A stretch of DNA of 64,000 bases from NCBI GenBank assembly GCA_021739645.1, contig JAIPBL010000016.1, forward strand, positions 1 to 64,000. The letters are read 5' to 3'. The notes under the pieces are model-generated. The model did not search any database, was not told the DNA's origin, and saw only the letters and a program-made list of their open reading frames with translations. This DNA is from Saprospiraceae bacterium (lineage in GTDB: Bacteria > Bacteroidota > Bacteroidia > Chitinophagales > Saprospiraceae). Position numbers and translations under genes: made by a program. This document shows, piece by piece, positions 1-64,000 of the stretch (its first letter is position 1; each line of letters begins with the position of its first letter).

Positions 1-28
1 GGATAGTGCCGTACCTGAATCAATGACC

Positions 29-94
29 GGGTTATTTCCATCCCCGTAAAAAAGAACTTTAAAGTGTTCTTTTTTTACAGGGACGGAATAACCC
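29..94. repeat. Long imperfect inverted repeat (hairpin)
   Basis: The arms begin GGGTTATT and end AATAACCC, with about 33 nt on each side and an A-run/T-run pair near the centre. It lies upstream of the first kinase gene. It is most simply a bidirectional terminator for a gene left of the window, but a small palindromic repeat element is equally possible. Only one copy is visible here. Confidence 0.5.
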
Positions 95-220
95 TCATCG
101 CTTTAATCAAAGTTTTTGACACAGTTAATTGAACACTCCTAACAAAAATCACCTAGCCAATAGAATTGGCTATATTTGTTTACCATTCAGTTGATTTTAT
201 CGCACTCTAAGCAACCAATT

Positions 221-1354
221 ATGAGCAGCACACTTAAAAATCAATTAGCTGAAACCTTGCAGCCCAAGCTGCACACCTGCCAATACCTGTTTCAACAACT
301 CATCGACAATTACTCCCTAGGCGCTATCAGCATCTTGGACAAGAATTTCAACTACGTGGTGATCGGCGGAGAAATGGTTCGTCAGTATGGCTTTTTATCA
401 GAATCCCTTATTGGGAAACGTGTCTTTCCCCAAGCCACGGACGATATCTGGGCCATTGTTGAGCCAAAACTTCGAGGTGTACTGAATGGTACCATCCTGA
501 GAGATTTCGAGGTGCTGAACAGCCTAACTAACCAGTTTTTTACCATCGATGCATTTCCCCTATATGAACCCGATGGGCAGGTTGACCATATTGCCGTTTT
601 TACACGTGATATAACAGAAAAAAAAGAGACCGAAGCGTACATGAAGATTGCCTTGGAAAAGGAGAAAAAAAACAATGAGCTGAAAAGCCGCTTTGTAAGC
701 TTGGCAAGCCACGAGTTCCGCACACCGCTCACTGCCATCCAATCTTCTGTCGAACTTATCAAAGCCTATGCAGACCGAGAAGAAATGGCAGGCATTTATA
801 AGCATGTCGAAAGAATCAACCGCTCGATAATAACCCTTACGGGCATACTCGACGACTTTTTGTCCCTGAACAAATTGGAAGAAGAAAGAATAACAGCAAA
901 CCTGAAAGAAGTCAACCTACCCGAAACAATTGAAGATGCCTATGCTGATCTGAAAAATATTTTCAAAGACGGACAATCTTTCGAGTACCAACACGAGGGT
1001 GACAAATCTTTCCAACTTGACCCCCACTTGCTGAAAAACATCGTCATCAACCTGCTTTCCAACGCCATAAAATACTCGCCGGAAGGCGCACCCATCAACG
1101 TCGTGAGTTTCGTTTCGGAAGAAAAGGCAGGATTTTGGATCAACGACCGGGGCATCGGCATTTCAGCGGAAGACCAAAAGAATTTGTTCAACCGCTTTTA
1201 CCGTGCATCCAATGTGGGCAGCACCCAAGGTACTGGCCTAGGGCTTTTCATCGTGAAACGCTACACGGAGATGATGAACGGAACCCTTGGCTGCCGCTCT
1301 GAACTGGGCAAAGGTTCGACTTTTTGGGTCGAGTTTAAGGCTGCAACGAACTAG
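221..1354 (+). CDS. PAS-domain sensor histidine kinase, cytoplasmic orphan
   Basis: Two-component sensor kinase of 377 residues. The order is a PAS domain (about residues 25-130), a short coiled linker, a HisKA domain with H-box FVSLASHEFRTPLTAIQ (phospho-acceptor His164), then a HATPase with N-box NLLSNAIKYSP, G1 DRGIGI and G2 GTGLGL. No membrane segment or signal peptide is visible, so the signal is probably cytosolic and sensed by PAS. An in-frame upstream start at 176 exists, but the ATG at 221 gives a normal kinase N-terminus. No response regulator is adjacent, so the partner is unknown. The truncated PAS kinase at 5083-5613 has a very similar linker and H-box (KSHFASMASHGFRTP) and looks like a decayed relative. 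Confidence 0.88.
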   Translation: MSSTLKNQLAETLQPKLHTCQYLFQQLIDNYSLGAISILDKNFNYVVIGGEMVRQYGFLSESLIGKRVFPQATDDIWAIVEPKLRGVLNGTILRDFEVLNSLTNQFFTIDAFPLYEPDGQVDHIAVFTRDITEKKETEAYMKIALEKEKKNNELKSRFVSLASHEFRTPLTAIQSSVELIKAYADREEMAGIYKHVERINRSIITLTGILDDFLSLNKLEEERITANLKEVNLPETIEDAYADLKNIFKDGQSFEYQHEGDKSFQLDPHLLKNIVINLLSNAIKYSPEGAPINVVSFVSEEKAGFWINDRGIGISAEDQKNLFNRFYRASNVGSTQGTGLGLFIVKRYTEMMNGTLGCRSELGKGSTFWVEFKAATN

Positions 1355-1458
1355 GGTTTGCATTGCCGCCCAGCATTGACATCAATCACCCCAGCACCAT
1401 GACCCTCATCATTTTGCCCACCTAGCATATTCTGCAAATTGCAGTTCAAACTTGCCCC

Positions 1459-1956
1459 ATGCTTTGGTTACTGGCATTAATACTACTCCCGCTCGTACTA
1501 CTCCTTTGGTTGCCGCTGGAACTCGAAATTGATACCAGCCATGCCCTCTACAGGGTCAGGTGGCTGGGCATATTTGGTTTTCGAGGCGTACCTAGCGACG
1601 AGGGTTGGCGCTGGTTCTTCAAGGTGTTTTTTTGGGAAAAAGAATGGAAGCCCGGCGGCGGGCAATCACTGCTGCCAAAAAAGAAGCGCCCCAGAAAACC
1701 CAAGCGGGTTCCCTCGGCGAGGAAGGTTTGGTCGCTGGTCAAAAATTTATTTAGGGCTATTAAAGTGAAGCGAATTCGGGTAAACTGGGATACTGGCGAC
1801 TATGTCCGAAACGCACAGCTCTACCCACTTTTCCATTCACTTAGCAAGCGAAAACGACAATTGAACATCAATTTTATGGGCAAGGAAGAACTGGAAATAC
1901 TGCTGCAAACCCGCCTCTGGCACATTGCCGGGGCGTTTTTGCGGTCATTCATTTAA
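1459..1956 (+). CDS. DUF2953-like membrane-anchored protein (YtfI-like)
   Basis: A 165-residue protein with one N-terminal hydrophobic segment (about residues 2-18), then a basic linker rich in Lys/Arg/Pro (about 70-90) and a C-terminal region containing VNWDTGDYVRNAQLYPLF and INFMGKEELEI. That layout fits DUF2953 proteins, which in Bacillus (ytfI) sit directly beside ytfJ/gerW. The next gene here, 19 bp downstream, is a GerW homologue, and this pairing is the strongest argument for the call. Function is unknown; it is probably an inner-membrane protein facing the periplasm. The family match is from memory of motif pattern and context, so moderate confidence. Confidence 0.6.
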   Translation: MLWLLALILLPLVLLLWLPLELEIDTSHALYRVRWLGIFGFRGVPSDEGWRWFFKVFFWEKEWKPGGGQSLLPKKKRPRKPKRVPSARKVWSLVKNLFRAIKVKRIRVNWDTGDYVRNAQLYPLFHSLSKRKRQLNINFMGKEELEILLQTRLWHIAGAFLRSFI

Positions 1957-1975
1957 ACCAAAAAAAAATTCACTT

Positions 1976-2350
1976 ATGAAAACCAATTTCGATGAGGTGC
2001 TGTCCAAGGTGACAGAATTTCTAAAAACAGAGGCCCGCACGGAAACCGTTGTGGGCAAAGAGTTTAAGCTGGGCGAATTTACCTGCGTGCCTGTTATTCG
2101 GGTGGGCTTGGGATTTGGCTACGGTGCCGGCGAGGGCGGTGATGAAAAACATGCGCACGGCGAAGGCAGCGGTGCAGGCGCTGGCATCGGCATTGAGCCG
2201 CTGGGCTTCTTGGCAACGCATGGAAAGGAGATTTCCTTTGTGCCTTCACGGACGAGCCACGGCCTGTCGGCAGCCATTGAAAAAATACCGGACGTACTGG
2301 AAAAATTCCTCGCTGGCAAAGAAAAACCAGAGATGGCAAAGTCCAATTGA
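1976..2350 (+). CDS. GerW/YtfJ family protein
   Basis: A 124-residue protein matching the GerW (YtfJ) sporulation-protein family: an N-terminal helix, then VVGKEFKLGEFTCVPVIRVGLGFGYGAG, a Gly/His-rich middle (GGDEKHAHGEGSGAGAGIGIEPLGFL) and a C-terminal helix. In Bacillus the family is needed for germination-related functions, but it is also widespread in non-spore-formers, where its role is unknown. The start at 1976 follows the DUF2953-like stop by 19 bp, so the two are probably co-transcribed. The in-frame start at 1925 would overlap the upstream gene and gives an atypical N-terminus. A strong terminator follows at 2400. Confidence 0.8.
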   Translation: MKTNFDEVLSKVTEFLKTEARTETVVGKEFKLGEFTCVPVIRVGLGFGYGAGEGGDEKHAHGEGSGAGAGIGIEPLGFLATHGKEISFVPSRTSHGLSAAIEKIPDVLEKFLAGKEKPEMAKSN

Positions 2351-2399
2351 GACTAAAAACAACAGAATGGATTTCAATTAGCTTTGAATCGGGCTAGTT

Positions 2400-2446
2400 G
2401 AGCTCCGGTAGCTGGAGTTAATACTCCAGCTCCTGGAGCTTTTTTT
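2400..2446 (+). terminator. Rho-independent terminator after the DUF2953-gerW pair
   Basis: A GC-rich hairpin built from AGCTCC/GGAGCT outer arms and AGCTGGAGT/ACTCCAGCT inner arms, followed by seven T residues on the plus strand. It overlaps the 3' end of rpsU on the other strand, where it encodes the LQELEY tail. Confidence 0.75.
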
Positions 2447-2612
2447 CCCGATATACAGCCTTCAATAGCTCATGCCGCTTTTTCACGGAAGGCTTGGTGT
2501 ACTGCTTCCTCTCCATGAGTTCTTTTCGTACGCCAACATCCCGGTATTTTCGCCGGTAGCGCCGAATGGCTTTATCTATGGATTCTCCACTTTTTACATT
2601 TACAACTATCAT
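2418..2612 (-). CDS. rpsU: Small ribosomal subunit protein bS21
   Basis: A 64-residue basic protein with the S21 signature: MIVVNVKSGESIDKAIRRYRRK at the start, then KELMERKQYTKPSVKKRHE. Length and sequence match Bacteroidota bS21, a small-subunit protein near the 16S 3' end. It is transcribed leftward after the short hypothetical gene 2661-3017, with 48 bp between them. Its presence on a window that also has a plasmid-type origin may mean a second rpsU copy, or that the replicon is a chromid; this cannot be told from here. Confidence 0.92.
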   Translation of the reverse strand: MIVVNVKSGESIDKAIRRYRRKYRDVGVRKELMERKQYTKPSVKKRHELLKAVYREKKLQELEY

Positions 2613-2660
2613 AGTGCTTAGTTTTTTAGGTTAAAAAAATAGGGTGGGCGCTCGCCTGTT

Positions 2661-3017
2661 CTAACTGAGGTACACTACTCTCGCATTTAGGTTGTGGCTT
2701 TTCACGATATCTTCTGCGAACGACTTGTGGCCTCTCGGTGCCAGAAGGAAAAGTTTTCCTCCATTCATGTTGGCCAAAGTATTGAGCAGTTTCCATTTTG
2801 AAACTCGCCGACGAGTGTTGTCCACCTTGAGGGCAATTTCAATATAATACTTGCCGCCCGTTGTCTTTCCGGTGATGTCCGGGATATAAGGTGCTTCTTC
2901 TTCTGCTTTGGTAAATTGGGCAGGTGTTTCATAACCTTCCGTATTTGCTTTGATGCCGTATAAGCCTTTGCTTTTCGCCCAATTGAGCGCCCGTTCGAAA
3001 TACATTTCTTTACTCAT
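2661..3017 (-). CDS. Hypothetical protein, possible nuclease-like fold
   Basis: A 118-residue protein I do not recognise. It has an N-terminal helix (EMYFERALNWAKSKG), a middle with PYIPDITG followed by KYYIEIALKVDN, and a C-terminal NGGKLFLLAPRGHKSFAEDIVKSHNL. The PD(x)n...E...K pattern with a following helix and strand loosely resembles PD-(D/E)XK fold proteins, but the catalytic spacing is not canonical, so this is a guess. The start at 3017 was preferred over 3023 because it gives MSKEMYF directly. It lies immediately upstream of rpsU on the same strand and could be co-transcribed. Confidence 0.5.
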   Translation of the reverse strand: MSKEMYFERALNWAKSKGLYGIKANTEGYETPAQFTKAEEEAPYIPDITGKTTGGKYYIEIALKVDNTRRRVSKWKLLNTLANMNGGKLFLLAPRGHKSFAEDIVKSHNLNARVVYLS

Positions 3018-3588
3018 GATCAATCAATTTTAAGTTAAAAAATAGATACTTGCCGCTAGCGTATTTTATCCGCCCTTGGTAAGGTTGATTTGGCGAAGGA
3101 AAATAATAATTTAGGGTGTCCCGCAAGTCTGCCAAAAAGAAACCACGGTATGGGCTTGTCCAAAAAAAACCTCGAAAGAAGCATGGCAGACTAAACAATT
3201 GGCAGGAATAAAAGCGCCATTCTTATATTCGAAGCGTGTTGCTAATCCAATCCTTCCATTCCTCCGTATTGAGGTTGCTTTAGGAAAAAATCAAGCAATA
3301 GTTTGTGGTAAATGGACGGTAAGAAGTTGAAAATCAAGGTGTTTCAAAATGCCCAAACGTAAATATTAACACTGAGACGAGCTCAAAAGTTTGGCTCATG
3401 TCGGTTTTTAGTTAATGTATCACCAAAGTCCTCTTTGGCGCCCGGGCTGTCGAAGAAGGCTTCGACAGTACTTTTCACCCAAGCCCAACATGGGTAAAAG
3501 GTTCAATCCAAGGCTTGCTGAATTCTATATTTACCACCCTCCAAAAAGGGGCTGGAGCTCTGCTGTTTGAAAACCTCCGAACTCCCGT
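3018..3588. other. 571-bp intergenic region with two small hairpins
   Basis: No convincing gene. Two adjacent perfect hairpins stand out: CCAAAG-TCCT-CTTTGG at 3423-3437 and CTGTCGAAG-AAGG-CTTCGACAG at 3447-3468. Neither has a clean T-run, so they are not classic terminators. They lie downstream of the leftward universal stress gene and may form its transcript end. Confidence 0.4.
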
Positions 3589-4545
3589 TTATTTAACTAC
3601 CAGAACTGGAATATCCTCATTTTTTCGGAGCAAGGCCTCCGTTGTGGAGCCTAGTAATAACTGGGACAGCCGGGAGTGGCCCTTGTTGCCCATTATAATG
3701 AGGTCTGTTCCAATTTCATGTGCCTTTTTCAGCAAGGCTTGGGCTACTTGGGGCCTAGAGTGCTCTTCCAGGACTATATCTACGTCATCTTTTAATGCGG
3801 GTAGTTTTTCTGCAAGGAATTCGTTGAAACTATCTTTGTATCTGCCCGCTATGTCCTGTTCGTAGGTCATCGGAATCCCGCCCAAGCCATATAGGTGCAA
3901 GCTGTTGTCTTGGTAAATGTGAATGCCCACGACTTTCACCGGCTGCATGGCAGCGTGCTTGAAACCCACCGCAGTTTTCAAAGCCCTTGCTGAATAATCT
4001 GAAAAGTCAACTGGCACCAATATCGTTTGGAGGGCTGGACGTGACTTCTCCGGTGCCACTAACACGTTGGCATCCACCATGCGGACGATGTTCATCGCAT
4101 TAATCACGTGATACTCGGCCATTGCCCGTTTGCCGATGATAACAAGGTCAGCATGGGCGCTATCAGTTATTTTGGCGAGGACTTCGGGAGGTGGGCCGCT
4201 TTCTACGGAAAAGCTCACTTTTGCCATGTCCTCTTTGGGAAAAACGTTTTTCAGTTCCGCTTCTATTTTTTCCATCAATTGCTCGTGCTGCTTTTCGTTC
4301 AACCCGGCCGATTCACTTGGGTAGTAATAAATGTCGAGTAGCGGGAAGATGGGACTTACAGTTGGCTTAACGTAGACGAAGGATATCTTTTCCGCTTTTA
4401 AGAACTGATCGATATACTTGAAATACGCCAATACCGACTCGTCAGTTCCGTTGAGTTCAAGGCCTATCATGACCCTTTTTACGTTCAATGGATAGACAAT
4501 TTCTTTAGCTGCATGCTTTACTTTTGGTAGGGTGGTAGTACTCAT
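3589..4545 (-). CDS. Tandem-domain universal stress protein
   Basis: A 318-residue protein with two UspA domains. The N-terminal half (about 20-150) is degenerate, while the C-terminal half (about 165-318) starts ILVPVDFSDYSARALKTA and ends with the ATP-binding loop GNKGHSRLSQLLLGSTTE, an exact G-2X-G-9X-G-(S/T) motif. Proteins of this architecture are cytosolic nucleotide-binding stress factors whose precise partners vary. The gene stands alone on the minus strand between intergenic regions, so it is probably monocistronic. Confidence 0.88.
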   Translation of the reverse strand: MSTTTLPKVKHAAKEIVYPLNVKRVMIGLELNGTDESVLAYFKYIDQFLKAEKISFVYVKPTVSPIFPLLDIYYYPSESAGLNEKQHEQLMEKIEAELKNVFPKEDMAKVSFSVESGPPPEVLAKITDSAHADLVIIGKRAMAEYHVINAMNIVRMVDANVLVAPEKSRPALQTILVPVDFSDYSARALKTAVGFKHAAMQPVKVVGIHIYQDNSLHLYGLGGIPMTYEQDIAGRYKDSFNEFLAEKLPALKDDVDIVLEEHSRPQVAQALLKKAHEIGTDLIIMGNKGHSRLSQLLLGSTTEALLRKNEDIPVLVVK

Positions 4546-4767
4546 TATCTTGAAATTTACGGTTGGAAAATGAGAGTTGTTGACGCTTATGTGCCGCTCT
4601 TTTTGGCTAAAACAAACTGCTAATGGCAGATGTTCAACCCGTCGTTTTTATACTTCCACGCAGGAGTAGAAGTCCGGGCAGCAATTGTTTTTAAAAACCT
4701 AGACCGAGAAATTCTTGGCTTTCTAAATCGTACAACTCCACAGCATTTCATGCCTGCTACCAAGCAG

Positions 4768-5016
4768 TTAAACCCAATTGGGTGGGTCTGTAGGCACTTG
4801 GGTTGGTGGTTCTTTGATAGGTGGTATTTCCTGCGGTGGGGGATTGGTCGCCGGATCTTTCACAGGCTGCTGTTCGTCTGGTGGCACTGGCGGCTGAGGG
4901 TCTTTGGTTGGTTTGATTTCAGGCGGCTTTTTCGCTGGTGCATCATCCTCACCCGATGCACTGTAATCAACGTTGAAGGCGCTGAGTACTTTAGGTGTTC
5001 CTTTAGCCTTTTTCAT
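4768..5016 (-). CDS. Small proline-rich hypothetical protein
   Basis: An 82-residue protein starting MKKAKGTPKVLSAFNVDYSA, then almost entirely Pro/Lys/Glu/Asp/Gln (for example KDPQPPVPPDEQQP). It has no signal peptide or membrane segment and is likely disordered. I do not recognise a family. It was kept as a gene because its start is clean, it fills an otherwise empty stretch, and short Pro-rich proteins of this type occur in Bacteroidota. An overlapping plus-strand reading frame (4630-5058) lacks protein-like composition. Confidence 0.5.
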   Translation of the reverse strand: MKKAKGTPKVLSAFNVDYSASGEDDAPAKKPPEIKPTKDPQPPVPPDEQQPVKDPATNPPPQEIPPIKEPPTQVPTDPPNWV

Positions 5017-5082
5017 GTTAGATTGATTTTTCAAAACTACACTGCACACGTTCAGTGAACTTTAAAATTCTAGGTTATCGGG

Positions 5083-5613
5083 TCAAAACGCACCTTGCCA
5101 GCCTCCGGTTTTTCCAAAACGAAAATCATTGTGGATGGGGGTGGACGGTGTCCGAAACCCATGGGATGCCATTGAAGCAAAATGGGATTTCAACTCGCTC
5201 TGTTTTTTCGCTTTTTTCAATTCCCTCAAAAGCGGTTGAATTTGGGCATTGTCTTTTAGGAAAACAATGCCCAAAGTGTCGTCGGCAGATGGCACATACG
5301 CCAGCTCCACACTCACCGAAATTTTGCTGCCATTGCCATCTAAGGCAAAAACCTCTTGATCTGCACCAACGGGAAAGGCGATTGCACGATTGCAGCCCTT
5401 TTCCCAAACGGCTTCCGTCAGCGCAGGTATAAAATCTGAAACACACCTTCCCATTATCTCATCTGGCTCAATTCCAAGTAGGGACAAAGCCAATGGATTT
5501 GCGCAAAGGACGTCACTTTCACGGTTTATCAATATCATGCCCACAGGCATGTATTCAAACAAGGCAAGGAGCACTGCATCCCGTTGGTTGATGGAAAGGT
5601 GTGTCTGGTTCAT
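5083..5613 (-). pseudogene. Truncated PAS histidine kinase remnant
   Basis: A 176-residue frame encoding a PAS domain (about residues 15-125: EYMPVGMILINRESDVLCANPLALSLLGIEPDEIMGRCVSDFIP) and the start of a HisKA domain. The H-box reads FASMASHGFRTPSTPIHN, with the Glu that normally follows the His replaced by Gly. The frame ends about 15 residues later with no HATPase domain. The dimerisation/ATPase half is gone, so it cannot be an active kinase. It may be a pseudogene or, less likely, a PAS-only protein. It is closely similar in linker and H-box to the intact kinase at 221-1354. Confidence 0.6.
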
Positions 5614-5925
5614 TCAGAAATGGTTTGCTTGGTTAATTATTTTAGCACCGTTTAATCAAGAGCGCCTGCAAGACAAGGAGAATTGGCGCTTACGCAATGT
5701 GCTTTCTAAATAAAAAGAAGAGGGGCTTGAAATGTTCAATACGCGGAAGATTCTTTCCCATTTTCAGGACAAGACAGGGCTGTTTGCAATCTATTCAACA
5801 TAAATCCCATTATGAGATATTTTGAATCGCCCTGAAATAGAGTGACTTTTATCATTATCCAATAAAAATTGGGCAGCAAACTTGAAACCCATAAAATTCA
5901 ATCGTAAATTTACGATGCACGATAA
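5614..5925. other. 312-bp intergenic region before the arsenic operon
   Basis: AT-rich and without a gene. The only supported element is the operator palindrome at its right end (5901-5916). Confidence 0.5.
5901..5916. promoter_or_regulatory. Probable ArsR operator 1
   Basis: Perfect 16-bp palindrome ATCGTAAATTTACGAT, ending 9 bp before the arsR start at 5926. ArsR/SmtB repressors bind such palindromes. Related sequences occur at 6256-6277, 10907-10926 and 11291-11308, all in front of ars genes. Confidence 0.7.
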
Positions 5926-6240
5926 ATGAAGAACATGAAAGTACTCGCAGAACAACCAGTTTCGGTCAACAGTCAGGAAGAATTGGCCAGGTTTGCCAAG
6001 GCGCTTGCCCATCCTACCAGGCTTGAAATCCTACGTTTGTTGAGTACACAAAGCTGTTGCTTTACGGGGGACTTGGTGCAACTGCTGCCAATTGCCCAAT
6101 CCACCGTTTCGCAGCATTTGAAAGAACTGAAAAATGCCGGACTGATTCAGGGGGAAATCGACCCTCCCAAAATCAAATACTGCATCAACAAAGAAAACTG
6201 GAGAAAGGCAAAACTGCTTTTCGCTGCTTTTTTCGAATAA
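5926..6240 (+). CDS. ArsR-family metalloregulator (copy 1)
   Basis: A 104-residue winged-helix repressor of the ArsR/SmtB family, first gene of the plus-strand arsenic operon. [14 protein letters not shown], a Cys pair in [15 protein letters not shown] (in the region where ELCVCDL sits in classical ArsR) and the recognition helix [17 protein letters not shown] are visible. The Cys pair suggests As(III)/Sb(III) sensing. ATGs at 5926 and 5935 are both usable; 5926 is listed. A perfect palindrome just upstream suggests autorepression. Confidence 0.88.
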
Positions 6241-6255
6241 AAAAATTTAACAAAA

Positions 6256-6277
6256 CCAATCGTTTATTTGCGATTGG
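6256..6277. promoter_or_regulatory. Probable ArsR operator 2 (between arsR and thioredoxin gene)
   Basis: Inverted repeat CCAATCG-8 nt-CGATTGG, similar in half-site (AATCG/CGATT) to the palindrome before arsR. Its position in the 54-bp gap suggests a second promoter or operator inside the operon. Confidence 0.5.
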
Positions 6278-6294
6278 CTATTAATTTCTTGAAA

Positions 6295-6531
6295 ATGAAA
6301 CATATAAAAATCCTCGGCACAGGTTGCCCAAAATGTAAAAAGACAACGGCCCTGGTGGAAGAGGCCGTAAAGGAAGCGGGGGTAGAAGCCACCATCGAAA
6401 AGGTGGAAGACATCATGGAAATCATGAAATACAATGTCCTCTCGACCCCGGTATTGGTCATTGATGAAAAGGTGACGATCAAGGGGAGGATACCCTCCAA
6501 ATCGGAGGTGATAGAATTGCTGAACGGATAA
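6295..6531 (+). CDS. Small thioredoxin-fold protein of the ars operon
   Basis: A 78-residue thioredoxin-like protein of the 'redox-active disulfide protein 2' type. MKHIKILGTGCPKCKKTTALVEEAV carries the CPKC active site, and a cis-Pro loop follows (VLSTPVLVIDEKV). Such proteins may donate electrons to arsenate reductases or act with the nearby ArsF/ArsG-like proteins. It is preceded by arsR and followed 11 bp later by osmC. The TTG frame start at 6268 would add unneeded residues, so ATG 6295 was chosen. Confidence 0.85.
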   Translation: MKHIKILGTGCPKCKKTTALVEEAVKEAGVEATIEKVEDIMEIMKYNVLSTPVLVIDEKVTIKGRIPSKSEVIELLNG

Positions 6532-6542
6532 AGGTTGCAACA

Positions 6543-6950
6543 ATGGAATATTCAATTTCAGCCACTTCAATTGCGGGAAATGATGCCTCACTGGTAATCA
6601 AACAATCAGAAATTGCCTTTGGCACCACCGATGCCAGTGCGGAAAAACTGCCCAACCCGGCTGAATTGTTCCTCGGTTCATTTGCTGCCTGTATCTTGAA
6701 AAACGTTGAGCGGTTCTCCGGCCTGCTCCACTTTGAATATGACCGGGCAAGCATTAAGGTGAGTGCCGCCCGTCTGGAAAACCCTTTAGGCATGGATGAC
6801 ATCCGTTATGAGCTGACCATTTTTAGCGGGGACGAAAAGTTGAGGATCAGATTGCTGAAAAAGAACATCGAAAAATATGGGACGATATTCAACACGGTGA
6901 AAAGGGCCTGTTCGGTTTCTGGCTCAATAATCAAAAAAGGTGATGTTTGA
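6543..6950 (+). CDS. OsmC/Ohr-family peroxidase-like protein
   Basis: A 135-residue OsmC-fold protein. The two family cysteines are visible in FLGSFAACILKNVE and in VKRACSVSGSI, and the pattern NPAELFLGSFAACI is typical. Family members reduce organic hydroperoxides with thiols, but many operon-embedded ones have unknown substrates. It overlaps the following permease by 8 bp, so the two are translationally coupled. Within an arsenic operon it may protect against oxidative stress; that role is inference. Confidence 0.8.
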   Translation: MEYSISATSIAGNDASLVIKQSEIAFGTTDASAEKLPNPAELFLGSFAACILKNVERFSGLLHFEYDRASIKVSAARLENPLGMDDIRYELTIFSGDEKLRIRLLKKNIEKYGTIFNTVKRACSVSGSIIKKGDV

Positions 6951-7920
6951 TTGGGTACAAAACATGGCGGATTGGATAGTGTTTGACCTGCTCAATATGC
7001 AGCAGGGACAGCACCTTGCCGAGGCATTGAACTTCTTTATTTACGACAGTGTAAAAATATTGCTGCTCCTTTTTGTCGTCATATTTTTCATGGGCATGGT
7101 AAACAGTTATTTCCCCATCGAAAAAGTGCGGAATTTTTTGTCCCGCAATAAATTATATGGGCTTGAATACTTGATGGCTTCGCTCTTTGGGGTGGTCACG
7201 CCTTTTTGTTCCTGTTCTTCTGTCCCGCTTTTTATTGGTTTTGTGAGGGGAGGGATTCCGCTTGGGGTCACCTTTGCTTTCCTCATCACGTCGCCATTGG
7301 TCAATGAAGTGGCCATTGGGTTGTTTGTCGGTCTTTTTGGCCTGAAAATAACGCTGATATATGTGATAAGCGGTGTCCTGCTTGGCATGGCGGCCGGTAT
7401 CATTTTGGGTAAGTTCAAACCCGAACGTTTCCTCACGCCCTGGGTAAAAGAAGTGATTGCCAATGCCGAGCGGGAAGAGGAAGCTTTTGCAGCAGAAAAG
7501 ACCCCTTTTAAGGAGCGGTTGCCAATCATTTGGGACGAAGTAATGAAAATACTGAAAGGGGTAGTCCCTTACGTCATGGTGGGCATCGCCATTGGCGGCT
7601 TGATGCACGGCTATATCCCCGAAGGTTTTTTCGAAAAATATATGAACAAGGACAACCTTTTTGCCGTGCCAATCGCAACGATTTTAGCGGTTCCGATGTA
7701 CTCGAATGCTTCGGGAATATTGCCTGTCGTACAAGTATTGGTGAGCAAGGGAATCCCCTTGGGAACTGCCATTGCATTTATGATGGGCGTGGTGGGGTTG
7801 TCCTTACCTGAGGCGATGCTGTTAAAGAAAGTGATGACTTTAAAATTGATTGGAATATTCTTCGGAGTGGTAACGCTTTGCATTATCATTTCAGGGTATT
7901 TTTTCAATATCATACTATAA
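6943..7920 (+). CDS. ArsP/DUF318-type permease
   Basis: A 325-residue inner-membrane permease with about eight hydrophobic segments. The hallmark FCSCSSVPLFIGF (about residues 87-99) matches the permease family that includes the organoarsenical exporter ArsP, and a second conserved half carries AVPMYSNASGILPV. The cytoplasmic loop between the halves is charged (about 165-200). ArsP proteins extrude trivalent methyl- and aromatic arsenicals. Position between OsmC and the ArsF/ArsG-like genes supports an arsenical substrate, although the family has members with other roles. Confidence 0.78.
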   Translation: MFDWVQNMADWIVFDLLNMQQGQHLAEALNFFIYDSVKILLLLFVVIFFMGMVNSYFPIEKVRNFLSRNKLYGLEYLMASLFGVVTPFCSCSSVPLFIGFVRGGIPLGVTFAFLITSPLVNEVAIGLFVGLFGLKITLIYVISGVLLGMAAGIILGKFKPERFLTPWVKEVIANAEREEEAFAAEKTPFKERLPIIWDEVMKILKGVVPYVMVGIAIGGLMHGYIPEGFFEKYMNKDNLFAVPIATILAVPMYSNASGILPVVQVLVSKGIPLGTAIAFMMGVVGLSLPEAMLLKKVMTLKLIGIFFGVVTLCIIISGYFFNIIL

Positions 7921-7930
7921 AATTAAAAAA

Positions 7931-8365
7931 ATGAAGTACTTAAAAATGTTGCCATTTGCATTCTTGCTGTTTTTTACGGCCTGCCAAGGGCAGGACAACA
8001 GCAAGACCATTGCCACGGCCGACAGCTCGAAAAAAATCGAGGTGATTGATTTCTACGGCACTCACCGATGTGTCACTTGCAAGGCCATTGAGGCCAATGC
8101 TAAATATACCGTTGAGACCTATTTTCAGGAGGCGGTGAAGAGCGGTAAACTCGAATTTAAGACCGTCAATGTCGATGAAGAAAAAAACTACGCCATGGCA
8201 GAAAAATTTGAGGCTACTGGCACGGCATTGTTCATCAACGTCATCAAAGGCGGGCAGGAGCAACACATTGACCTCACCAATTTTGCTTTCGCAAAAGGCA
8301 CGGACAGGGAAGCCTTTTCTGCCGAACTGAGAGAAAAGATAAACGGGCAGCTCAAAACATTGTAA
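7931..8365 (+). CDS. ArsF-like thioredoxin-fold lipoprotein
   Basis: A 144-residue exported protein. The lipoprotein signal ends LLFFTACQG (Cys17), then comes a thioredoxin-like domain with THRCVTCKAIEANAKYT (CxxC) and a long charged C-terminal helix. It matches the small proteins annotated as the ArsF-type subunit of nitrophenyl-compound reduction, found directly before ArsG-type transporters in Bacteroidota. Its stop codon shares one base with the next start (TAATG), so it is translationally coupled to the transporter. The reduction role is taken from the family name and not visible in sequence. Confidence 0.7.
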   Translation: MKYLKMLPFAFLLFFTACQGQDNSKTIATADSSKKIEVIDFYGTHRCVTCKAIEANAKYTVETYFQEAVKSGKLEFKTVNVDEEKNYAMAEKFEATGTALFINVIKGGQEQHIDLTNFAFAKGTDREAFSAELREKINGQLKTL

Positions 8366-9072
8366 TGGATTATTTGCAGTCAATTCTCGACGGTTATAAT
8401 ATCCCCATTATATCCGCTTTTGTGTTGGGTTTGATGACCGCCATCAGCCCCTGCCCATTGGCGACCAACATCACCGCAACGGCATTTATCTCAAAAAATA
8501 TTTCCAGCAAAAGGAAAGTATTGTTGAGCGGTGTCTTGTATTCAATGGGCAGGGCTTTCAGTTACACGGTCATTGGGCTGGTCTTGTACTTTGGGGCAAG
8601 CAAATTCCATGTCGCCCGCCTGTTCCAACAAAATGGTGAAAAATACCTCGGTGTATTGTTAATCATCGTCGGGCTCATCATGCTCAATGTCATTCAACTG
8701 AATTTTTTGGGGAAATCCAACTTTCAGGAAAAGCTCTCTGAGCGGTTCAATGGGCAAGGCCTATTGGGTTCGTTTTTATTGGGGGTGGTGTTTGCCCTGG
8801 CATTCTGTCCTTACAGCGGGGCATTGTATTTCGGCATGTTGATACCGATGACCATTTCGAGCGCATCGGGTTTGTACCTGCCCATTGTTTTTGCGATTGG
8901 CACCGGTCTGCCCGTTATTTTGTTCACTTATTTATTGGCATTTGCAGCGCACCGGGTAGGGGCTGTTTTCAATAAAATAAGCAAGGTTGAAAAAATGATG
9001 CGCTATGTGGCGGGCGGGGTGTTTGTCCTGACAGGTATTTATTATGTCCTGATTTTCGCGGGGGTGCTTTGA
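8365..9072 (+). CDS. ArsG-like / DsbD-CcdA-family membrane transporter
   Basis: A 235-residue six-helix membrane protein of the LysE/CcdA-DsbD superfamily. The repeat-type motifs LMTAISPCPLATNITA and FALAFCPYSGALYFGM each contain the conserved Pro-Cys or Cys-Pro. It fits the ArsG family proposed to export aminobenzylarsenicals, or alternatively a CcdA-like electron carrier feeding the upstream thioredoxin lipoprotein. It is the last gene of the plus-strand ars operon and faces the minus-strand acr3 gene across a 33-bp hairpin. Confidence 0.72.
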   Translation: MDYLQSILDGYNIPIISAFVLGLMTAISPCPLATNITATAFISKNISSKRKVLLSGVLYSMGRAFSYTVIGLVLYFGASKFHVARLFQQNGEKYLGVLLIIVGLIMLNVIQLNFLGKSNFQEKLSERFNGQGLLGSFLLGVVFALAFCPYSGALYFGMLIPMTISSASGLYLPIVFAIGTGLPVILFTYLLAFAAHRVGAVFNKISKVEKMMRYVAGGVFVLTGIYYVLIFAGVL

Positions 9073-9080
9073 TATGGTCA

Positions 9081-9113
9081 GGTACTCCCAGAACTTGAAG
9101 TGCTGGGAGTACC
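9081..9113. terminator. Hairpin between convergent ars operons
   Basis: Near-perfect stem-loop with GGTACTCCCAG and CTGGGAGTACC arms plus an inner ACTT/AAGT pairing. There is no T-run, but it lies exactly between two convergent operons, so it is a likely shared transcript end. Confidence 0.5.
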
Positions 9114-9125
9114 GGGCTGAATATT

Positions 9126-10196
9126 CTAACGAACCGAAGGGTAATATCTGTCCCGAAGCCAAAAGGCCACATTGACCAAGGCAATCAGGGCGGGTACTTC
9201 CACCAACGGGCCAATGACCCCGACAAAAGCCTGTCCGCTGTTGATGCCGAACACACCGATGGCGACGGCAATCGCAAGCTCGAAGTTGTTGCCCGCTGCG
9301 GTGAAAGAGATGGAGGCATTTTTTGAGTAATCCGCACCAAGGGATTTTGCCAAAAAGAAACTCACCAAAAACATGATGGCAAAATAGAAGACCAATGGCA
9401 GGGCAATACGGAGCACATCCATTGGTATCTGCACGATGAGTTCCCCTTTGAGGCTGAACATCAGCACGATGGTGAACAGCAGGGCAATCAATGTGATGGG
9501 AGAAATGAACGGGACAAACTTTTCCTCAAACCATGTCTCGCCCTTCCATTTGATGAGCGAAAAACGGCTGACTATGCCCGCAAAGAACGGGATGCCAAGG
9601 TAGATGGCCACACTCTCGGCAATCTGCCCGATGGACACATTTACCTCCAGCCCTTCCATGCCGAGCAACGGTGGCAGCACGGTAATGAACACCCACGCAT
9701 AGACGCTGTAGAGCAGGACTTGGAAAATGCTGTTCAGCGCCACCAGCCCAGCGGCATATTCCCTGCTCCCTTCCGCCAGCTCGTTCCATACGATGACCAT
9801 TGCGATACAGCGGGCAAGCCCGATGAGGATAAGCCCGACCATGTACTCGGGATGGCCGTGCAAGAAAACCACGGCCAAGATGAACATCAGGACGGGGCCG
9901 ATGACCCAATTGAGCAACAGCGACAGCCCCAGCACCTTGGTGTTGCGGAACACCTCGCCCATCTTCTCATAACGGACTTTCGCCAAGGGTGGGTACATCA
10001 TCAAAATAAGCCCGATGGCAAGCGGTATGTTGGTCGTCCCGTTCGAAAAGGAATTGATGAAATCGCCGGAGGACGGGAAAAGATAGCCCACCGCAACGCC
10101 AACGGCCATCGCAAGGAAAATCCATATTGTCAGGTAACGGTCGAGGAAGGAAAGGTTTTTCCGCCCGGCGGCGGGGCTGCAATTGTCGGCGCTCAT
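9126..10196 (-). CDS. acr3: ACR3-family arsenite efflux permease
   Basis: A 356-residue, roughly ten-helix arsenite exporter. The family signature [15 protein letters not shown] contains the essential Cys (Cys130 from the chosen start), and the C-terminal half has [18 protein letters not shown] and [13 protein letters not shown], typical of ACR3. It expels As(OH)3 made by the ArsC encoded 43 bp upstream. A longer frame begins at 10268 but overlaps arsC; ATG 10196 gives a normal ACR3 N-terminus. It is the last gene of the minus-strand operon arsR2-arsC-acr3. Confidence 0.95.
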
Positions 10197-10239
10197 TTTA
10201 GCTGCTTTTGTTGGTGTTTTAAAATCGGGTTTCCCTTTT

Positions 10240-10887
10240 CTATTCGGTTTCCATCTTCTGCTTTGCAAAATGCACGGCGTAGAACATTTCCCTTGCTATC
10301 TGCCTGCAACTGTCGTCATAGGCCTGTCCTTCGGACGGTGTGCCGTCCGCATGCTTAGGGTCTTCGTAAGGAATGGCCAGCCTCGCCGCTGCACCGGATA
10401 CAATGGGGCAAGCGGCATCCGCTTCCGAGCATACCAGGATGGCGGCAAACCCCGATTGCGGGTTGAAAGGGTCGTCATGCTTTTTGGAGAACATCAGCAC
10501 CTTGCCGGAACTGGAGCTGTAAGAGGCTTCGTACTGCGGATTGTCCTCGCCGCCGCCCTTGGCAATGTCGAACCCCGCCCGTTCGAGTGCGGCAACCGCC
10601 CTTGGGTTGAACGCCGTGGCCTCTGTCCCGCCCGAAGCGGTCACCACCCCTTCGATGCCGTAATAAGCGGCTGCGGCCTGTAACCAAAGCTGCCCCATGT
10701 GGCTGCGGCGGGAATTGTGCGTGCAGATGACCGTGAGCCTCACTTCTTCGCCCGCTTTCTTTTTTTCAAAAATGTAGTCGCTAAGTTCGGCAAGTTGTTT
10801 CTTTCGTTCTTCCGATATCAGGTCGGCCTCGTTTTCGAGGGTTTCGCAATAAGTTTGGAGCTTTTTGTAGAACTTGATATTTTCCAT
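10240..10887 (-). CDS. arsC: Arsenate reductase, low-molecular-weight phosphatase type
   Basis: A 215-residue protein with an N-terminal helical extension of about 48 residues and a LMW-PTP domain. The P-loop CTHNSRR (Cys55-X5-Arg61) is visible, followed by [17 protein letters not shown]. Further Cys residues ([15 protein letters not shown]) could carry the disulfide cascade used by thioredoxin-coupled ArsC. It reduces As(V) to As(III), which acr3 then exports. Many Bacteroidota homologues are labelled protein-tyrosine-phosphatase, but context favours arsenate reductase. Confidence 0.88.
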
Positions 10888-10906
10888 TGGAATGGATGAT
10901 TTATTT

Positions 10907-10926
10907 ATCGCAATATTAGAATGATT
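10907..10926. promoter_or_regulatory. Possible ArsR site upstream of arsC
   Basis: ATCGCAATATTAGAATGATT, a degraded version of the AATCG...CGATT-type operators seen at 5901 and 11291, about 20 bp before the arsC start in the arsR2-arsC gap. Confidence 0.4.
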
Positions 10927-10942
10927 GCAGCCAAAAAAAACT

Positions 10943-11272
10943 TCAACAACAATCCTGTTCTTTCACCATCGTATCGAACAACCCGTTCATCATCGCCTGT
11001 ACTTCCTTCCACCTTGCCGCATCGATACAATAGTTGACCCTGTTCCCCTCGGTATCACCTTTGATGATTCCGATGGACTTGAGCTCTTTTAGGTGACGTG
11101 AAATGGTGGGCTGTGCCAAAGGTATCTCCTCAACGATTTCCCCGCCGATGCATTGGTCAACCTTCAAAAGATGTTCAAGTATGGCAATGCGGGCGGGATG
11201 AGCGAGCACCTTTGCTATCGCTGCAAGCTCGTTCTGCTCTCTCGTGAAATTCTTTGTTTTCGTCAGTCCCAT
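10943..11272 (-). CDS. ArsR-family metalloregulator (copy 2)
   Basis: A 109-residue ArsR/SmtB repressor heading the minus-strand operon. VLAHPARIAILEHLL, VDQCIGGEIVEEIPL (a single Cys in the sensing helix), the recognition helix QPTISRHLKELKSIGII and a Cys-Cys C-terminus (KEQDCC) are visible. Cys placement differs from copy 1 (Cys-Cys in the helix), so the two may bind metalloid differently. The gap to arsC is 55 bp, with a degenerate operator in it. Confidence 0.88.
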   Translation of the reverse strand: MGLTKTKNFTREQNELAAIAKVLAHPARIAILEHLLKVDQCIGGEIVEEIPLAQPTISRHLKELKSIGIIKGDTEGNRVNYCIDAARWKEVQAMMNGLFDTMVKEQDCC

Positions 11273-11290
11273 GCTGAGAGTTTATTTATT

Positions 11291-11308
11291 AATTGCAATA
11301 TTACGATT
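11291..11308. promoter_or_regulatory. Probable ArsR operator upstream of arsR copy 2
   Basis: AATTGCAATATTACGATT, an imperfect palindrome whose half CGATT/AATCG matches the operators of the other ars operon. It lies 18 bp upstream of the arsR2 start. Confidence 0.55.
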
Positions 11309-11370
11309 AACTTTTTTTAAGAAGCAAGCAATCCTGATAAATTTATAAATCTGGCTCGCAAAAGGTGCAA

Positions 11371-11403
11371 TTACTTCCCACTACCCCCAATTCTGGGAAG
11401 TAA
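11371..11403. repeat. Stem-loop upstream of arsR copy 2
   Basis: Perfect 10-bp arms TTACTTCCCA and TGGGAAGTAA around a 13-nt loop. Function unknown. Confidence 0.45.
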
Positions 11404-11445
11404 CCAACATAACTAAAACTAAAATCAACCCCAAATCATGAGCAA

Positions 11446-11477
11446 GTAACGGCGTGACGCCAAAGTCACGCCGTCAC
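11446..11477 (-). terminator. GC-rich stem-loop after the phosphoesterase gene
   Basis: Arms GTAACGGCGTGAC and GTCACGCCGTCAC pair with one mismatch, 6 bp past the stop of the leftward gene at 11483. No T-run follows, so it is a transcript-end hairpin of uncertain type. Confidence 0.5.
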
Positions 11478-11482
11478 TGCAT

Positions 11483-13909
11483 TCAATCCTCATCCTCCTC
11501 CCCTTCAGAAGCCCTCACCCACGCCGCCCGCCTCGGCGCCGGCATCTCCGTCCCCATCAGCGCCTTCCACAGCACCTCGTTGAAGAGCCTGTCCGGCACA
11601 GCGTCCACTTGCGCCAGGTTGAAGGTCTCGCTGATACGGCTCAGTTCGTTTACCGCCACGTTCCGCTCCTCGATGTCCACTTGGGCGGGCAGCACCTTGA
11701 ACGGCGTGGAATCCGGCGTGGCCGTGAAGCAGCGCCACATCGGCGTGGCGGCGGCGTCGTACTGGCTCATGGGCGGCAGCCCCAAAATCAGCTCCATCGT
11801 TCGGAGCATGGAAGAAGTAGAGTACATCGTGTGGTCTACGAAATTGCGCCGGGTGTACGGGCTGACGATGTAGGCCGTGCTGCGGTGCGCATCCACGTGG
11901 TCGGCGCCGTTCTGGGCATCGTCTTCGAGGATGAAAATGGCGCTTTCCTTCCAGATTTTCGAGTGGGAAATATGCTCCACGAGCCGCCCCACGGCGAGGT
12001 CGTTGTCCGCCACGGCGGCGTAGGGCGAGTAGGCGCCCTTTTGGAGTCCGCTGGTGTGGTCGTTGCCGAAGCGGATGGTGTTGAAACGGGCTACTTGATT
12101 GATATTCAACAAACTATCAAAATCCCGCTGCCAGTCCGCCTGTCGCCTGATGTCCTGATAGTCCATGTCCCAGGCCGAGTAGCCGGGGCAGAAGTGCCCC
12201 TCCAGTGTTTCGTAATTCGCACCGTTATCGGCGAATTCGCCGTAGGTTCGGTAGCTCACGTCCGCCGCCTTGCAGAAGTCCCAGATGAAGCCTTTTTTTG
12301 GAAAAGCAATGCGCCGGGTGCCCTCGTAGTCGTAGTTGCCGCCCCTACCGCCGTAGCTGGTGGGCCAGGTTTTCTCCACGAAGTCGTTGGCGTAGGCCGC
12401 CGTGCTCCAGTTGTGGCCATCGGCGCTCACCTCGGCGTCCACGTAGAAATTGTCGAAAAGCACAAAGTCCCGTGCGAGGGCATGCTGGTTTGGGGTGATT
12501 TTCTCCGGGAAAAGGCAGAGCGCCGGGTCGCCGTTGCCTTCCGGCATGTCGCCCAGCACTTGGTCGTAGGTGCGGTTTTCTTTGATGACGTAGAACACAT
12601 ATTTAATCGGGGAAGGCCCACCGACGTTCATCGGGATGGGGTTGCCTAGTTCGCCTTCCGCCATCATTTCCTTCTCTTTTTTGTAGGGTGTGTTTTCGTA
12701 AACCAGCTTGGAGTAAGCGGCCAAATGCTTAAAAGATGCCCTGACATCAATGACGCTCAGGGTGCCTAGGTACAGTTCCCCGATGTACTGCCCGGCCCGC
12801 TCGTCCGATGCCTTGCGCAGTGGGCTTGGGCCTTCCGGGTTGGCCAGCGAGGTCATGCCTTTGCCATTGGCGACATAGATTTTCCAACCAGCGAAGCGCA
12901 CACTGGTCGGGTACCAGCCCGTGGGGATGAAGCCGAGCGGGCGGCTCTCGCCCCGTTTGCGCATGTCAAAAACGGCGAGGCAGTTGTTGTCGGCATTGGC
13001 CACGTAGAGCGTTGCGTCTGCGTTGCCGAGGGCGAGGCTGTTCGTCGTCGAGCCGTTCGGCGAGTCGGGGAACAGGGCGCAATTCAGCACTTCGAGGGTC
13101 TTGCGGCTGGGCAGGTCAACGACATGCACCGAGTTGTCGTGCGAATTGGCGATGAGCAACAGGTCTTGCTTTCTGTTCAGGACCATCTCGTTCGGGTGGT
13201 CGCCCACAGCGATTTCGGCTTTTATCTCAAAGGTTTTCAAGTCAAAAACCAGCACTTTTTTCATCCCCCACATCGAGACATAGGCTTCGCTTCTTTTATG
13301 TGAAACAAGCACCGCAAACACCTCGCCGCCGACCGGGATTTTCTTCTCCACTTTTTTGCTCCGCAAATCGCAGACATAGAGCATATTGTCCTCCTTGGAG
13401 CCAACGAGCAGGTGGTTGTTTGGCTCGTCGAGCGCCAACCCGGTCGGGCAAATTTTTTCCTTCCCCCAGGGTTGCCCCAGTACGATTTCGCCGTCCCGAA
13501 CCAATTGTTGGTTTTCTATTTTAAAAATGGCAATCAGGTTGTCGTTGCCGCCGGAGGCGTAAAGTTTGCTCCCGTCCTCATTGAACGCCAAGCCATACCA
13601 CGCCTTTGGGATTTCGATTTCGCTGAGCAGTACAGCATCCCGTTGCCGGAAGAGTTGGATTTTCTGCACCCCTACCCCATTATTGGTCACTGCAAGCCAA
13701 TTACCATAAGGCGAAACGGCGATTTGCAGCGGCAGGTCGCCAAGCTGGCGGTGCACGTCACCTGCGGGGGTGAGCATCCACTGGTTGGGCAGTTGCACCC
13801 GCTTGGCAGCAAGGGATTGGTAGAGTTTTTCGCCGGAAGCCCGCTGGGCGGTCTTGCATTGGGTGAAAAGGAGGGCGGCGAGCAGGAGAAGGAAGAAGTG
13901 AATTTTCAT
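11483..13909 (-). CDS. YncE-type beta-propeller / phosphoesterase fusion lipoprotein (copy 1)
   Basis: An 808-residue exported lipoprotein; the signal ends ALLFTQC (Cys18). Residues about 50-420 are a seven-bladed-type YncE propeller with repeated units such as VAVSPYGNWLAVTNNG and DATLYVANADNNCLAVFD. Residues about 450-790 belong to the alkaline-phosphatase-like/phosphoesterase superfamily: YVFYVIKENRTYDQVLGD, DNFYVDAEVSADGHNW, FILEDDAQNGADHVDAHRS. The C-terminus has a short Asp/Glu-rich tail. The substrate is not predictable. The open frame extends to 14215, but ATG 13909 is the only start giving a signal peptide. A longer paralogue lies at 36705-39452. Divergent from ppdK. Confidence 0.85.
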   Translation of the reverse strand: MKIHFFLLLLAALLFTQCKTAQRASGEKLYQSLAAKRVQLPNQWMLTPAGDVHRQLGDLPLQIAVSPYGNWLAVTNNGVGVQKIQLFRQRDAVLLSEIEIPKAWYGLAFNEDGSKLYASGGNDNLIAIFKIENQQLVRDGEIVLGQPWGKEKICPTGLALDEPNNHLLVGSKEDNMLYVCDLRSKKVEKKIPVGGEVFAVLVSHKRSEAYVSMWGMKKVLVFDLKTFEIKAEIAVGDHPNEMVLNRKQDLLLIANSHDNSVHVVDLPSRKTLEVLNCALFPDSPNGSTTNSLALGNADATLYVANADNNCLAVFDMRKRGESRPLGFIPTGWYPTSVRFAGWKIYVANGKGMTSLANPEGPSPLRKASDERAGQYIGELYLGTLSVIDVRASFKHLAAYSKLVYENTPYKKEKEMMAEGELGNPIPMNVGGPSPIKYVFYVIKENRTYDQVLGDMPEGNGDPALCLFPEKITPNQHALARDFVLFDNFYVDAEVSADGHNWSTAAYANDFVEKTWPTSYGGRGGNYDYEGTRRIAFPKKGFIWDFCKAADVSYRTYGEFADNGANYETLEGHFCPGYSAWDMDYQDIRRQADWQRDFDSLLNINQVARFNTIRFGNDHTSGLQKGAYSPYAAVADNDLAVGRLVEHISHSKIWKESAIFILEDDAQNGADHVDAHRSTAYIVSPYTRRNFVDHTMYSTSSMLRTMELILGLPPMSQYDAAATPMWRCFTATPDSTPFKVLPAQVDIEERNVAVNELSRISETFNLAQVDAVPDRLFNEVLWKALMGTEMPAPRRAAWVRASEGEEDED

Positions 13910-14107
13910 ATTCTGCGGAGTTTTGTTTTCACAAAAGAAAGGAAAAATGCGGGCGGGCAAAGTAACTGACGGGAAGTTAATTTTCCCATAACCCCCGCTT
14001 AACCGAACGCCACTCCGGCCAGCCGATGACTTCCGTCTCCCTGCCTGCTGCCAAATATCATTTGCCGCCAAGCTTTTAGGTTTAAACTTTGCTAAAAATC
14101 TAATGTC

Positions 14108-16924
14108 ATGACTAGTAAAGCCACCTTTCACAGCGGCGATGACGTCGCCACCATCCCCACTACAACTGAAAAATATGTCTGGGCCTTTGCCGAAGGCGAC
14201 GGAAAAAATAAACACCTGCTCGGCGGAAAAGGCGCCAACCTTTGTGAAATGACCCAGATCGGGCTCAATGTGCCACCGGGATTCGTCATCAGCACCGAAG
14301 CCTGCCTAGCCTACCTCGCCAATCCAAACAAAGCACTGCCCGAAGGTCTGATGGACCAAGCCATCGAGCAAATCAAGCAGCTCGAAAAGGCCACTGGCAA
14401 GGGATTCGGCAATCCGTCGAACCCCTTGCTGGTTTCGGTGCGAAGCGGCTCGGCCATGTCCATGCCGGGCATGATGGACACCATCCTCAACCTCGGCCTG
14501 AACGCCCAGACGCTCCCCGGCCTCATCAAGCAGACCGGCAACGAGCGGTTCGGCTACGACGCCTATCGCCGCTTCATCCAACTTTTTGGCAAGGTGGCGC
14601 TCGGCGTTCCTGACGAGAAATTTGACGAACATTTCGAAGAAATCAAACACCGGGCAGGCGTGAAAGTGGACATCGGCCTCAGCGCCGACGACCTCAAGGA
14701 AATCAGCGAGCGCTTCCGAAAAGTGGTGCAGGAGCACACCGGAAAGCCGTTCCCCGAAGACGTTTACGAACAGCTCAAAATATCCATCCAAGCTGTGTTC
14801 AACTCCTGGATGGGCAAGCGGGCCGTGGACTACCGGCGGGAGTTCAAAATCACGCCCAGCATGGCCAACGGCACAGCGGTCAACATCGTCACAATGGTCT
14901 TCGGCAACATGGGCCCGGACAGCGCCACGGGCGTCGGTTTCACCCGTGACCCCGGCACCGGCGAGAACGTGATGTACGGCGAGTACCTCGTCAACGCACA
15001 GGGCGAGGACGTGGTGGCGGGCATCCGCACCCCGAAGCCCGTGGCCGAACTGGCCAAGGAAATGCCCGAAATGTACCGTCAGCTCGAAGATTTGCGGAGC
15101 AAACTGGAAACCCACTACCGGGAGGTGCAGGATTTTGAATACACCATTGAGAACCAAACACTTTACTGCCTCCAGACCCGCAACGGCAAGATGAACACCA
15201 CGGCGCTCGTGCGCACGTCGGTGGAAATGGTGAAAGAGGGTTTGATTACGAAGGAACAAGCGCTACTGCGCATCCAGCCGGAAATGCTGGAGCAGCTGCT
15301 GTTCCGCCGCCTTGACCCAAAACACAAGGCGGTGGCGCTGGCGCAAGGCCTGCCCGCATCGCCGGGCGCTGCTTCTGGCCACTGTGTTTTCGACGCCGAC
15401 CGGGCCGAATCGTTGGGCCGGGCTGGCCAAAAAGTCATCCTCGTCCGCGAGGAAACCAAGCCGGAAGACATCCACGGTTTCTTTGCTTCGCAAGGCATCC
15501 TGACCAGCCGGGGCGGCAAAACCTCACACGCCGCCGTGGTGGCCCGTGGCATGGGCAAGCCCTGCGTGGCAGGTGCCGAGGGCATTTCGGTGGACGTGAA
15601 ACTGCGCCGGGCCGTCATTGGCGAAAAAACGCTGCTCGAAGGCGATTACATCACGATTGACGGCGGCACGGGCAAGGTTTACCAAGGCGAAGTGCCGATG
15701 GTGGACCCCGTTTTCTCCAAAGAACTCCAAACCCTGCTCGGCTGGGCCGACGAGGTTGCGAAGCTCAAAGTCTTCGCCAACGCCGACACGCCGGGCGCCG
15801 CCCAAAAAGCAGTCGAGTTTGGGGCAATGGGCATCGGGCTTTGCCGCACGGAGCGGATGTTCAACGCTGTGGAGCGCCTGCCAATCGTGATTGACATGAT
15901 TCTGGCGAACACCACGGAGGAGCGACAGGCAGCACTCGACCGGCTGCTGCCCATACAGCGGCAGGACTTCGTCGAAATCTTCAAGGCCATGTCGCCACGC
16001 CCAGTGACGGTGCGGCTGCTCGACCCGCCCATCCACGAGTTCCTGCCAAGCGAGGAAGAACTGGTCGGCGAACTCGAACATTTGCACCACCTGAAAACCA
16101 CGATTGACGGCGTCAACAACCTCTACGGCAGCCTGCGCCTGCTCGAAGCCAACGAGGAACTGAAGCACGACTACCCCTCACCGTTCAACCACACTGGTGC
16201 TGATTTGGTGACGAAAGCCGTCCTAAAAAAAGAGCGGATGCTCCGCAAAATCAAAGAACTGCACGAGGTAAACCCGATGCTCGGCCACCGGGGCGTGCGC
16301 CTCGGCCTCACCTACCCAGAGATTTACAAAATGCAAATCCAGGCTATCCTCGAAGCGGCGGCTGAGTGCCAAACCGCTGGGGTGGAAGTTTACCCGGAAA
16401 TCATGGTGCCGCAGGTGTGCACCGCACGGGAACTGGAGCACGTGAAGGTTTTTGTGGATGAAATTCGGGAGAAAATCGAGGCGAAGCTGAAAGCGCCGCT
16501 GCACTTCAAGTTCGGTTCTATGATAGAAGTGGTGCGGGCTTGTATGCGGGCCGACGAACTGGCCAAAGTGGCCGAATTTTTCTCCTTCGGGACAAACGAC
16601 CTGACGCAGGCCACCTACTCGTTCAGCCGGGAAGATGCGGAGAACAAGTTCTTGCCGCTGTACCAGCAACTGGACGTGGTACACGACAACCCGTTCGAGG
16701 TGCTCGACCCAAAGGGCGTTGGCCGCTTAATGGAAATCACCGTGGAATGGGGCCGCAGGCAGCGCCCGAACCTGAAAATCGGCATCTGCGGCGAGCACGG
16801 CGGGCATCCGGCATCCATTGCTTTTTGCCACAAAATTGGGCTGGACTATGTGTCCTGCTCTGGGCCGAGGGTGCCGATTGCGAGGTTGGCAGCAGCTCAT
16901 GCGAAGTTGGGGGAAAAGAAATAA
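14108..16924 (+). CDS. ppdK: Pyruvate, phosphate dikinase
   Basis: A 938-residue enzyme interconverting pyruvate + ATP + Pi and PEP + AMP + PPi. The N-terminal ATP-grasp domain begins FAEGDGKNKHLLGGKGANLCEM and contains RSGSAMSMPGMMDTILNLG. The swivelling domain has GGKTSHAAVVARGMGKPC with phospho-His474. The C-terminal TIM barrel ends GICGEHGGHPAS and YVSCSGPRVPIARLAAA with the catalytic Cys. Full family length. It stands alone, divergent from the phosphoesterase gene. It probably serves gluconeogenesis or PPi-linked glycolysis. Confidence 0.96.
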   Translation: MTSKATFHSGDDVATIPTTTEKYVWAFAEGDGKNKHLLGGKGANLCEMTQIGLNVPPGFVISTEACLAYLANPNKALPEGLMDQAIEQIKQLEKATGKGFGNPSNPLLVSVRSGSAMSMPGMMDTILNLGLNAQTLPGLIKQTGNERFGYDAYRRFIQLFGKVALGVPDEKFDEHFEEIKHRAGVKVDIGLSADDLKEISERFRKVVQEHTGKPFPEDVYEQLKISIQAVFNSWMGKRAVDYRREFKITPSMANGTAVNIVTMVFGNMGPDSATGVGFTRDPGTGENVMYGEYLVNAQGEDVVAGIRTPKPVAELAKEMPEMYRQLEDLRSKLETHYREVQDFEYTIENQTLYCLQTRNGKMNTTALVRTSVEMVKEGLITKEQALLRIQPEMLEQLLFRRLDPKHKAVALAQGLPASPGAASGHCVFDADRAESLGRAGQKVILVREETKPEDIHGFFASQGILTSRGGKTSHAAVVARGMGKPCVAGAEGISVDVKLRRAVIGEKTLLEGDYITIDGGTGKVYQGEVPMVDPVFSKELQTLLGWADEVAKLKVFANADTPGAAQKAVEFGAMGIGLCRTERMFNAVERLPIVIDMILANTTEERQAALDRLLPIQRQDFVEIFKAMSPRPVTVRLLDPPIHEFLPSEEELVGELEHLHHLKTTIDGVNNLYGSLRLLEANEELKHDYPSPFNHTGADLVTKAVLKKERMLRKIKELHEVNPMLGHRGVRLGLTYPEIYKMQIQAILEAAAECQTAGVEVYPEIMVPQVCTARELEHVKVFVDEIREKIEAKLKAPLHFKFGSMIEVVRACMRADELAKVAEFFSFGTNDLTQATYSFSREDAENKFLPLYQQLDVVHDNPFEVLDPKGVGRLMEITVEWGRRQRPNLKIGICGEHGGHPASIAFCHKIGLDYVSCSGPRVPIARLAAAHAKLGEKK

Positions 16925-16972
16925 ACGTTGGCCTGAGAAAGCGCAACCCATGATGGTGGCGAAAACTTAACA

Positions 16973-17001
16973 TTGGGTGTGTACCTTGTAGGTTAATTTT
17001 G
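16973..17001 (+). promoter_or_regulatory. Bacteroidota-type promoter for the H1-like gene
   Basis: TAATTTTG at 16994-17001 matches the -7 box TAnnTTTG, with TTG at 16973-16975 about 18 nt upstream as the -33 element. The next gene starts 34 bp downstream. Confidence 0.55.
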
Positions 17002-17035
17002 CACAAAAAATTAATCCAACTTTAAAACAACGATC

Positions 17036-17338
17036 ATGGGAAAACATCAAAAGAAGGACAAAAAGCAGCAAGCAGAAAACCCAGAAGTATCCGCTGCCAA
17101 GCTATATATCGCAGAGACGGAGGCGAATCTGGAACTGCTGGATGCTGAAAAAAAGGCGTTGAAGGCCAATTTGAAGGAAGCCAAAAAGCAGCTCAAAAAA
17201 TTGCTGAAAGCAAAACCGGAGAAAGTGAAAGCCGAGAAGAAACCGAAGCCCGCCGCCAAGGCAAAACCTGTCGGAAAGAAAAAAGCAAAGGCGGCAACTA
17301 CCAAAAAAACGGCTGGTAAGAAATTGGCCAAGGCTTAA
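17036..17338 (+). CDS. Histone H1-like Lys/Ala-rich protein
   Basis: A 100-residue, strongly basic protein. The N-terminal half is a predicted helix/coiled coil (LYIAETEANLELLDAEKKALKANLKEAKKQ). The C-terminal half is Lys-Ala-Pro repeats (KPKPAAKAKPVGKKKAKAAT) like eukaryotic H1 tails and bacterial HctB-type proteins. It is likely a nucleoid- or nucleic-acid-associated protein; there is no enzymatic signature. It has its own promoter and terminator, so it is monocistronic. Confidence 0.75.
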   Translation: MGKHQKKDKKQQAENPEVSAAKLYIAETEANLELLDAEKKALKANLKEAKKQLKKLLKAKPEKVKAEKKPKPAAKAKPVGKKKAKAATTKKTAGKKLAKA

Positions 17339-17361
17339 CCTCTCGGTAAACCGCCGTTCAC

Positions 17362-17385
17362 ATGGCGCAGCGATGTTTGCGCCAT
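17362..17385 (+). repeat. Hairpin just after the H1-like gene
   Basis: Perfect arms ATGGCGCA and TGCGCCAT around an 8-nt loop, 24 bp beyond the stop. It may help end the transcript before the stronger terminator at 17426. Confidence 0.4.
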
Positions 17386-17425
17386 ATTTCATACTTACCA
17401 TTATTAGTGAGAGTAAATTAAGTTC

Positions 17426-17466
17426 GTACAGCCATATTCTGAGTGCAGAATATGGCTGTACTTTTT
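17426..17466 (+). terminator. Strong rho-independent terminator
   Basis: Perfect 16-bp stem (GTACAGCCATATTCTG and its complement) with a 4-nt loop AGTG, followed by TTTTT. It ends the H1-like transcript and isolates the SusC gene downstream. Confidence 0.8.
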
Positions 17467-17754
17467 AGGCACATATAAGCGTATAAAGACTTGCCGAGTT
17501 GCTTTGCAAACCTGACGGAAACCCCAGTTTTTTCAGTGATTTTTACTTTGTTTTAACATGAAATATAGTTGCCAGTCCAACTTGACCAAATACATTCACA
17601 CAAACTTCATCAATACTTAAATCCAGTATAACCGCCCCTAAATTTTCTCGTCCAACCTTTGCGCCGTCGGTAAAATCGCCGACAAAAAAAAGCCGGTAAC
17701 AGCCCCAAGCTGCCCCGGCTAATAGGAATTTGTTTAATTAAAACTCACAAATTT
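17467..17754 (+). promoter_or_regulatory. SusC leader region with two hairpins
   Basis: Upstream region of susC copy 1, with no gene. Two hairpins lie close to the start: GTCGG/CCGAC at 17666-17682 followed by an A-run, and AGCCGG/CCGGCT with inner CAGC/GCTG at 17691-17720. They would sit in the 5' untranslated RNA. No clear -7 box was found. Confidence 0.4.
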
Positions 17755-20700
17755 ATGAAACGAGCAAGACTTGCGCTGAGCCAAAAGGCTTGGCGGGTGG
17801 CTATTGTCTTTTTATTGACAATTGGTGCCTGCACCACCGGGCTTTTTGCACAAAAGACCGTGAAAGGCATCGTGAAAGACGCCAAAACCAACGAACCCGT
17901 GGCGGGCGCTACGGTCATGGTGAAGGGAACTTCCACGGGCACAATTTCGGAAGCTGACGGCAGCTTCGAGCTGCGGGTGGCCGATGCGAACGCCCCGCTG
18001 GTCATTTCCTACATCGGCTACGACGGGCAGGAGGTGGTCTTTGCGGAGCAAAACTTCGTGAACATCCTGCTGGCGGAAAACTCGCAACAACTGAGCGAAG
18101 TCGTCGTGACGGCACTCGGCATCACCAAGGAAAAAGCCCGGGTCGGCTACGCCGTTCAGGACGTGAAGGGCGCTGATTTAATCAAAGCCAGAGAGCCGAA
18201 CCCCATCAACTCGCTCACGGGGCGGGTGGCCGGACTCACCGTCGGCTCTTCCGCTGAACTCCTCGGCGGCCCGTCGGTGCTGCTGCGGGGCGACAAACCG
18301 CTCTACGTGGTGGACGGTGTGCCCATCCAATCTGACACTTGGAACATCAACCCGGACGACATCGAGACCATCACGGTGCTGAAGGGCCCAAACGCCTCGG
18401 CGCTCTACGGCAGCCGGGGGCAATATGGGGCTATTCAGATTTCAACGAAACGGGGAACGAAGGACAAGCGTGGTTTCACGGTGGAATTCAACAATACCAC
18501 CATGATTGAGTCGGGCTTTTTGACCATCCCGAAAGTGCAGAACGACTACGGCCCCGGCGACCACGGCCGCTACGCCTACGCCGATGGCAAGGGCGGCGGT
18601 TTGTACGATTCGGATTACGACGTTTGGGGACCGAAATTTGAGGGCCAGTTGATCCCGCAGTACGATGGCGAGTACACGCCGGACCAGACCTACACGACGA
18701 CCTTTCCAAGTGGGACGACGTTCACGGGCAATTACAAACCAACGCCTTTCACGGCACGTGGCAAGGACAACCTCCAGCGTTTCCTGCGCCCCGGTTTGTT
18801 GCAGAGCACCAACGTGGCGGTCAGCGCCTCCGGCGAAAACTACGACCTCCGTTTTTCTGGCACCTATAATTACCAGCAGGGCATCGTGCCGAACACGCAA
18901 TTGAACAGCGGCAATTTCAATATGTCGATGGGCTATAATTTCAACAAAAAGCTCCGTTTTGAAAGCGCCATCAACTACAACCGCCAGTTCACCGACAATA
19001 TCCCCGAGGTGCAGTACGGCCCGAACTCCCTGATTTACAACATCATCATCTGGGGCGGTTCGGACTGGGACATTGACGACATGGAGGACTATTGGGAGGA
19101 AGGAAAAGAGGGCCTCCAGCAGAAATATGCCGAGCATACCCGCTACAACAACCCGTGGTTCATGGCCAACGAATGGCTGCGTGGCCACCAAAAAACGGAT
19201 GTGTACGGCTACGGCGCTTTGACCTACAGTTTCACCGACCACTTGAACCTGATGGCCCGCACGCAGATCACGACCTACGATATTTTTAGGAGCGAAAAAT
19301 TCCCTTACTCCGGCACGGTGTACGGCCGGGAACAGGCCAAGGGCGACTACCGGGAAGACCGCCGGAACCTGTTTGAGAACAACACGGACCTGAGCCTGAA
19401 CTTCGACAAAAGCATCAGTCCCCGCTTCGACATCACGGCTTCCGTGGCGGGGAATATCCGCTCGTTTTCCTACAATTCCAGCTACGCCAGCACCGACTAT
19501 CTGAACGTGCCGGGCTGGTACAACCTGAACAACTCCCTGTTTACCCGCCAAGTGTTCAACTACAATTCCGACATGCGGGTGCTGAGTGCCTACAGCTTCG
19601 TGGACTTGACCTACAACCGCGCCATCACCCTCTCGCTGACGGGCCGCTGGGACAAGCATTCCACCCTGCCGACTTCCGGCAACAGTTATTTCTACCCTTC
19701 CGCCAGCTTGAGCCTACAGCTTTCGGAAATGGTGAAACTTCCTGATTTCATTACTTTCATGAAACTGCGTGGCAGCTACGCTTACGTGGGTTCTGGCCTT
19801 ACCCGCTCGACCATCCCGGCGGCTTACCTTGTGGCTGGTCGTGACATCCTCGATTACGGCAGCGACTACTACACGCCCTACGACGGCCCGAACTACATCA
19901 ACTCCAGCGGCTACAATATCGGCTTCCCGTACAACAACCAGCCGAGCGCCTACTCGCCCACGACCATCGTGAACCCGAACCTGGAGCCTTCTTTTGCAAC
20001 GGCTTTCGAGACGGGCATTGACATGAAGTTCTTCAACAACCGCGTGGCACTTGACCTGACCTACTTCAACGCCACCGACGGCCCGAACGTGTTCAACCTG
20101 CCGCTTTCCGAGGCCACAGGTTACGGCGCAGCCGTGGAAAACGGCATCAAGACCCGCAAAAAAGGATACGAAGTGGTGCTTGGAATCCGCCCCGTGAGGA
20201 CGCCCGATTTCAACTGGCAGGTGGACTTCAACTGGAGCACTTGGCGGGAGACGTTGGATGAAATCTACCCCGGCGTGGAGAAGCTCGGCCAGTTCCTCGA
20301 AGTGGGCGACCGCATTGACTCCTACTACGCTGGCGAGTTCGTGAAATCGCCAACCGGCGAGAACATCATCGACGGCAGTGGCCGCCCGTTCCGCAATCCA
20401 ATTCCTCAGTTCCTCGGCTACACCAACCCAGACTGGACCTGGGGCGTTCGCAACACGTTGAGCTACAAGAACCTCGGCTTCGGCTTCCAGTTCGACGGCG
20501 CGGTGGGCGGCAACATCGTCAACTACATCCAGCGACAGACCTTCCGGGGTGGCCGCCACGAGGAGACGGTGCTGAACAACATCAAAGACGCCAACGGCCT
20601 TGGCATGGGCGATGCTCGCTATCAGGATTACCTCGGCAACAAAACTTGGGTGGCCGAAGGCGTGGTCATTTCCAACGGCGTGGCACCGGAGTACGACGTG

Positions 20701-21063
20701 GACGGCAACATCACCAACTACGCAGAGATGGAGTTTGCCAAAAACACGCAAACCACTTATCTCCAGGATTACATCAGCCGCTACTACTCCAACGAGGAGG
20801 CCAACTTGATGAGCCGCACCTTCGCCAAGCTGCGGGAGGTGACCATCACGTACAATTTCCCTGCGGAAAAATTCAAGGGCAGGGTGATACAAGGCGCCAG
20901 CGTGAGCCTCGTGGGCAGGAACCTGCTCTATTTTGCGGAAGAGAAAAACGTGGACGTGGAGCAGTTCACGGGCACGACCGACCCGAACTCGGTGCAGGGC
21001 TACTCTAGCTTGCAGTCGCCAACGCTGCGGCGGTTTGGGGTGAATTTGAACTTTACATTTTGA
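17755..21063 (+). CDS. SusC/RagA-family TonB-dependent outer-membrane transporter (copy 1)
   Basis: A 1102-residue SusC-like transporter. The signal peptide ends near GLFAQ (about residue 33). A carboxypeptidase-like domain follows (TVKGIVKDAKTNEPVAGATVMVKGTSTG), then the TonB plug (SEVVVTALGITKEK ... PLYVVDGVPI, DDIETITVLKGPNASALYGSRG) and a beta-barrel ending in Phe (LNFTF). It imports oligomeric nutrients across the outer membrane with its SusD partner. SusD follows, but 698 bp away, with a minus-strand four-helix-bundle gene between them. No glycoside hydrolase is adjacent, so the substrate is unknown. Confidence 0.95.
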   Translation: MKRARLALSQKAWRVAIVFLLTIGACTTGLFAQKTVKGIVKDAKTNEPVAGATVMVKGTSTGTISEADGSFELRVADANAPLVISYIGYDGQEVVFAEQNFVNILLAENSQQLSEVVVTALGITKEKARVGYAVQDVKGADLIKAREPNPINSLTGRVAGLTVGSSAELLGGPSVLLRGDKPLYVVDGVPIQSDTWNINPDDIETITVLKGPNASALYGSRGQYGAIQISTKRGTKDKRGFTVEFNNTTMIESGFLTIPKVQNDYGPGDHGRYAYADGKGGGLYDSDYDVWGPKFEGQLIPQYDGEYTPDQTYTTTFPSGTTFTGNYKPTPFTARGKDNLQRFLRPGLLQSTNVAVSASGENYDLRFSGTYNYQQGIVPNTQLNSGNFNMSMGYNFNKKLRFESAINYNRQFTDNIPEVQYGPNSLIYNIIIWGGSDWDIDDMEDYWEEGKEGLQQKYAEHTRYNNPWFMANEWLRGHQKTDVYGYGALTYSFTDHLNLMARTQITTYDIFRSEKFPYSGTVYGREQAKGDYREDRRNLFENNTDLSLNFDKSISPRFDITASVAGNIRSFSYNSSYASTDYLNVPGWYNLNNSLFTRQVFNYNSDMRVLSAYSFVDLTYNRAITLSLTGRWDKHSTLPTSGNSYFYPSASLSLQLSEMVKLPDFITFMKLRGSYAYVGSGLTRSTIPAAYLVAGRDILDYGSDYYTPYDGPNYINSSGYNIGFPYNNQPSAYSPTTIVNPNLEPSFATAFETGIDMKFFNNRVALDLTYFNATDGPNVFNLPLSEATGYGAAVENGIKTRKKGYEVVLGIRPVRTPDFNWQVDFNWSTWRETLDEIYPGVEKLGQFLEVGDRIDSYYAGEFVKSPTGENIIDGSGRPFRNPIPQFLGYTNPDWTWGVRNTLSYKNLGFGFQFDGAVGGNIVNYIQRQTFRGGRHEETVLNNIKDANGLGMGDARYQDYLGNKTWVAEGVVISNGVAPEYDVDGNITNYAEMEFAKNTQTTYLQDYISRYYSNEEANLMSRTFAKLREVTITYNFPAEKFKGRVIQGASVSLVGRNLLYFAEEKNVDVEQFTGTTDPNSVQGYSSLQSPTLRRFGVNLNFTF

Positions 21064-21080
21064 TGAGTGCGCCTGGATGG

Positions 21081-21126
21081 TTTTTGATTGACGATTGATG
21101 ATTACATGATTGATGATTGTTGATGG
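21081..21126 (-). repeat. 46-bp dispersed repeat, copy A (inverted)
   Basis: Runs TTTTTGATTGACGATTGATG... to GTTGATGG. Its reverse complement matches copies B (21205-21250) and C (21708-21755) with only a few mismatches. Together with B it can form a very large hairpin just past the susC stop. Confidence 0.7.
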
Positions 21127-21204
21127 AATGGATGATTTAGGATTTATGATGGGCGATTTGCGATAAGCACACATCAACCATAAAAAATCGAACTTCTTAC
21201 ATCA

Positions 21205-21250
21205 CATCAACAATCATCAATCATGTAATCTATTAATCGTCAATCAAAAA
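21205..21250 (+). repeat. 46-bp dispersed repeat, copy B
   Basis: Begins CATCAACAATCATCAATCAT and ends CGTCAATCAAAAA. It directly abuts the stop of the four-helix-bundle gene at 21252 and is in direct orientation with copy C on the other side of that gene. Confidence 0.7.
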
Positions 21251-21251
21251 C

Positions 21252-21626
21252 TCACTTGTTTCCATGTCCGCTGGCCGTTTTGGTACTGGCAACAAACATG
21301 GAAATGAGTTCATTATTTTCGGCCATAAGTGGGGCCAATTTGCCTTTTGGAAACCAAGTCCGTTTATCAATCAATTTGAGGCAAATGAGGGTTTCCCGAA
21401 GTTCTTTGAGACAAATTTTCATTTTATGGATAAAATCCTCCCGTGATTCAGCGGCTTGAGCTTCCCCATAATTCAAGGCAGGTGAAGTTCCTGAACGCAG
21501 CAATTGACCGCCGAGGTGCTTCGCTGCTGGTGTTTTTGGCAATGACTCAACAGCATCAATAATTCGGGAAGCAAACTCGATAAGTCGGTCTTCGACCTCC
21601 TGTGGAGTGGTTTTTTTCTTTTCCAT
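21252..21626 (-). CDS. Four-helix-bundle protein (23S rRNA IVS-type)
   Basis: A 124-residue all-helical protein of the four-helix-bundle family first seen in 23S rRNA intervening sequences: EDRLIEFASRIIDAVESLPKT, GGQLLRSGTSPALNYGEAQAAESREDFIHKM, KELRETLICLKLI. The conserved R-SGTS-x-NY-EA segment is clear. Function unknown. It is encoded antisense between susC and susD and lies between direct copies of a 46-bp repeat, so it looks inserted. The start at 21626 (MEKKKTT) was chosen over 21683, which adds an unrelated N-terminus. Confidence 0.85.
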   Translation of the reverse strand: MEKKKTTPQEVEDRLIEFASRIIDAVESLPKTPAAKHLGGQLLRSGTSPALNYGEAQAAESREDFIHKMKICLKELRETLICLKLIDKRTWFPKGKLAPLMAENNELISMFVASTKTASGHGNK

Positions 21627-21707
21627 GATGGTAGTTTTCTCGATTAATTTCAAATGAGCTGCCGCAAAACGGCCATCAAACATAAAACATCCAAGCCATT
21701 TTCCATT

Positions 21708-21755
21708 CCATCAACAATCATGTATTCATGTAATCATCAATCGTCAATCAAAAAA
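21708..21755 (+). repeat. 46-bp dispersed repeat, copy C (susD leader)
   Basis: Begins CCATCAACAATCATGTATTC and ends CGTCAATCAAAAAA, 6 bp before the susD ATG. A diverged copy occupies the same place before ilvD (63661-63716). Confidence 0.7.
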
Positions 21756-21761
21756 GAAAAA

Positions 21762-23243
21762 ATGAAAAATCTAAAATACCTTCTCATCATCACGGTCCTC
21801 GCCTTCGCAGGTTGCGAAAAATCCTTCGAGGACCTGCAAGTCAACCCCAATCAGCCAGCGTCGGCACCACCGTCGCTGATTTTTCAGGGCGTACTGAACG
21901 ACATGTTCGACAACTGCTGGAACGACAACATTGTGATGCGTTACAGCCAATTTCACCTTTGCAACTTCAACTACTACGGCAACAACGAGTACAATTGGAC
22001 GACCTCCAACTTCGATTTTTACACCCTCAACAACGTGGTGAAGATGGAGGAAGAAGCGGAAAAACTCGCCGGGCCAGACAACCCGTACGCCGCATTGGGC
22101 AAGTTCTTCCGGGCCTATTTTTCCATCCGCATGTCCTTGAAATTCGGGGACATCCCGTTCTCCGAGGCATTGCAGGGATTGGAGAACACGACGCCGACCT
22201 ACGATACGCAAAAGGCTGTTTTTGTCGCTTCGCTCAATATGTTGGAAGAAGCCAATGACCTGCTCGCTGCCAATATTGCGAAGAGCGACAATTCGCTGCA
22301 AGGCGATATTTACCTCGGCAACGACCTCGTGCAATGGCAAAAAGTCGTGAACACCTACAAGTTGCGGGTGCTCATCCACCTGAGCAACCACGCCGATGAC
22401 AGCGACCTGAACGTGAAGGGCCGTTTCGCCGAAGTACTGAACAACCCGGCCAAATACCCGATCATGGAGAGCCTCACCGACAACATGGCCTATACCTACA
22501 ACAGCTCGACAAACACTTACCCGACCAATCCGGGCAACGTTGGCTTCGACACGAAACGCTACAACCACAGCGACACCTACCTCGGCACACTGGTGGATTT
22601 GAAAGACCCCCGCACCTTCGTCGTGGCCGACCCCGCCGAAGCTAAAATTGCGCAGGGCCTGACCGCCGCCGATTTTGAAGCCTACGTGGGCGCACCCGCT
22701 GGCGAGGGCCTCGACGATATGACTTTCAAAATGGGCAACGGCGATTACAGCGCCATCAACCAGTCCCGTTACTACAGCACATTTGCGGGGCCAGAGCCTT
22801 GCATCCAGATTGGCTACGCCGAGCTTTGTTTTAATATCGCCGAGGCCATCAACCGCGGTTGGGTGACGGGCGATGCGGGTGACTGGTACGAAAAAGGCAT
22901 CACTGCCAGCATGAACTTCTACGGCATCACCGATGTGGCGGCTTATTTGGCGCAGCCCGAAGTCGCCTACGCTGGCAACACCACTGATGGTTTGGAGCAA
23001 ATCCTGTTGCAGAAGTACCTGGCCTTCTTTCAGAACAGCGGCTGGGAAGCATTTTACAACCACCGGCGCACGGGCGTGCCTGCCTTCCATGTCGGCGATG
23101 GCACGGGCAACGGCGAACGCATCCCAAAGCGCTTCCAGTACCCAGCCTCCGAACGCAACACGAACACGATTAACTACGATGAAGCAGTGACGAGGCAGTA
23201 TGGCGATGACGACATAAATATGGCGATGTGGTTGTTGAAGTAA
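21762..23243 (+). CDS. SusD/RagB-like nutrient-binding lipoprotein (copy 1)
   Basis: A 493-residue surface lipoprotein; the signal ends VLAFAGC (Cys18), followed by EKSFEDLQVNPNQP, typical of the SusD-like 2 subfamily. Helical repeat segments (RAYFSIRMSLKFGDIPFSEAL, QWQKVVNTYKLRVLIHLSN) resemble the SusD TPR core. It forms the lid of the SusC transporter at 17755. The upstream in-frame ATG at 21654 lies within the repeat and gives no signal peptide, so 21762 was chosen. Confidence 0.92.
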   Translation: MKNLKYLLIITVLAFAGCEKSFEDLQVNPNQPASAPPSLIFQGVLNDMFDNCWNDNIVMRYSQFHLCNFNYYGNNEYNWTTSNFDFYTLNNVVKMEEEAEKLAGPDNPYAALGKFFRAYFSIRMSLKFGDIPFSEALQGLENTTPTYDTQKAVFVASLNMLEEANDLLAANIAKSDNSLQGDIYLGNDLVQWQKVVNTYKLRVLIHLSNHADDSDLNVKGRFAEVLNNPAKYPIMESLTDNMAYTYNSSTNTYPTNPGNVGFDTKRYNHSDTYLGTLVDLKDPRTFVVADPAEAKIAQGLTAADFEAYVGAPAGEGLDDMTFKMGNGDYSAINQSRYYSTFAGPEPCIQIGYAELCFNIAEAINRGWVTGDAGDWYEKGITASMNFYGITDVAAYLAQPEVAYAGNTTDGLEQILLQKYLAFFQNSGWEAFYNHRRTGVPAFHVGDGTGNGERIPKRFQYPASERNTNTINYDEAVTRQYGDDDINMAMWLLK

Positions 23244-23273
23244 TTTTGAGCTTGTTGGAATCAAAAAAAAAAA

Positions 23274-23306
23274 AGCCTGCCCGGGTTGTTCCAGGCAGGC
23301 TTTTTC
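23274..23306 (+). terminator. Rho-independent terminator after susD copy 1
   Basis: Arms AGCCTGCC and GGCAGGCT around a 12-nt loop, preceded by an A-run and followed by TTTTTC, 30 bp past the susD stop. Confidence 0.85.
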
Positions 23307-23322
23307 TTAGCAGCAGTTGGGG

Positions 23323-23595
23323 TTATCGGGCAGTGGACAGCGGCACTTTACCTGCTGCTTTTTTCATCGGCACGTTTCTTTTGTTGCTTTTTATTTCCGA
23401 CAAATGGAAGTTGTACTTTCTCATCATCTTCACCAATTCAAGATAATGTTTTTGCCTCAAATATTGATATTGTTTAAGCATGGCATCGTCTGGTGAATGC
23501 TTTTCGTGAAAGGCAATCATTTTGTCCAATCCTTCAATTTGTTCCAAAATATCGGCAACCCGAATATGGAGGCCAATGGCTTCATTGTGTATCAT
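23323..23595 (-). CDS. Small helical partner of the nucleotidyltransferase-fold gene
   Basis: A 90-residue, mainly helical protein (IGLHIRVADILEQIEGLDKMIAFHEKH, MLKQYQYLRQKHYLELVKMMRKY) with a basic tail. I do not recognise a family. It starts 2 bp after the stop of the upstream nucleotidyltransferase-like gene, so the two are co-translated. Size, charge and coupling resemble one partner of a toxin-antitoxin pair, but no HEPN RX4-6H motif is present, so that role is speculative. ATG 23595 is preferred over a TTG two codons upstream. Confidence 0.6.
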   Translation of the reverse strand: MIHNEAIGLHIRVADILEQIEGLDKMIAFHEKHSPDDAMLKQYQYLRQKHYLELVKMMRKYNFHLSEIKSNKRNVPMKKAAGKVPLSTAR

Positions 23596-23597
23596 TT

Positions 23598-24083
23598 TCA
23601 AAAAATTAGTTCGATAAATCCTTTCGGATAACGTTTTTGCGCTCGGTTAAATTTGGTCTTGCTGAACTGTTGCTGCCAATAGGCCATGTCCGACCTTGTT
23701 GCTTCATAATATTTATGGTTAGCCGGGTAAGCCTTGATGGTGTAGGCATCCACGCCATAATTTTTTTCAGCGCCTTTCATCGTAAACTTCGCTTCAATCT
23801 CCTTTTTCAATTTTTCATAAACCTCAAAAGGTATAAAAGTTACGATGTCAATATCCCTTGGGTTCAGCTTTTTGGTCACAAAACTCCCATTTACCCATTG
23901 CCTAAAATTAGGCAGTATTTCTTGTCGAAGGTCAGCATTGTAGCGCTGGTAGTTCTCAAATATAGGTTTCCGGGCTGTAGAACCAAGCACCCCAGAAACA
24001 AAGGTTTCTTCGAACAACCCAAAGTCGGCAGAAATAACTCCGTATGGAGACAAGAATCCCTTTTCATCGAACTCAAGGTCCAT
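23598..24083 (-). CDS. Nucleotidyltransferase-fold protein (DUF6932-like)
   Basis: A 161-residue protein whose core reads WVNGSFVTKKLNPRDIDIVTFI. Gly66-Ser67 followed by Asp77-x-Asp79 is the minimal nucleotidyltransferase motif (GS...DxD), with a third acidic position not obvious. The opening DLEFDEKGFLSPYGVI and the LFEETFV segment match the DUF6932 type as I remember it. It is probably a cytosolic NTase or a degenerate relative. It is translationally linked to the small helical gene downstream; the pair sits alone between terminators and the phosphonate cluster. Confidence 0.65.
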   Translation of the reverse strand: MDLEFDEKGFLSPYGVISADFGLFEETFVSGVLGSTARKPIFENYQRYNADLRQEILPNFRQWVNGSFVTKKLNPRDIDIVTFIPFEVYEKLKKEIEAKFTMKGAEKNYGVDAYTIKAYPANHKYYEATRSDMAYWQQQFSKTKFNRAQKRYPKGFIELIF

Positions 24084-24338
24084 AGAAGTTGGCAGTTTTG
24101 TTTGTGAAATACAAAACTAACGAACATTTGGCATACCTCCAACTGGGTCTGACATAGGAGTTTTCTCACCTCCACTATAAAACTTAACCCCACTTTCACA
24201 TTGAATTTATAGTCCTGCATGACCTTCGTGCTGTGAATAAATCAATATCAAATGGTTAACCGCCACATAAAACGCAGACCGCAGGCCGCCCCGAAAATGC
24301 TGGTGTTCCAGCGGAATGCAGCAAGCTTCCCTATCGTC

Positions 24339-24941
24339 ATGCCGATTAGAAAAAGTCCTGAACAAGCCACCGAAGAAATTTTCGACATCCTCACCCGCCG
24401 GGGCCAAGAAGCCTACTTCGGCGAGCCAGTCAGCCAGATAGAACACGCCTGCCAGTCGGCACGGATGGCCGAGGCAGAGGGCTGCGACGAGGAGGTCATT
24501 CTCGCCGCCCTTTTCCACGACATTGGCCACCTGTGCGCACTACCAAATGAAGACGAAATGCCCGGCCTCGGCATCCTGCGCCACGAACAGGTGGGCGGCA
24601 ACTTCCTGAGCAAGCTCGGCTTCTCGGAGAAGGTCTGCCGCCTCGTGGAGGGGCACGTGCAGGCCAAGCGCTACCTCACTTTCAAAAACCAGCAGTATTT
24701 CGAGAAGCTTTCCGAGGCTAGCCGCCAGACCCTAAGCTGGCAAGGCGGCAAGATGGACGCTGATGAAGCAGCCGCCTTCGAGGCACATTTCCTATTTGAA
24801 CTGATGATGAAAATGCGCCAGTGGGACGAGGCAGCGAAGGAGGTAGAACAGCCACTGCCCGACCTCGAAAAGTACCGCCAGATGTGCCTGCGACACCTGC
24901 GGCGCCACTCGGGCATGTACCTGCTGCACGCTGCAGCCTGA
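24339..24941 (+). CDS. phnZ: PhnZ-like HD-domain phosphonate oxygenase
   Basis: A 200-residue HD-domain diiron oxygenase of the TIGR03276/PhnZ group, which cleaves 2-amino-1-hydroxyethylphosphonate to glycine and phosphate. From ATG 24339, Tyr26, Glu29 (AYFGEPVSQIEH), His36, His60-Asp61 and His64 (ALFHDIGH) all fall two residues beyond their PhnZ counterparts as I recall them; HEQVGGNFL and EGHVQAKRYL supply further ligands. Cytosolic. First gene of a phosphonate cluster reading rightward. The longer frame from 24252 adds an N-terminus the family lacks. PhnY, which normally makes the substrate, is absent from the window. Confidence 0.85.
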   Translation: MPIRKSPEQATEEIFDILTRRGQEAYFGEPVSQIEHACQSARMAEAEGCDEEVILAALFHDIGHLCALPNEDEMPGLGILRHEQVGGNFLSKLGFSEKVCRLVEGHVQAKRYLTFKNQQYFEKLSEASRQTLSWQGGKMDADEAAAFEAHFLFELMMKMRQWDEAAKEVEQPLPDLEKYRQMCLRHLRRHSGMYLLHAAA

Positions 24942-24969
24942 TTTTTTTGACAAAAAAAACGATTTCACT

Positions 24970-25659
24970 ATGCCACTCCAACTCATCGTATTCGACATGG
25001 CGGGCACCACCGTCCACGACAGCGACAACGTCCACGAGTCACTCATTTTTGCCTTCGCAAAATTCGGCTACACCATCGACCGGGAAGACGCCAACAGCGT
25101 CATGGGCATTCCCAAGCCAGTCGCCATCCGGGTTTTGCTCACGCAAAAATTCCACCTCGAACCAACCGAAGAAGAAATCGAGGCCATCCATGAGGTCTTT
25201 CTGGAAAACATGCTCGACCACTACCGAACCAGCCCCGATGTGCGGCCAACCCCTTTTGCGGAGCGTACCATCCGCACCCTGAAAAAAATGGGCGCAAAAG
25301 TGGCCCTCAACACCGGCTTCACTTCCGACATCACCAACACCATCATTGACCGACTCGACTGGCAAGACATGGTGGACGCCTGGGTCAGTGCCGATGAGGT
25401 GAAACAGGGCCGCCCCCACCCCGACGCCATCCACCTGCTGATGGAAAAGTTTGGCGTCACCGACCCCGCCAACGTGGCCAAGGTCGGCGATACCCCCGCC
25501 GACCTCCAGGAGGGCACCAACGCCCGCTGCGGCTGGGTCATCGGCATCACCAGCGGCTCGCACACCCGCGAGGAGCTGCAGCCTTACCCGCACACACACC
25601 TCGTGGACGACATCTGGCAAGTAGTCCAGCTCACGGTGGACGAGTTCGCTCATGCATAG
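24970..25659 (+). CDS. PhnX-like HAD hydrolase (TIGR03351 type)
   Basis: A 229-residue haloacid-dehalogenase enzyme close to phosphonoacetaldehyde hydrolase. The N-terminal motif is DMAGTTVHD (the DxAGT variant of phosphonatases), a lysine in the cap (MGIPK, Lys49) corresponds in position to the Schiff-base lysine, and GRPHPDAIH carries Arg where typical HADs have Lys. It ends VGDTPADLQEGTNA. C-P bond cleavage of a phosphonoaldehyde is the likely reaction. It lies 28 bp after phnZ and overlaps the transporter gene by 8 bp. Confidence 0.82.
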   Translation: MPLQLIVFDMAGTTVHDSDNVHESLIFAFAKFGYTIDREDANSVMGIPKPVAIRVLLTQKFHLEPTEEEIEAIHEVFLENMLDHYRTSPDVRPTPFAERTIRTLKKMGAKVALNTGFTSDITNTIIDRLDWQDMVDAWVSADEVKQGRPHPDAIHLLMEKFGVTDPANVAKVGDTPADLQEGTNARCGWVIGITSGSHTREELQPYPHTHLVDDIWQVVQLTVDEFAHA

Positions 25660-26962
25660 CGCTGCGCAATTTCCCGCTGTTGCCGAAGGCAGCAAAACAC
25701 GCAAACAAGCAAGCCGCCTCCAGTCAACCCTGCTGGCCGCACTCGCCGCAGCCGCCACCTACACCTGCATGTACGCCTTTCGGAAACCGTTCACGGCGGC
25801 CACCTTCGAGGGCATCGTTTACGCAGGCGTGAACTACAAGGTTTGGCTCGTGGTGGCACAGGTGCTGGGTTACATGGCCAGCAAGTTTTACGGCATCCGC
25901 TTTATTTCGGAACTGAAACCGGCGGGGCGGTTCCGCAGCATCGTCTTGTTGATTGGCTTCGCATGGCTGTCGTTGCTGGGTTTTGCACTCGTGCCGCCAC
26001 CTTGGAACATCGCATTCCTCTTCCTCAACGGCCTGCCGCTCGGCCTGATTTGGGGCATCGTGTTCAGCTACCTCGAAGGCCGCCGCACGACCGAAGTACT
26101 CGGCGTGGTGCTGTCCAGCACCTTCATTTTCGCTTCCGGTTTTGTGAAAAGCGTGGGCACTTGGGTCATGGTGGATTGTAGCCAAAGTCCGTTTTGGATG
26201 CCGTTCGTGACCGGCGCACTGTTCGTCGTACCGCTGGCAGGGGCCGCCTTGCTCCTTGACCGCACTCCCCCACCCGACCACCTCGACCTCGAAGCCCGCA
26301 GCGAGCGCCGCCCGATGACTGGCGAGGAACGAAAGGCTTTTTTGCAAAAATTCTTGTTGGGCATCGTGCTGCTGGTGGCAGCCTATCTGCTGCTGACGGT
26401 GCTGCGCGATCTCCGGGACAATTTCGCCGCCGAAATGTGGAAGGAACTGGGCTACGGCGGCCAATCTGCCATTTTTACCAAAACAGAACTGCCCGCCACC
26501 TTGGTTGTCCTCGTGGGCATGAGCCTTCTGGTTTTTGTAAAAAATAATCACAAAGCGTTGCTTTTCAATCACTTATCTATCTTACTGGGCATGGTGTTGG
26601 TTTTTTCCAGCACCCTGCTTTTTTCACAAAAAATGCTTTCGGCACCACTTTGGGCCATGCTCAACGGCGTTGGCCTGTACCTCGCCTACGTGCCTTTCAA
26701 CTGCCTCATTTTCGAGCGGCTGATAGCGGCTTACCGCCAGCCCGGCAATATCGGGTTCGTCATGTACCTGGCGGATGCAGTGGGTTATCTGGGTAGCGTA
26801 GCTGTGCTACTGCTGAAAGAATTTTTGGACGTGCAGCTGACTTGGAGCAGGTTTTTGGTGGGAGCGAATTTGTGGGCAAGCGTGCTGGGCATCGTGCTGG
26901 TGGGAGCATCGGTGGGGTATTTTTTCAAAAAAAGCAAAATAACACAGGAAAGGTTGGCGTAA
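25652..26962 (+). CDS. DUF5690 major-facilitator transporter
   Basis: A 436-residue protein with about 12 membrane segments and a cytoplasmic charged loop between helices 6 and 7 (LDRTPPPDHLDLEARSERRPMTGEER). TYTCMYAFRKPFTAATFEG near the N-terminus resembles the organophosphate:phosphate antiporter group (GlpT/UhpC-like), and the rest matches DUF5690 proteins. Overlap with the PhnX-like gene supports phosphonate uptake, a role inferred from context. Confidence 0.8.
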   Translation: MHSAAQFPAVAEGSKTRKQASRLQSTLLAALAAAATYTCMYAFRKPFTAATFEGIVYAGVNYKVWLVVAQVLGYMASKFYGIRFISELKPAGRFRSIVLLIGFAWLSLLGFALVPPPWNIAFLFLNGLPLGLIWGIVFSYLEGRRTTEVLGVVLSSTFIFASGFVKSVGTWVMVDCSQSPFWMPFVTGALFVVPLAGAALLLDRTPPPDHLDLEARSERRPMTGEERKAFLQKFLLGIVLLVAAYLLLTVLRDLRDNFAAEMWKELGYGGQSAIFTKTELPATLVVLVGMSLLVFVKNNHKALLFNHLSILLGMVLVFSSTLLFSQKMLSAPLWAMLNGVGLYLAYVPFNCLIFERLIAAYRQPGNIGFVMYLADAVGYLGSVAVLLLKEFLDVQLTWSRFLVGANLWASVLGIVLVGASVGYFFKKSKITQERLA

Positions 26963-26981
26963 CTTTGCATAAACGTATGCG

Positions 26982-27296
26982 ATGAACGCCATTTTAAAAA
27001 AGAAGGAAAAGGAGTTGAAAGCGCTTTGCCAAAAGTATCAGGTGGAGCGGCTCTACGCTTTCGGTTCGGTGACGAGCGACCAGTTCGACCCCGACCGCAG
27101 CGACCTTGATTTCATCGTGGCTTTTCAGCAAGGGCTTGACCCGATTACGATGGGCGGCTACCTCTGGGACATGCAGTTGGATTTGGAAGCGATGTTCAAC
27201 CGCAAAATAGATTTGCTGCACGAGCGACCGTTCAGGAACCCCTATTTTGCGAAAGCAGTCGAAGAAAGCAAAAAATTGTTGTATGCAGCAGCATAG
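26982..27296 (+). CDS. MntA-type minimal nucleotidyltransferase antitoxin
   Basis: A 104-residue MNT-domain protein with YAFGSVTSDQFDPDRSDLDFIVAF: Gly28-Ser29 and Asp41-x-Asp43. In characterised HepT/MntA pairs, MntA adenylylates a tyrosine of the HEPN toxin. It overlaps the following hepT gene by 14 bp, the usual arrangement. The pair interrupts the phosphonate cluster, 19 bp after the transporter gene. Confidence 0.88.
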   Translation: MNAILKKKEKELKALCQKYQVERLYAFGSVTSDQFDPDRSDLDFIVAFQQGLDPITMGGYLWDMQLDLEAMFNRKIDLLHERPFRNPYFAKAVEESKKLLYAAA

Positions 27297-27618
27297 GTCG
27301 TTCAAATACTTGATGGACATCCTCATTTGCATTGAAAGGATTGAGGAATTTAGCACTGAACTGCTCGATTTCGAAGCGTTCAAATCTGATTTGAGGACCC
27401 GTCTTGCCATAGAAAGATGTTTGGAAATCATTGGAGAAGCGACCAATCAGTTGCTGAAACTTGAGCCAGACGTTGCAATCAGCCACACTGAGAAAATGAT
27501 AGGGTTGCGCAACCGGATTACGCACGGTTATGACGATATTTCTGAAATTTCAATCTGGGAAATCATCAAAGTCCACCTGCCCATCCTCAAGTCCGAAGTA
27601 CAGGTACTTCTCTCCTGA
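27283..27618 (+). CDS. HepT-type HEPN ribonuclease toxin (DUF86)
   Basis: A 111-residue all-helical HEPN protein with the catalytic motif RNRITHGY (Arg76-X4-His81, Tyr83), i.e. RX4HXY. The tyrosine is the residue AMPylated by MntA in known systems. ATG 27283 overlaps the antitoxin stop; the upstream in-frame start at 27247 lies deeper in mntA and is less likely. Active site intact, so the pair is presumably functional. Confidence 0.9.
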   Translation: MQQHRSFKYLMDILICIERIEEFSTELLDFEAFKSDLRTRLAIERCLEIIGEATNQLLKLEPDVAISHTEKMIGLRNRITHGYDDISEISIWEIIKVHLPILKSEVQVLLS

Positions 27619-27646
27619 TTTTTTACTTTCCGCAATTTTTCCATCT

Positions 27647-28783
27647 ATGAGTTCAACAAAAAGCGCCATCGTCATCGGCGCGGGCATCGTCGGTTTGGCC
27701 ACGGCCAGGGCGCTAGCCATCCGCGGTTTTAAGGTAAAAATTTTCGAGCGCAGCCAGCGGGCGGTGGGTGCCAGCATCCGCAACTTCGGCATGGTCTGGC
27801 CCATCGGGCAGCCGACGGGCGAGCTGTACGAAACGGCATTGCGCAGCCGCTCCATTTGGAAGGAAGCCTGCACGGAGGCAGGCATCTGGCACAACGAAAA
27901 CGGCTCGCTCCACCTCGCCTACCACGACGACGAGTGGGCGGTGCTGGAAGAATTTGTCGCAGAAAATCAGGCAGGCAGGCCAGCCGTTTCTTTGCTTTTG
28001 AAAAAACAGGTGCGGGACAAGTCCTCCGTGGCCGTGCTGAAGGGGTTGAAAGGGGCACTCTGGAGCAGCGACGAACTCATCGTTGACCCACGGGAAGCCA
28101 TTGCGAAGCTACCAGAATATTTTACTGAAAAATACGGCATCGAATTTCATTTCGGCGTGGCCGCAACGGAAGTCCACAGCGGCCAGGTCCGCACTGGCGA
28201 CGGAAAAAAGCACCGTACCGACCGCATCTTCATCTGTTCCGGTCAGGACTTCGAGACGCTGTACCCGCAAGCCTTCACCGATAGCGGCATCACCCGCTGC
28301 AAGCTCCAGATGATGCGCACCCCGGCACAGCCAGCCCGCCTCGGCGCCTCGCTCTGTGCTGGGCTCACGCTGACGCATTACAAGGCGTTCGAAAAATTGC
28401 CCTCGCTGCCCGCCTTGCGCAGCCGTTTTGAAAAGGAAATGCCGGAGTACTTGAAGTGGGGCATCCACGTCCTCGTTTCCCAAAACCACGCTGGCGAAGT
28501 GACCCTCGGCGACACCCACGAGTACGGCCTGCACCTCGACCCCTTCGACCGGGCGGAACTTAACGACTTGGTTCTCAAATACTTGGAAACATTTTGCCGA
28601 TTGCCGAAGCCGCAAGTTGCTGAAACGTGGCACGGCATTTACGCCAAACTGCCCGCCGGGAAAAGCTGGCTGGTAGTCGAGCCGGAGCCGGGCGTCACCA
28701 TTTTGAACGGCATGGGCGGGGCGGGCATGACGCTGTCGTTTGGGTTGGCGGAGCAGGTGGTGCGCGGAGCTAACCTCGATTAG
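27647..28783 (+). CDS. TIGR03364-type FAD oxidoreductase of phosphonate clusters
   Basis: A 378-residue DAO-family flavoenzyme. The dinucleotide fold is SAIVIGAGIVGLATARALAIRG (GxGxxG), followed by VGASIRNFGMVWPIG and a C-terminal FAD contact ILNGMGGAGMTLSFGLAEQVV. It matches the FAD oxidoreductase repeatedly found beside PhnZ and PhnX-like genes, thought to oxidise an aminoalkylphosphonate. It follows hepT by 28 bp, so it probably belonged to the phnZ operon before the toxin pair inserted. Its end overlaps the convergent metallophosphatase by 4 bp. ATG 27647 was chosen because it starts the fold. Confidence 0.83.
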   Translation: MSSTKSAIVIGAGIVGLATARALAIRGFKVKIFERSQRAVGASIRNFGMVWPIGQPTGELYETALRSRSIWKEACTEAGIWHNENGSLHLAYHDDEWAVLEEFVAENQAGRPAVSLLLKKQVRDKSSVAVLKGLKGALWSSDELIVDPREAIAKLPEYFTEKYGIEFHFGVAATEVHSGQVRTGDGKKHRTDRIFICSGQDFETLYPQAFTDSGITRCKLQMMRTPAQPARLGASLCAGLTLTHYKAFEKLPSLPALRSRFEKEMPEYLKWGIHVLVSQNHAGEVTLGDTHEYGLHLDPFDRAELNDLVLKYLETFCRLPKPQVAETWHGIYAKLPAGKSWLVVEPEPGVTILNGMGGAGMTLSFGLAEQVVRGANLD

Positions 28784-29625
28784 CCATTCACGGCACCCAG
28801 AATATCCAGCAGCATTGCCTCTTCGTCCATCACTTTTTCGTCGTCAGGGTCGTGAAGGGCTTCTTTTACTTTCAGGCGGGGATTGGTTACCTCAAAATCC
28901 GCTTCGTCGTACTCGTAGATGCTCCATTTGCCGAAATTGAATTCCAGCGCGGTCAGGCTTTCCACCCAGTCGCCGGAGTTGAGGTAGGTCACGCCGTTCT
29001 TTTGCCTGATTTGTGGCTGGTGGATATGGCCACAGATAACGAACCCATAGCCCTTTTCCCTTGCGAGCCGGATGGCAGTGTCCTCGAAGTCTGCAACAAA
29101 CTTGACGGCTTCCTTCACCCGCTGCTTCACGTTGGCGGCAAATGACATTCTTGGCTTGCCCAGCGCCGTTCGCCATTTGTTCACGAAGCGGTTGAGGCGA
29201 ATGAGCCAGTCGTAGCCATGCCCGCCGAGTTTGGAAAGGAGTGGGGAGTATTGGACGACGAGGTCGAACACGTCACCATGAAAAATCCAATGCTGCTCAC
29301 CGTTGATCTGGATCAGGAGGCTGTCGCGCAGATAGATATTGCCGATGGAAAAACCGGAGTAGCGGCGGAGGGCGTCGTCATGGTTGCCAGTGATATAATA
29401 GACCTTGGTGTCGCCCATCGCCATTTTCATGATGCGCTGCACAACCTTCACATGCTCGCTTGGAAACCATTTTTTGTTGAACTGCCAGATGTCGAAGAAG
29501 TCGCCGTTGAGGATGAGCACCTTGGGTTTGATGCTTTTAAGGTAGTTGAGCAGTTCCTTGGCATGGCAGCCATAAGTTCCGAGATGTACATCAGAGATGA
29601 TGCAGATGTTAAGCGTTCTTTTCAT
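28780..29625 (-). CDS. UDP-2,3-diacylglucosamine diphosphatase-like metallophosphatase
   Basis: A 281-residue calcineurin-like phosphoesterase of the LpxH family. Metal-binding motifs appear in order: SDVHLG, NGDFFDIW, TGNHDDALRR, FHGDVFD and CGHIHQPQI. LpxH hydrolyses UDP-2,3-diacylglucosamine to lipid X in lipid A synthesis; this protein is longer than E. coli LpxH (about 240 residues), with an extra acidic C-terminal tail. It is divergent from a glycosyltransferase gene across 253 bp. In Bacteroidota such pairs may process other glycolipids, so the exact substrate is uncertain. Confidence 0.8.
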   Translation of the reverse strand: MKRTLNICIISDVHLGTYGCHAKELLNYLKSIKPKVLILNGDFFDIWQFNKKWFPSEHVKVVQRIMKMAMGDTKVYYITGNHDDALRRYSGFSIGNIYLRDSLLIQINGEQHWIFHGDVFDLVVQYSPLLSKLGGHGYDWLIRLNRFVNKWRTALGKPRMSFAANVKQRVKEAVKFVADFEDTAIRLAREKGYGFVICGHIHQPQIRQKNGVTYLNSGDWVESLTALEFNFGKWSIYEYDEADFEVTNPRLKVKEALHDPDDEKVMDEEAMLLDILGAVNG

Positions 29626-29878
29626 TAATTGAACAGGTTTTAATTCGGGTTATATCACAGGTTTTGTGTTTAAGGTATCCCCTGCCTGTCATTGTTGGGC
29701 AAGGTTTTCATAGTGCTTAGTATCAAAGAATTTCAAATAATCCACACAAAACCATGCTACCCATTTAAGGGATAAATTTCGACAGGTCATATAAATTGAA
29801 CATAAAGCCTATCTTATGAAATGATTAAGAAACATCTATGGGTGGGGCAATAAGCGACTAAATCCTTTTTTTCGCCCA

Positions 29879-30877
29879 ATGAAAATCCTTTACGCCATAC
29901 AAGGCACGGGCAACGGCCATATCAGCCGTGCAAGGGACATCGTGCCCATCCTCGCCCGCATGGGCGACCTCGACGTGCTGGTGAGTGGCGTCCAAGCTGA
30001 TGTGGAACTGGGATTCCCTGTCAGGTACCAGTACAAGGGCCTCAGCTTCATCTTCGGTAAAAAAGGCGGTGTGGACGTGGTGGAGACCTACCGCAAGAGC
30101 AATATGCTCCGCCTCTTCCGGGAAGTACGGAGCCTGCCCATCCTCGATTATGACCTTGTTATTTCCGACTTCGAGCCGGTGAGCGCATGGGCTTGTTTTT
30201 TAAAACGAAAGACCTGCATCGGCCTGAGTCACCAAGCCGCCGTGCTGCACGAGGTGGCGCCTCGGCCAAATAAATTCGACCCCATCGGCAAAGCTGTATT
30301 GAAGCGCTATGCACCCGTGACGCATAGTTATGGCTTCCATTTCCAAGCCTACGCCGAGGGCATCTTCACGCCCCTCATCCGACAGCAGGTGCGGGAATTG
30401 AAGGTGGGCGACCAAGGCCATTACACGGTCTATCTGCCCGCCTACGACGACCAACGCATCTTGAAAACGCTTGGCAAATTCAAGAATATGCATTGGGAAG
30501 TTTTTTCAAAACACACTAAAAAGGCATACCAAGCAGGCAATGTCGCCGTGCAGCCCGTGTGCAATGAAGCTTTTTTGCAAAGCCTCGCCAGCGCCACAGG
30601 CGTACTTTGCGGGGCAGGCTTCGAGACGCCTGCTGAGGCGCTTTTTATGGGTAAAAAACTAATGGTCGTGCCCATGCGGGGACAGTACGAGCAGCAGTGC
30701 AACGCCGCCGCATTGAAGGCGATGGGCGTGCCAGTCATCAAGAATTTGAGAAAAAAGCAACACGCTAAAATTGGCGAGTGGTTGGCCGATGTGACGGTGC
30801 CAAAGGTGGAATATCCGGACATTACAGAGGCAATACTGAAGATGATTGTGGAGCAACACGAAGGCGCTTCCTCTTAA
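29879..30877 (+). CDS. GT-B glycosyltransferase-family protein
   Basis: A 332-residue protein with GT-B (MGT/GT28-like) signatures: an N-terminal ILYAIQGTGNGHISRARDIVPIL and a C-terminal TGVLCGAGFETPAEALFMGKKLMVVPM, the nucleotide-sugar site, plus GQYEQQCNAAAL. No signal peptide or membrane segment, so cytosolic or peripheral. Divergence from the LpxH-like gene suggests a shared envelope-glycolipid role, unproven. Confidence 0.8.
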   Translation: MKILYAIQGTGNGHISRARDIVPILARMGDLDVLVSGVQADVELGFPVRYQYKGLSFIFGKKGGVDVVETYRKSNMLRLFREVRSLPILDYDLVISDFEPVSAWACFLKRKTCIGLSHQAAVLHEVAPRPNKFDPIGKAVLKRYAPVTHSYGFHFQAYAEGIFTPLIRQQVRELKVGDQGHYTVYLPAYDDQRILKTLGKFKNMHWEVFSKHTKKAYQAGNVAVQPVCNEAFLQSLASATGVLCGAGFETPAEALFMGKKLMVVPMRGQYEQQCNAAALKAMGVPVIKNLRKKQHAKIGEWLADVTVPKVEYPDITEAILKMIVEQHEGASS

Positions 30878-30935
30878 TCCAAGTTATGCTGTACCACTGG
30901 CAGCAGGTTTCCACCCATCCGGTATCGCTAGCTAT

Positions 30936-32885
30936 CTAGTAGCTTCCACCCACTTTCCTATCGTTCCAAGTTGGATTGTTTTCAAAAACAGGCAAAGACG
31001 CTGGTACGGAAAATTTGCCCATGTCTCCCGCTAGGCTTTTCATAAATGCCACCAAATCGGACTGTTCCGCTTTCGTCAGTTTCAGTTCATCGAAAGGCAA
31101 TGTCTGGTGCGGCACGTCAAGCTTTAGCCCTTTGCCGCCGCCCCGGTTGTAGAAATCCACGACTTCTTCGAGGGTCTTGAAAGCGCCGTTGTGCATGTAC
31201 GGGGCCGTCAGTTCCGCATTGCGAACTGTCACGGTTTTGAAAGAAGTTTTTAGAAAGTCAGCTTTCACGTCAGGCATACCGTTGGAATAGCGGCCGAGGT
31301 CGGTGTCGAGGCTGGGGTGCAGCGTATCCGCCGTGGCGGTGATGCCCAGCACCTCCGATTCCGATTCGAGGTAGGTCGGCGGCACGGTGCCGTTGAAGAC
31401 CGGGGCGAAATGACAAGTGCCACAGGCCGCTTTGCCCATGAACAGGTTGAATCCCCGCTTAACGGCCGGGTCAATCACGCCCGTTTTGCCCTGCACGTAC
31501 TGGTCGAACGGGCTGTCGAAGTCCGTGAGGCTGGCCACGTAGGCGCTCAGCGCATCGGAAATGGAGTAGGTCGAAAGCTGGTACTGCGGCTGTTCCGGAT
31601 ACGCTTCGGCAAAAAGCTGCTGGTACTCAGCGCTCTGGCCAAGTTTTTCGAGGATTTCGGGGTAGTCGGTGTTGAATTCGTCCTTGCTCAACACCACGTG
31701 CAGCATCTGGCGGTCGAGGCGGGGTTCCCGCAGGTCCCAGAAATACTGGTCGGCGTAAACGGCGTTGACGAGCGAGGGCGAATTGCGGAGCAACGAATGC
31801 TGCCCGTCCGCCGCAAGGCTTTTGGGCAGGCCATCGGTGAACGCCTTCTCTGGGCGATGGCACGAGGCGCAGGAGCGCTCCAGGTTTTTGGACAAAATGG
31901 GGTCGAAAAACAACGTCCGGCCCAGTTCCTTCCTTTTCTCAAACAGCGGGTGCTTCGTGTCGAGGTTGGCGAAATACCCTGCATCTAAAAAACTGGGGTC
32001 AAATAAGCTGGCAGCGTGGTAGTTCACGGCACGGGGCATTTTGTCGGTTTCTTCCGCAAACTCGATGCCCAGCGATTTGTGTATTTCGTAAAAAAGCTGG
32101 TACTGCGGCTCGATGTGCTTCATCAAGAACTCCAGCCGGTCGAAGCTGTCGAAGTCGTCGTTTTTGGTCAAATATTCCAGCGTGTTTACCATGCGGGCCT
32201 CCATGACGATGGCGAGGCCACGGTCTTTTTCTTCCAGCATCGGCAGGTAGTTTTTGAACGCCTCGTACATGCCCTCGAAGGCAATCTTGGCCTCCGGGAT
32301 GGCATTGGCGGAGCCGGGCGTGTCGAAGCCCGTGACGCCGAGTGTGAACGACCGCACCAACTGCTGCCGGATGGCCTCGAAGATGTGGCGGTGCGTGATG
32401 TCTATTTTCGATTGAAAAAACTGGACTTCCCGCCAGTCCTTTTCCAGTTTTTGCGCCAGCGCCACGATGTCGTCTTTTTGAAAAAAAACATCGTCGGCAA
32501 ACGCCAGCTCGTCCAGCACCTGCAAGCCGCTCGGCTCGATGACCTTCACCACGGGCACATTGGGTTCGATGCTCGGCAGCGGTGCGCCGTTGATGTTTTT
32601 TTTCACGTCGGCCCCATCGAAATAGGCAACGAGAAACTCGATTTTTTTATAGCTCAAACGGGCTTCTGCCACGGCGGCCTGCAACACTTCCACGGACTTT
32701 TCGCTGCCGCTCAAATTTTGCGCTGCAGCCACCAAATCGCTGATGGCAAGCTCGGTTTCGTCGAGGCCAGTGCCGAACTGTTGGTTGACTTTACCCAAGG
32801 CAATTTTCGCTTTGTCGCTCGAAAAACTCCCGAAGAACAGGATGGCAAAAAGGATGGGGAAACAGGCAAGTATTTTTTTGTTCAT
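30936..32885 (-). CDS. Di-heme cytochrome c peroxidase-like protein with helical N-domain
   Basis: A 649-residue exported protein; the signal peptide runs MNKKILACFPILFAILFFGSF. Residues about 20-300 are a helical domain with no recognised motif. The C-terminal part is the CCP/MauG type, with heme sites CASCHRPEKAFTDG and CGTCHFAPVFNG, and LRNAELTAPYMHNGAFKTLEEVVDFYNRGGG near the end. Periplasmic peroxidase or electron-transfer role. It starts 71 bp after the phoX-like gene and is probably co-transcribed with it. The longer frame from 32933 overlaps the phoX-like spacer and has no signal. Confidence 0.87.
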   Translation of the reverse strand: MNKKILACFPILFAILFFGSFSSDKAKIALGKVNQQFGTGLDETELAISDLVAAAQNLSGSEKSVEVLQAAVAEARLSYKKIEFLVAYFDGADVKKNINGAPLPSIEPNVPVVKVIEPSGLQVLDELAFADDVFFQKDDIVALAQKLEKDWREVQFFQSKIDITHRHIFEAIRQQLVRSFTLGVTGFDTPGSANAIPEAKIAFEGMYEAFKNYLPMLEEKDRGLAIVMEARMVNTLEYLTKNDDFDSFDRLEFLMKHIEPQYQLFYEIHKSLGIEFAEETDKMPRAVNYHAASLFDPSFLDAGYFANLDTKHPLFEKRKELGRTLFFDPILSKNLERSCASCHRPEKAFTDGLPKSLAADGQHSLLRNSPSLVNAVYADQYFWDLREPRLDRQMLHVVLSKDEFNTDYPEILEKLGQSAEYQQLFAEAYPEQPQYQLSTYSISDALSAYVASLTDFDSPFDQYVQGKTGVIDPAVKRGFNLFMGKAACGTCHFAPVFNGTVPPTYLESESEVLGITATADTLHPSLDTDLGRYSNGMPDVKADFLKTSFKTVTVRNAELTAPYMHNGAFKTLEEVVDFYNRGGGKGLKLDVPHQTLPFDELKLTKAEQSDLVAFMKSLAGDMGKFSVPASLPVFENNPTWNDRKVGGSY

Positions 32886-32956
32886 AAGGCTTGAAAATTT
32901 GAAAATGCCGGACACCACGCAGGCGTCCGGCACTTGACTTCTTTAAAAAAAACGGC

Positions 32957-34804
32957 TTACTGAATCTGCAACTTAATCGTCTCGCCATCAGCGTTTTGCA
33001 CGAAATAAACGCCAGTGTTCAAATGGCTGACTTCCACTTCCATCGTGTTGCGCTTCACGAGCACCCGTTTGCCGGAGGCATCGTAAATGGCCACGTCCGT
33101 CAGCTTGTTCAGGAAGACGGTGCGGGTGGTCGGGTTCGGGTAGATGGAGAATGCACTGGCCTGGTCAACAGCAGGCGTTTCCGGGTCGGCGAACGCACTG
33201 CGGTTTTGCAGGCTGGCGTAGCTCACCTGGTCGAAACCGTGGATGGCGACCGTCAGCGAATGGTTCCAAGGGAACGGGTTGTCGGTGCGGGGGTGCTGGG
33301 AGTTGACGAGCAGCGACTTGCCGTCCGGCGTCATGATGGCCCCCGTCACCTCAGAACCCGCAGGCATAGCGGTCAATCGGATAAGGTCGTCCACCGTTGG
33401 GTTTTGGATGCTCAGGTCGAGCAGGTAAACCTCGCAAAGCGGGTTGGTCACGCCAGCGGGCACCCTACCTTTGGAAGTGCCGTTCAGGTCTTCCTGGATG
33501 ACCAGGAATTTTTTACCGTCAATCGTGATCACGTTCAAACCATCAGGGTTGGTCAGGTGCTTCTCTGGGTAGTTGGCTTCGGCTGGGCTGTCAGCAAAAT
33601 ATGGGCCTGCTTCGAGGTAGATGCGGGTCTGGCCGGTGGTTGGGTTGTACTCCCAAACCCGACCATAATAATCCCAGTAACCAGATACGTTTGGAGAAGC
33701 CAAGCCTTGTGCCTGCGCCCGTGCCATGATTTCTGGGTGATGTACGCCACCTGCGTTTTGGCCTGCGGCAAATGCGCTGCCGGGATTGTCACGGCCAGTC
33801 TCGGTGAAGTAGATGAAGTTGTTGTCTGGGTTGATGGCCACCCACTCGATTCGGTTGAACATGGTAGCCCCTTTTGAAGCGGCCACGTTTTGGTGGTTGA
33901 GCATGGCGCCGTCTTCCCAGATGGGCACCCAAGGCCATCCTGGCTTGTCGTGCTTGTAGGCAAACAAAGTCCCTTTTGTGAAATCGCCCGGTGTGTTCGC
34001 CACGAACATGCCGAAGAAGCCCGGCGTAGCATCTGGGCCGAGGTAAACGATGCGGTTGTCCGGGGCTACGACGCCGCCCTCGAAGCCTTGACGGCCCCAG
34101 TTGTACTGCTTGCGGATGGCCTTTGCTTGGCGTGGGTCAATCTCGGTCATCCAGTTCAGGTTCTGGTAGCGCTTGAGGCTCACACCGTTCCAGCCGGGGA
34201 TGTCGGAAGACACTACGAAGTTGGAGGTGTCCCGGATGCCGCCGCCGGTGGCATAAATGGCGGCGTTGCTGGTTTGGAACCACTCCTCCGCCGTCCAGAT
34301 GCGACCATCTACCATTGAAACGATGCCGCCGCAGTTCATGCCCGTTTCGCCAACCGTGTTGGCGAAGTCCACGTTAAAAAACTGTCCAGTGCGGCCATCG
34401 TTTAGGGTTTGGTCCATGACTTCCAGGGTGCCGTTGGCAGCCCGTTTGATGCGGAAGGCCGTCATGCCGCCGCCGTCGCCAAGCTTGTCAGAGGCGTAAA
34501 TCATCTCGTGGTTCACCGTCACCCAGCCCATGCTCTGGCCAGAGTTGTCGGGGGTGATACCGATGAAGTCGTGCCATTCCTTGGCCACTTCCTGACCGGC
34601 AGGGTTTCCGTAGGTGGGCGTTGACTGTACCATGTCCACACCGCCGACGAACAGCACCTGCGTCGTGAGTGGGGATGGGGGCATTACCATTTCGGTAGGC
34701 ACAAAGCCCGCCGGGATTTGAATTTCCTCATCGAAGAGGGTTTGAGCATTTGCCGCTAGACATGAGAATGCCAGGGCAAAGAGGAGGTAAAGTCTCTTTG
34801 TCAT
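32957..34804 (-). CDS. PhoX-like (DUF839) phosphatase with T9SS sorting domain
   Basis: A 615-residue secreted protein. The signal peptide ends LAANAQ (about residue 21). The PhoX/DUF839 body shows MGWVTVNHEMIY, NPDGLNVITIDGKKFLVIQEDLNG and LLVNSQHPRTDNPFPWNHS. The last 75 residues form a type IX secretion sorting domain (SIYPNPTTRTVFLNKL ... VEVSHLNTGVYFVQ). PhoX enzymes are Ca/Fe-dependent alkaline phosphatases releasing phosphate from organophosphates. Here it would be surface-anchored or released. First gene of the PhoX-peroxidase operon. Confidence 0.85.
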   Translation of the reverse strand: MTKRLYLLFALAFSCLAANAQTLFDEEIQIPAGFVPTEMVMPPSPLTTQVLFVGGVDMVQSTPTYGNPAGQEVAKEWHDFIGITPDNSGQSMGWVTVNHEMIYASDKLGDGGGMTAFRIKRAANGTLEVMDQTLNDGRTGQFFNVDFANTVGETGMNCGGIVSMVDGRIWTAEEWFQTSNAAIYATGGGIRDTSNFVVSSDIPGWNGVSLKRYQNLNWMTEIDPRQAKAIRKQYNWGRQGFEGGVVAPDNRIVYLGPDATPGFFGMFVANTPGDFTKGTLFAYKHDKPGWPWVPIWEDGAMLNHQNVAASKGATMFNRIEWVAINPDNNFIYFTETGRDNPGSAFAAGQNAGGVHHPEIMARAQAQGLASPNVSGYWDYYGRVWEYNPTTGQTRIYLEAGPYFADSPAEANYPEKHLTNPDGLNVITIDGKKFLVIQEDLNGTSKGRVPAGVTNPLCEVYLLDLSIQNPTVDDLIRLTAMPAGSEVTGAIMTPDGKSLLVNSQHPRTDNPFPWNHSLTVAIHGFDQVSYASLQNRSAFADPETPAVDQASAFSIYPNPTTRTVFLNKLTDVAIYDASGKRVLVKRNTMEVEVSHLNTGVYFVQNADGETIKLQIQ

Positions 34805-34841
34805 AGGTGAACAATTGAATTTTGATGAAATAAATTATCTG

Positions 34842-34849
34842 CAAACCTA
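34842..34849 (-). promoter_or_regulatory. Possible -7 box for the PhoX-like gene
   Basis: On the minus strand this reads TAGGTTTG, matching TAnnTTTG, 37 bp before the start codon. A TTGACA lies upstream at a shorter than usual spacing, so the promoter is tentative. Confidence 0.35.
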
Positions 34850-35005
34850 CGCTTGGCAGGTGTCAAGGAAAGTACCGGGTAGGTTAAGCGTTTTTTAATA
34901 AATAGTTCAACAATCTTTACCTGTTAAAGAATTGATTATCATAAAGTTATGCGACTGTAAACTATGACTTGTGGGTAAATTTTGGATTGTTTTTGGTTGA
35001 AATTT

Positions 35006-36481
35006 TCACCTCGCCGTGTTCTCCAGCACCACGAATGGGATGCCATCTTTCACCCACCTTTTCACCTCTCCACCATCAGGCACCACTTCGAAGGCCATAC
35101 TACCCAACACTAGGTCGAGGTCGCCATCTGCATCAAAATCGGCGGCATCCATCACCATCCAACGTCCTTTTTCTACCGCAGGAAAGCTGCGGGCCTTGAA
35201 CTTCAAGTCGCCTGTGTTTTCAAAGAAAACGAAACCCGCCTCCGGCGTTTTTTCAAAATCGGGGAAAAAGGAAATGGCGGCAATATCCATATCACCGTCA
35301 AGGTCGAAGTCGGCGGGCACGGCGGCATAAGCACCTTGCAGGTGTTGGAAAAAGACTTCTTCAAACCCATTTTTACCATCATTCTGAAAGATATGGATGC
35401 CGTGGTACGGCTTGCTCACGGGCGGGAAGTCGGCGTTGTCGCCGCAGGTGTAAAGGATATCCGGGTGGCTGTCACCGTCAAAGTCGAAAAAACGGAAAAA
35501 GCTGGAGCCGTAGCTGGGCGGGAAACGCAGCGCCCGCACCTCCTCGAACTCGCCGCCACCTTTATTATAGTAAACAAAAATGCCCTCGTCGCCCTGCCCG
35601 AACAATGCCGTGATGTCAAGCAGCCCATCTCCGTTAAGGTCACGCACTTCCGAACGGATGGCACCGGGCATGTTGCGGAGCAAATGCCGTTCAAAACCTC
35701 CCCGCCCGTCGTTTTTCCACCAACTGAGGTTGCCCGCCCATTTGCCAAACTCGCAGGTCACGAGGTCGAAGCGCCCGTCCGCATCGAGGTCGGCCAGCTC
35801 GGTATGCGCAGGGCGGCGCAAGCTGTCGAGCAGCGTGATGGGAGGTGCGCCTTGCTTTTTTGGCAAAAAAACCACGCTGCCTGTTGTCTCATCGGTCGGT
35901 GAAAACGAGCCGATGCAGGTCACGAGGTCGCCCTCCGGGATGCGGTTCAGCCAGACAGCCCCGCCGGGCACTTTTGCCGTTTTTTTCAAAACCATTTTGT
36001 TGTCAAACTGGAACAGATTGCCAGTGTGCACATCGCTGAGGTAGAGGTTTTCCCCATCGAATTTGGTCATCAGCGTACCCGGCGGACTGAGGTAGTGGTC
36101 GGGAAACCGGACTTCGAACTGCGGAAGCGCTTTTTCGATGGAAAACGGCTCGGCAGCAATTGGCTCGGATGGCGAGTTTTTTAGGTAAAATTGGCGGATT
36201 GCTTCCCAATCTTCTCTGGAAATAAAAGCACCTTCCGGCGCAGGTGCAGCACCTTCGGCAAGGTCGGCAGGCAAGGCGCCCACCATGACGCCCATGCGGG
36301 GCAACACATATTTTTCCCAAGAATTTTTATCCAACAACGAAGGCGATGGGTAGGCATGACAGGCGGCGCACTGGATTTTGGCAAGTGCTTCGCCATCGGT
36401 TTTCTGCGGGTTTTCTGCGCATCGGCTGAAAGCCAGGATGCCGAAAACAATAATAATCAAAGAAGGAGTTTGGTACTTCAT
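35006..36481 (-). CDS. Mono-heme FG-GAP repeat lipoprotein
   Basis: A 491-residue lipoprotein; the signal ends ILAFSRC (about Cys21). Near the N-terminus is a single c-type heme site, QCAACHAYP, within a small cytochrome-like segment. The rest is a beta-propeller of FG-GAP/VCBS repeats with Ca-binding loops such as DLDADGRFDLVT, DLNGDGLLDITA, DFDLDGDMDIAA and DFDADGDLDLVL. Likely surface or periplasmic electron transfer or adhesion; substrate unknown. Candidate starts at 36520 and 36490 precede it, but 36481 begins the signal peptide. Confidence 0.82.
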   Translation of the reverse strand: MKYQTPSLIIIVFGILAFSRCAENPQKTDGEALAKIQCAACHAYPSPSLLDKNSWEKYVLPRMGVMVGALPADLAEGAAPAPEGAFISREDWEAIRQFYLKNSPSEPIAAEPFSIEKALPQFEVRFPDHYLSPPGTLMTKFDGENLYLSDVHTGNLFQFDNKMVLKKTAKVPGGAVWLNRIPEGDLVTCIGSFSPTDETTGSVVFLPKKQGAPPITLLDSLRRPAHTELADLDADGRFDLVTCEFGKWAGNLSWWKNDGRGGFERHLLRNMPGAIRSEVRDLNGDGLLDITALFGQGDEGIFVYYNKGGGEFEEVRALRFPPSYGSSFFRFFDFDGDSHPDILYTCGDNADFPPVSKPYHGIHIFQNDGKNGFEEVFFQHLQGAYAAVPADFDLDGDMDIAAISFFPDFEKTPEAGFVFFENTGDLKFKARSFPAVEKGRWMVMDAADFDADGDLDLVLGSMAFEVVPDGGEVKRWVKDGIPFVVLENTAR

Positions 36482-36704
36482 TCCGTCCATTTTTTTTGGA
36501 CTGCTGATTACGGCGTTCAAGTAAATTATGGATTCGCAGGTTGTTATTTTTGGATTAATTCATCGGCAGTTTCCGAAGCTTAGAAGTTTTTTGAGGCTGC
36601 GCCTGAAAATTTGGAGTGACATTAACTTAACCCAAAAATAAAATGCACTACCCTATCTGCTTACGCCCAAGCATTACCTTCACATCTCAAACAAAGCATC
36701 ATTC

Positions 36705-39452
36705 ATGAAAAGTACCATCCTACCCGTTCTAGCATTCTACCTTTTTATCTGCCCCATTTTTTCCCAAAAAACCGTCACCACCCTACAAGTCCCCGGCGCA
36801 ACCGAGTTTTGCAAAATAGGTTCGCCAGAGGCGGATTACTCCGTACTGCCCAGCGGGCGCTACGTGACCCCGGCGGGCAAGGCCGTACCCATCACCCGTG
36901 CGCCTTACGGTCTGGCCATCAGTCCCGACGGGCAAACGGCGCTCGTGCTGCACAACGACGTGGTCACGAAAATCGACCTCCGTAACCCCGACCGCCCCGT
37001 GCGGATGCCCAGCTACGACAAGTTCGTGCCAGCCGTGCTGGAAGGCTCCTCCTGCATGGGCATCGCCTTCCTGCCCGACGGCAAAACCGCCTGGCTCTCC
37101 GGCGGCGACAAGGGAACCGTCGTACTGCTGGACGTGGAGAACAACCGCCGCTTGAAGACCATCAGCGTGGATGGGGAGTTTGGTGGTAAAACTTACGAGG
37201 ACAGCTACTTGACAGATATCGTTTTGGACAAAAAGCGAAACCACCTCCTCGCCCTCGACCGTGGCAACAACCGATTAATAAAACTGGATTTGGCTTCGCA
37301 AAAACTGGTGGCCAGCATCCCCGTCGGGCGCATCCCGTTCGGCATCGCCATTTCCCCGGACGGCAGGACGGCTTTTGTCGCAAATGTTGGCATCTTCGAT
37401 TACCCGCTCGTGCCGGGCGTTACCCCTGAAAACATTGGAACGATGGGCCTCGAAGTGCCCGCCTACGGCTACCCGTCGAAGGAAGCGGAGGAGGGCGTCA
37501 CCTACCCCGACGGTCGAAAAATCCCCGGCCTCGGCAGCCCCCTCGACGAGCGGGCGATGAGCATCTGGACGGTGGATTTGGAGCAAAACACGGTGACGGG
37601 CAAGTTCAAAACCGGCCTGCAAATCGGCGATGAATTCGAGAACGAGGAGGAAGAAGAGGAGGGCGAAATCGTGGGCGGGGCGCACCCAAACTCCGTGGCG
37701 GTGGGCAGTCGCTGCGCCTATATTTCCAATTCGCAGAACGACCTCATCTCCGTTTTTGACCTTAAAAAACACAAGGTCGTGCGGGACATCCCGCTCCGTT
37801 TTCACAAAACCCTCGACCACTACCGGGGCATCATGCCCTTCGGCGTGGCGCTTTCGCCCGATGAAAAAACACTGTACGTTGCCTGCCTGAGCTTGAACGC
37901 CGTGGCGGTCATTGACACCAAAAAAGGCAAGGTGAAGGGCTATATCCCCACCGGCTGGATGCCCTCGAGGGTGAAAGTTTCGCCGGACGGCAAGCAAATC
38001 TTCGTCACCTCGGCCCGTGGCTACGGCGCTGGGCCCAACGGTGGTGCGGGTTTTTCGGCTCCGCCGCAAGGCACGTACATCGGCGACATCCAGCTTGGCA
38101 CCTTTCAAATCGTGGACGTACCTGACGAGGAGACCCTGAAAAAATACACGCAGCAGGTTTTGAAAAACACCTTCCGGGAGGTGCAGGTCGTGGACGACGG
38201 CAAGAATCCAGTCCCTACCCTACCCGGCCTTAGGGAGAGCCCCATCAAGCACATCGTCTATGTTACGAAGGAAAACCGCACCTACGACGAGGTGTTCGGG
38301 CAGCTGCCGCAGGCGAGGGGCGACGCCACGCTCGCCCGCTTCGGCACGGGGGTGGACGTGCCAGCGAACAAGGCCGGGTCGCCCGCCGTGACAGCCGCCA
38401 ACGTGATGCCGAACCACCTGAAAATTGCGCAGCAATGGGCCTTCAGTGATAATTTTTACTGCGACTCGGACGCCAGCATCCACGGCCACAAATGGATGGT
38501 CGGCACCATCCCGAACGAGTACGTGGAGGTGAACTCGCAGACCAGCGCAGCGCACAAGCCGTTCAGCAGCGCACCGGGCAGGCGCTTCCCCCGCACCACG
38601 GGCGCACAAGACCCCGAAGACTACAACGAGCGGGGCGGTATCTGGGAAAACCTCGCACGGGACGGCGTGACCTACTACAATTTTGGCGAAGCCAACGAAT
38701 ACACCGAGCCGTCGGAGGAGAAATTCGACACGCTGTTCGGGGCGCGGCACTCGGTCGTTTACCCGATGCCGAAGGTGCTGTTCGACCGCACGAGTTTCAC
38801 CTACCCAGGCTACAATACGAACGTGCCCGACCAGTTTCGGATGGACAAGTTTGAGGAGGAATTTATGAAGAAATGGCTTGCTGGCGCTGATTCTATGCCA
38901 GATGTTTTGACCATCATCTTGCCCAACGACCACGGCGCTGGCCCCCGCCCGACGGAGGGCTACCCGTACCTCGAAAGCTACATGGCCGACAACGACCTGG
39001 CGCTGGGCAGGCTGCTCCATTTCCTCAGCCGCACGCCGTACTGGAAAAACATGCTGGTCATCGTGACCGAGGACGACCCGCAGGGCGGCGTTGACCACGT
39101 GGACGCCCACCGCTCCGTGCTGCTCATGGCCGGGCCGTATGTGAAGCGAGGCTATGTGTCGCACACCCACGCCAATTTCGGGAGCCTGCTCCGGCTGATT
39201 TACACGCTGACCGATGCTGGCTTCGTGAACCACTACGACCTGACGGCGAGCCTGCTCACCGATTTTTTCACCGATAAACCGGACTTCACGCCGTACACGC
39301 TAGAGCCGTCCGACACCCGGATTTTCGATCCGCAAAAGGCAATGGACGTTTACCACAAGACCTTTAATTGGGAGAAAATCAAGCAAGGGCCGAAGATGGA
39401 CGACGAGGGGGAGCAGCGGAAGTGGTTTTATGAGCAGCAGAAGGGGAATTAA
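36705..39452 (+). CDS. YncE-type beta-propeller / phosphoesterase fusion protein (copy 2)
   Basis: A 915-residue exported protein, signal MKSTILPVLAFYLFICPIFSQ. Residues about 60-460 are YncE propeller units (GLAISPDGQTALVLHNDV, GIAISPDGRTAFVANVG, GVALSPDEKTLYVACLS). Residues about 510-870 are phosphoesterase/alkaline-phosphatase-like (IVYVTKENRTYDEVFGQL, SDNFYCDSDASIHGHKW, IVTEDDPQGGVDHVDAHRS). An acidic insert EDEFENEEEEEEGE-like run lies near residue 310. It is a paralogue of the protein at 11483-13909 but uses a cleaved signal, so it is not a lipoprotein. It is followed by a TonB receptor on the same strand. Confidence 0.85.
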   Translation: MKSTILPVLAFYLFICPIFSQKTVTTLQVPGATEFCKIGSPEADYSVLPSGRYVTPAGKAVPITRAPYGLAISPDGQTALVLHNDVVTKIDLRNPDRPVRMPSYDKFVPAVLEGSSCMGIAFLPDGKTAWLSGGDKGTVVLLDVENNRRLKTISVDGEFGGKTYEDSYLTDIVLDKKRNHLLALDRGNNRLIKLDLASQKLVASIPVGRIPFGIAISPDGRTAFVANVGIFDYPLVPGVTPENIGTMGLEVPAYGYPSKEAEEGVTYPDGRKIPGLGSPLDERAMSIWTVDLEQNTVTGKFKTGLQIGDEFENEEEEEEGEIVGGAHPNSVAVGSRCAYISNSQNDLISVFDLKKHKVVRDIPLRFHKTLDHYRGIMPFGVALSPDEKTLYVACLSLNAVAVIDTKKGKVKGYIPTGWMPSRVKVSPDGKQIFVTSARGYGAGPNGGAGFSAPPQGTYIGDIQLGTFQIVDVPDEETLKKYTQQVLKNTFREVQVVDDGKNPVPTLPGLRESPIKHIVYVTKENRTYDEVFGQLPQARGDATLARFGTGVDVPANKAGSPAVTAANVMPNHLKIAQQWAFSDNFYCDSDASIHGHKWMVGTIPNEYVEVNSQTSAAHKPFSSAPGRRFPRTTGAQDPEDYNERGGIWENLARDGVTYYNFGEANEYTEPSEEKFDTLFGARHSVVYPMPKVLFDRTSFTYPGYNTNVPDQFRMDKFEEEFMKKWLAGADSMPDVLTIILPNDHGAGPRPTEGYPYLESYMADNDLALGRLLHFLSRTPYWKNMLVIVTEDDPQGGVDHVDAHRSVLLMAGPYVKRGYVSHTHANFGSLLRLIYTLTDAGFVNHYDLTASLLTDFFTDKPDFTPYTLEPSDTRIFDPQKAMDVYHKTFNWEKIKQGPKMDDEGEQRKWFYEQQKGN

Positions 39453-39534
39453 ACTGTCAGACATGGCACAATTTCCATCAAAACCAAGCGCAATTACAAG
39501 GCCATGGCATACCTTGGATTTTCAAATTTCAGCT

Positions 39535-41733
39535 ATGAAAACAAGTTACCTCGCATTTTTTCTTTTTTGGCTTTTTGTAAAATTTGGCGCTTCGCAAACA
39601 GTGCCCGCTCCGTTGCCGTTGCCAGGATTGAAGCCAATAAAATCTGGTATTCCATTCTCTTCCTATCTCGACAGACCGAGGCTTCCACCCCGCACAATCT
39701 ACCCGCCGCTGCCCACCGTCGTCGTCACTGCCCAGCGGATGGACAGCGACTACACCAAAACACCCGCCTCCATTTCCACGACTTGGGCTGGGATGGAGCG
39801 CCGCACTGTGCCAGAGGCACTGTCATCCACGCCCGGCGTTTTCGTCCAGAAGACCAACCACGGCGGCGGCTCGCCCTTCCTGCGCGGGCTGACCGGGAAC
39901 CAGACCCTGCTGCTCGTGGACGGCATCCGCCTCAGCAACGCCACTTTCCGGTACGGCCCAAACCAGTACCTGAACACCGTGGACCCGTACAGCGTGAGCA
40001 GCATCGAAGTGCTGAAAGGCGGCGGCAGCGTGGGCTACGGCTCGGATGCGCTCGGCGGCACGGTGAACGTTTTTTCGAAGAAACTCTATTTTTCCGATGA
40101 GCGGCAAAGACGCTGGACGAACAAGGTGAGCAGTTTTTGGCGAAGCCAAAACATGGAGAAAACCGGGCACGCCGAAACAGGTTTTTCGGGCAAAACTCTG
40201 GCGTTCTTCGCTGGCGGCACGTTCCGAAAGTTCGGCGACCTGGTGGGCGGCGACACGACCGGGGTGCAAAAACCAACGGGCTACGACGAGGCCGCCTTCG
40301 ACCTGAAAGGCAAGCTGCGGCTGGGCAGCAATGCCACGCTGACCGTGGCGCACCAGTTTTTCCGGCAGACGGACGTGCCCATTTTTCACAAAATCCAATT
40401 GGAAAACTTCGCCCGGAACCACGTCACGCGCCAGCAGCGCCAGCTGAGCTACGCCCGGTTCGAGTGGCTGGCGCCGCATTTGGGAAAGGTGTGGCAGCCA
40501 CTTCAAGTCCCCGCCCGAAGCCTGAAAACGGGCCTCCAAAAAATCACCGCCACCGCCTCGCTCCACCGCACCGACGAGGAGCGGGAAAGCCAAAAGAACG
40601 GCTCCCCCACCCTGCGCAAGGAATCCGACGAGGTGCGCAGCCTCGGTGCTTCCGTGCTGGCGGAGTTCACCGTGGCCGAGTGGTGGCGCTCGACCGTGGG
40701 CTTGGAAGCCTACCACGACCTGGTGGGCAGCCGCCGAACGGACGTGGACACGGACACCGGCAGCGAGGCGTCCAATCGGGGCCTCTACCCCGACGGCGCC
40801 ACGCACCAGAGCGCGGCTATTTTTTGTACCAACGAATGGGAAACTGGCGACTGGAACTTCACGGGCGGGCTGCGTTTCAATCATTTTTCGATAAAAACGG
40901 AAGACGACAATATCGGCAAGACGCACCTGACGCCGAATGCACTGGTCTGGAATGCTGGGGCGCTTCGCAGAATGAACCGGTTCAACTCCACGTTTGCCAG
41001 CATCAACTCGGCCTTCCGCGCCCCGAACGTGGACGACCTAGGCTCGCTGGGCATCGTGGATTTCCGCTACGAGGTGCCGACGGCGGACTTGCGACCCGAG
41101 AAATCCTACAACTTCGAGTTGGGCTGGCGGCAAAAAAGGGAGCGCTGGGGTACTGAGGTGGCTGTTTTCAGGAACGAGTTGCGCGACCTCATCACGCGGG
41201 TGAGGGTGGGCACGGACAGCATTGCTGGGTATCCGGTTTACCAAAAGGAGAACGTGCAGCGGGGGTTTGTGCAGGGAGTTGAGGTGAGTAGCTGGCTCAG
41301 TTTACCAAAAAACTTGGGGCTCCGCGGCAACCTTGCTTGGCAGTGCGGTCAGAACGTGACGGACGGTGAGCCGTTGCGACGCATTCCGCCAATGTTTGGC
41401 GGCCTGATGTTGATTTACGAAGACAAGAAACAACGAGCATTAGGCAAGCAGGCAAGCTATTATTGGTGGGCTTTAATAGAATGGAATTTTGCCTCCAAAC
41501 AGGACCGCCTCGCAACGGGCGACAAAGCCGACAACCGAATCCCGGCAGGTGGCACGCCTGGCTGGCAGGTCGTGAATATTTACGCCCGATGGAGCATCTC
41601 CGTAAATGATGGAGCCTACCTTGTTTTGAAGCCGGGCATTTGGAACATCCTGAATGCCGACTACCGCTACCACGGTTCTGGCGTGAACGGCATCGGGAGG
41701 AGTGTTTCCTTGGGGGCGACGGTGACGTTTTGA
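39535..41733 (+). CDS. TonB-dependent outer-membrane receptor
   Basis: A 732-residue receptor, signal peptide MKTSYLAFFLFWLFVKFGAS. The plug domain follows (LPTVVVTAQRMDSDY, PGVFVQKTNHGGGSPFLRGLTGNQTLLLVDGIRL, SVGYGSDALGGTVNVFSKK), then a beta-barrel ending GATVTF. It lacks the SusC extra N-terminal domain and resembles cobalamin/siderophore-type receptors. ATG 39535, 83 bp after the phosphoesterase stop, is preferred over 39430, which would overlap it. Co-transcription suggests uptake linked to the enzyme; ligand unknown. Confidence 0.9.
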   Translation: MKTSYLAFFLFWLFVKFGASQTVPAPLPLPGLKPIKSGIPFSSYLDRPRLPPRTIYPPLPTVVVTAQRMDSDYTKTPASISTTWAGMERRTVPEALSSTPGVFVQKTNHGGGSPFLRGLTGNQTLLLVDGIRLSNATFRYGPNQYLNTVDPYSVSSIEVLKGGGSVGYGSDALGGTVNVFSKKLYFSDERQRRWTNKVSSFWRSQNMEKTGHAETGFSGKTLAFFAGGTFRKFGDLVGGDTTGVQKPTGYDEAAFDLKGKLRLGSNATLTVAHQFFRQTDVPIFHKIQLENFARNHVTRQQRQLSYARFEWLAPHLGKVWQPLQVPARSLKTGLQKITATASLHRTDEERESQKNGSPTLRKESDEVRSLGASVLAEFTVAEWWRSTVGLEAYHDLVGSRRTDVDTDTGSEASNRGLYPDGATHQSAAIFCTNEWETGDWNFTGGLRFNHFSIKTEDDNIGKTHLTPNALVWNAGALRRMNRFNSTFASINSAFRAPNVDDLGSLGIVDFRYEVPTADLRPEKSYNFELGWRQKRERWGTEVAVFRNELRDLITRVRVGTDSIAGYPVYQKENVQRGFVQGVEVSSWLSLPKNLGLRGNLAWQCGQNVTDGEPLRRIPPMFGGLMLIYEDKKQRALGKQASYYWWALIEWNFASKQDRLATGDKADNRIPAGGTPGWQVVNIYARWSISVNDGAYLVLKPGIWNILNADYRYHGSGVNGIGRSVSLGATVTF

Positions 41734-41743
41734 GAGGTGGTAT

Positions 41744-44700
41744 TTATTGCTCGTTGATGTCAATTACCCGTTTTTTACCTTTAAAATCAACCACTTCAAC
41801 CGATACCACGCCCGGTGGCAAAAACAGCGTTCGGGACGACTGCGACAAAAATCCCTGACCGTAGGATGCCTCCGCACGCATGGTGCGCCCATCGCCGAAC
41901 TTCAAAATAGCGGCGCAGTCGTTGGGTTGGAGCGCTATCGTTTCCAGTTTTATTCCAGCTTTCAGGATTTGCAATTTGCCCCGGTTTTGGCCGGAGGCCA
42001 CCAATAAACTACCATCGCCGCCCCGCACGGCGGCTAGGCTTTTGGCGTCACCGGGGATGCAGATGCCGCTTTCTTTCATGGAAACTGGGTTGAAATTCCC
42101 CTTGCCGTCACCGAGCAGCACCAGCCCGTTCATGGCATCGTGGCGGCCCATGCCCACCTCGGTGCCGAAGTCATTGCCAGAAAGCAGCAGGTCGGGGTTG
42201 CCGTCACCGTTGAAGTCTTCGGTCAGGATGCCGTGAACGGGGGCCAGTTGTGCCGCTGTCGGCAGTTCGTGCAATTGGAACTTGCCCGCTCCGAGGTTCT
42301 CCAAGTAGCTGGTAGCAAACCAATCGGCTTTCAATACGAGCGGCTGCACATCTGGGAACTTGTCAACTACCGACTTCATCGGAGCTACGCCAAGGTCGGC
42401 GTGGCGCGGAAACTTCCCCTTTAGTTTGATTACCTGTTTTTCCATGTCGGGCCTGCCGAAGTAGGGGAACTCTACCCAGTCGCCTTTCAGGTCGGGGAAA
42501 AAAGTGGCGGGGATGGCATCGAGCGAACCGTTGCCATCAAAATCGGCGGCGTACACGGCCGTGTAGCGTTGGTCGTCCGCCTTGAAGAGCGAGTTTTTAC
42601 CCATGTTGCCCGCCACGTAATCCATGTCGCCGTCCATATCGAAGTCGGCGGCGACAAGGCTGTTCCACCAGCCAGCCGAATTCGGGATTCGGATGGCAGA
42701 TTGCGGATTGAAAAACCCTTTTTCGTTTTTGAAAAAAGTCAGCGGCATCCACTCTCCGGCGAGCAGTAGGTCCACCCATCCGTCATTGTCGAAGTCAGTC
42801 CAGAGGGCATCGCAAACGAGGCCGAGGTCTTTCAGCGCGGGGGCATCGTCGGCGAGGCTGAATTTCACGCTGCCTTTTTGGCTGTCGTTGCGCAGGAGGT
42901 AGCTGCTGACAGGTTTTGGGTACTCGGTGGGGTGCATCCTGCCGCCCACGAACATATCGAGGTCGCCGTCGCGATCATAGTCGGCGGCACGGGCACAGGA
43001 TCCACTTTTTCCGAAAACAGGCAACGCATTTTGGGCCAACAGGAATTGTCCATTTTCATTTAAAAAAAGCCGGTCTTGGTAAACGTTGCTGTCCACCGAG
43101 AACTCGTTGCCGCCGCTGACGAGGTACAAATCGTTGTCGTTGTCGTTGTCCACGTCGAAGAGCAGGACGCCGAGTTCTTCTTCCAGCTTGGGCTTTTCCG
43201 TGTCCTGAAACAAGTTTTGTTGGACAAAACCGCTTTGTCCGTCCTGGTTTTGGACAAAAAAACTGCCCCTGAAAAAATGGGAACCACCCACGTAAAAATC
43301 GTCGAGGCCATCGCCGTTCACATCGCCCACCGCCAGCCCGGGGCCATACTGGGAAAGCTTGTGCGGCAGCAGCCGCTGGACGTTGAAGTCGATAAAATCG
43401 CTGTCACGCTGGGTGTAGTTGACGCCAAGTTGCGTGGTCATGTCCGCAAAAAGTGGCGCTGAGGTGGTGGTTGGTTGATTACCCGGGGCTGGTTTTGCGT
43501 TGTCAAATTTTACTTCCAACACTTGGTTGGCAGCCACTTTTTTTAATAACTCTGTTCGGCCTGCCGGCCAAGTAATCCTAACGCTGTCCACCATCGTGGT
43601 TGAATCCAAGCCAAAGTGCAGCCCATTTTCCACCGAAGAAAGATAACCGCGGTAGGGCGAGTTTTCGCAGTATTGCATTTTACCATTTTTGGTGAAAACC
43701 TCCGCCGTGGCCCCCAGTCCATTGGAGTTTCCTTGTGGTCCAGCAAACTTGATTTTCAGCCAATTGGCCAGTTTTGGACGGGTTTCCACCAACTGGTTTT
43801 TGAAAATAAAGGCGCTGTCGTTGATGTTGTTGACCACATAATCGAGGTCGCCGTCGTTGTCGAGGTCGGTGTACGCTGCACCATTGGAGAAAGAAGGCTG
43901 GGTGAAGCCCCATTCAGCCGAGACGTCCTTGAAACTCGGGATGTTTTTCCCGTCGTTCTGGAAGGCATAGTTGTGGATTTTCACAACGGGTATTTGCTCC
44001 AGGAGCGTTTGTCGGTCCACCAAGTTCCCTGCCATTTGGTGGTAGTCCACAAAGTCCCGGTTGGTCACGTCCTTCGGGAAACCATTGGTGACCATGAGGT
44101 CCCGGTCGCCGTCGTTGTCAAAGTCGGCAGCCAAGGGTGACCAGCTCCAGTCGGTGCCGGCAATGTCCGCCAGCATGGATATTTCACTGAAAACAAGGTC
44201 ATCTGAGTCAGGGCACTGGCCTTGGTTCAGTTGGAAACTGTTTCGGACGTACTGGTACTGGTAGCCGTAGTGGTCGTTGTTTTGGTTGTTGGTGTAATTA
44301 TTCGGGGATAGCATGGTTTTTCGCCGAAAATTATCCGCTGGCAGCATGTCCACCGCCACCACGTCTGGCAGGCCGTCGTTGTTCAGGTCGGCCACGTCGT
44401 TGCCCATGGCGGAGTAGGAGGTGTGCTTGAAGTAGGTGGCAGATTTGTCCGTGAAAGTGACGCCTGCCCCGGTGGTATCCCCGCTGTTTATCCAAAGCAG
44501 GTCGTTGGTGAGGTAATCGTTGGTGACATAAACGTCTTGCCAGCCGTCCCGGTTGATGTCGCAAATGGTGACGCCGAGGCCAAAGCCTTCGATTTGGATG
44601 CCGGCTGCTTTTGAAACATCAGAGAAAACAGGGTGCCCGTCCGCCCCCAAGCCATCGTTGCGGTAGAGCTTGTCCGTGCGCCTGGAGGAGCCATCGGTGA

Positions 44701-45343
44701 TTTTGGGCCGGTACCTGTTCGGTAGTTTTTGGCGGTCCATTTCGTTGACGAGCAGGTACATGTCGAGGTCGCCGTCGTTGTCGTAATCAAAAAAGGCGGC
44801 ATTCGTGGTGTAGGAGGTATCGGCGATGCCGTAGGCTGCTGCCATTTCGGTGAAAGTGACTGGTGACTGGTGATTGGTGCTTGGTGATTGGGAGGCGCCA
44901 TTGTTTATGAAAAGCAAGTTAGCCCGCCGGGAGCCGGGGGAGTAGGTAGTGGCACAAACATAAATATCGAGCCAGCCGTCGGCGTTGATGTCCACCACGG
45001 CCACACCAGAGCACCACCGGTCTTCCCCTGCCACGCCAGCAGTTTCGGTGATGTCCTCGAACTTGAAGTCTTTTTGGTTGAGATAGAGCTTGTTGTCGGC
45101 CATGTTTCCAGCGAAGAAGAGGTCTTGCAGGCCGTCGTTGTTGAAGTCGCCGACCCCTACCCCACCGCCGTTGTAAACGTATTCGTAGGTCAATACATTA
45201 AAGGTGTCGCTATCTATTATCCGGTTGGAGAACAAGACGCCGGAATCGGCAGCAGGTATCTGCCGAAACAAAGTAGTTTCATTTTTGCAGGCAACCAACG
45301 AAGCAAGGAAGGCGGTGAAAATGAGGTAGTGATAGTTTCTCAT
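41744..45343 (-). CDS. Giant FG-GAP / ASPIC-UnbV repeat lipoprotein
   Basis: A 1199-residue lipoprotein; the signal ends FLASLVAC (Cys19). Two FG-GAP/VCBS propeller blocks (DFNNDGLQDLFFAGNM, DINADGWLDIYVC, DFDNDGDRDLMVTNG; then DVNGDGLDDFYVGG, DYDRDGDLDMFVGG) flank a central ASPIC/UnbV segment (VRITWPAGRTELLKKVAANQVLEV). It is a common Bacteroidota surface protein of unknown function. A heptanucleotide tandem repeat at 44857-44892 is translated in frame as SQSPSTNHQSPVT. It is divergent from susC copy 2 across 410 bp. An extended frame reaches 45415, but only 45343 starts the signal peptide. Confidence 0.87.
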   Translation of the reverse strand: MRNYHYLIFTAFLASLVACKNETTLFRQIPAADSGVLFSNRIIDSDTFNVLTYEYVYNGGGVGVGDFNNDGLQDLFFAGNMADNKLYLNQKDFKFEDITETAGVAGEDRWCSGVAVVDINADGWLDIYVCATTYSPGSRRANLLFINNGASQSPSTNHQSPVTFTEMAAAYGIADTSYTTNAAFFDYDNDGDLDMYLLVNEMDRQKLPNRYRPKITDGSSRRTDKLYRNDGLGADGHPVFSDVSKAAGIQIEGFGLGVTICDINRDGWQDVYVTNDYLTNDLLWINSGDTTGAGVTFTDKSATYFKHTSYSAMGNDVADLNNDGLPDVVAVDMLPADNFRRKTMLSPNNYTNNQNNDHYGYQYQYVRNSFQLNQGQCPDSDDLVFSEISMLADIAGTDWSWSPLAADFDNDGDRDLMVTNGFPKDVTNRDFVDYHQMAGNLVDRQTLLEQIPVVKIHNYAFQNDGKNIPSFKDVSAEWGFTQPSFSNGAAYTDLDNDGDLDYVVNNINDSAFIFKNQLVETRPKLANWLKIKFAGPQGNSNGLGATAEVFTKNGKMQYCENSPYRGYLSSVENGLHFGLDSTTMVDSVRITWPAGRTELLKKVAANQVLEVKFDNAKPAPGNQPTTTSAPLFADMTTQLGVNYTQRDSDFIDFNVQRLLPHKLSQYGPGLAVGDVNGDGLDDFYVGGSHFFRGSFFVQNQDGQSGFVQQNLFQDTEKPKLEEELGVLLFDVDNDNDNDLYLVSGGNEFSVDSNVYQDRLFLNENGQFLLAQNALPVFGKSGSCARAADYDRDGDLDMFVGGRMHPTEYPKPVSSYLLRNDSQKGSVKFSLADDAPALKDLGLVCDALWTDFDNDGWVDLLLAGEWMPLTFFKNEKGFFNPQSAIRIPNSAGWWNSLVAADFDMDGDMDYVAGNMGKNSLFKADDQRYTAVYAADFDGNGSLDAIPATFFPDLKGDWVEFPYFGRPDMEKQVIKLKGKFPRHADLGVAPMKSVVDKFPDVQPLVLKADWFATSYLENLGAGKFQLHELPTAAQLAPVHGILTEDFNGDGNPDLLLSGNDFGTEVGMGRHDAMNGLVLLGDGKGNFNPVSMKESGICIPGDAKSLAAVRGGDGSLLVASGQNRGKLQILKAGIKLETIALQPNDCAAILKFGDGRTMRAEASYGQGFLSQSSRTLFLPPGVVSVEVVDFKGKKRVIDINEQ
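44857..44892. repeat. Heptanucleotide tandem repeat inside the FG-GAP gene
   Basis: About five tandem units of TGAYTGG (TGACTGG TGACTGG TGATTGG ...), read on the coding strand as CCAATCA/CCAGTCA units. The same unit occurs in xylB at 54564-54593. Confidence 0.75.
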
Positions 45344-45753
45344 GTCGGAGGTTTGCATGATTAATTTATGGAAAACGAAGGTAGAAATCCTATTGATTTC
45401 TGCGAAAAAACCCAAGAATCTTTACGCCAGCATTTCATTATTTATGAAAAATAATATTTCCAACTCACTGATTTTCAGTACAAATAGTGGATTGTGTATT
45501 TTTTACGAAATATACTTCCTTGATAAATTTTTTTAGAAAGAAAAAAGAAAATATCTTGGCGTCCTGATTCTCCCTGAGCCTTATCAAATTATTTTGACCT
45601 GACCGTTTGAAACCCTTCGCCAAATAACGTCGATTTTTTTAGCGCCGCATTATTTCTTAAAACCACATTTTATAGACTATTCTTAAATCTTAAAGAGGAC
45701 TAGATAGCCTCTTGGGATATTTTTTCTTTCACTAGTTAAATTTTTTGGTAATT
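45344..45753. other. 410-bp AT-rich divergent intergenic region before susC copy 2
   Basis: No gene seen. A small hairpin AAGAGG/CCTCTT lies at 45693-45713, about 40 bp before the susC start, in the presumed leader. No clear promoter box was identified. Confidence 0.4.
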
Positions 45754-48700
45754 ATGAAGCAAACTTTTTTACTCACAGTCCTTACCATGCTGTTAGGTGC
45801 AAATTTGTACGCACAGCAACGGGTAACGGGCAGCGTCACAGATGCAAGTGGCTCCCTACTTATCGGGGCTACAGTACAAGTAGTGGGGACCAGTGTGGGC
45901 ACCATCACAGATATTGATGGCAGTTTTGAATTGAATGCTCCGGACCTCAATGCAGTACTGGCGATTTCCTACACAGGCTACCAGTCGCAAGATGTACCCC
46001 TGAATGGTCAGAACTCCGTCAGGATTGTCCTTCAGGAAGGCCTCAACCTAAACGAGGTAGTGGTCACCGGCTACTCAGTTGACACCAGGAGGAGCACACC
46101 TGGCTCCGTGTCCACAGTTGATTCGAGGTCGCTTCAGGTCTCCCCTTCGGGGAACGTGGAGCAGCAGTTGCAGGGCCGTGTGGCTGGTGTAACGGTGATT
46201 ACAAACGGACAGCCCGGCACAGAAAGCCAGGTTAGGGTTAGGGGTTATGGCGCACTTTCTGGCAACGCACCACTTTATGTGGTGGATGGTGTGCCAGTTG
46301 GTTCCACCGACTTCCTTTCACCAGATGACATTGAGACCACAACGGTACTGAAGGATGCCACCGCCGCTTCCATCTACGGCGCAAGGGCAGCAGGTGGCGT
46401 GATTGTTTACACCACTAAAAAAGGCAAAAAAGGCGCTAGGAAAATGAAGGTGACCTACGACGGCTCTGTTGGTGTGACTACACCTGGCTCAGGAGCAGGC
46501 ATTCTGAACCCACAAGAGCAGGCCGACTGGACTTGGAAGGCAATCGAAAATGCTGCCATCCAAAACGGAGAAACCCCTGCTTACAGCCATCCACAGTACG
46601 GCACAGGCTCGACTCCAGTGCTGCCAGATTATCTTCTGGTGGGCGGCGATAAGGGAGTCATCGGAAGCGTCAACTTGGCAGAAGAAGCAAAAAAATACAA
46701 TGTAAATCCAGAGGCGGGCAGTATCTACCAAGTGGTAAAAGCCAACAAGGAAGGTACTGATTGGTATGACGCCATCACCCGCAATGCTTTGTTGAACCGC
46801 CATAACCTCGGCTTTTCGGGAGGTGGCGAGAATAGCCGCTACTATGTTGGTTTGGGCATGCAGGAGCAAGAGGGCATCCTCCTCCATCAAAAATTTTCCC
46901 GTTACACATTCCGTGTAAATACGGAGTTCGACCTGCTGCCAAAACTGCGCGTCGGGGAGAACATCCAAACAACTTACCGCGCTGCCAACTTGCTGTTGGG
47001 TGACGGTGGCGGCAGTGGTTCTTCCGACGACGAGAACGTTGTCCTTGATGCTTCCAGGATGTCGCCTATCATACCTGTTTACGATGAGTTTGGCGGCTAC
47101 GCCGGTACGGCGGTACAAGGTTTTAACAACGCTGCAAACCCTATTGCTAATTTGGATGGACAAAAGAACAACAGGGCCTTTGCTGTAGGCATATTTGGCA
47201 ATGTTTACGCGGAATTGGAGCCTGTCAAGGGTTTTGTAATTCGCACCAGCTTTGGAGGGGATTACAGCAATTTCAGCTCCTTTGGCTACACTAGGCGTAC
47301 TTACGAGAACCAAGAGAACAATGCCTCCTTTGGTTTTGCACAAAACAATTTCTATCGCAGCTCCTGGGTTTGGAGTAATACGGCAAACTACAGGAAAGAA
47401 TTTGGCGTACACGGCATTGACGTCTTGGTAGGCCAAGAGGCTCTGAATACGGGTTCTAGCCGCGGCATGAGCGGTTCTGGTATCAATCCTTTCTCACAAA
47501 GCCCTGATTTTGTTGGGTTGTCAAATGTTGAGTCCCGGGTAGTTAATGGCAGCCACAGTTCTGGCGTCAACTTCGCCTCCTATTTCGGTAGGCTGAATTA
47601 TGACTTAAACGACAAGTACATCATCTCTGCGGTTGTCCGTCGTGATGGCTCTTCCCGCTTTGGTGCAGAGAACCGTTACGGTACTTTCCCTGCGATTTCA
47701 GCAGCATGGCGCTTGTCTTCCGAACCTTTCATGGATGGCATGAAAGATGTTTTTGACGACCTTAAAATTCGGGCGGGCTACGGCATCATGGGCAACTCGA
47801 ACAACGTTGACCCGAACAACCAGTACAGCTTGTTTGGCACCAGTGTTGGTGCTTCCAGCTATGACATCAACGGTACCAACGGTAGTGCAGTACCAGGTTT
47901 TTACCGTACCAGGATTGGCAACCCGTTGGCGAAATGGGAAAAAGCCATCACCCAGAATATTGGTATTGACGCCTTGTTATTCGGTGGCAAATGGGACGTA
48001 GGCGTGGAGCTTTGGAAAAAAGAAACAGAAGACCTTCTTTTCCAAGTACCTGTTACGGTACAGTCTGGCTTTTTTGCCAGCGCACCATCTGTGAACATTG
48101 GCAAAATGGAGAACAAGGGCCTTGACTTCAGCATCGTCAACAAAGCAAGGATCAATAGCGACTTTAGGTATGAGGTTACCCTGAACGGTGGCTTCCTGAG
48201 CAACAAAATCGTGGAGCTGGCGCCGAACGTGAAGAACCTCCCGAACAACAGCGCCACCTACCGTGGCATTACACCCGTGTTGAACCAGATTGGTGAGCCA
48301 ATCTCCGCATTCTATGGCTACCAAGTTCAGGGCATCTTTGCCAATGCAGCAGAAGTTGCCGATGCAGCCACCCAAGATGGAGCCGCACCAGGTCGTTTCC
48401 GTTTCAAGGACATCAATGGCTTGGATGACGATGGCAATCCCACAGGTAAGCCAGATGGCAAAATTGACATCAATGACCGTACTACCTTGGGAAGCCCAGT
48501 ACCTGATTTCACGGGTGGCCTTACCATCAAGTTGAACTACAAGCGTTTTGAACTTGAAGTGTATTCCTTTGCTTCCATCGGAAATGAAATCTACAATATT
48601 TCGAGAGTGTTCACAGACTTCTATCCCTTGTTCCCTGGTGCAGCCATCAGCGACCGCGTGAAGGATTCTTGGTCTTTTGACAACCCTTCTGGTTCTATTC

Positions 48701-49005
48701 CGTTGTTTGAGAATACTTCCAACTTCAGTACCAACACACAATCAAATTCCTTCTATGTGGAAGATGGCTCTTACTTCCGGGTACAGAACCTCACTTTGTC
48801 TTACTTCCTTCCTGACAACCTTGTGAATGGCTGGAACATGGAGCGGGTGCGGGTTTTTGGAAGTGTCAACAACCTATTGACTGTAACAGGTTACAGCGGC
48901 TTGGACCCAAGCGTTGGAGGTGCTGCCGATACCAATTTTGGTGTTGACCTTGGCAACTACCCTATCACACGTAGCTGGGTTTTCGGGGTTAGTGTTGGCT
49001 TCTAA
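45754..49005 (+). CDS. SusC/RagA-family TonB-dependent outer-membrane transporter (copy 2)
   Basis: A 1083-residue SusC-like transporter. The signal ends ANLYAQ (about residue 20). A carboxypeptidase-like domain follows (QRVTGSVTDASGSLLIGATVQVVGTSVG), then the plug (NEVVVTGYSVDTRRSTPGSVS, PLYVVDGVPVGSTDFLSPDDIETTTVLKDATAASIYGARAAGGV) and a barrel ending GVSVGF. ATG 45754 is used; an alternative GTG lies three codons upstream. susD follows 160 bp later. Divergence from a set of xylose/uronate enzymes nearby hints at pentose- or uronate-containing glycans as substrate. Confidence 0.95.
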   Translation: MKQTFLLTVLTMLLGANLYAQQRVTGSVTDASGSLLIGATVQVVGTSVGTITDIDGSFELNAPDLNAVLAISYTGYQSQDVPLNGQNSVRIVLQEGLNLNEVVVTGYSVDTRRSTPGSVSTVDSRSLQVSPSGNVEQQLQGRVAGVTVITNGQPGTESQVRVRGYGALSGNAPLYVVDGVPVGSTDFLSPDDIETTTVLKDATAASIYGARAAGGVIVYTTKKGKKGARKMKVTYDGSVGVTTPGSGAGILNPQEQADWTWKAIENAAIQNGETPAYSHPQYGTGSTPVLPDYLLVGGDKGVIGSVNLAEEAKKYNVNPEAGSIYQVVKANKEGTDWYDAITRNALLNRHNLGFSGGGENSRYYVGLGMQEQEGILLHQKFSRYTFRVNTEFDLLPKLRVGENIQTTYRAANLLLGDGGGSGSSDDENVVLDASRMSPIIPVYDEFGGYAGTAVQGFNNAANPIANLDGQKNNRAFAVGIFGNVYAELEPVKGFVIRTSFGGDYSNFSSFGYTRRTYENQENNASFGFAQNNFYRSSWVWSNTANYRKEFGVHGIDVLVGQEALNTGSSRGMSGSGINPFSQSPDFVGLSNVESRVVNGSHSSGVNFASYFGRLNYDLNDKYIISAVVRRDGSSRFGAENRYGTFPAISAAWRLSSEPFMDGMKDVFDDLKIRAGYGIMGNSNNVDPNNQYSLFGTSVGASSYDINGTNGSAVPGFYRTRIGNPLAKWEKAITQNIGIDALLFGGKWDVGVELWKKETEDLLFQVPVTVQSGFFASAPSVNIGKMENKGLDFSIVNKARINSDFRYEVTLNGGFLSNKIVELAPNVKNLPNNSATYRGITPVLNQIGEPISAFYGYQVQGIFANAAEVADAATQDGAAPGRFRFKDINGLDDDGNPTGKPDGKIDINDRTTLGSPVPDFTGGLTIKLNYKRFELEVYSFASIGNEIYNISRVFTDFYPLFPGAAISDRVKDSWSFDNPSGSIPLFENTSNFSTNTQSNSFYVEDGSYFRVQNLTLSYFLPDNLVNGWNMERVRVFGSVNNLLTVTGYSGLDPSVGGAADTNFGVDLGNYPITRSWVFGVSVGF

Positions 49006-49165
49006 AACCTAGTTTAAAGAAGCAATTTTCTTAATTTAAACTTTTTAAAAGTGAAATGAATCTATCAAAATGAGTTGGCGAGAAGTGCAAACAACCAAAA
49101 TCGGTCGTTTTTACCATTCAGCTTACAGCATTCCGGGTTCATTTTCACCAAACAAAATGTCTATC

Positions 49166-50887
49166 ATGAAAAAATTTAGAATCTTAATATTGTCCTTTTT
49201 GACCCTTATCATTCTGGTAACGGCCTGCAAGGACAGCTTTCTGGATGTAGCCCCAACGGGCTCCCTCAGCGAGAACGAACTTTCTTCCAAAGCTGGCCTG
49301 GAAGGCTCTTTGATTGCCTCCTATAGCATGCTGCTAGGCCGTGGGGGTTTTTACACTGACGTTTCCAACTGGTTTTGGGGGGGCGTGGTCGGTGGCGATG
49401 CCAACAAAGGCACTAACGCCGGGGACCAATCACAAGTGAACGAAGTCCAAGCCTACAGCACACAAACCAACAACGGCTCTGTTTTTGAAAAATATAGGGC
49501 CTGTTACGAAGGGGTAGCCCGTGCCAATGCCACGCTGAAATTGGTAGGCAAAGCACAAGAAGGTGTCTCCGAAACAGACAAAACAAGGATTGCTGGGGAA
49601 GCGAGGTTCCTAAGGGGTGTTTACTACTTTGAATTGAAGAAAAACTTCAACAACACGCCATACGTGGACGAAACATGGGACGAGATTACACCCGTGAGCA
49701 ACAGTGCAGACCTGTGGCCGTTCATCGAAGCAGACTTTCAGTATGCTTACGACAACCTGCCAGAAGTGCAAAGTGGCGCAGGAAGGGCCAACAAATGGGC
49801 TGCTGCCGCATTCTTGGGCAAAGCCAAATTGTTCCAGAAAAAACATGCCGAAGCCAAAACCCTGTTTGACGAAGTCATCACCAAGGGAGTCACGGCCAGC
49901 GGTGCACCTTATGCCCTGAACGCCAACTACTCCGATGCTTTTAATGCATCGAACGACAACAGCAGCGAATCCGTTTTTGCTTGTCAGGCTGCAGCTAATA
50001 CTGGCAGCGTGAACAACGCAAATCCAGCCTTGGTTTTGAACTACCCGAACGGTTCTTCTGGCCCGGAAAGGCCAGGTGGTTGCTGCGGCTTCAACCAGCC
50101 CAGCTTCGATTTGGCAAACTCTTTCCGTACCAGTGCCAATGGTTTGCCGCTGCTCGATGGTTCCTATAACAGCGCTGCCAACAAACTCGTTGACGACAGG
50201 GGCCTAAGCAGCTCCGATGCCTTCACGCCGGATGCTGGCCCCTTGGACCCGAGGCTCGACCACGCCATTGGCCGCCGTGGCATCCCTTACCTTGATTGGG
50301 GACCACACCCAGGTTTTGACTGGATTCGTGACCAAGCTTACGCTGGCGTTTACTCTCCTAAAAAGTTAATCTATTACAAAGACGGAGACGGATCGGAGCA
50401 CGACGCAAGCTCATGGACTCCCGGCTACTCTGCCGTGAACTACAACCTCATGCGCTTTGCCGATGTGTTGCTGATGGCTGCCGAGTGCGAAGTTGAACTC
50501 AACAACCTTGACAAAGCTCGGGAGTATGTGAACATGGTAAGAACCAGGGCCAAGAACTCCCCGGTACTTAACGCCGCTGGAAGCCCGGCTGCCAATTACG
50601 TGATCAACACCTACACAGCATTCGCAAGCCAAGATGAGGCTAGAACCGCTGTTCGCTTTGAGCGCAGGCTTGAGCTTTCAGACGAAGGCCACCGCTTCTA
50701 TGACCTAGTGCGCTGGGGCATTGCCGAGCCAACGCTGAACGCTTATTTGGACCACGAAAGGCCATTAACCAATGCTCCTTTTGCTGGCGCAACCTTCAAG
50801 GCAAACAAGAACGAATATTTGCCAATACCACAAAACGAGATTGACCTTCAGGGTGCAGATATTCTCATCCAGAACCCTGGCTACTAA
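49166..50887 (+). CDS. SusD/RagB-like nutrient-binding lipoprotein (copy 2)
   Basis: A 573-residue lipoprotein; the signal ends IILVTAC (about Cys18), then KDSFLDVAPTGSLSENELSS, the usual SusD opening. RFLRGVYYFELKKNFNNTPYVDE and the C-terminal ARTAVRFERRLELSDEGHRFYDLVRWG are diagnostic of the RagB/SusD family. Partner of susC copy 2. In-frame starts at 49070 and 49157 do not begin a signal peptide. A strong terminator follows 36 bp after the stop. Confidence 0.94.
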   Translation: MKKFRILILSFLTLIILVTACKDSFLDVAPTGSLSENELSSKAGLEGSLIASYSMLLGRGGFYTDVSNWFWGGVVGGDANKGTNAGDQSQVNEVQAYSTQTNNGSVFEKYRACYEGVARANATLKLVGKAQEGVSETDKTRIAGEARFLRGVYYFELKKNFNNTPYVDETWDEITPVSNSADLWPFIEADFQYAYDNLPEVQSGAGRANKWAAAAFLGKAKLFQKKHAEAKTLFDEVITKGVTASGAPYALNANYSDAFNASNDNSSESVFACQAAANTGSVNNANPALVLNYPNGSSGPERPGGCCGFNQPSFDLANSFRTSANGLPLLDGSYNSAANKLVDDRGLSSSDAFTPDAGPLDPRLDHAIGRRGIPYLDWGPHPGFDWIRDQAYAGVYSPKKLIYYKDGDGSEHDASSWTPGYSAVNYNLMRFADVLLMAAECEVELNNLDKAREYVNMVRTRAKNSPVLNAAGSPAANYVINTYTAFASQDEARTAVRFERRLELSDEGHRFYDLVRWGIAEPTLNAYLDHERPLTNAPFAGATFKANKNEYLPIPQNEIDLQGADILIQNPGY

Positions 50888-50922
50888 TCCACTGGAAATA
50901 GCTTAGGCTTCTTCAAATGAAA

Positions 50923-50968
50923 AAGGGTACCAGTAGCGAAATGCCGCCGCTGGTACCCTTCTTTTTTT
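50923..50968 (+). terminator. Rho-independent terminator after susD copy 2
   Basis: Perfect arms AAGGGTACCAG and CTGGTACCCTT around a 16-nt loop, then CTTTTTTT. Confidence 0.88.
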
Positions 50969-50993
50969 GCGTAATTTTCTTTACAAAAAACAG

Positions 50994-51057
50994 GAATCAT
51001 CCCGGATTCATGAATCAAATCGCCACGATGGGGCAATTTCAAAATCCGGGATGATTC
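50994..51057. repeat. 15-bp inverted repeat between convergent genes
   Basis: Arms GAATCATCCCGGATT (50994-51008) and AATCCGGGATGATTC (51043-51057), perfect, with a 34-nt loop. It lies between the terminator and the leftward lipoprotein gene, and may be that gene's transcript end. Confidence 0.6.
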
Positions 51058-51070
51058 ATGTTTACCCCAA

Positions 51071-51799
51071 TTATTTCTTGACCAAATCATACTTCAACTT
51101 CCCGATTTCATACTTGAACTCGTCCTTGCTGCCTATGTCGTCAATTTCAAAAAGTTGCAAGTAGTTTCCCTCCATCTTGAAGGCATAAAATTCGGGCGTA
51201 AGACCTTCTTTCGAGAGCATGATTTGGTCGGCATGAACGTCCTCGGCCACGTAGTCGAGCAGCAGTTCGTAGCGATAGTAATCGTCTAACCCAACCACCG
51301 TGCCCTTCGGGTTAAATACCACTGTCTTGCCACCAAGGTCGTACTTCCCGCCCACCAGCGTTGAGGCGATGACATTGAAGCCGGTGAAAGCATCGCCGAG
51401 GCGGACCATCACTGTTGCATCGAGATGGATGGAGCCGTCGGGCTGTGGCGTGAGGCTGTATTGATGCACCGCCGCGTTCATTGGGTCGTAGGCCTGTAAG
51501 CCGCCATCCTTTGTACGCAGGGTTAGTTGCTGCCCCTCGTGCCAGCCATAGCTCAGGTCAACCACCCATTTGGTGCTGTCTTCTTGGTGAAAAATAGCTG
51601 CCGCCACATCACCCGTCTTTTCCGCTGCTTTCATCGGCGACTTGGTGTTTTTCAGTTCTTGCCACCACGCGTCGTTGACCCAGTAGCCACCCAGGTTATC
51701 AGGTATTTTGGCTTGGCCACTGTTGTTGCCACTTGGGGCGTTGTTGCAACTGCCAAGCAAAAAAAGCAGGGCAATAATTGGGAAAAATCTGTTTTTCAT
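51071..51799 (-). CDS. Hypothetical lipoprotein downstream of xylA
   Basis: A 242-residue lipoprotein; the signal ends LLFLLGSC (Cys17), then an Asn/Ser-rich linker. The body is beta-rich with GGYWVNDAWWQELKNTKSP, WVVDLSYGWHEGQQLTL and DDYYRYELLLDYVAEDVH. A lipocalin-like fold is possible, but I do not recognise the family. It lies 64 bp after xylA on the same strand and is probably the last gene of the operon. The longer frame to 51892 overlaps xylA. Confidence 0.65.
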   Translation of the reverse strand: MKNRFFPIIALLFLLGSCNNAPSGNNSGQAKIPDNLGGYWVNDAWWQELKNTKSPMKAAEKTGDVAAAIFHQEDSTKWVVDLSYGWHEGQQLTLRTKDGGLQAYDPMNAAVHQYSLTPQPDGSIHLDATVMVRLGDAFTGFNVIASTLVGGKYDLGGKTVVFNPKGTVVGLDDYYRYELLLDYVAEDVHADQIMLSKEGLTPEFYAFKMEGNYLQLFEIDDIGSKDEFKYEIGKLKYDLVKK

Positions 51800-51863
51800 T
51801 TTTTGAAAATGCTTGATAATTAATTTTTTGAAACAAACCGCCGAACTGGAGTTCAGCGACACT

Positions 51864-53225
51864 TTACGCAAACCGGTTGATGATGTTCTCAAACAACTCC
51901 TGTTTGCCGCTGCGCTGCTTAGGCTCGCCGACCTCGTTGGCGATTTTGGCCAAGTCTTTTAAGGACAGTTTGCCCTTTTCAAAATCCCGGCCCTTCCCTT
52001 TGTTGAAAGAAGCGTAACGCTCCTCCCTCAGTTTCAGGTATTCCGACTTCTCCAGCACGGCATCGGCGGCTAGCAAGGCCCGTGCGAAGGTGTCCATGCC
52101 ACCGATATGGGCGTAGAAAATGTCGGCCAGATCGGTCGAGTTTCGGCGGGTCTTCGCGTCGAAGTTGATGCCGCCGCCCTGTAGGCCGCCGCTTTCCAGC
52201 AGCACGAGCATCGCCTCCGTCAGCTCCATCACGTTGTTCGGGAACTGGTCGGTGTCCCACCCGTTCTGGTAGTCCCCCCGGTTGGCGTCCATGCTGCCCA
52301 GCGCCCCGGCGTTGGCCGCCACCTGTAGCTCGTGCTGCATCGTGTGCTGCGCAAGCGTGGCATGGTTCACCTCGATGTTCAGCTTGAAATCGGCCATCAG
52401 GTCGTATTCCCGGAGGAAGTTCAGGCAGGTCGCCGCATCGAAGTCGTACTGGTGCTTGCTCGGCTCCATCGGTTTTGGTTCGATGAAAAACGTACCCTTG
52501 AAGCCCTGTTTGCGGGCATAGTCCCTCGCGATATGCAGGAAGCGGGCGAGGTGGTCGAGTTCGCGCTTCATGTCCGTGTTCAGCAGCGACATGTAGCCCT
52601 CGCGGCCGCCCCAGAAGACGTAGTTCTCGCCGCCGAGCTTGATGGTGGCGTCGAGGGCATTGCGCACCTGCGCACCTGCGTAAGCCACCACCTCGAAGTC
52701 GGGGTTGGTGGCCGCACCGTTCATGTAGCGCGGGTGGCTGAACAGGTTGGCCGTGCCCCAGAGCAACCGAACGCCACTTTCTTTTTGTTTTTCCTTGGCG
52801 TAGTCCGTGATTTTTTCGAGACGCTTGCCGCTTTCCTTGAGCGAATCACCTTCAGCAACGAGGTCGTAGTCGTGGAAGCAGTAGAACGGGATGCCCATTT
52901 TGGTGATGAACTCGAAACCGGCGTCCATTTTGTCCTTCGCCTGGTCCATTGGGTCTTTCGATTTCATCCACGGAAAGGCCTTCGTGCCGGGGCCGAAGGG
53001 GTCGCCGCCCGTGCCGCAGAGCGTATGCCACCAGGCCACCGCAAAGCGGAAATGCTCCTTCATTGCCTTTCCCCGCACTACCCTATCCTCGTTGTACCAG
53101 CGGAAGGCCAGCGAGTTGTCGGATTCCGGGCCTTCGAACTGGATGCGGCCTATGCCCTTGAAGTATTCTTTTTTGCCGAGGGTGATGGTGGGGTCTGAGG
53201 TTTCCTTTACTTTCTTATTTGCCAT
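51864..53225 (-). CDS. xylA: Xylose isomerase
   Basis: A 453-residue enzyme converting D-xylose to D-xylulose. Family motifs include [21 protein letters not shown] at the N-terminus, [43 protein letters not shown] (metal-binding Glu/Asp region) and [20 protein letters not shown]. Length equals the class II enzymes. It lies between a KilA-N gene and a lipoprotein gene in a leftward sugar operon with xylB. Confidence 0.97.
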
Positions 53226-53306
53226 AAGTTATTGATTGTCAATTTATTAAATTCCGTTGTTGGAAAAGTCATTGGAGAGGGTGGGGTTCAATTCGTAGTA
53301 AAGTAG

Positions 53307-53870
53307 CTACTCATCCCCTTTCTCTCTCAAAAAATTAAGCCTGTTCCTGTCTGGGTCTTGTCCGGGAATGGTATCGAGCCAGTTGCGGGTCTCGTCCACA
53401 AGGTTGGTGATGCGGCTGATATGCCATTCGAGGCTTTTTTTAGAAAATTCTTCCTCTTTGAGTCGTTGGAATTCCTTGATGAGGTAAATCTGGAACTTTG
53501 GGCTAAGCCAGTAACAAAAATTTATGGCGATATCCTTGTGAGCAAGCGTACCACCGCTGCGCCCAGCTTTGGACACCAGGCCAATAGCGCCGGTGGTTTC
53601 AATCCATTTTTTCGGCGACATGACAAACCTGTTACTGGCTGTCATTTCCAAAACCGTGTGCAATTGCACACGGTTTAAGTTTGGGTTGTGGAGCAGTTCC
53701 CATTCCCAGAGGTAATTAATGGTACTACTGTTTTTCATCCAATTTTGGATAACGAATCGAGGTTCTTCGCTTGATTGCTTTGCAATATCCGTCAACGATA
53801 TATAATCGTCCTCCTTCACCTGCTCAATGGTGATAGCCAAGCCTTGAACGTTGATGGTTTTCTTTTTCAT
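53307..53870 (-). CDS. KilA-N domain protein
   Basis: A 187-residue protein with a KilA-N DNA-binding domain: DYISLTDIAKQSSEEPRFVIQNWMKNSSTINYLWEWE, a central KKWIETTGAIGLVSKAGRSGGTLAHKDIAINFCYWLSPKFQIYLIKEFQRLKEEE and a helical tail. Such proteins occur in phages and mobile regions, with roles as regulators or anti-repressors. It sits between xylB and xylA on their strand. A broken relative lies at 56920-57902, and the two flank xylB-uxuA. Confidence 0.85.
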   Translation of the reverse strand: MKKKTINVQGLAITIEQVKEDDYISLTDIAKQSSEEPRFVIQNWMKNSSTINYLWEWELLHNPNLNRVQLHTVLEMTASNRFVMSPKKWIETTGAIGLVSKAGRSGGTLAHKDIAINFCYWLSPKFQIYLIKEFQRLKEEEFSKKSLEWHISRITNLVDETRNWLDTIPGQDPDRNRLNFLREKGDE

Positions 53871-53964
53871 AAAAATTTGATTCTCAGCGTTTTAACCAGG
53901 GGTACTGATTATAAATTCTGCCAAATAGTTGTATTTTAAGCTAAACGTGACCACTTAGTAACGT

Positions 53965-55473
53965 TTAAGCGATGGCCTTCGCCAAATCCCCTTCCCACGC
54001 CCCATACGCCGCACGGTACTCCCCTACCCTCTCCATCTCCGGCTCGTACCTCCCCGTCACCCGTACACTAGCCATCGCAGCCTCGATACTGGGGTAAATG
54101 CCCGTCGCCACGCCCGCCGCCTTGGCAGCGCCCACGGCCCCGGTCGTTTCCACCACGTCAATCGAACAGCCGAGCAAGGTAGCGATGGTTTTGGAAAAAA
54201 CGGCAGACTGAAACAGGTTGTCGTTGCCAACCCGCATCACGGTGATGCCGAGGCCCATTTCCTTCAAAATCTGAACGCCGTACACGAACGAAAAAGCAAT
54301 GCCCTCCAACCCTGCCCGGTACAGGTGCGCTGCCGTGTGGCGGTTCAGTTGCAGGCCGTTCACCTGGGCGCCGGGGTCGAGGTTGCCGAGCATCCGCTCC
54401 GCCCCATTTCCGAAGGGCAAAATCCTAAGCCCATCCGATCCGATAGGCACGGAGGCCGCCAGCCGCTCCATGTCCGGGTAGCTGATGCTGCCCTGCCCCA
54501 CTGTTTGGCGCAGCCAGCGGTAGAGGCTGCCTGCGCCGTTGATGCAGAGGAGGATTCCTATTCGGTGATTGGTGATTGGTGATTGGTGATTGGACGGGCC
54601 GTGGGTTACATGGCAAAAGCCATTTACCCTCGACTGCAAATCATACGTTGGCCTGTCCACGACGCCATAGACGACACCCGAAGTTCCACCCGTTGCAGCT
54701 ACCTCACCGGGTTGCAGTACGTTGAGGCTGAGGGCATTGTTCGGCTGATCACCGGCACGGTAGGTAACTGGGGTGCCTTCGGCAAGGCCCGTGGCAGCAG
54801 CGGCTTCGGGGGTCAGCTTGCCCTGCAACGAGAAAGTGGGCGTCACGTGCGGCACCAGTTTTTTATCAAAACCAAAATAGTCCAGCACGATGTCGGCCAC
54901 ATCGTTTTTCTGAAAATCCCAGAGGATGCCCTCGCTGAGGCCGCTGGGCGTGGTCATTGGCTCTCCGGTCAGTCGCAGGGCGATGTAGTCGCCGGGCAAC
55001 ATGAAGTAACGGATTTTGGCGAAAATACCTGGCTCGTTTTCCTTCACCCAAGCCAGCTTGGCAGCAGTGAAGTTGGCGGGAGAATTGAGCAGGTGCGAGC
55101 GGCATTTTTCGTGGCCAATTTCATCAAATGCAAGATTGCCGTATTGCACTGCCCGGCTGTCGCACCAGATGATGGAAGGGCGCAGTGGCTTCATTTTTTC
55201 ATCCACAACGACGAGGCCGTGCATCTGGTAGCTGATGCCGATGCCCTTTATTTCCGCTGGCGCAATGAGGCAGTCGGCCAACAGTTGTCGAGTAGCAGTG
55301 CAGACGTGCTGCCACCACTCGTCGGGGTCTTGTTCGGCCCAGCCGGGCTGGTGGGCTATCATTCCCATCTCCGTGGCGGGTGACTGTGCAACTGCCAAAG
55401 TTGCCCCTGTTTCCACCTCCACGAGTGCCGCTTTGATGGAGGAACTGCCGATGTCGTAGCCGATTAGGTACAT
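53965..55473 (-). CDS. xylB: Xylulokinase
   Basis: A 502-residue FGGY-family kinase phosphorylating D-xylulose. LIGYDIGSSSIKAALVE forms the N-terminal phosphate loop, GISYQMHGLVVVDE and PSIIWCDSRAV the sugar site, and VAATGGTSGVVYGV with CINGAGSLYRWL the C-terminal half. Near residue 310 an insertion encoded by a heptanucleotide repeat reads GPSNHQSPITNH between FCHVTH and RIGILL, where related kinases go directly on. Activity is probably retained because the insert is in frame and lies in a loop. ATG 55473 chosen for the family N-terminus. Confidence 0.93.
   Translation of the reverse strand: MYLIGYDIGSSSIKAALVEVETGATLAVAQSPATEMGMIAHQPGWAEQDPDEWWQHVCTATRQLLADCLIAPAEIKGIGISYQMHGLVVVDEKMKPLRPSIIWCDSRAVQYGNLAFDEIGHEKCRSHLLNSPANFTAAKLAWVKENEPGIFAKIRYFMLPGDYIALRLTGEPMTTPSGLSEGILWDFQKNDVADIVLDYFGFDKKLVPHVTPTFSLQGKLTPEAAAATGLAEGTPVTYRAGDQPNNALSLNVLQPGEVAATGGTSGVVYGVVDRPTYDLQSRVNGFCHVTHGPSNHQSPITNHRIGILLCINGAGSLYRWLRQTVGQGSISYPDMERLAASVPIGSDGLRILPFGNGAERMLGNLDPGAQVNGLQLNRHTAAHLYRAGLEGIAFSFVYGVQILKEMGLGITVMRVGNDNLFQSAVFSKTIATLLGCSIDVVETTGAVGAAKAAGVATGIYPSIEAAMASVRVTGRYEPEMERVGEYRAAYGAWEGDLAKAIA
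54564..54593. repeat. Heptanucleotide tandem repeat inside xylB
   Basis: Four tandem units of GTGATTG. The translation on the coding strand gives SNHQSPITNHR. Same unit as at 44857-44892. Confidence 0.8.
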
Positions 55474-55569
55474 TTTGGAAGGAAAAAGTGAAATTGAGTT
55501 AACAAAAATACAAGCCGGGAATATCAAAGTAAAAAGTGGGGGCTAGCTGCAAACCGCCTGCCGCCAAAC

Positions 55570-56736
55570 TCAAGCAAGCCCAGATGCGTAAGCCAAGCCC
55601 TTCTCCAAACCCCGCAGCTCTGCCAGCCCTCGCAGCCGCCCGATGGCCGAGTAGCCGGGGTAGGTCTTTTTATCGAGGTCGTCGAGCATCTGGTGGCCGT
55701 GGTCTGGCCGCATGGGGATACTGCTGCCCCGCCGCTGCATGATGGCCAATACTTCCCGTACCACGGCGGGCATGTCGGTGTCGCCGCCAAGGTGTTCGGC
55801 CTCGTGGAAATTGCCCTCGTTGTCGCGCTTCGTGTTGCGCAGGTGGAGGAAGTGGATATGGTCGCCAAACCGCTTGACCATACCGGGTAGGTCGTTGTCG
55901 GGGCGGGAGCCGTAGCTGCCCGCGCAGAAGCAAAGCCCATTGGCGGGCGACGGCGCTGCGGCCAGTAGTTCCGCCACGTCCTGCTCGGTACAGACCACCC
56001 GCGGCAGTCCCAGCATCGGGTATGGCGGATCGTCGGGGTGGATGGCCAATTTCAAGCCTACCTCCTCTGCGACAGGGACTACCTCCTGTAAAAAATCGAA
56101 AAGATGCTTTTTTAGCTTGTTTGCATCAATTTTGGCGTAGCCCTGCAATGCCTCCAACACTTCGGCGGCAGTGAACGGCTCGTCGTCGCCGGGCAGGCCG
56201 AGCAGGATGTTTTCGTACAAAACGCGCCGCTCCTGGTTGCTCATGGCATCGAAACGGGCTTTTGCTTTCACAATTTCTGCGGCAGTGTAATCGGCCTCAG
56301 CACCCGGCCTTTTCAGCAAAAACAGGTCGAAGGCGACGAAAGCGGCCCGCTCGAAGCGCAGCGTCCGGCTGCCGTCCGGCAATGGAAACGAGGGATCGGT
56401 GCGGAGCCAATCGAGGATGGGCATGAAGTTGTAGGTGACGACCTTTATGCCGCACTCGGCGAGGTTTTGGAGGTTTTTTTTATAGCTTTTAAGGTAGGTC
56501 TTCCAGTCGCCGCTCTGTTTTTTGATGTCCTCGTGCACGGGCAGGCTTTCCACCACCGTCCAGGTCATTCCCACGGCTTCTATCTGGTTTTTGCGCTTCG
56601 CAATTTCCTTCACCGACCATACATCGCCGTAGTCAATATGGTGGAGCGCTGTCACCACGCCCGTGCAGCCCGCCTGGCGGATGTGCCAGAGCGTGACGGG
56701 GTCTTCGGGACCGTACCAACGCATGGTTTGTTCCAT
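55570..56736 (-). CDS. uxuA: Mannonate dehydratase
   Basis: A 388-residue enzyme dehydrating D-mannonate to 2-keto-3-deoxygluconate in hexuronate catabolism. [19 protein letters not shown] at the N-terminus, [34 protein letters not shown] and [16 protein letters not shown] near the end are characteristic. The frame opens at 56838, but ATG 56736 gives the family N-terminus. It follows uxaA across the KilA-N pseudogene and precedes xylB. Confidence 0.95.
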
Positions 56737-56919
56737 TAAAAACATACGTACTGAGCATTGTTGCCACCGAATTTGCTTGGATGGCCATGTTGTGTCGAAG
56801 GCTGTCCAAACAAATCCGGTGGTCATATTGGGGTGCAAATAAAGCCATTTTTGGGGAGCAAAAGGTTGTTCTCCTGTTGTTAGGCAGCCATTTTGCTATT
56901 TTTGCGAAAACAAACTGCG

Positions 56920-57902
56920 ATGGCAAAAAACACCATAAACGTTTAAGGGATTGAGGTCAGGGTGCAGCAAACGGAGCATGGGGATTTTATCTGCCTGTCG
57001 GATATCGCCAAGGTCGTTGACCAGCCCACCAGCTATACCTTGCGGAAACTGGGCCACCGTGGATTTCTTGGGCGTTTGGGAGTCGGCCTACAATCCGAAT
57101 TTTAATGAGGCTGTCTCACAAGTAAACATAAAATATTCAACACAGGATTTTTTAAACCTATGTGTTAAGATTAAATTCTGCCATGTTTTTCAAAAAGTGA
57201 CTTATGAGACAGCCTCATTAAAAATGAAAGCGGTTCCAATTCATTTGCACTGGCTGCCGGGGAATGGGCTGAAAAGACCAAGGCTATTGGTATTAACTCC
57301 CCCGCTGGGCGGTATGGTGGCACCTACGCCCACTTCGATATTGCCGTCCATTTCTGCAACTGGCTCAGTCCAGCTTTTTATGTGTATTTCGTAAAGCAGT
57401 TTAGGGAACTGAAGGAATCGAATGCAGCCCACATTGGCGAAAAATGGGACCTCCGCCGGGAACTGGCCAAGGGCAACTACTTCATCCACACCGTCGCCGT
57501 GCGCACCAATATCGTGCCCGTGCTGGATTGGAGCACCAAGCGGGAGGGGCTTACTTCGCCTCCGAGGCCGACCTGCTCAATGTTGTCATTTTTGGCACCA
57601 CCGCCAAAAACTGGAAAATAGGCAACCCTGACAAGAAGGGCAATTTGCGCGACTTTGCCACCGTCACCGAACTGCGTGTGCTCGCCAACATGGAAACCAT
57701 CAACGCTACCTTGATTGAACAGGGTTTTACCAAAGAAGAGCGCCTGCTCATTCTTTCGAAAAGAACCGAAAGAGAGTTCGCCATTTTGGAGGAGGTGAAA
57801 CAGATTGGCGAACAAAAGAAATTGAAGTTACACGGACTGATTGCCTGTGCTTCTCCAATTTTTTACCAGAAAAGCCAACTGAAAAAAAGCACGGACTGGT
57901 AG
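56920..57902 (+). pseudogene. KilA-N domain pseudogene disrupted by a MITE
   Basis: A KilA-N gene with several lesions. It begins MAKNTINV and hits TAA at 56944 where the intact relative (53307-53870, MKKKTINVQG) has Gln. A frameshift near 57040 separates DIAKVVDQPTSYTL from ATVDFLGVWESAYNPN. A 122-bp element at 57101-57222 splits YNPN from ESGSNSFALAAGEW. Another frameshift near 57545 precedes GAYFASEADLLNVVIFGTT. Homology resumes afterward (AVHFCNWLSPAFYVYFVKQF, then a helical C-terminus to 57902), so the ancestor was a full-length KilA-N protein of about 280 residues. Confidence 0.82.
57101..57222. mobile_element. 122-bp MITE inside the KilA-N pseudogene
   Basis: Perfect 18-bp terminal inverted repeats TTTAATGAGGCTGTCTCA and TGAGACAGCCTCATTAAA, flanked by the direct repeat AAT (57098-57100 and 57223-57225). 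No coding capacity. Removing it restores the reading frame across the KilA-N gene at that point. It is presumably moved by a transposase recognising GAGGCTGTCTCA-type ends, which is not in the window. Confidence 0.85.
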
Positions 57903-57908
57903 TCCGTG

Positions 57909-59561
57909 TCATAGCGAAACCCCGCGTTTCCAAGGAATAAAATCATCCTGCCCTAGCCGCTCGGCATGGGTCTGCGCCTCGCCGCTCGCCACTTTTATCA
58001 TAAGTTCCAAAAGTTCCTCCCCCTTAGTTTCGATGCTGTCCTCGCCAGATATGATGGTGCCCGCATCAATGTCAATGATGTCGGGCATTCGACGAGCAAG
58101 TGCTGTGTTCGTGGCCATTTTTATCACTGGCGCAATGGGGTTCCCGGTCGGGGTACCCAGCCCGGTGGTGAACACCACAATGTTGGCACCGCTGCCCACC
58201 TCAGCGGTGGTACTTTCCACGTCGTTGCCGGGAGTGCAGAGCAGCGTGAGGCCGGGGCGAGTGACTTGTTCGGTGTAGTCCAGCACATCGGTCACAGGTG
58301 ATGTACCACCCTTTTTTGCCGCACCCGCCGACTTCATGGCGTCGGTGATCAGGCCGTCTCGGATGTTGCCGGGCGAGGGGTTCATTTCAAAACCCGAGCC
58401 GACCTCCTTGGCCCTCTGGGAGTAGCTACGCATGAGTTGGGCAAATTTTTCGGCGATTTCGTCCGTCGTGCAGCGGTCAATCAGGTTCTGTTCCACGGCA
58501 TTCAGTTCCGGGAATTCGCTCAAAATCATCGTGCCGCCCAATGTTGCTAGCAGGTCAGAGGCGTAGCCCAAGGCCGGGTTGGCGGAAATGCCGCTGAAAC
58601 CGTCTGAGCCGCCGCACTCTAGCCCGACGACGAGCTTGGAGAGTGGCGCCGGGCGGCGTTCCATGCGGTTTGCTTGCGCAAGACCAACGAAAGTCTGCTT
58701 CACTGCATCGGCGATGAAGTCGCGTTCCGACTTGCTTTTTTGTTGTTCCAAAAAGAAAACCGGCTTACCGTGTTGCGGGTCGAAGGCGTCGAGCGCGGAT
58801 CTTAGAAGTTCTATCTGTGCATGTTGGCAGCCGAGGCTGAGCACCGTCGCCCCAGCCACGTTGGAGTTGAGGATGTACCCAGCCAGTAGGCGACAAAGCG
58901 CCTCGGAGTCTTGGCGAGTACCGCCGCAGCCACCGTCATGGGTGAGAAACTTGATACCGTCCACGTTTGGGAACGGACGCCTGCGCTGCACCTCCGAGGC
59001 ATCACGGATAATGTCCGCCGAGAGCAGTTCGTCCTCCCCTACCCCACTGCTGTGTAGCTGGACGAGCTTCGCAACATTCACCGAAAAATGCCGCCCAGTG
59101 AGGTATCCGAGTGGCTCCAGCATGGCATCCCTCACCACTTCTATGTTGCGGTTTTCACAAAAGACCAGCGGTATTACGAGCCAGTAGTTTCTCGTGCCCA
59201 CTTTGCCGTCCGGTCGTTGGAAGCCTTTGAAAGTGCGGTTTTTTAACTTCGAAATATTGGGTTGATGCCAATCCGTTAGGCGCTTGCCTACGCTGTAATT
59301 CTCCGAGTCATGCACTACGTTCTCGCGGCTGATGCGTGTGCCTTTAAGAATGAGCCGCATTGCACGTCCAATTCGTACACCGTACATGATTATTTCATCG
59401 CCTTCGACAAAATCGTGCTCCGCAAACTTGTGCTTGGTTGGAATGTCCTCCAGCAACTCGATGGAATAGCCGTTGCTTGCGACCTGCTCCCCTGCCCGCA
59501 GGTCTTGCAGTGCGGCAATGATGTTGTCGTTGGGATGGACCTTGAGAATATTGCTTTTCAT
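57909..59561 (-). CDS. uxaA: Altronate dehydratase
   Basis: A 550-residue UxaA-family enzyme, dehydrating D-altronate to 2-keto-3-deoxygluconate in galacturonate catabolism. The N-terminal SAF-like part begins ILKVHPNDNIIAALQDL; the catalytic part has RPDGKVGTRNYWLVIPLVFCENRN, THDGGCGGTRQDSEAL, LGCQHAQIELL, LECGGSDGFSGISANPALG and ISGEDSIETKGEELLELMI. It heads the leftward catabolic set uxaA-uxuA-xylB-xylA. Its end is 6 bp from the pseudogene. Confidence 0.92.
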   Translation of the reverse strand: MKSNILKVHPNDNIIAALQDLRAGEQVASNGYSIELLEDIPTKHKFAEHDFVEGDEIIMYGVRIGRAMRLILKGTRISRENVVHDSENYSVGKRLTDWHQPNISKLKNRTFKGFQRPDGKVGTRNYWLVIPLVFCENRNIEVVRDAMLEPLGYLTGRHFSVNVAKLVQLHSSGVGEDELLSADIIRDASEVQRRRPFPNVDGIKFLTHDGGCGGTRQDSEALCRLLAGYILNSNVAGATVLSLGCQHAQIELLRSALDAFDPQHGKPVFFLEQQKSKSERDFIADAVKQTFVGLAQANRMERRPAPLSKLVVGLECGGSDGFSGISANPALGYASDLLATLGGTMILSEFPELNAVEQNLIDRCTTDEIAEKFAQLMRSYSQRAKEVGSGFEMNPSPGNIRDGLITDAMKSAGAAKKGGTSPVTDVLDYTEQVTRPGLTLLCTPGNDVESTTAEVGSGANIVVFTTGLGTPTGNPIAPVIKMATNTALARRMPDIIDIDAGTIISGEDSIETKGEELLELMIKVASGEAQTHAERLGQDDFIPWKRGVSL

Positions 59562-60099
59562 TTTAAACGAGTGGATGAAAGAATGTCGGAATGAGAAAAT
59601 ACCCTAGCCATTTAGCACCATCCAATTTATGTTTTCAGATTTTAAAGTGGAACAACTGAAGTTCGTTCGTTTTGTGGGCATTACCCTCTTTTTTAAGCCT
59701 ATTGCTTTATTTTAAGATTGGCGGAGCATCTTCGGCAAAGTTAGGATTCGTTTTAGAATCTTCATCTGGTAATTATTTTTACTTATTTACTTACTATAAG
59801 TACGTACTTTTCCACTTACATACTTTTAATAATTAAAAACTTATTTAAGTATCTACTCACAAAAAGTAAACACGTACAAACTTAACTGCTATTCAAACTT
59901 ATTTACTTAAATCAGTATTATACTTATCTAAGTTTACTAACTTCGCAATATATTTGAGAATAGATTACATAAGTAAATACTTAGGTAAGTATAAAAAATT
60001 CCAAAAAACGTTCATTTTGAAACAAATATTTACTTAAATAAGTATCGTACTTAAATACTAAGCATTGATAATCAATAAATTATACCATTAAAATTAAAA
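59562..60099. promoter_or_regulatory. Candidate centromere/operator array upstream of parA
   Basis: A 538-bp AT-rich gene-free region densely packed with TACTTA/TAAGTA hexamers. Five ordered inverted pairs are seen: AAGTA-CG-TACTT (59798-59809, everted), ACTTA-TT-TAAGT (59839-59850), TACTTA-TC-TAAGT (59921-59933), TACTTA-GG-TAAGTA (59978-59991) and TACTTA-AA-TAAGTA (60031-60044), with further single hexamers between. Placement directly before parA fits a partition site and/or the autoregulatory operator bound by the ribbon-helix-helix partner. Confidence 0.65.
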
Positions 60100-60756
60100 A
60101 TGATAATTTCAATTACAAATCTTAAAGGTGGGGTAGGGAAGAGTACTTTAGCACAGAATCTAGCTGTTTATTTGGCAAAAAATGGTCGAAGCCTGTGTAT
60201 AGCAGATACCGATGTGGAACAACAAACTTCCGTAAAATGGGGAAGTGTAAGGTCGGCGATAGAAGATGGAAGTGTACCGGAAGTACCCGTTTATCTCATA
60301 AACCCTGACACTATTTCTGATCAAATTTTGAACAAGCTCGGCAAAAAATACGACCTTGTCATCATCGACGGAACACCAGCTTTGACCGAACTAACCACCC
60401 GTATCATCATTATGAGTGACCTAGTTGTCACCCCAATCTTGGCCAGTGCTACGGATGTTTGGGCACTGGATACTTTTCTGAAACGCTACGAAGAAGCCCG
60501 CATCACCAAACAGGCCATGGGAGGCAAGGTGGAACTTTATGTGCTGCTCAACAAGTACAACGAACGAATCAACTTGGATAGAGAGATTGGCGAAGCCATT
60601 GGCGATATGGACGTTAACCTGTTTGACACCAAACTGTCCACCCGCGTCGCCTACAAGGAAGCCACCGTGCAGGGCCTAGGTGTGGCGGAGCTGCGCGATA
60701 AAAATGCGCAAGCAGAGATTGAAGCCATCGCAGCTGAAATCGAAAAACTTTTATAA
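60100..60756 (+). CDS. parA: ParA-family partition ATPase
   Basis: A 218-residue Walker-type ATPase. ISITNLKGGVGKSTLAQNLA holds the deviant Walker A (KGGVGKS, residues 9-15), CIADTDVEQQTSVKWG is the switch region, and YDLVIIDGTPALTE the Walker B. Lack of an N-terminal helix-turn-helix and the small size place it with type Ib plasmid ParAs, which act with a small ribbon-helix-helix ParB-like protein. The gene downstream fits that partner (32-bp gap). Confidence 0.93.
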   Translation: MIISITNLKGGVGKSTLAQNLAVYLAKNGRSLCIADTDVEQQTSVKWGSVRSAIEDGSVPEVPVYLINPDTISDQILNKLGKKYDLVIIDGTPALTELTTRIIIMSDLVVTPILASATDVWALDTFLKRYEEARITKQAMGGKVELYVLLNKYNERINLDREIGEAIGDMDVNLFDTKLSTRVAYKEATVQGLGVAELRDKNAQAEIEAIAAEIEKLL

Positions 60757-60788
60757 ACCTATTTCAGGACTCTTAAAAAATAAGGAAC

Positions 60789-61154
60789 ATGGCAAAGAAG
60801 ACCTTCAACATAAAAAGTACGTTGGCAGTGCAGCCAAAGCAACTCTCCGCTGATGATATTGAAACCGCCATCAAACAAATCCACGACGGAAAGGAGGTTG
60901 CCAATCCTTTAGCTGCACCAAAAAACAAACAAGTGACGTCGTTAACAGAAAAAAGGGCCGCCGAGCTAAAACCCGGCAAAAAATCAAGCAGACGTGGTAG
61001 CAGGGAGGTGGTGGTGGAGGCGCCAGTGAGGAAAGTCCGTTTGTCAGTTGACATCCATCCTGTCTTGCACAAGCGCTTGAAAATAAAAGCCATAGAGCAT
61101 GATTCCGATATTATGCACTACGTCGAGATGTTGATAGCGCGCGACCTTGGATAG
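60789..61154 (+). CDS. ParB-like ribbon-helix-helix centromere-binding protein
   Basis: A 121-residue protein with a flexible, basic, Lys/Ala-rich N-terminal region (about residues 1-75) and a C-terminal ribbon-helix-helix fold (VRKVRLSVDIHPVLHKRLKIKAIEHDSDIMHYVEMLIARDL). This layout matches ParG/type Ib partition proteins that bind the centromere and repress the par promoter while stimulating ParA ATPase through the N-terminal tail. It ends 10 bp before a MITE that separates it from its terminator. Confidence 0.8.
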   Translation: MAKKTFNIKSTLAVQPKQLSADDIETAIKQIHDGKEVANPLAAPKNKQVTSLTEKRAAELKPGKKSSRRGSREVVVEAPVRKVRLSVDIHPVLHKRLKIKAIEHDSDIMHYVEMLIARDLG

Positions 61155-61163
61155 GGTTCAAGG

Positions 61164-61448
61164 TGGGCTGTTAAAAAGGCGAATCAAAAGTTTCCCCTGT
61201 TTTTGAAAAAAATACTATCAGGTTTTGACTTTAGATTTATTCAAACTTTTTTTGAATCACAATCAATCTAGGTGCTTTTTTAAAAAAATTTGAAAGCAGA
61301 TACCTGATTATCAATTGTTTATCCGATACTGTCCCTCTGATTTTCTAAGATGCAAATTTGGCATCAAATTGCAAAGCGACAATGGAAAAAAAAGTGAGTT
61401 GAGTTCCAAAAATGGTACGAAGACTTTAGCCTTCTTTTTAACAGCCCA
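61164..61448. mobile_element. 285-bp MITE with 9-bp target duplication
   Basis: Perfect 15-bp terminal inverted repeats TGGGCTGTTAAAAAG (61164-61178) and CTTTTTAACAGCCCA (61434-61448). The flanking direct repeat GGTTCAAGG (61155-61163 and 61449-61457) is the target-site duplication. AT-rich and without an open frame of note, so it is non-autonomous. It inserted 9 bp after the parB-like stop, between the gene and its terminator. Confidence 0.88.
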
Positions 61449-61485
61449 GGTTCAAGGTTTTGTATTTTTATAATTAAAGAGAATC

Positions 61486-61526
61486 AACACCAACAGAAGT
61501 AGCCTTTTGTTGGTGTTTTCTTTTTT
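61486..61526 (+). terminator. Terminator of the parAB operon
   Basis: Arms AACACCAACA and TGTTGGTGTT around a 12-nt loop, followed by TTCTTTTTT. It lay right behind the parB-like gene before the MITE inserted. Confidence 0.8.
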
Positions 61527-61591
61527 ATTCTTTTTTAAAGCTTTTAGGCTGCTTTATCTAATTGATAATCAGGATATTAGACTACCTAAAA

Positions 61592-61731
61592 GTGAGAGAA
61601 TTGGGATGTAGTGTGAGAGAATTGGGAAATTACAGTGAGAGAATTGGGAAAAAAAAAGAGAAAAATGGGACAAAAAGTGAGAGAATTGGGAAAAAGTGAG
61701 ATATTTGGGACTAAAAGTGAGAAAATTGGGA
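61592..61731 (+). repeat. Iteron array of the replication origin
   Basis: Direct repeats of GTGAGAGAATTGGGA at 61592, 61613, 61635, 61677, 61696 (GTGAGATATTTGGGA) and 61717 (GTGAGAAAATTGGGA), with a degenerate unit at 61657. Spacing is 19-22 bp, about two helical turns, so the sites face the same side. This is the typical origin signature for Rep_3 plasmids and lies just upstream of rep. Confidence 0.9.
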
Positions 61732-61781
61732 AATAACACATGCTTTTAAGGGATGCTCTATGCGTTTCGAATATGATTATT

Positions 61782-61825
61782 TCCCAAATCCCTCACTTTT
61801 GTCGATTGTGTCCCAAATCTCTCAC
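61782..61825 (-). promoter_or_regulatory. Inverted iterons in the rep promoter (autorepression operator)
   Basis: Two iterons in opposite orientation, TCCCAAATCCCTCAC (61782-61796) and TCCCAAATCTCTCAC (61811-61825), 11 bp before the rep start. In Rep_3 plasmids such inverted copies are bound by Rep dimers to repress rep. Confidence 0.75.
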
Positions 61826-61836
61826 TTTTAGCAGCC

Positions 61837-63276
61837 ATGGGGAAAAGAAGACGAAAAAGTGGCGGCATCGTCGTCATCAAAAAAGCCAACCAACTCATAG
61901 AGTCACGTTACCGGTTCGATATCTGGGAAACGCGGTTCTTCCTGTCCATACTTTCACAGATTCGGCGCGACGACAATGACTTCCAAGTTTACCGCGTTTG
62001 GTACAAAGACGTTATCAGAGCCTTCAGCCTAAAATCCAATCAATCTTACCACCTGCTGCGTGAAGCTGCAAAGAGCATTATGAGCAAGTCTTTCTTTGTC
62101 AGCTATGAGAAAGATGGTACAAGCCGCGAGGTGCAGTACCATATTTTGCGCAAGATAGACTACCTGAAGGATGGTAATGAGTCGAAGGGGAGGGAGAGCC
62201 AAGAATATATTGATGTGACTATTGAGCAAGAAATGAAGCCGTTTTTCCTCCAACTCCAGCGGAACTTCACTGCATACGACCTTCGCAACGTCGTTAAACT
62301 AGGTGCGTACCCCATTCGCGTGTACGAGCTTTTGAAGCAATACGAAAGCATCGGGGAGCGCACCATGGACATTGAGGAAATCAAGCGGATGTTTGAAATA
62401 ACAAAGGAATACCAGCGATTCCCTGACTTCTTTCGCTGGGTAGTCAGCCCGGCCATTAAGGAAATAAACTCGCATACTGACCTGCTCGTCACGGACTGCA
62501 TCAAAGTGAAAGAGGGTAAAAAAGTGGTTAGCCTGCGTTTCATTTTTCGAAGGAAACCCGATGAAGATGTGCCACATACGCGGAGTAGGGTTGTGCCAAA
62601 GCCGCTTGAGTTGCCCTTCCAAGCTAACGAACTGAAAACCGTTGCAGAAGTATCGGATGCTTTACCAAAAAAGACAAAGGATTTGCTTTTCAACAAGTTC
62701 CAGCAAGAAGTCGTGCAGCAATTCGGCGTTACTGCCACCACATTTTTGGAACTGCTTGACGGCTGCACGGAGAAACAGGTAGGACAGGCTATTCGCGTTA
62801 CCCGCCGAGCGAAGGTGAACAACCAGATAAAGACCAGCGTACCCGGATTTTTCATCAATGCGCTTCGCAACGGCTACACCGACCCGAAGGAAGAGCAAAT
62901 GCGGCGTGAGGTGCAAGAAGTTGAGAAGGGTAGGGTAGTGCTGGCAATTCGACAGGAGGTAGATACCCTTCGAGAGGAAGCTGCAGACCTCATCAACGAG
63001 CAAATAAAGCTGCTCACCGTTAGCCAGCCTGACATTACAACTACTGCTATTGACAGCCTAAAAGACAATCCTTACGCAAAGTTGATAGTCGAAAAAAAGG
63101 AAAAAACGGCGAAGAAGGAATTAGAGCTAGAAGACTACCGCCGGGATAAAATACTCCGCGACCTCGTGCGCCAGGCCATCGTCGAACAACACCCTGATAC
63201 TTTTGCGACTATACTCTCTGAATACGAACCCAAGATAAAACTACTGGAAGAAAAGATTAAGAATGTGAGTAGATAA
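61837..63276 (+). CDS. Rep_3-family replication initiator
   Basis: A 479-residue initiator with the twin winged-helix layout of RepB/Rep_3 proteins: KKANQLIESRYRFDIWETRFFLSILSQI opens the first domain, NFTAYDLRNVVKLGAYPIRVYELLKQYESIG and WVVSPAIKEINSHTDLLVT mark the second. The C-terminal 200 residues are longer than usual and highly charged/coiled (EKKEKTAKKELELEDYRRD). It binds the upstream iterons. Its stop codon lies inside a 26-bp palindrome. Confidence 0.92.
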   Translation: MGKRRRKSGGIVVIKKANQLIESRYRFDIWETRFFLSILSQIRRDDNDFQVYRVWYKDVIRAFSLKSNQSYHLLREAAKSIMSKSFFVSYEKDGTSREVQYHILRKIDYLKDGNESKGRESQEYIDVTIEQEMKPFFLQLQRNFTAYDLRNVVKLGAYPIRVYELLKQYESIGERTMDIEEIKRMFEITKEYQRFPDFFRWVVSPAIKEINSHTDLLVTDCIKVKEGKKVVSLRFIFRRKPDEDVPHTRSRVVPKPLELPFQANELKTVAEVSDALPKKTKDLLFNKFQQEVVQQFGVTATTFLELLDGCTEKQVGQAIRVTRRAKVNNQIKTSVPGFFINALRNGYTDPKEEQMRREVQEVEKGRVVLAIRQEVDTLREEAADLINEQIKLLTVSQPDITTTAIDSLKDNPYAKLIVEKKEKTAKKELELEDYRRDKILRDLVRQAIVEQHPDTFATILSEYEPKIKLLEEKIKNVSR

Positions 63277-63293
63277 GTACGTACTTATCTACT
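63268..63293. promoter_or_regulatory. 26-bp perfect palindrome over the rep stop codon
   Basis: AGTAGATAAGTAC followed by its exact complement. The core TAAGTA-CG-TACTTA is the everted form of the motif array upstream of parA, so it is probably bound by the same protein. It overlaps the TAA of rep at 63274-63276. Confidence 0.8.
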
Positions 63294-63456
63294 TAAATAT
63301 TTTTAACACTTTTAACTTACGGTACACGTACTTTATCTGGTATTCGACTAAGTCTCCACAAGCGATTTCCACTTTCGTTTATTCAAAAATGGATTGGAAC
63401 GGCAAGTTGAAAGCAACGCCGTTTCATCAGAGCATCAAACAAGAAGGAATTTCGTT

Positions 63457-63531
63457 ATGAAATATAACCACCACCAAATTTACACCATGTCTAACCTAAC
63501 CAACATTATCGTCGTCAATCCACCAGATTGA
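63457..63531 (+). CDS. ilv leader peptide (attenuator)
   Basis: A 24-codon open frame preceded by AAGAAGGA 8 nt upstream of the ATG at 63457. A second in-frame ATG lies at 63487 (14 codons). It ends ...SNLTNIIVVNPPD, with consecutive Ile-Ile-Val-Val codons at 63505-63516, the products of the pathway ilvD serves. Stalling at these codons when Ile/Val-tRNA is scarce would control the hairpins that follow. The stop codon overlaps one arm of the predicted antiterminator. Confidence 0.75.
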   Translation: MKYNHHQIYTMSNLTNIIVVNPPD

Positions 63532-63570
63532 GAAAGGAAGTTTTTCGCAGAAAAACAAAGTGCCTTTCTC
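63530..63570 (+). promoter_or_regulatory. Predicted antiterminator hairpin of the ilv attenuator
   Basis: GAGAAAGG (63530-63537, overlapping the leader stop) can pair with CCTTTCTC (63563-63570). The second arm overlaps the 5' side of the terminator stem, so the two structures exclude each other. Confidence 0.65.
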
Positions 63571-63598
63571 GACGGCAACGGGAAAGGCACTTTGTTTT
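63553..63598 (+). terminator. Attenuator terminator before ilvD
   Basis: Perfect 16-bp stem AAACAAAGTGCCTTTC (63553-63568) and its complement (63582-63597), 13-nt loop, ending in a T-rich run (TTTGTTTTT). It lies 21 bp after the leader stop and about 127 bp before ilvD. Confidence 0.85.
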
Positions 63599-63660
63599 TG
63601 AAATAGATTGATTGTTTATTTTTGAAGTGCCACATCACACATAAAACCTTGGAAATCAGC

Positions 63661-63716
63661 CATTTCATCAACAATCAAAAATTATGTAACCAACATTCGT
63701 CAATCAAAAAAACATC
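63661..63716 (+). repeat. Diverged 46-bp dispersed repeat, copy D (ilvD leader)
   Basis: Runs CATTTCATCAACAATCA ... CGTCAATCAAAAAAACATC, similar to copies A-C around susD (21081-21755), and ends 8 bp before the ilvD start, the same relation as copy C to susD. Confidence 0.5.
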
Positions 63717-63724
63717 AAAATAGC

Positions 63725-64000
63725 GTGAGCAACAACCTAAAAAAATACTCCTCCCTCGTCTCCACCTCCGACACCCAGCCCGGCTCCCAGGCCATGCTCT
63801 ACGGCGCGGGCCTCACCGAGCAGGACATGCTGCAGCCCTTCGTCGGCATCTGTAGCAACTGGTACGAGGGCAACCCCTGCAACCGACACCTCCGCACCCT
63901 CGCCGCCGACATCCGCAAGAGCGTGCGGCAGGAGGGGCTGACCGGGCTGGAGTTCAACACCATCGGCGTCAGCGACGGCATCTCCAACGGCACGGAGGGC
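63725..64000 (+). CDS. ilvD: Dihydroxy-acid dehydratase, N-terminal part
   Basis: The first 92 codons from a GTG start at 63725; the window ends inside the gene. SQAMLYGAGLTEQDMLQPFVGICSNWYEGNPCNRHL includes the first Fe-S cysteine motif (GNPCN), and LEFNTIGVSDGISNGTEG the following signature (most family members have GISMG at this point; here Asn replaces Met). The enzyme makes the 2-keto acids of valine and isoleucine. An attenuator with an Ile-Ile-Val-Val leader precedes it, supporting the assignment. GTG is the only start giving a family-like N-terminus. Confidence 0.9.
   Translation, partial: MSNNLKKYSSLVSTSDTQPGSQAMLYGAGLTEQDMLQPFVGICSNWYEGNPCNRHLRTLAADIRKSVRQEGLTGLEFNTIGVSDGISNGTEG

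Follow-up and report, generated by a model that had tools for sequence, protein, structure and literature searches.

A probable Ile/Val attenuator left with ilvD after loss of its operon in a Saprospiraceae bacterium

In Escherichia coli and Salmonella, the ilvGMEDA and ilvBN operons combine an Ile/Val-rich leader peptide with mutually exclusive antiterminator and terminator structures and with ilv genes downstream. A modelling paper lists the leaders of both operons as attenuated (PMC1183508). Outside the enteric bacteria, the Corynebacterium ilvBNC leader (ilvB-II motif) and the ilvB-OMG motif are described as having a branched-chain-rich leader ORF, for which attenuation has been proposed (PMC10272879). 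A 2021 transcriptome study of Flavobacterium psychrophilum reported strong clues that amino acid operons are attenuated through leader peptides (PMC9723704), and in Bacteroides thetaiotaomicron the long 5' UTRs reportedly contain short frames resembling the leader peptides of attenuators (PMC7366714). A 2010 survey knew of leader-peptide systems in Proteobacteria and Actinobacteria alone, besides its own Firmicutes case (PMC2965389).

The element described here lies upstream of ilvD in a DNA stretch of 64,000 nucleotides, analysed as a whole and referred to as the window. Like the enteric leaders, it consists of an Ile/Val-rich leader, an exclusive antiterminator/terminator pair and ilv sequence downstream. 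It differs from them in its leader of 14 codons (18–19 in close relatives) and in a hairpin inside the antiterminator. Further differences are that a Shine–Dalgarno-like 4-mer stands upstream of just 2 of 63 family leaders, that the element is internal to a leu/ilv operon in the related genomes G003 and G006, and that the partner genes of the window's ilvD were not found. F. psychrophilum belongs to the same phylum and the same mechanism is proposed there; the main text of that paper does not mention ilv (PMC9723704), whereas ilv attenuators are here delineated with controls. The ilvB-II and ilvB-OMG motifs are alike in placing a leader ORF before ilv genes but occur in other lineages, form other structures and precede ilvB (PMC10272879). 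The features of the locus are as follows.

60100–60756: ParA-like ATPase gene, in a row with the next two
60789–61154: gene for a ribbon-helix-helix-like protein (below cut-off)
61837–63276: Rep_3 initiator gene
63362–63461, plus strand: remnant of an MntA-like nucleotidyltransferase gene, its 3' end (88 of 100 bases identical to G006)
63487–63531, plus strand: leader ORF MSNLTNIIVVNPPD with its stop, 14 codons, conserved start (from sequence; the ATG context matches G001, G003, G006 and G011)
63505–63516, plus strand: regulatory codons ATT ATC GTC GTC (Ile-Ile-Val-Val), from sequence
63515–63531, plus strand: small hairpin over the stop codon, arms TCAATC and GATTGA, six pairs in the window, candidate 1:2 pause or protector hairpin
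63530–63537, plus strand: arm 2, GAGAAAGG, 5' arm of the antiterminator, overlapping the leader stop; 8 of 8 pairs with 63563–63570
63540–63556, plus strand: seven-pair hairpin within the antiterminator, paired in 5 of 5 sequences, one pair changed from C-G to T-A
63551–63599, plus strand: intrinsic terminator with a 20-pair stem, a 9-base loop and a T-rich tract in the 3' arm (from sequence and folding)
63563–63570, plus strand: arm 3, CCTTTCTC, common to antiterminator and terminator (from the pairing comparison in the family and close relatives)
63617–63624, plus strand: TATTTTTG, match to TANNTTTG, candidate promoter bypassing the attenuator; sole match in 63277–63724, with TTTG 16 and 22 bases upstream
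63725–64000, on to contig position 65404, plus strand: ilvD, dihydroxy-acid dehydratase, 559 aa, GTG start (NCBIfam equivalog TIGR00110, 728.6 bits, cut-off 618.15)

The earlier note had read the leader as a 24-codon frame with Ile-Ile-Val-Val. Such a frame can be read from the sequence, from ATG 63457 to TGA 63529–63531 with the C-terminus TNIIVVNPPD, and its codons and stop are in place. The conserved frame is shorter: the start common to the window and its relatives is the in-frame ATG at 63487. The 3' end of a nucleotidyltransferase gene occupies 63362–63461, so that the start at 63457 overlaps its stop; MSNLTNIIVVNPPD is accordingly the best reading of the leader. In G006 the corresponding gene and a VapC-like gene lie between leuB and the attenuator (L114 4660–5675); both score below their NCBIfam cut-offs, the nucleotidyltransferase reaching 31.6 bits against MntA_antitoxin (E 1.2e-7, cut-off 60). 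Both look like toxin–antitoxin genes adjoining the attenuator. Small antisense frames between attenuator and ilvD in G011 and G001 (L016, L144) also look like toxin–antitoxin genes.

The base pairing is complete in the window. As the earlier note had proposed, the arm that overlaps the stop pairs with 63563–63570 over all eight positions. The terminator, described there as a perfect 16-bp stem at 63553–63597, is indeed present, but its stem is longer: 63551–63570 form 20 consecutive pairs with 63580–63599, one of them G-U. Folded separately, the terminator has −30.9 kcal/mol and the antiterminator −14.7 kcal/mol, and the 325 bases from 63400 to 63724 fold more stably than shuffled sequences (z −2.42). 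A simple terminator scan left the window's terminator off its list, its loop presumably being above the 8 bases allowed. The Rfam covariance search of 59500–64000 gave no match at gathering score. At the terminator, some matches (PyrG_leader, RsaJ, miRNA families) stayed below that score and were dismissed as hairpin resemblances. The same search of 10 related loci gave a single match at gathering score, a Flavo-1 RNA in Aquimarina (L065, 7039–7154), which lies outside the attenuators.

The element is common to the window and to G001, G003, G006 and G011; in 9 of the 13 other genomes of the genus no DNA match to it was found. Every pair between arms 2 and 3 forms in the window, G003, G006 and G011; G001 has one mismatch. 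The window has T-A at the terminator pair 63561–63589, where all four relatives have C-G; in each of them, 2–3 of the window's 20 terminator pairs fail to form as aligned. The hairpin over the stop codon is complete in the window, G003 and G011 and has one mismatch each in G006 and G001; its pair 63519–63527 varies between T-A, T-G and C-G. The leaders of these five sequences have 14, 18, 19, 19 and 19 codons and so differ by whole codons, which supports leader translation indirectly, as judged from sequence. The window leader holds 4 Ile/Val codons, against 8 in each of the four relatives.

We surveyed the upstream regions of 107 ilvD loci, 27 of them from the window's own genome and 26 relatives and 80 from named genomes. 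Four loci were excluded before counting: L029, L030 and L031 as distant or fragmentary PF00920 matches, and L002 as a duplicate of the window's own locus. PF00920 match places without an assigned locus fell outside the scan. To score as positive, a region needed a reading frame in which Ile and Val made up 7 or more of 12 codons, and a terminator no more than 90 bases after that frame. Thirty-five of the 107 upstream regions were positive, compared with none of 979 control windows (0/107 antisense, 0/328 downstream on each strand and 0/216 far upstream on the opposite strand). Far-upstream windows on the same strand, where operon heads can lie, were positive in 18 of 216 cases. Taking all upstream sequence, we count 63 attenuators in 54 of the 107 loci. 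This count includes the window by name, with its score of 4 under the 7-of-12 threshold, and its rows are not all independent: L025 and L039 have one leader sequence in common, L046 and L060 another. The other 53 loci gave no attenuator at threshold, with weaker candidates in L010, L034 and L073.

Leaders of this family have a median length of 21 codons, an ATG start in 62 of 63 cases and a gap of 18–37 bases between stop and terminator. Duplexes of arm 2 with arm 3 average −13.4 kcal/mol over the 63 attenuators, compared with −6.7 kcal/mol for arms shuffled by single bases and −8.5 kcal/mol for swapped partners. The duplex reaches p 0.05 or better in 49 of them and fails to beat the shuffles in 14. 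Arm sequences are specific to clades: GAGAAAGG/CCTTTCTC in the window, TGATACAG/CTGTATCA in Gelidibacter and Flagellimonas (L077, L099), and GGAGGTGG with a CCGCCTC arm in two bins titled Bacteroidetes and Chitinophagaceae (L090, L104). The comparison of ilvD 5' regions that the earlier note had called for thus supports its mechanism as the origin and design of the element: Ile/Val leaders are kept, their lengths change by whole codons, and the arms covary across relatives. An amino-acid-specific attenuator architecture is thereby documented in Bacteroidota; Lopatovskaya 2010 may already list Bacteroidetes. Switches of this kind need a ribosome close behind RNA polymerase, and they would make transcription–translation coupling in Bacteroidota testable, here for leaders that mostly have no Shine–Dalgarno-like motif.

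The most novel by-product of the analysis is the serial arrangement of attenuators. Two complete Ile/Val attenuators follow each other upstream of ilvD in 9 of the 54 loci (L009, L017, L037, L065, L066, L074, L081, L092 and L108), with starts 132–165 bases apart. Two of these loci, L009 and L017, belong to relatives of the window's family; the others come from Tenacibaculum, Aquimarina, three Chryseobacterium, Gaetbulibacter and an Ignavibacteriae bin. In Salmonella, mgtCBR is a known case of tandem attenuators (PMC3641672). Among the matches listed, which come from open-licence papers, no report of serial attenuators for ilv genes in Bacteroidota was found.

Genes that flank the element in the relatives G003 and G006 are missing from the window's locus. 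In G003 and G006 the order is leuA-leuC-leuD-leuB-[attenuator]-ilvD-ilvB-ilvN-ilvC, so that the attenuator is internal to the operon. In G011, the leu genes, the attenuator and ilvD are on one contig and ilvB, ilvN and ilvC on another. The leu genes and remaining neighbours of the relatives were named by reading translations; ilvB, ilvN and ilvC were assigned by searches. A leader with a terminator upstream of leuA was found neither in G003 nor in G006, where a weak chance frame was the only candidate. Both flanks of the locus on the window contig align to G003: Rep_3 and upstream genes before it, and an OsmC-like gene, a response regulator and a kinase (the last two named by reading translations) after it. 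From the leu-ilv operon of G003, just the attenuator and ilvD align to the window contig.

Searches of the window's own genome (G000), which is 99.68% complete by the tool's figure, point in the same direction. No match was found there to ilvC (PF01450) or ilvN (PF10369), for which 28 and 22, respectively, of the 60 genomes searched, own included, gave matches. The search for ilvB, positive in G003, G006 and G011, found none in G000, nor did that for the LeuA dimer domain, positive in 14 of 14 control genomes. The loss of leuB, leuC and leuD refers to this locus, the genome-wide searches having covered the LeuA dimer domain, ilvB, ilvC and ilvN. Two KARI_N matches in G000 (PF07991, E 7.4e-6 and 5.0e-4, both over the family cut-off) were rejected as IlvC, given that PF01450 had no match; the frame with the better one presumably resembles an adenosylhomocysteinase. 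Since these searches of the genome found neither ilvB, ilvC or ilvN nor the LeuA dimer domain, we regard the attenuator and ilvD as the orphan of an eroded operon. The locus may instead be misassembled, but ilvB, ilvC and ilvN were not found on other contigs either. As a separate observation, HisG (PF01634) was likewise not found in G000, and 13 of 14 control genomes were positive, so that a histidine auxotrophy is possible too.

Considering the observed anatomy, conservation, covariation and synteny together with the missing partner genes, we conclude with good confidence that the element is, by descent and anatomy, a ribosome-mediated Ile/Val attenuator that was orphaned with ilvD when the flanking genes were lost in place. 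It is a new instance of a long-known type of switch and matches no Rfam family at gathering score. The switching itself we infer from the analogous trp, his and ilv attenuators of enteric bacteria. When charged Ile or Val tRNA is scarce, a ribosome would stall on the Ile/Val codons, arm 2 would pair with arm 3 and RNA polymerase would read on. With charged tRNA plentiful, a ribosome at the stop would cover arm 2 and leave arm 3 to form the terminator. The ancestral role would have been that of an internal attenuator setting the transcription that passes into ilvDBNC. Once the flanking leu genes and ilvBNC had been lost in place, the attenuator would have remained alone with ilvD, an orphan whose run of regulatory codons has become shorter, and a promoter near 63617 may bypass the attenuator. 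The ribosome-mediated Ile/Val attenuation proposed in the earlier note accordingly holds for origin and design, that is for the conserved leader, its whole-codon changes and the covarying arms; the working pathway control that it implied does not follow, as the partner genes were not found.

The strongest competing account accepts this origin and denies present function alone. The element would once have been an attenuator and would no longer regulate, ilvD being transcribed barely or from a promoter TTTG...TATTTTTG at 63617. We lean slightly towards this account and rate the function of the attenuator in this genome today at slightly under even. The site at 63617 matches TANNTTTG, which we take to be the −7 motif of Bacteroidota. 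In two-part form, with TTG upstream, it occurs in 0.3% of shuffles of 63571–63724 and in 2 of 37 terminator-to-ilvD rows. No TANNTTTG is found between Rep_3 and the window leader; in the family, 22 of 63 leaders have TANNTTTG in the 150 bases before them, at a distance of 12 to 55 bases from the start (11% of shuffles), and 12 of 63 have it with TTG upstream (3.7% of shuffles). A transcription start downstream of 63600 is, on the strength of these motifs, a live possibility. On the other hand, TANNTTTG alone appears in 10 of the 37 rows (8 loci), and the −33-like TTTG upstream of 63617 sits inside the 3' arm of the terminator. As this TTTG is part of the T-rich tract of the terminator itself, chance has likely helped at the site.

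Other evidence on present function is similarly divided. There is no obvious need for control of a pathway whose partner genes are missing, and the Ile/Val run is half that of the relatives. Many regulatory codons are linked to sensitivity by modelling and by an experiment cited with it (PMC1183508). Because many regulatory codons give sensitivity and the window has 4 instead of 8, the window element would now be expected to respond just weakly to Ile/Val. Against complete decay, all pairs between arms 2 and 3 and within the terminator are intact in the window, including the compensatory terminator difference from the relatives. The window ilvD is free of internal stops (dN 0.030 and dS 0.32 to G006), and its branch has 28 silent to 5 replacing changes, like the branches of relatives (23:3 and 28:7). 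This pattern shows purifying selection on ilvD, which fits recent pathway loss and a new role alike and cannot tell them apart. Persistence is no proof of use, since in G001 an attenuator with the leader MPNVTNISAIVIIVVNPPG persists about 850 bases before an apparent N-terminal piece of a broken ilvD. In the same genome, with its assembly 89% complete, PF00920 and ilvB were not found; the PF00920 matches of G009 were all fragmentary. The genus thus offers a graded series of erosion, from the intact operon through attenuator plus ilvD to attenuator plus broken ilvD.

It is doubtful, if well worth considering, that attenuator and ilvD were acquired by transfer or recombination from a relative like G006 or G011, perhaps into an emptied locus. 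The window ilvD is 91.4% and 90.5% identical to those of G006 and G011, compared with 85.2% and 84.9% for an rpoB region, and the nucleotidyltransferase remnant matches G006. This is a thin comparison of one gene with one rpoB region, and the syntenic position between Rep_3 and the OsmC-like gene argues for loss in place. Less probable again is a combined scenario. Ile/Val attenuation would be widespread in Bacteroidota without Shine–Dalgarno initiation, often serial or leu-ilv-internal for separate tuning of ilv, and the window switch would be kept because ilvD, under purifying selection, serves another reaction. Finally, it is highly implausible that the hairpin merely serves as terminator for the preceding transcription unit, with an Ile/Val frame that arose by chance: the stem is A- and T-rich at its ends and matches itself on the opposite strand, and the window leader alone (4 Ile/Val in the 12 codons before the terminator) is just mildly unusual, with scores of at least 4 in 16 of 979 control windows, but whole-codon indels occur in the window's own clade and leader, stop-overlapping arm and terminator recur before ilv genes across Bacteroidota with their complementarity kept, so that the relatives, and not the window leader alone, make the case against chance.

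The neighbouring Rep_3 and ParA-like genes had been taken for an adjoining plasmid-type origin. Both are syntenic in G003, where the stretch aligns near the leu-ilv operon, and they are thus no evidence that ilvD moved onto a plasmid; such a move, which these genes had suggested, was rejected on that ground. The stretch may belong to a chromid or be a former plasmid locus that became fixed. Many AAGTA/TACTT palindromes (for example AAGTACGTACTT) lie at 59790–60060 before parA and at 63266–63295 after Rep_3, and look like partition or initiator sites. Short repeats of the GTGAGAGAATTGGGA type, iteron-like in appearance, precede Rep_3 at 61590–61830.
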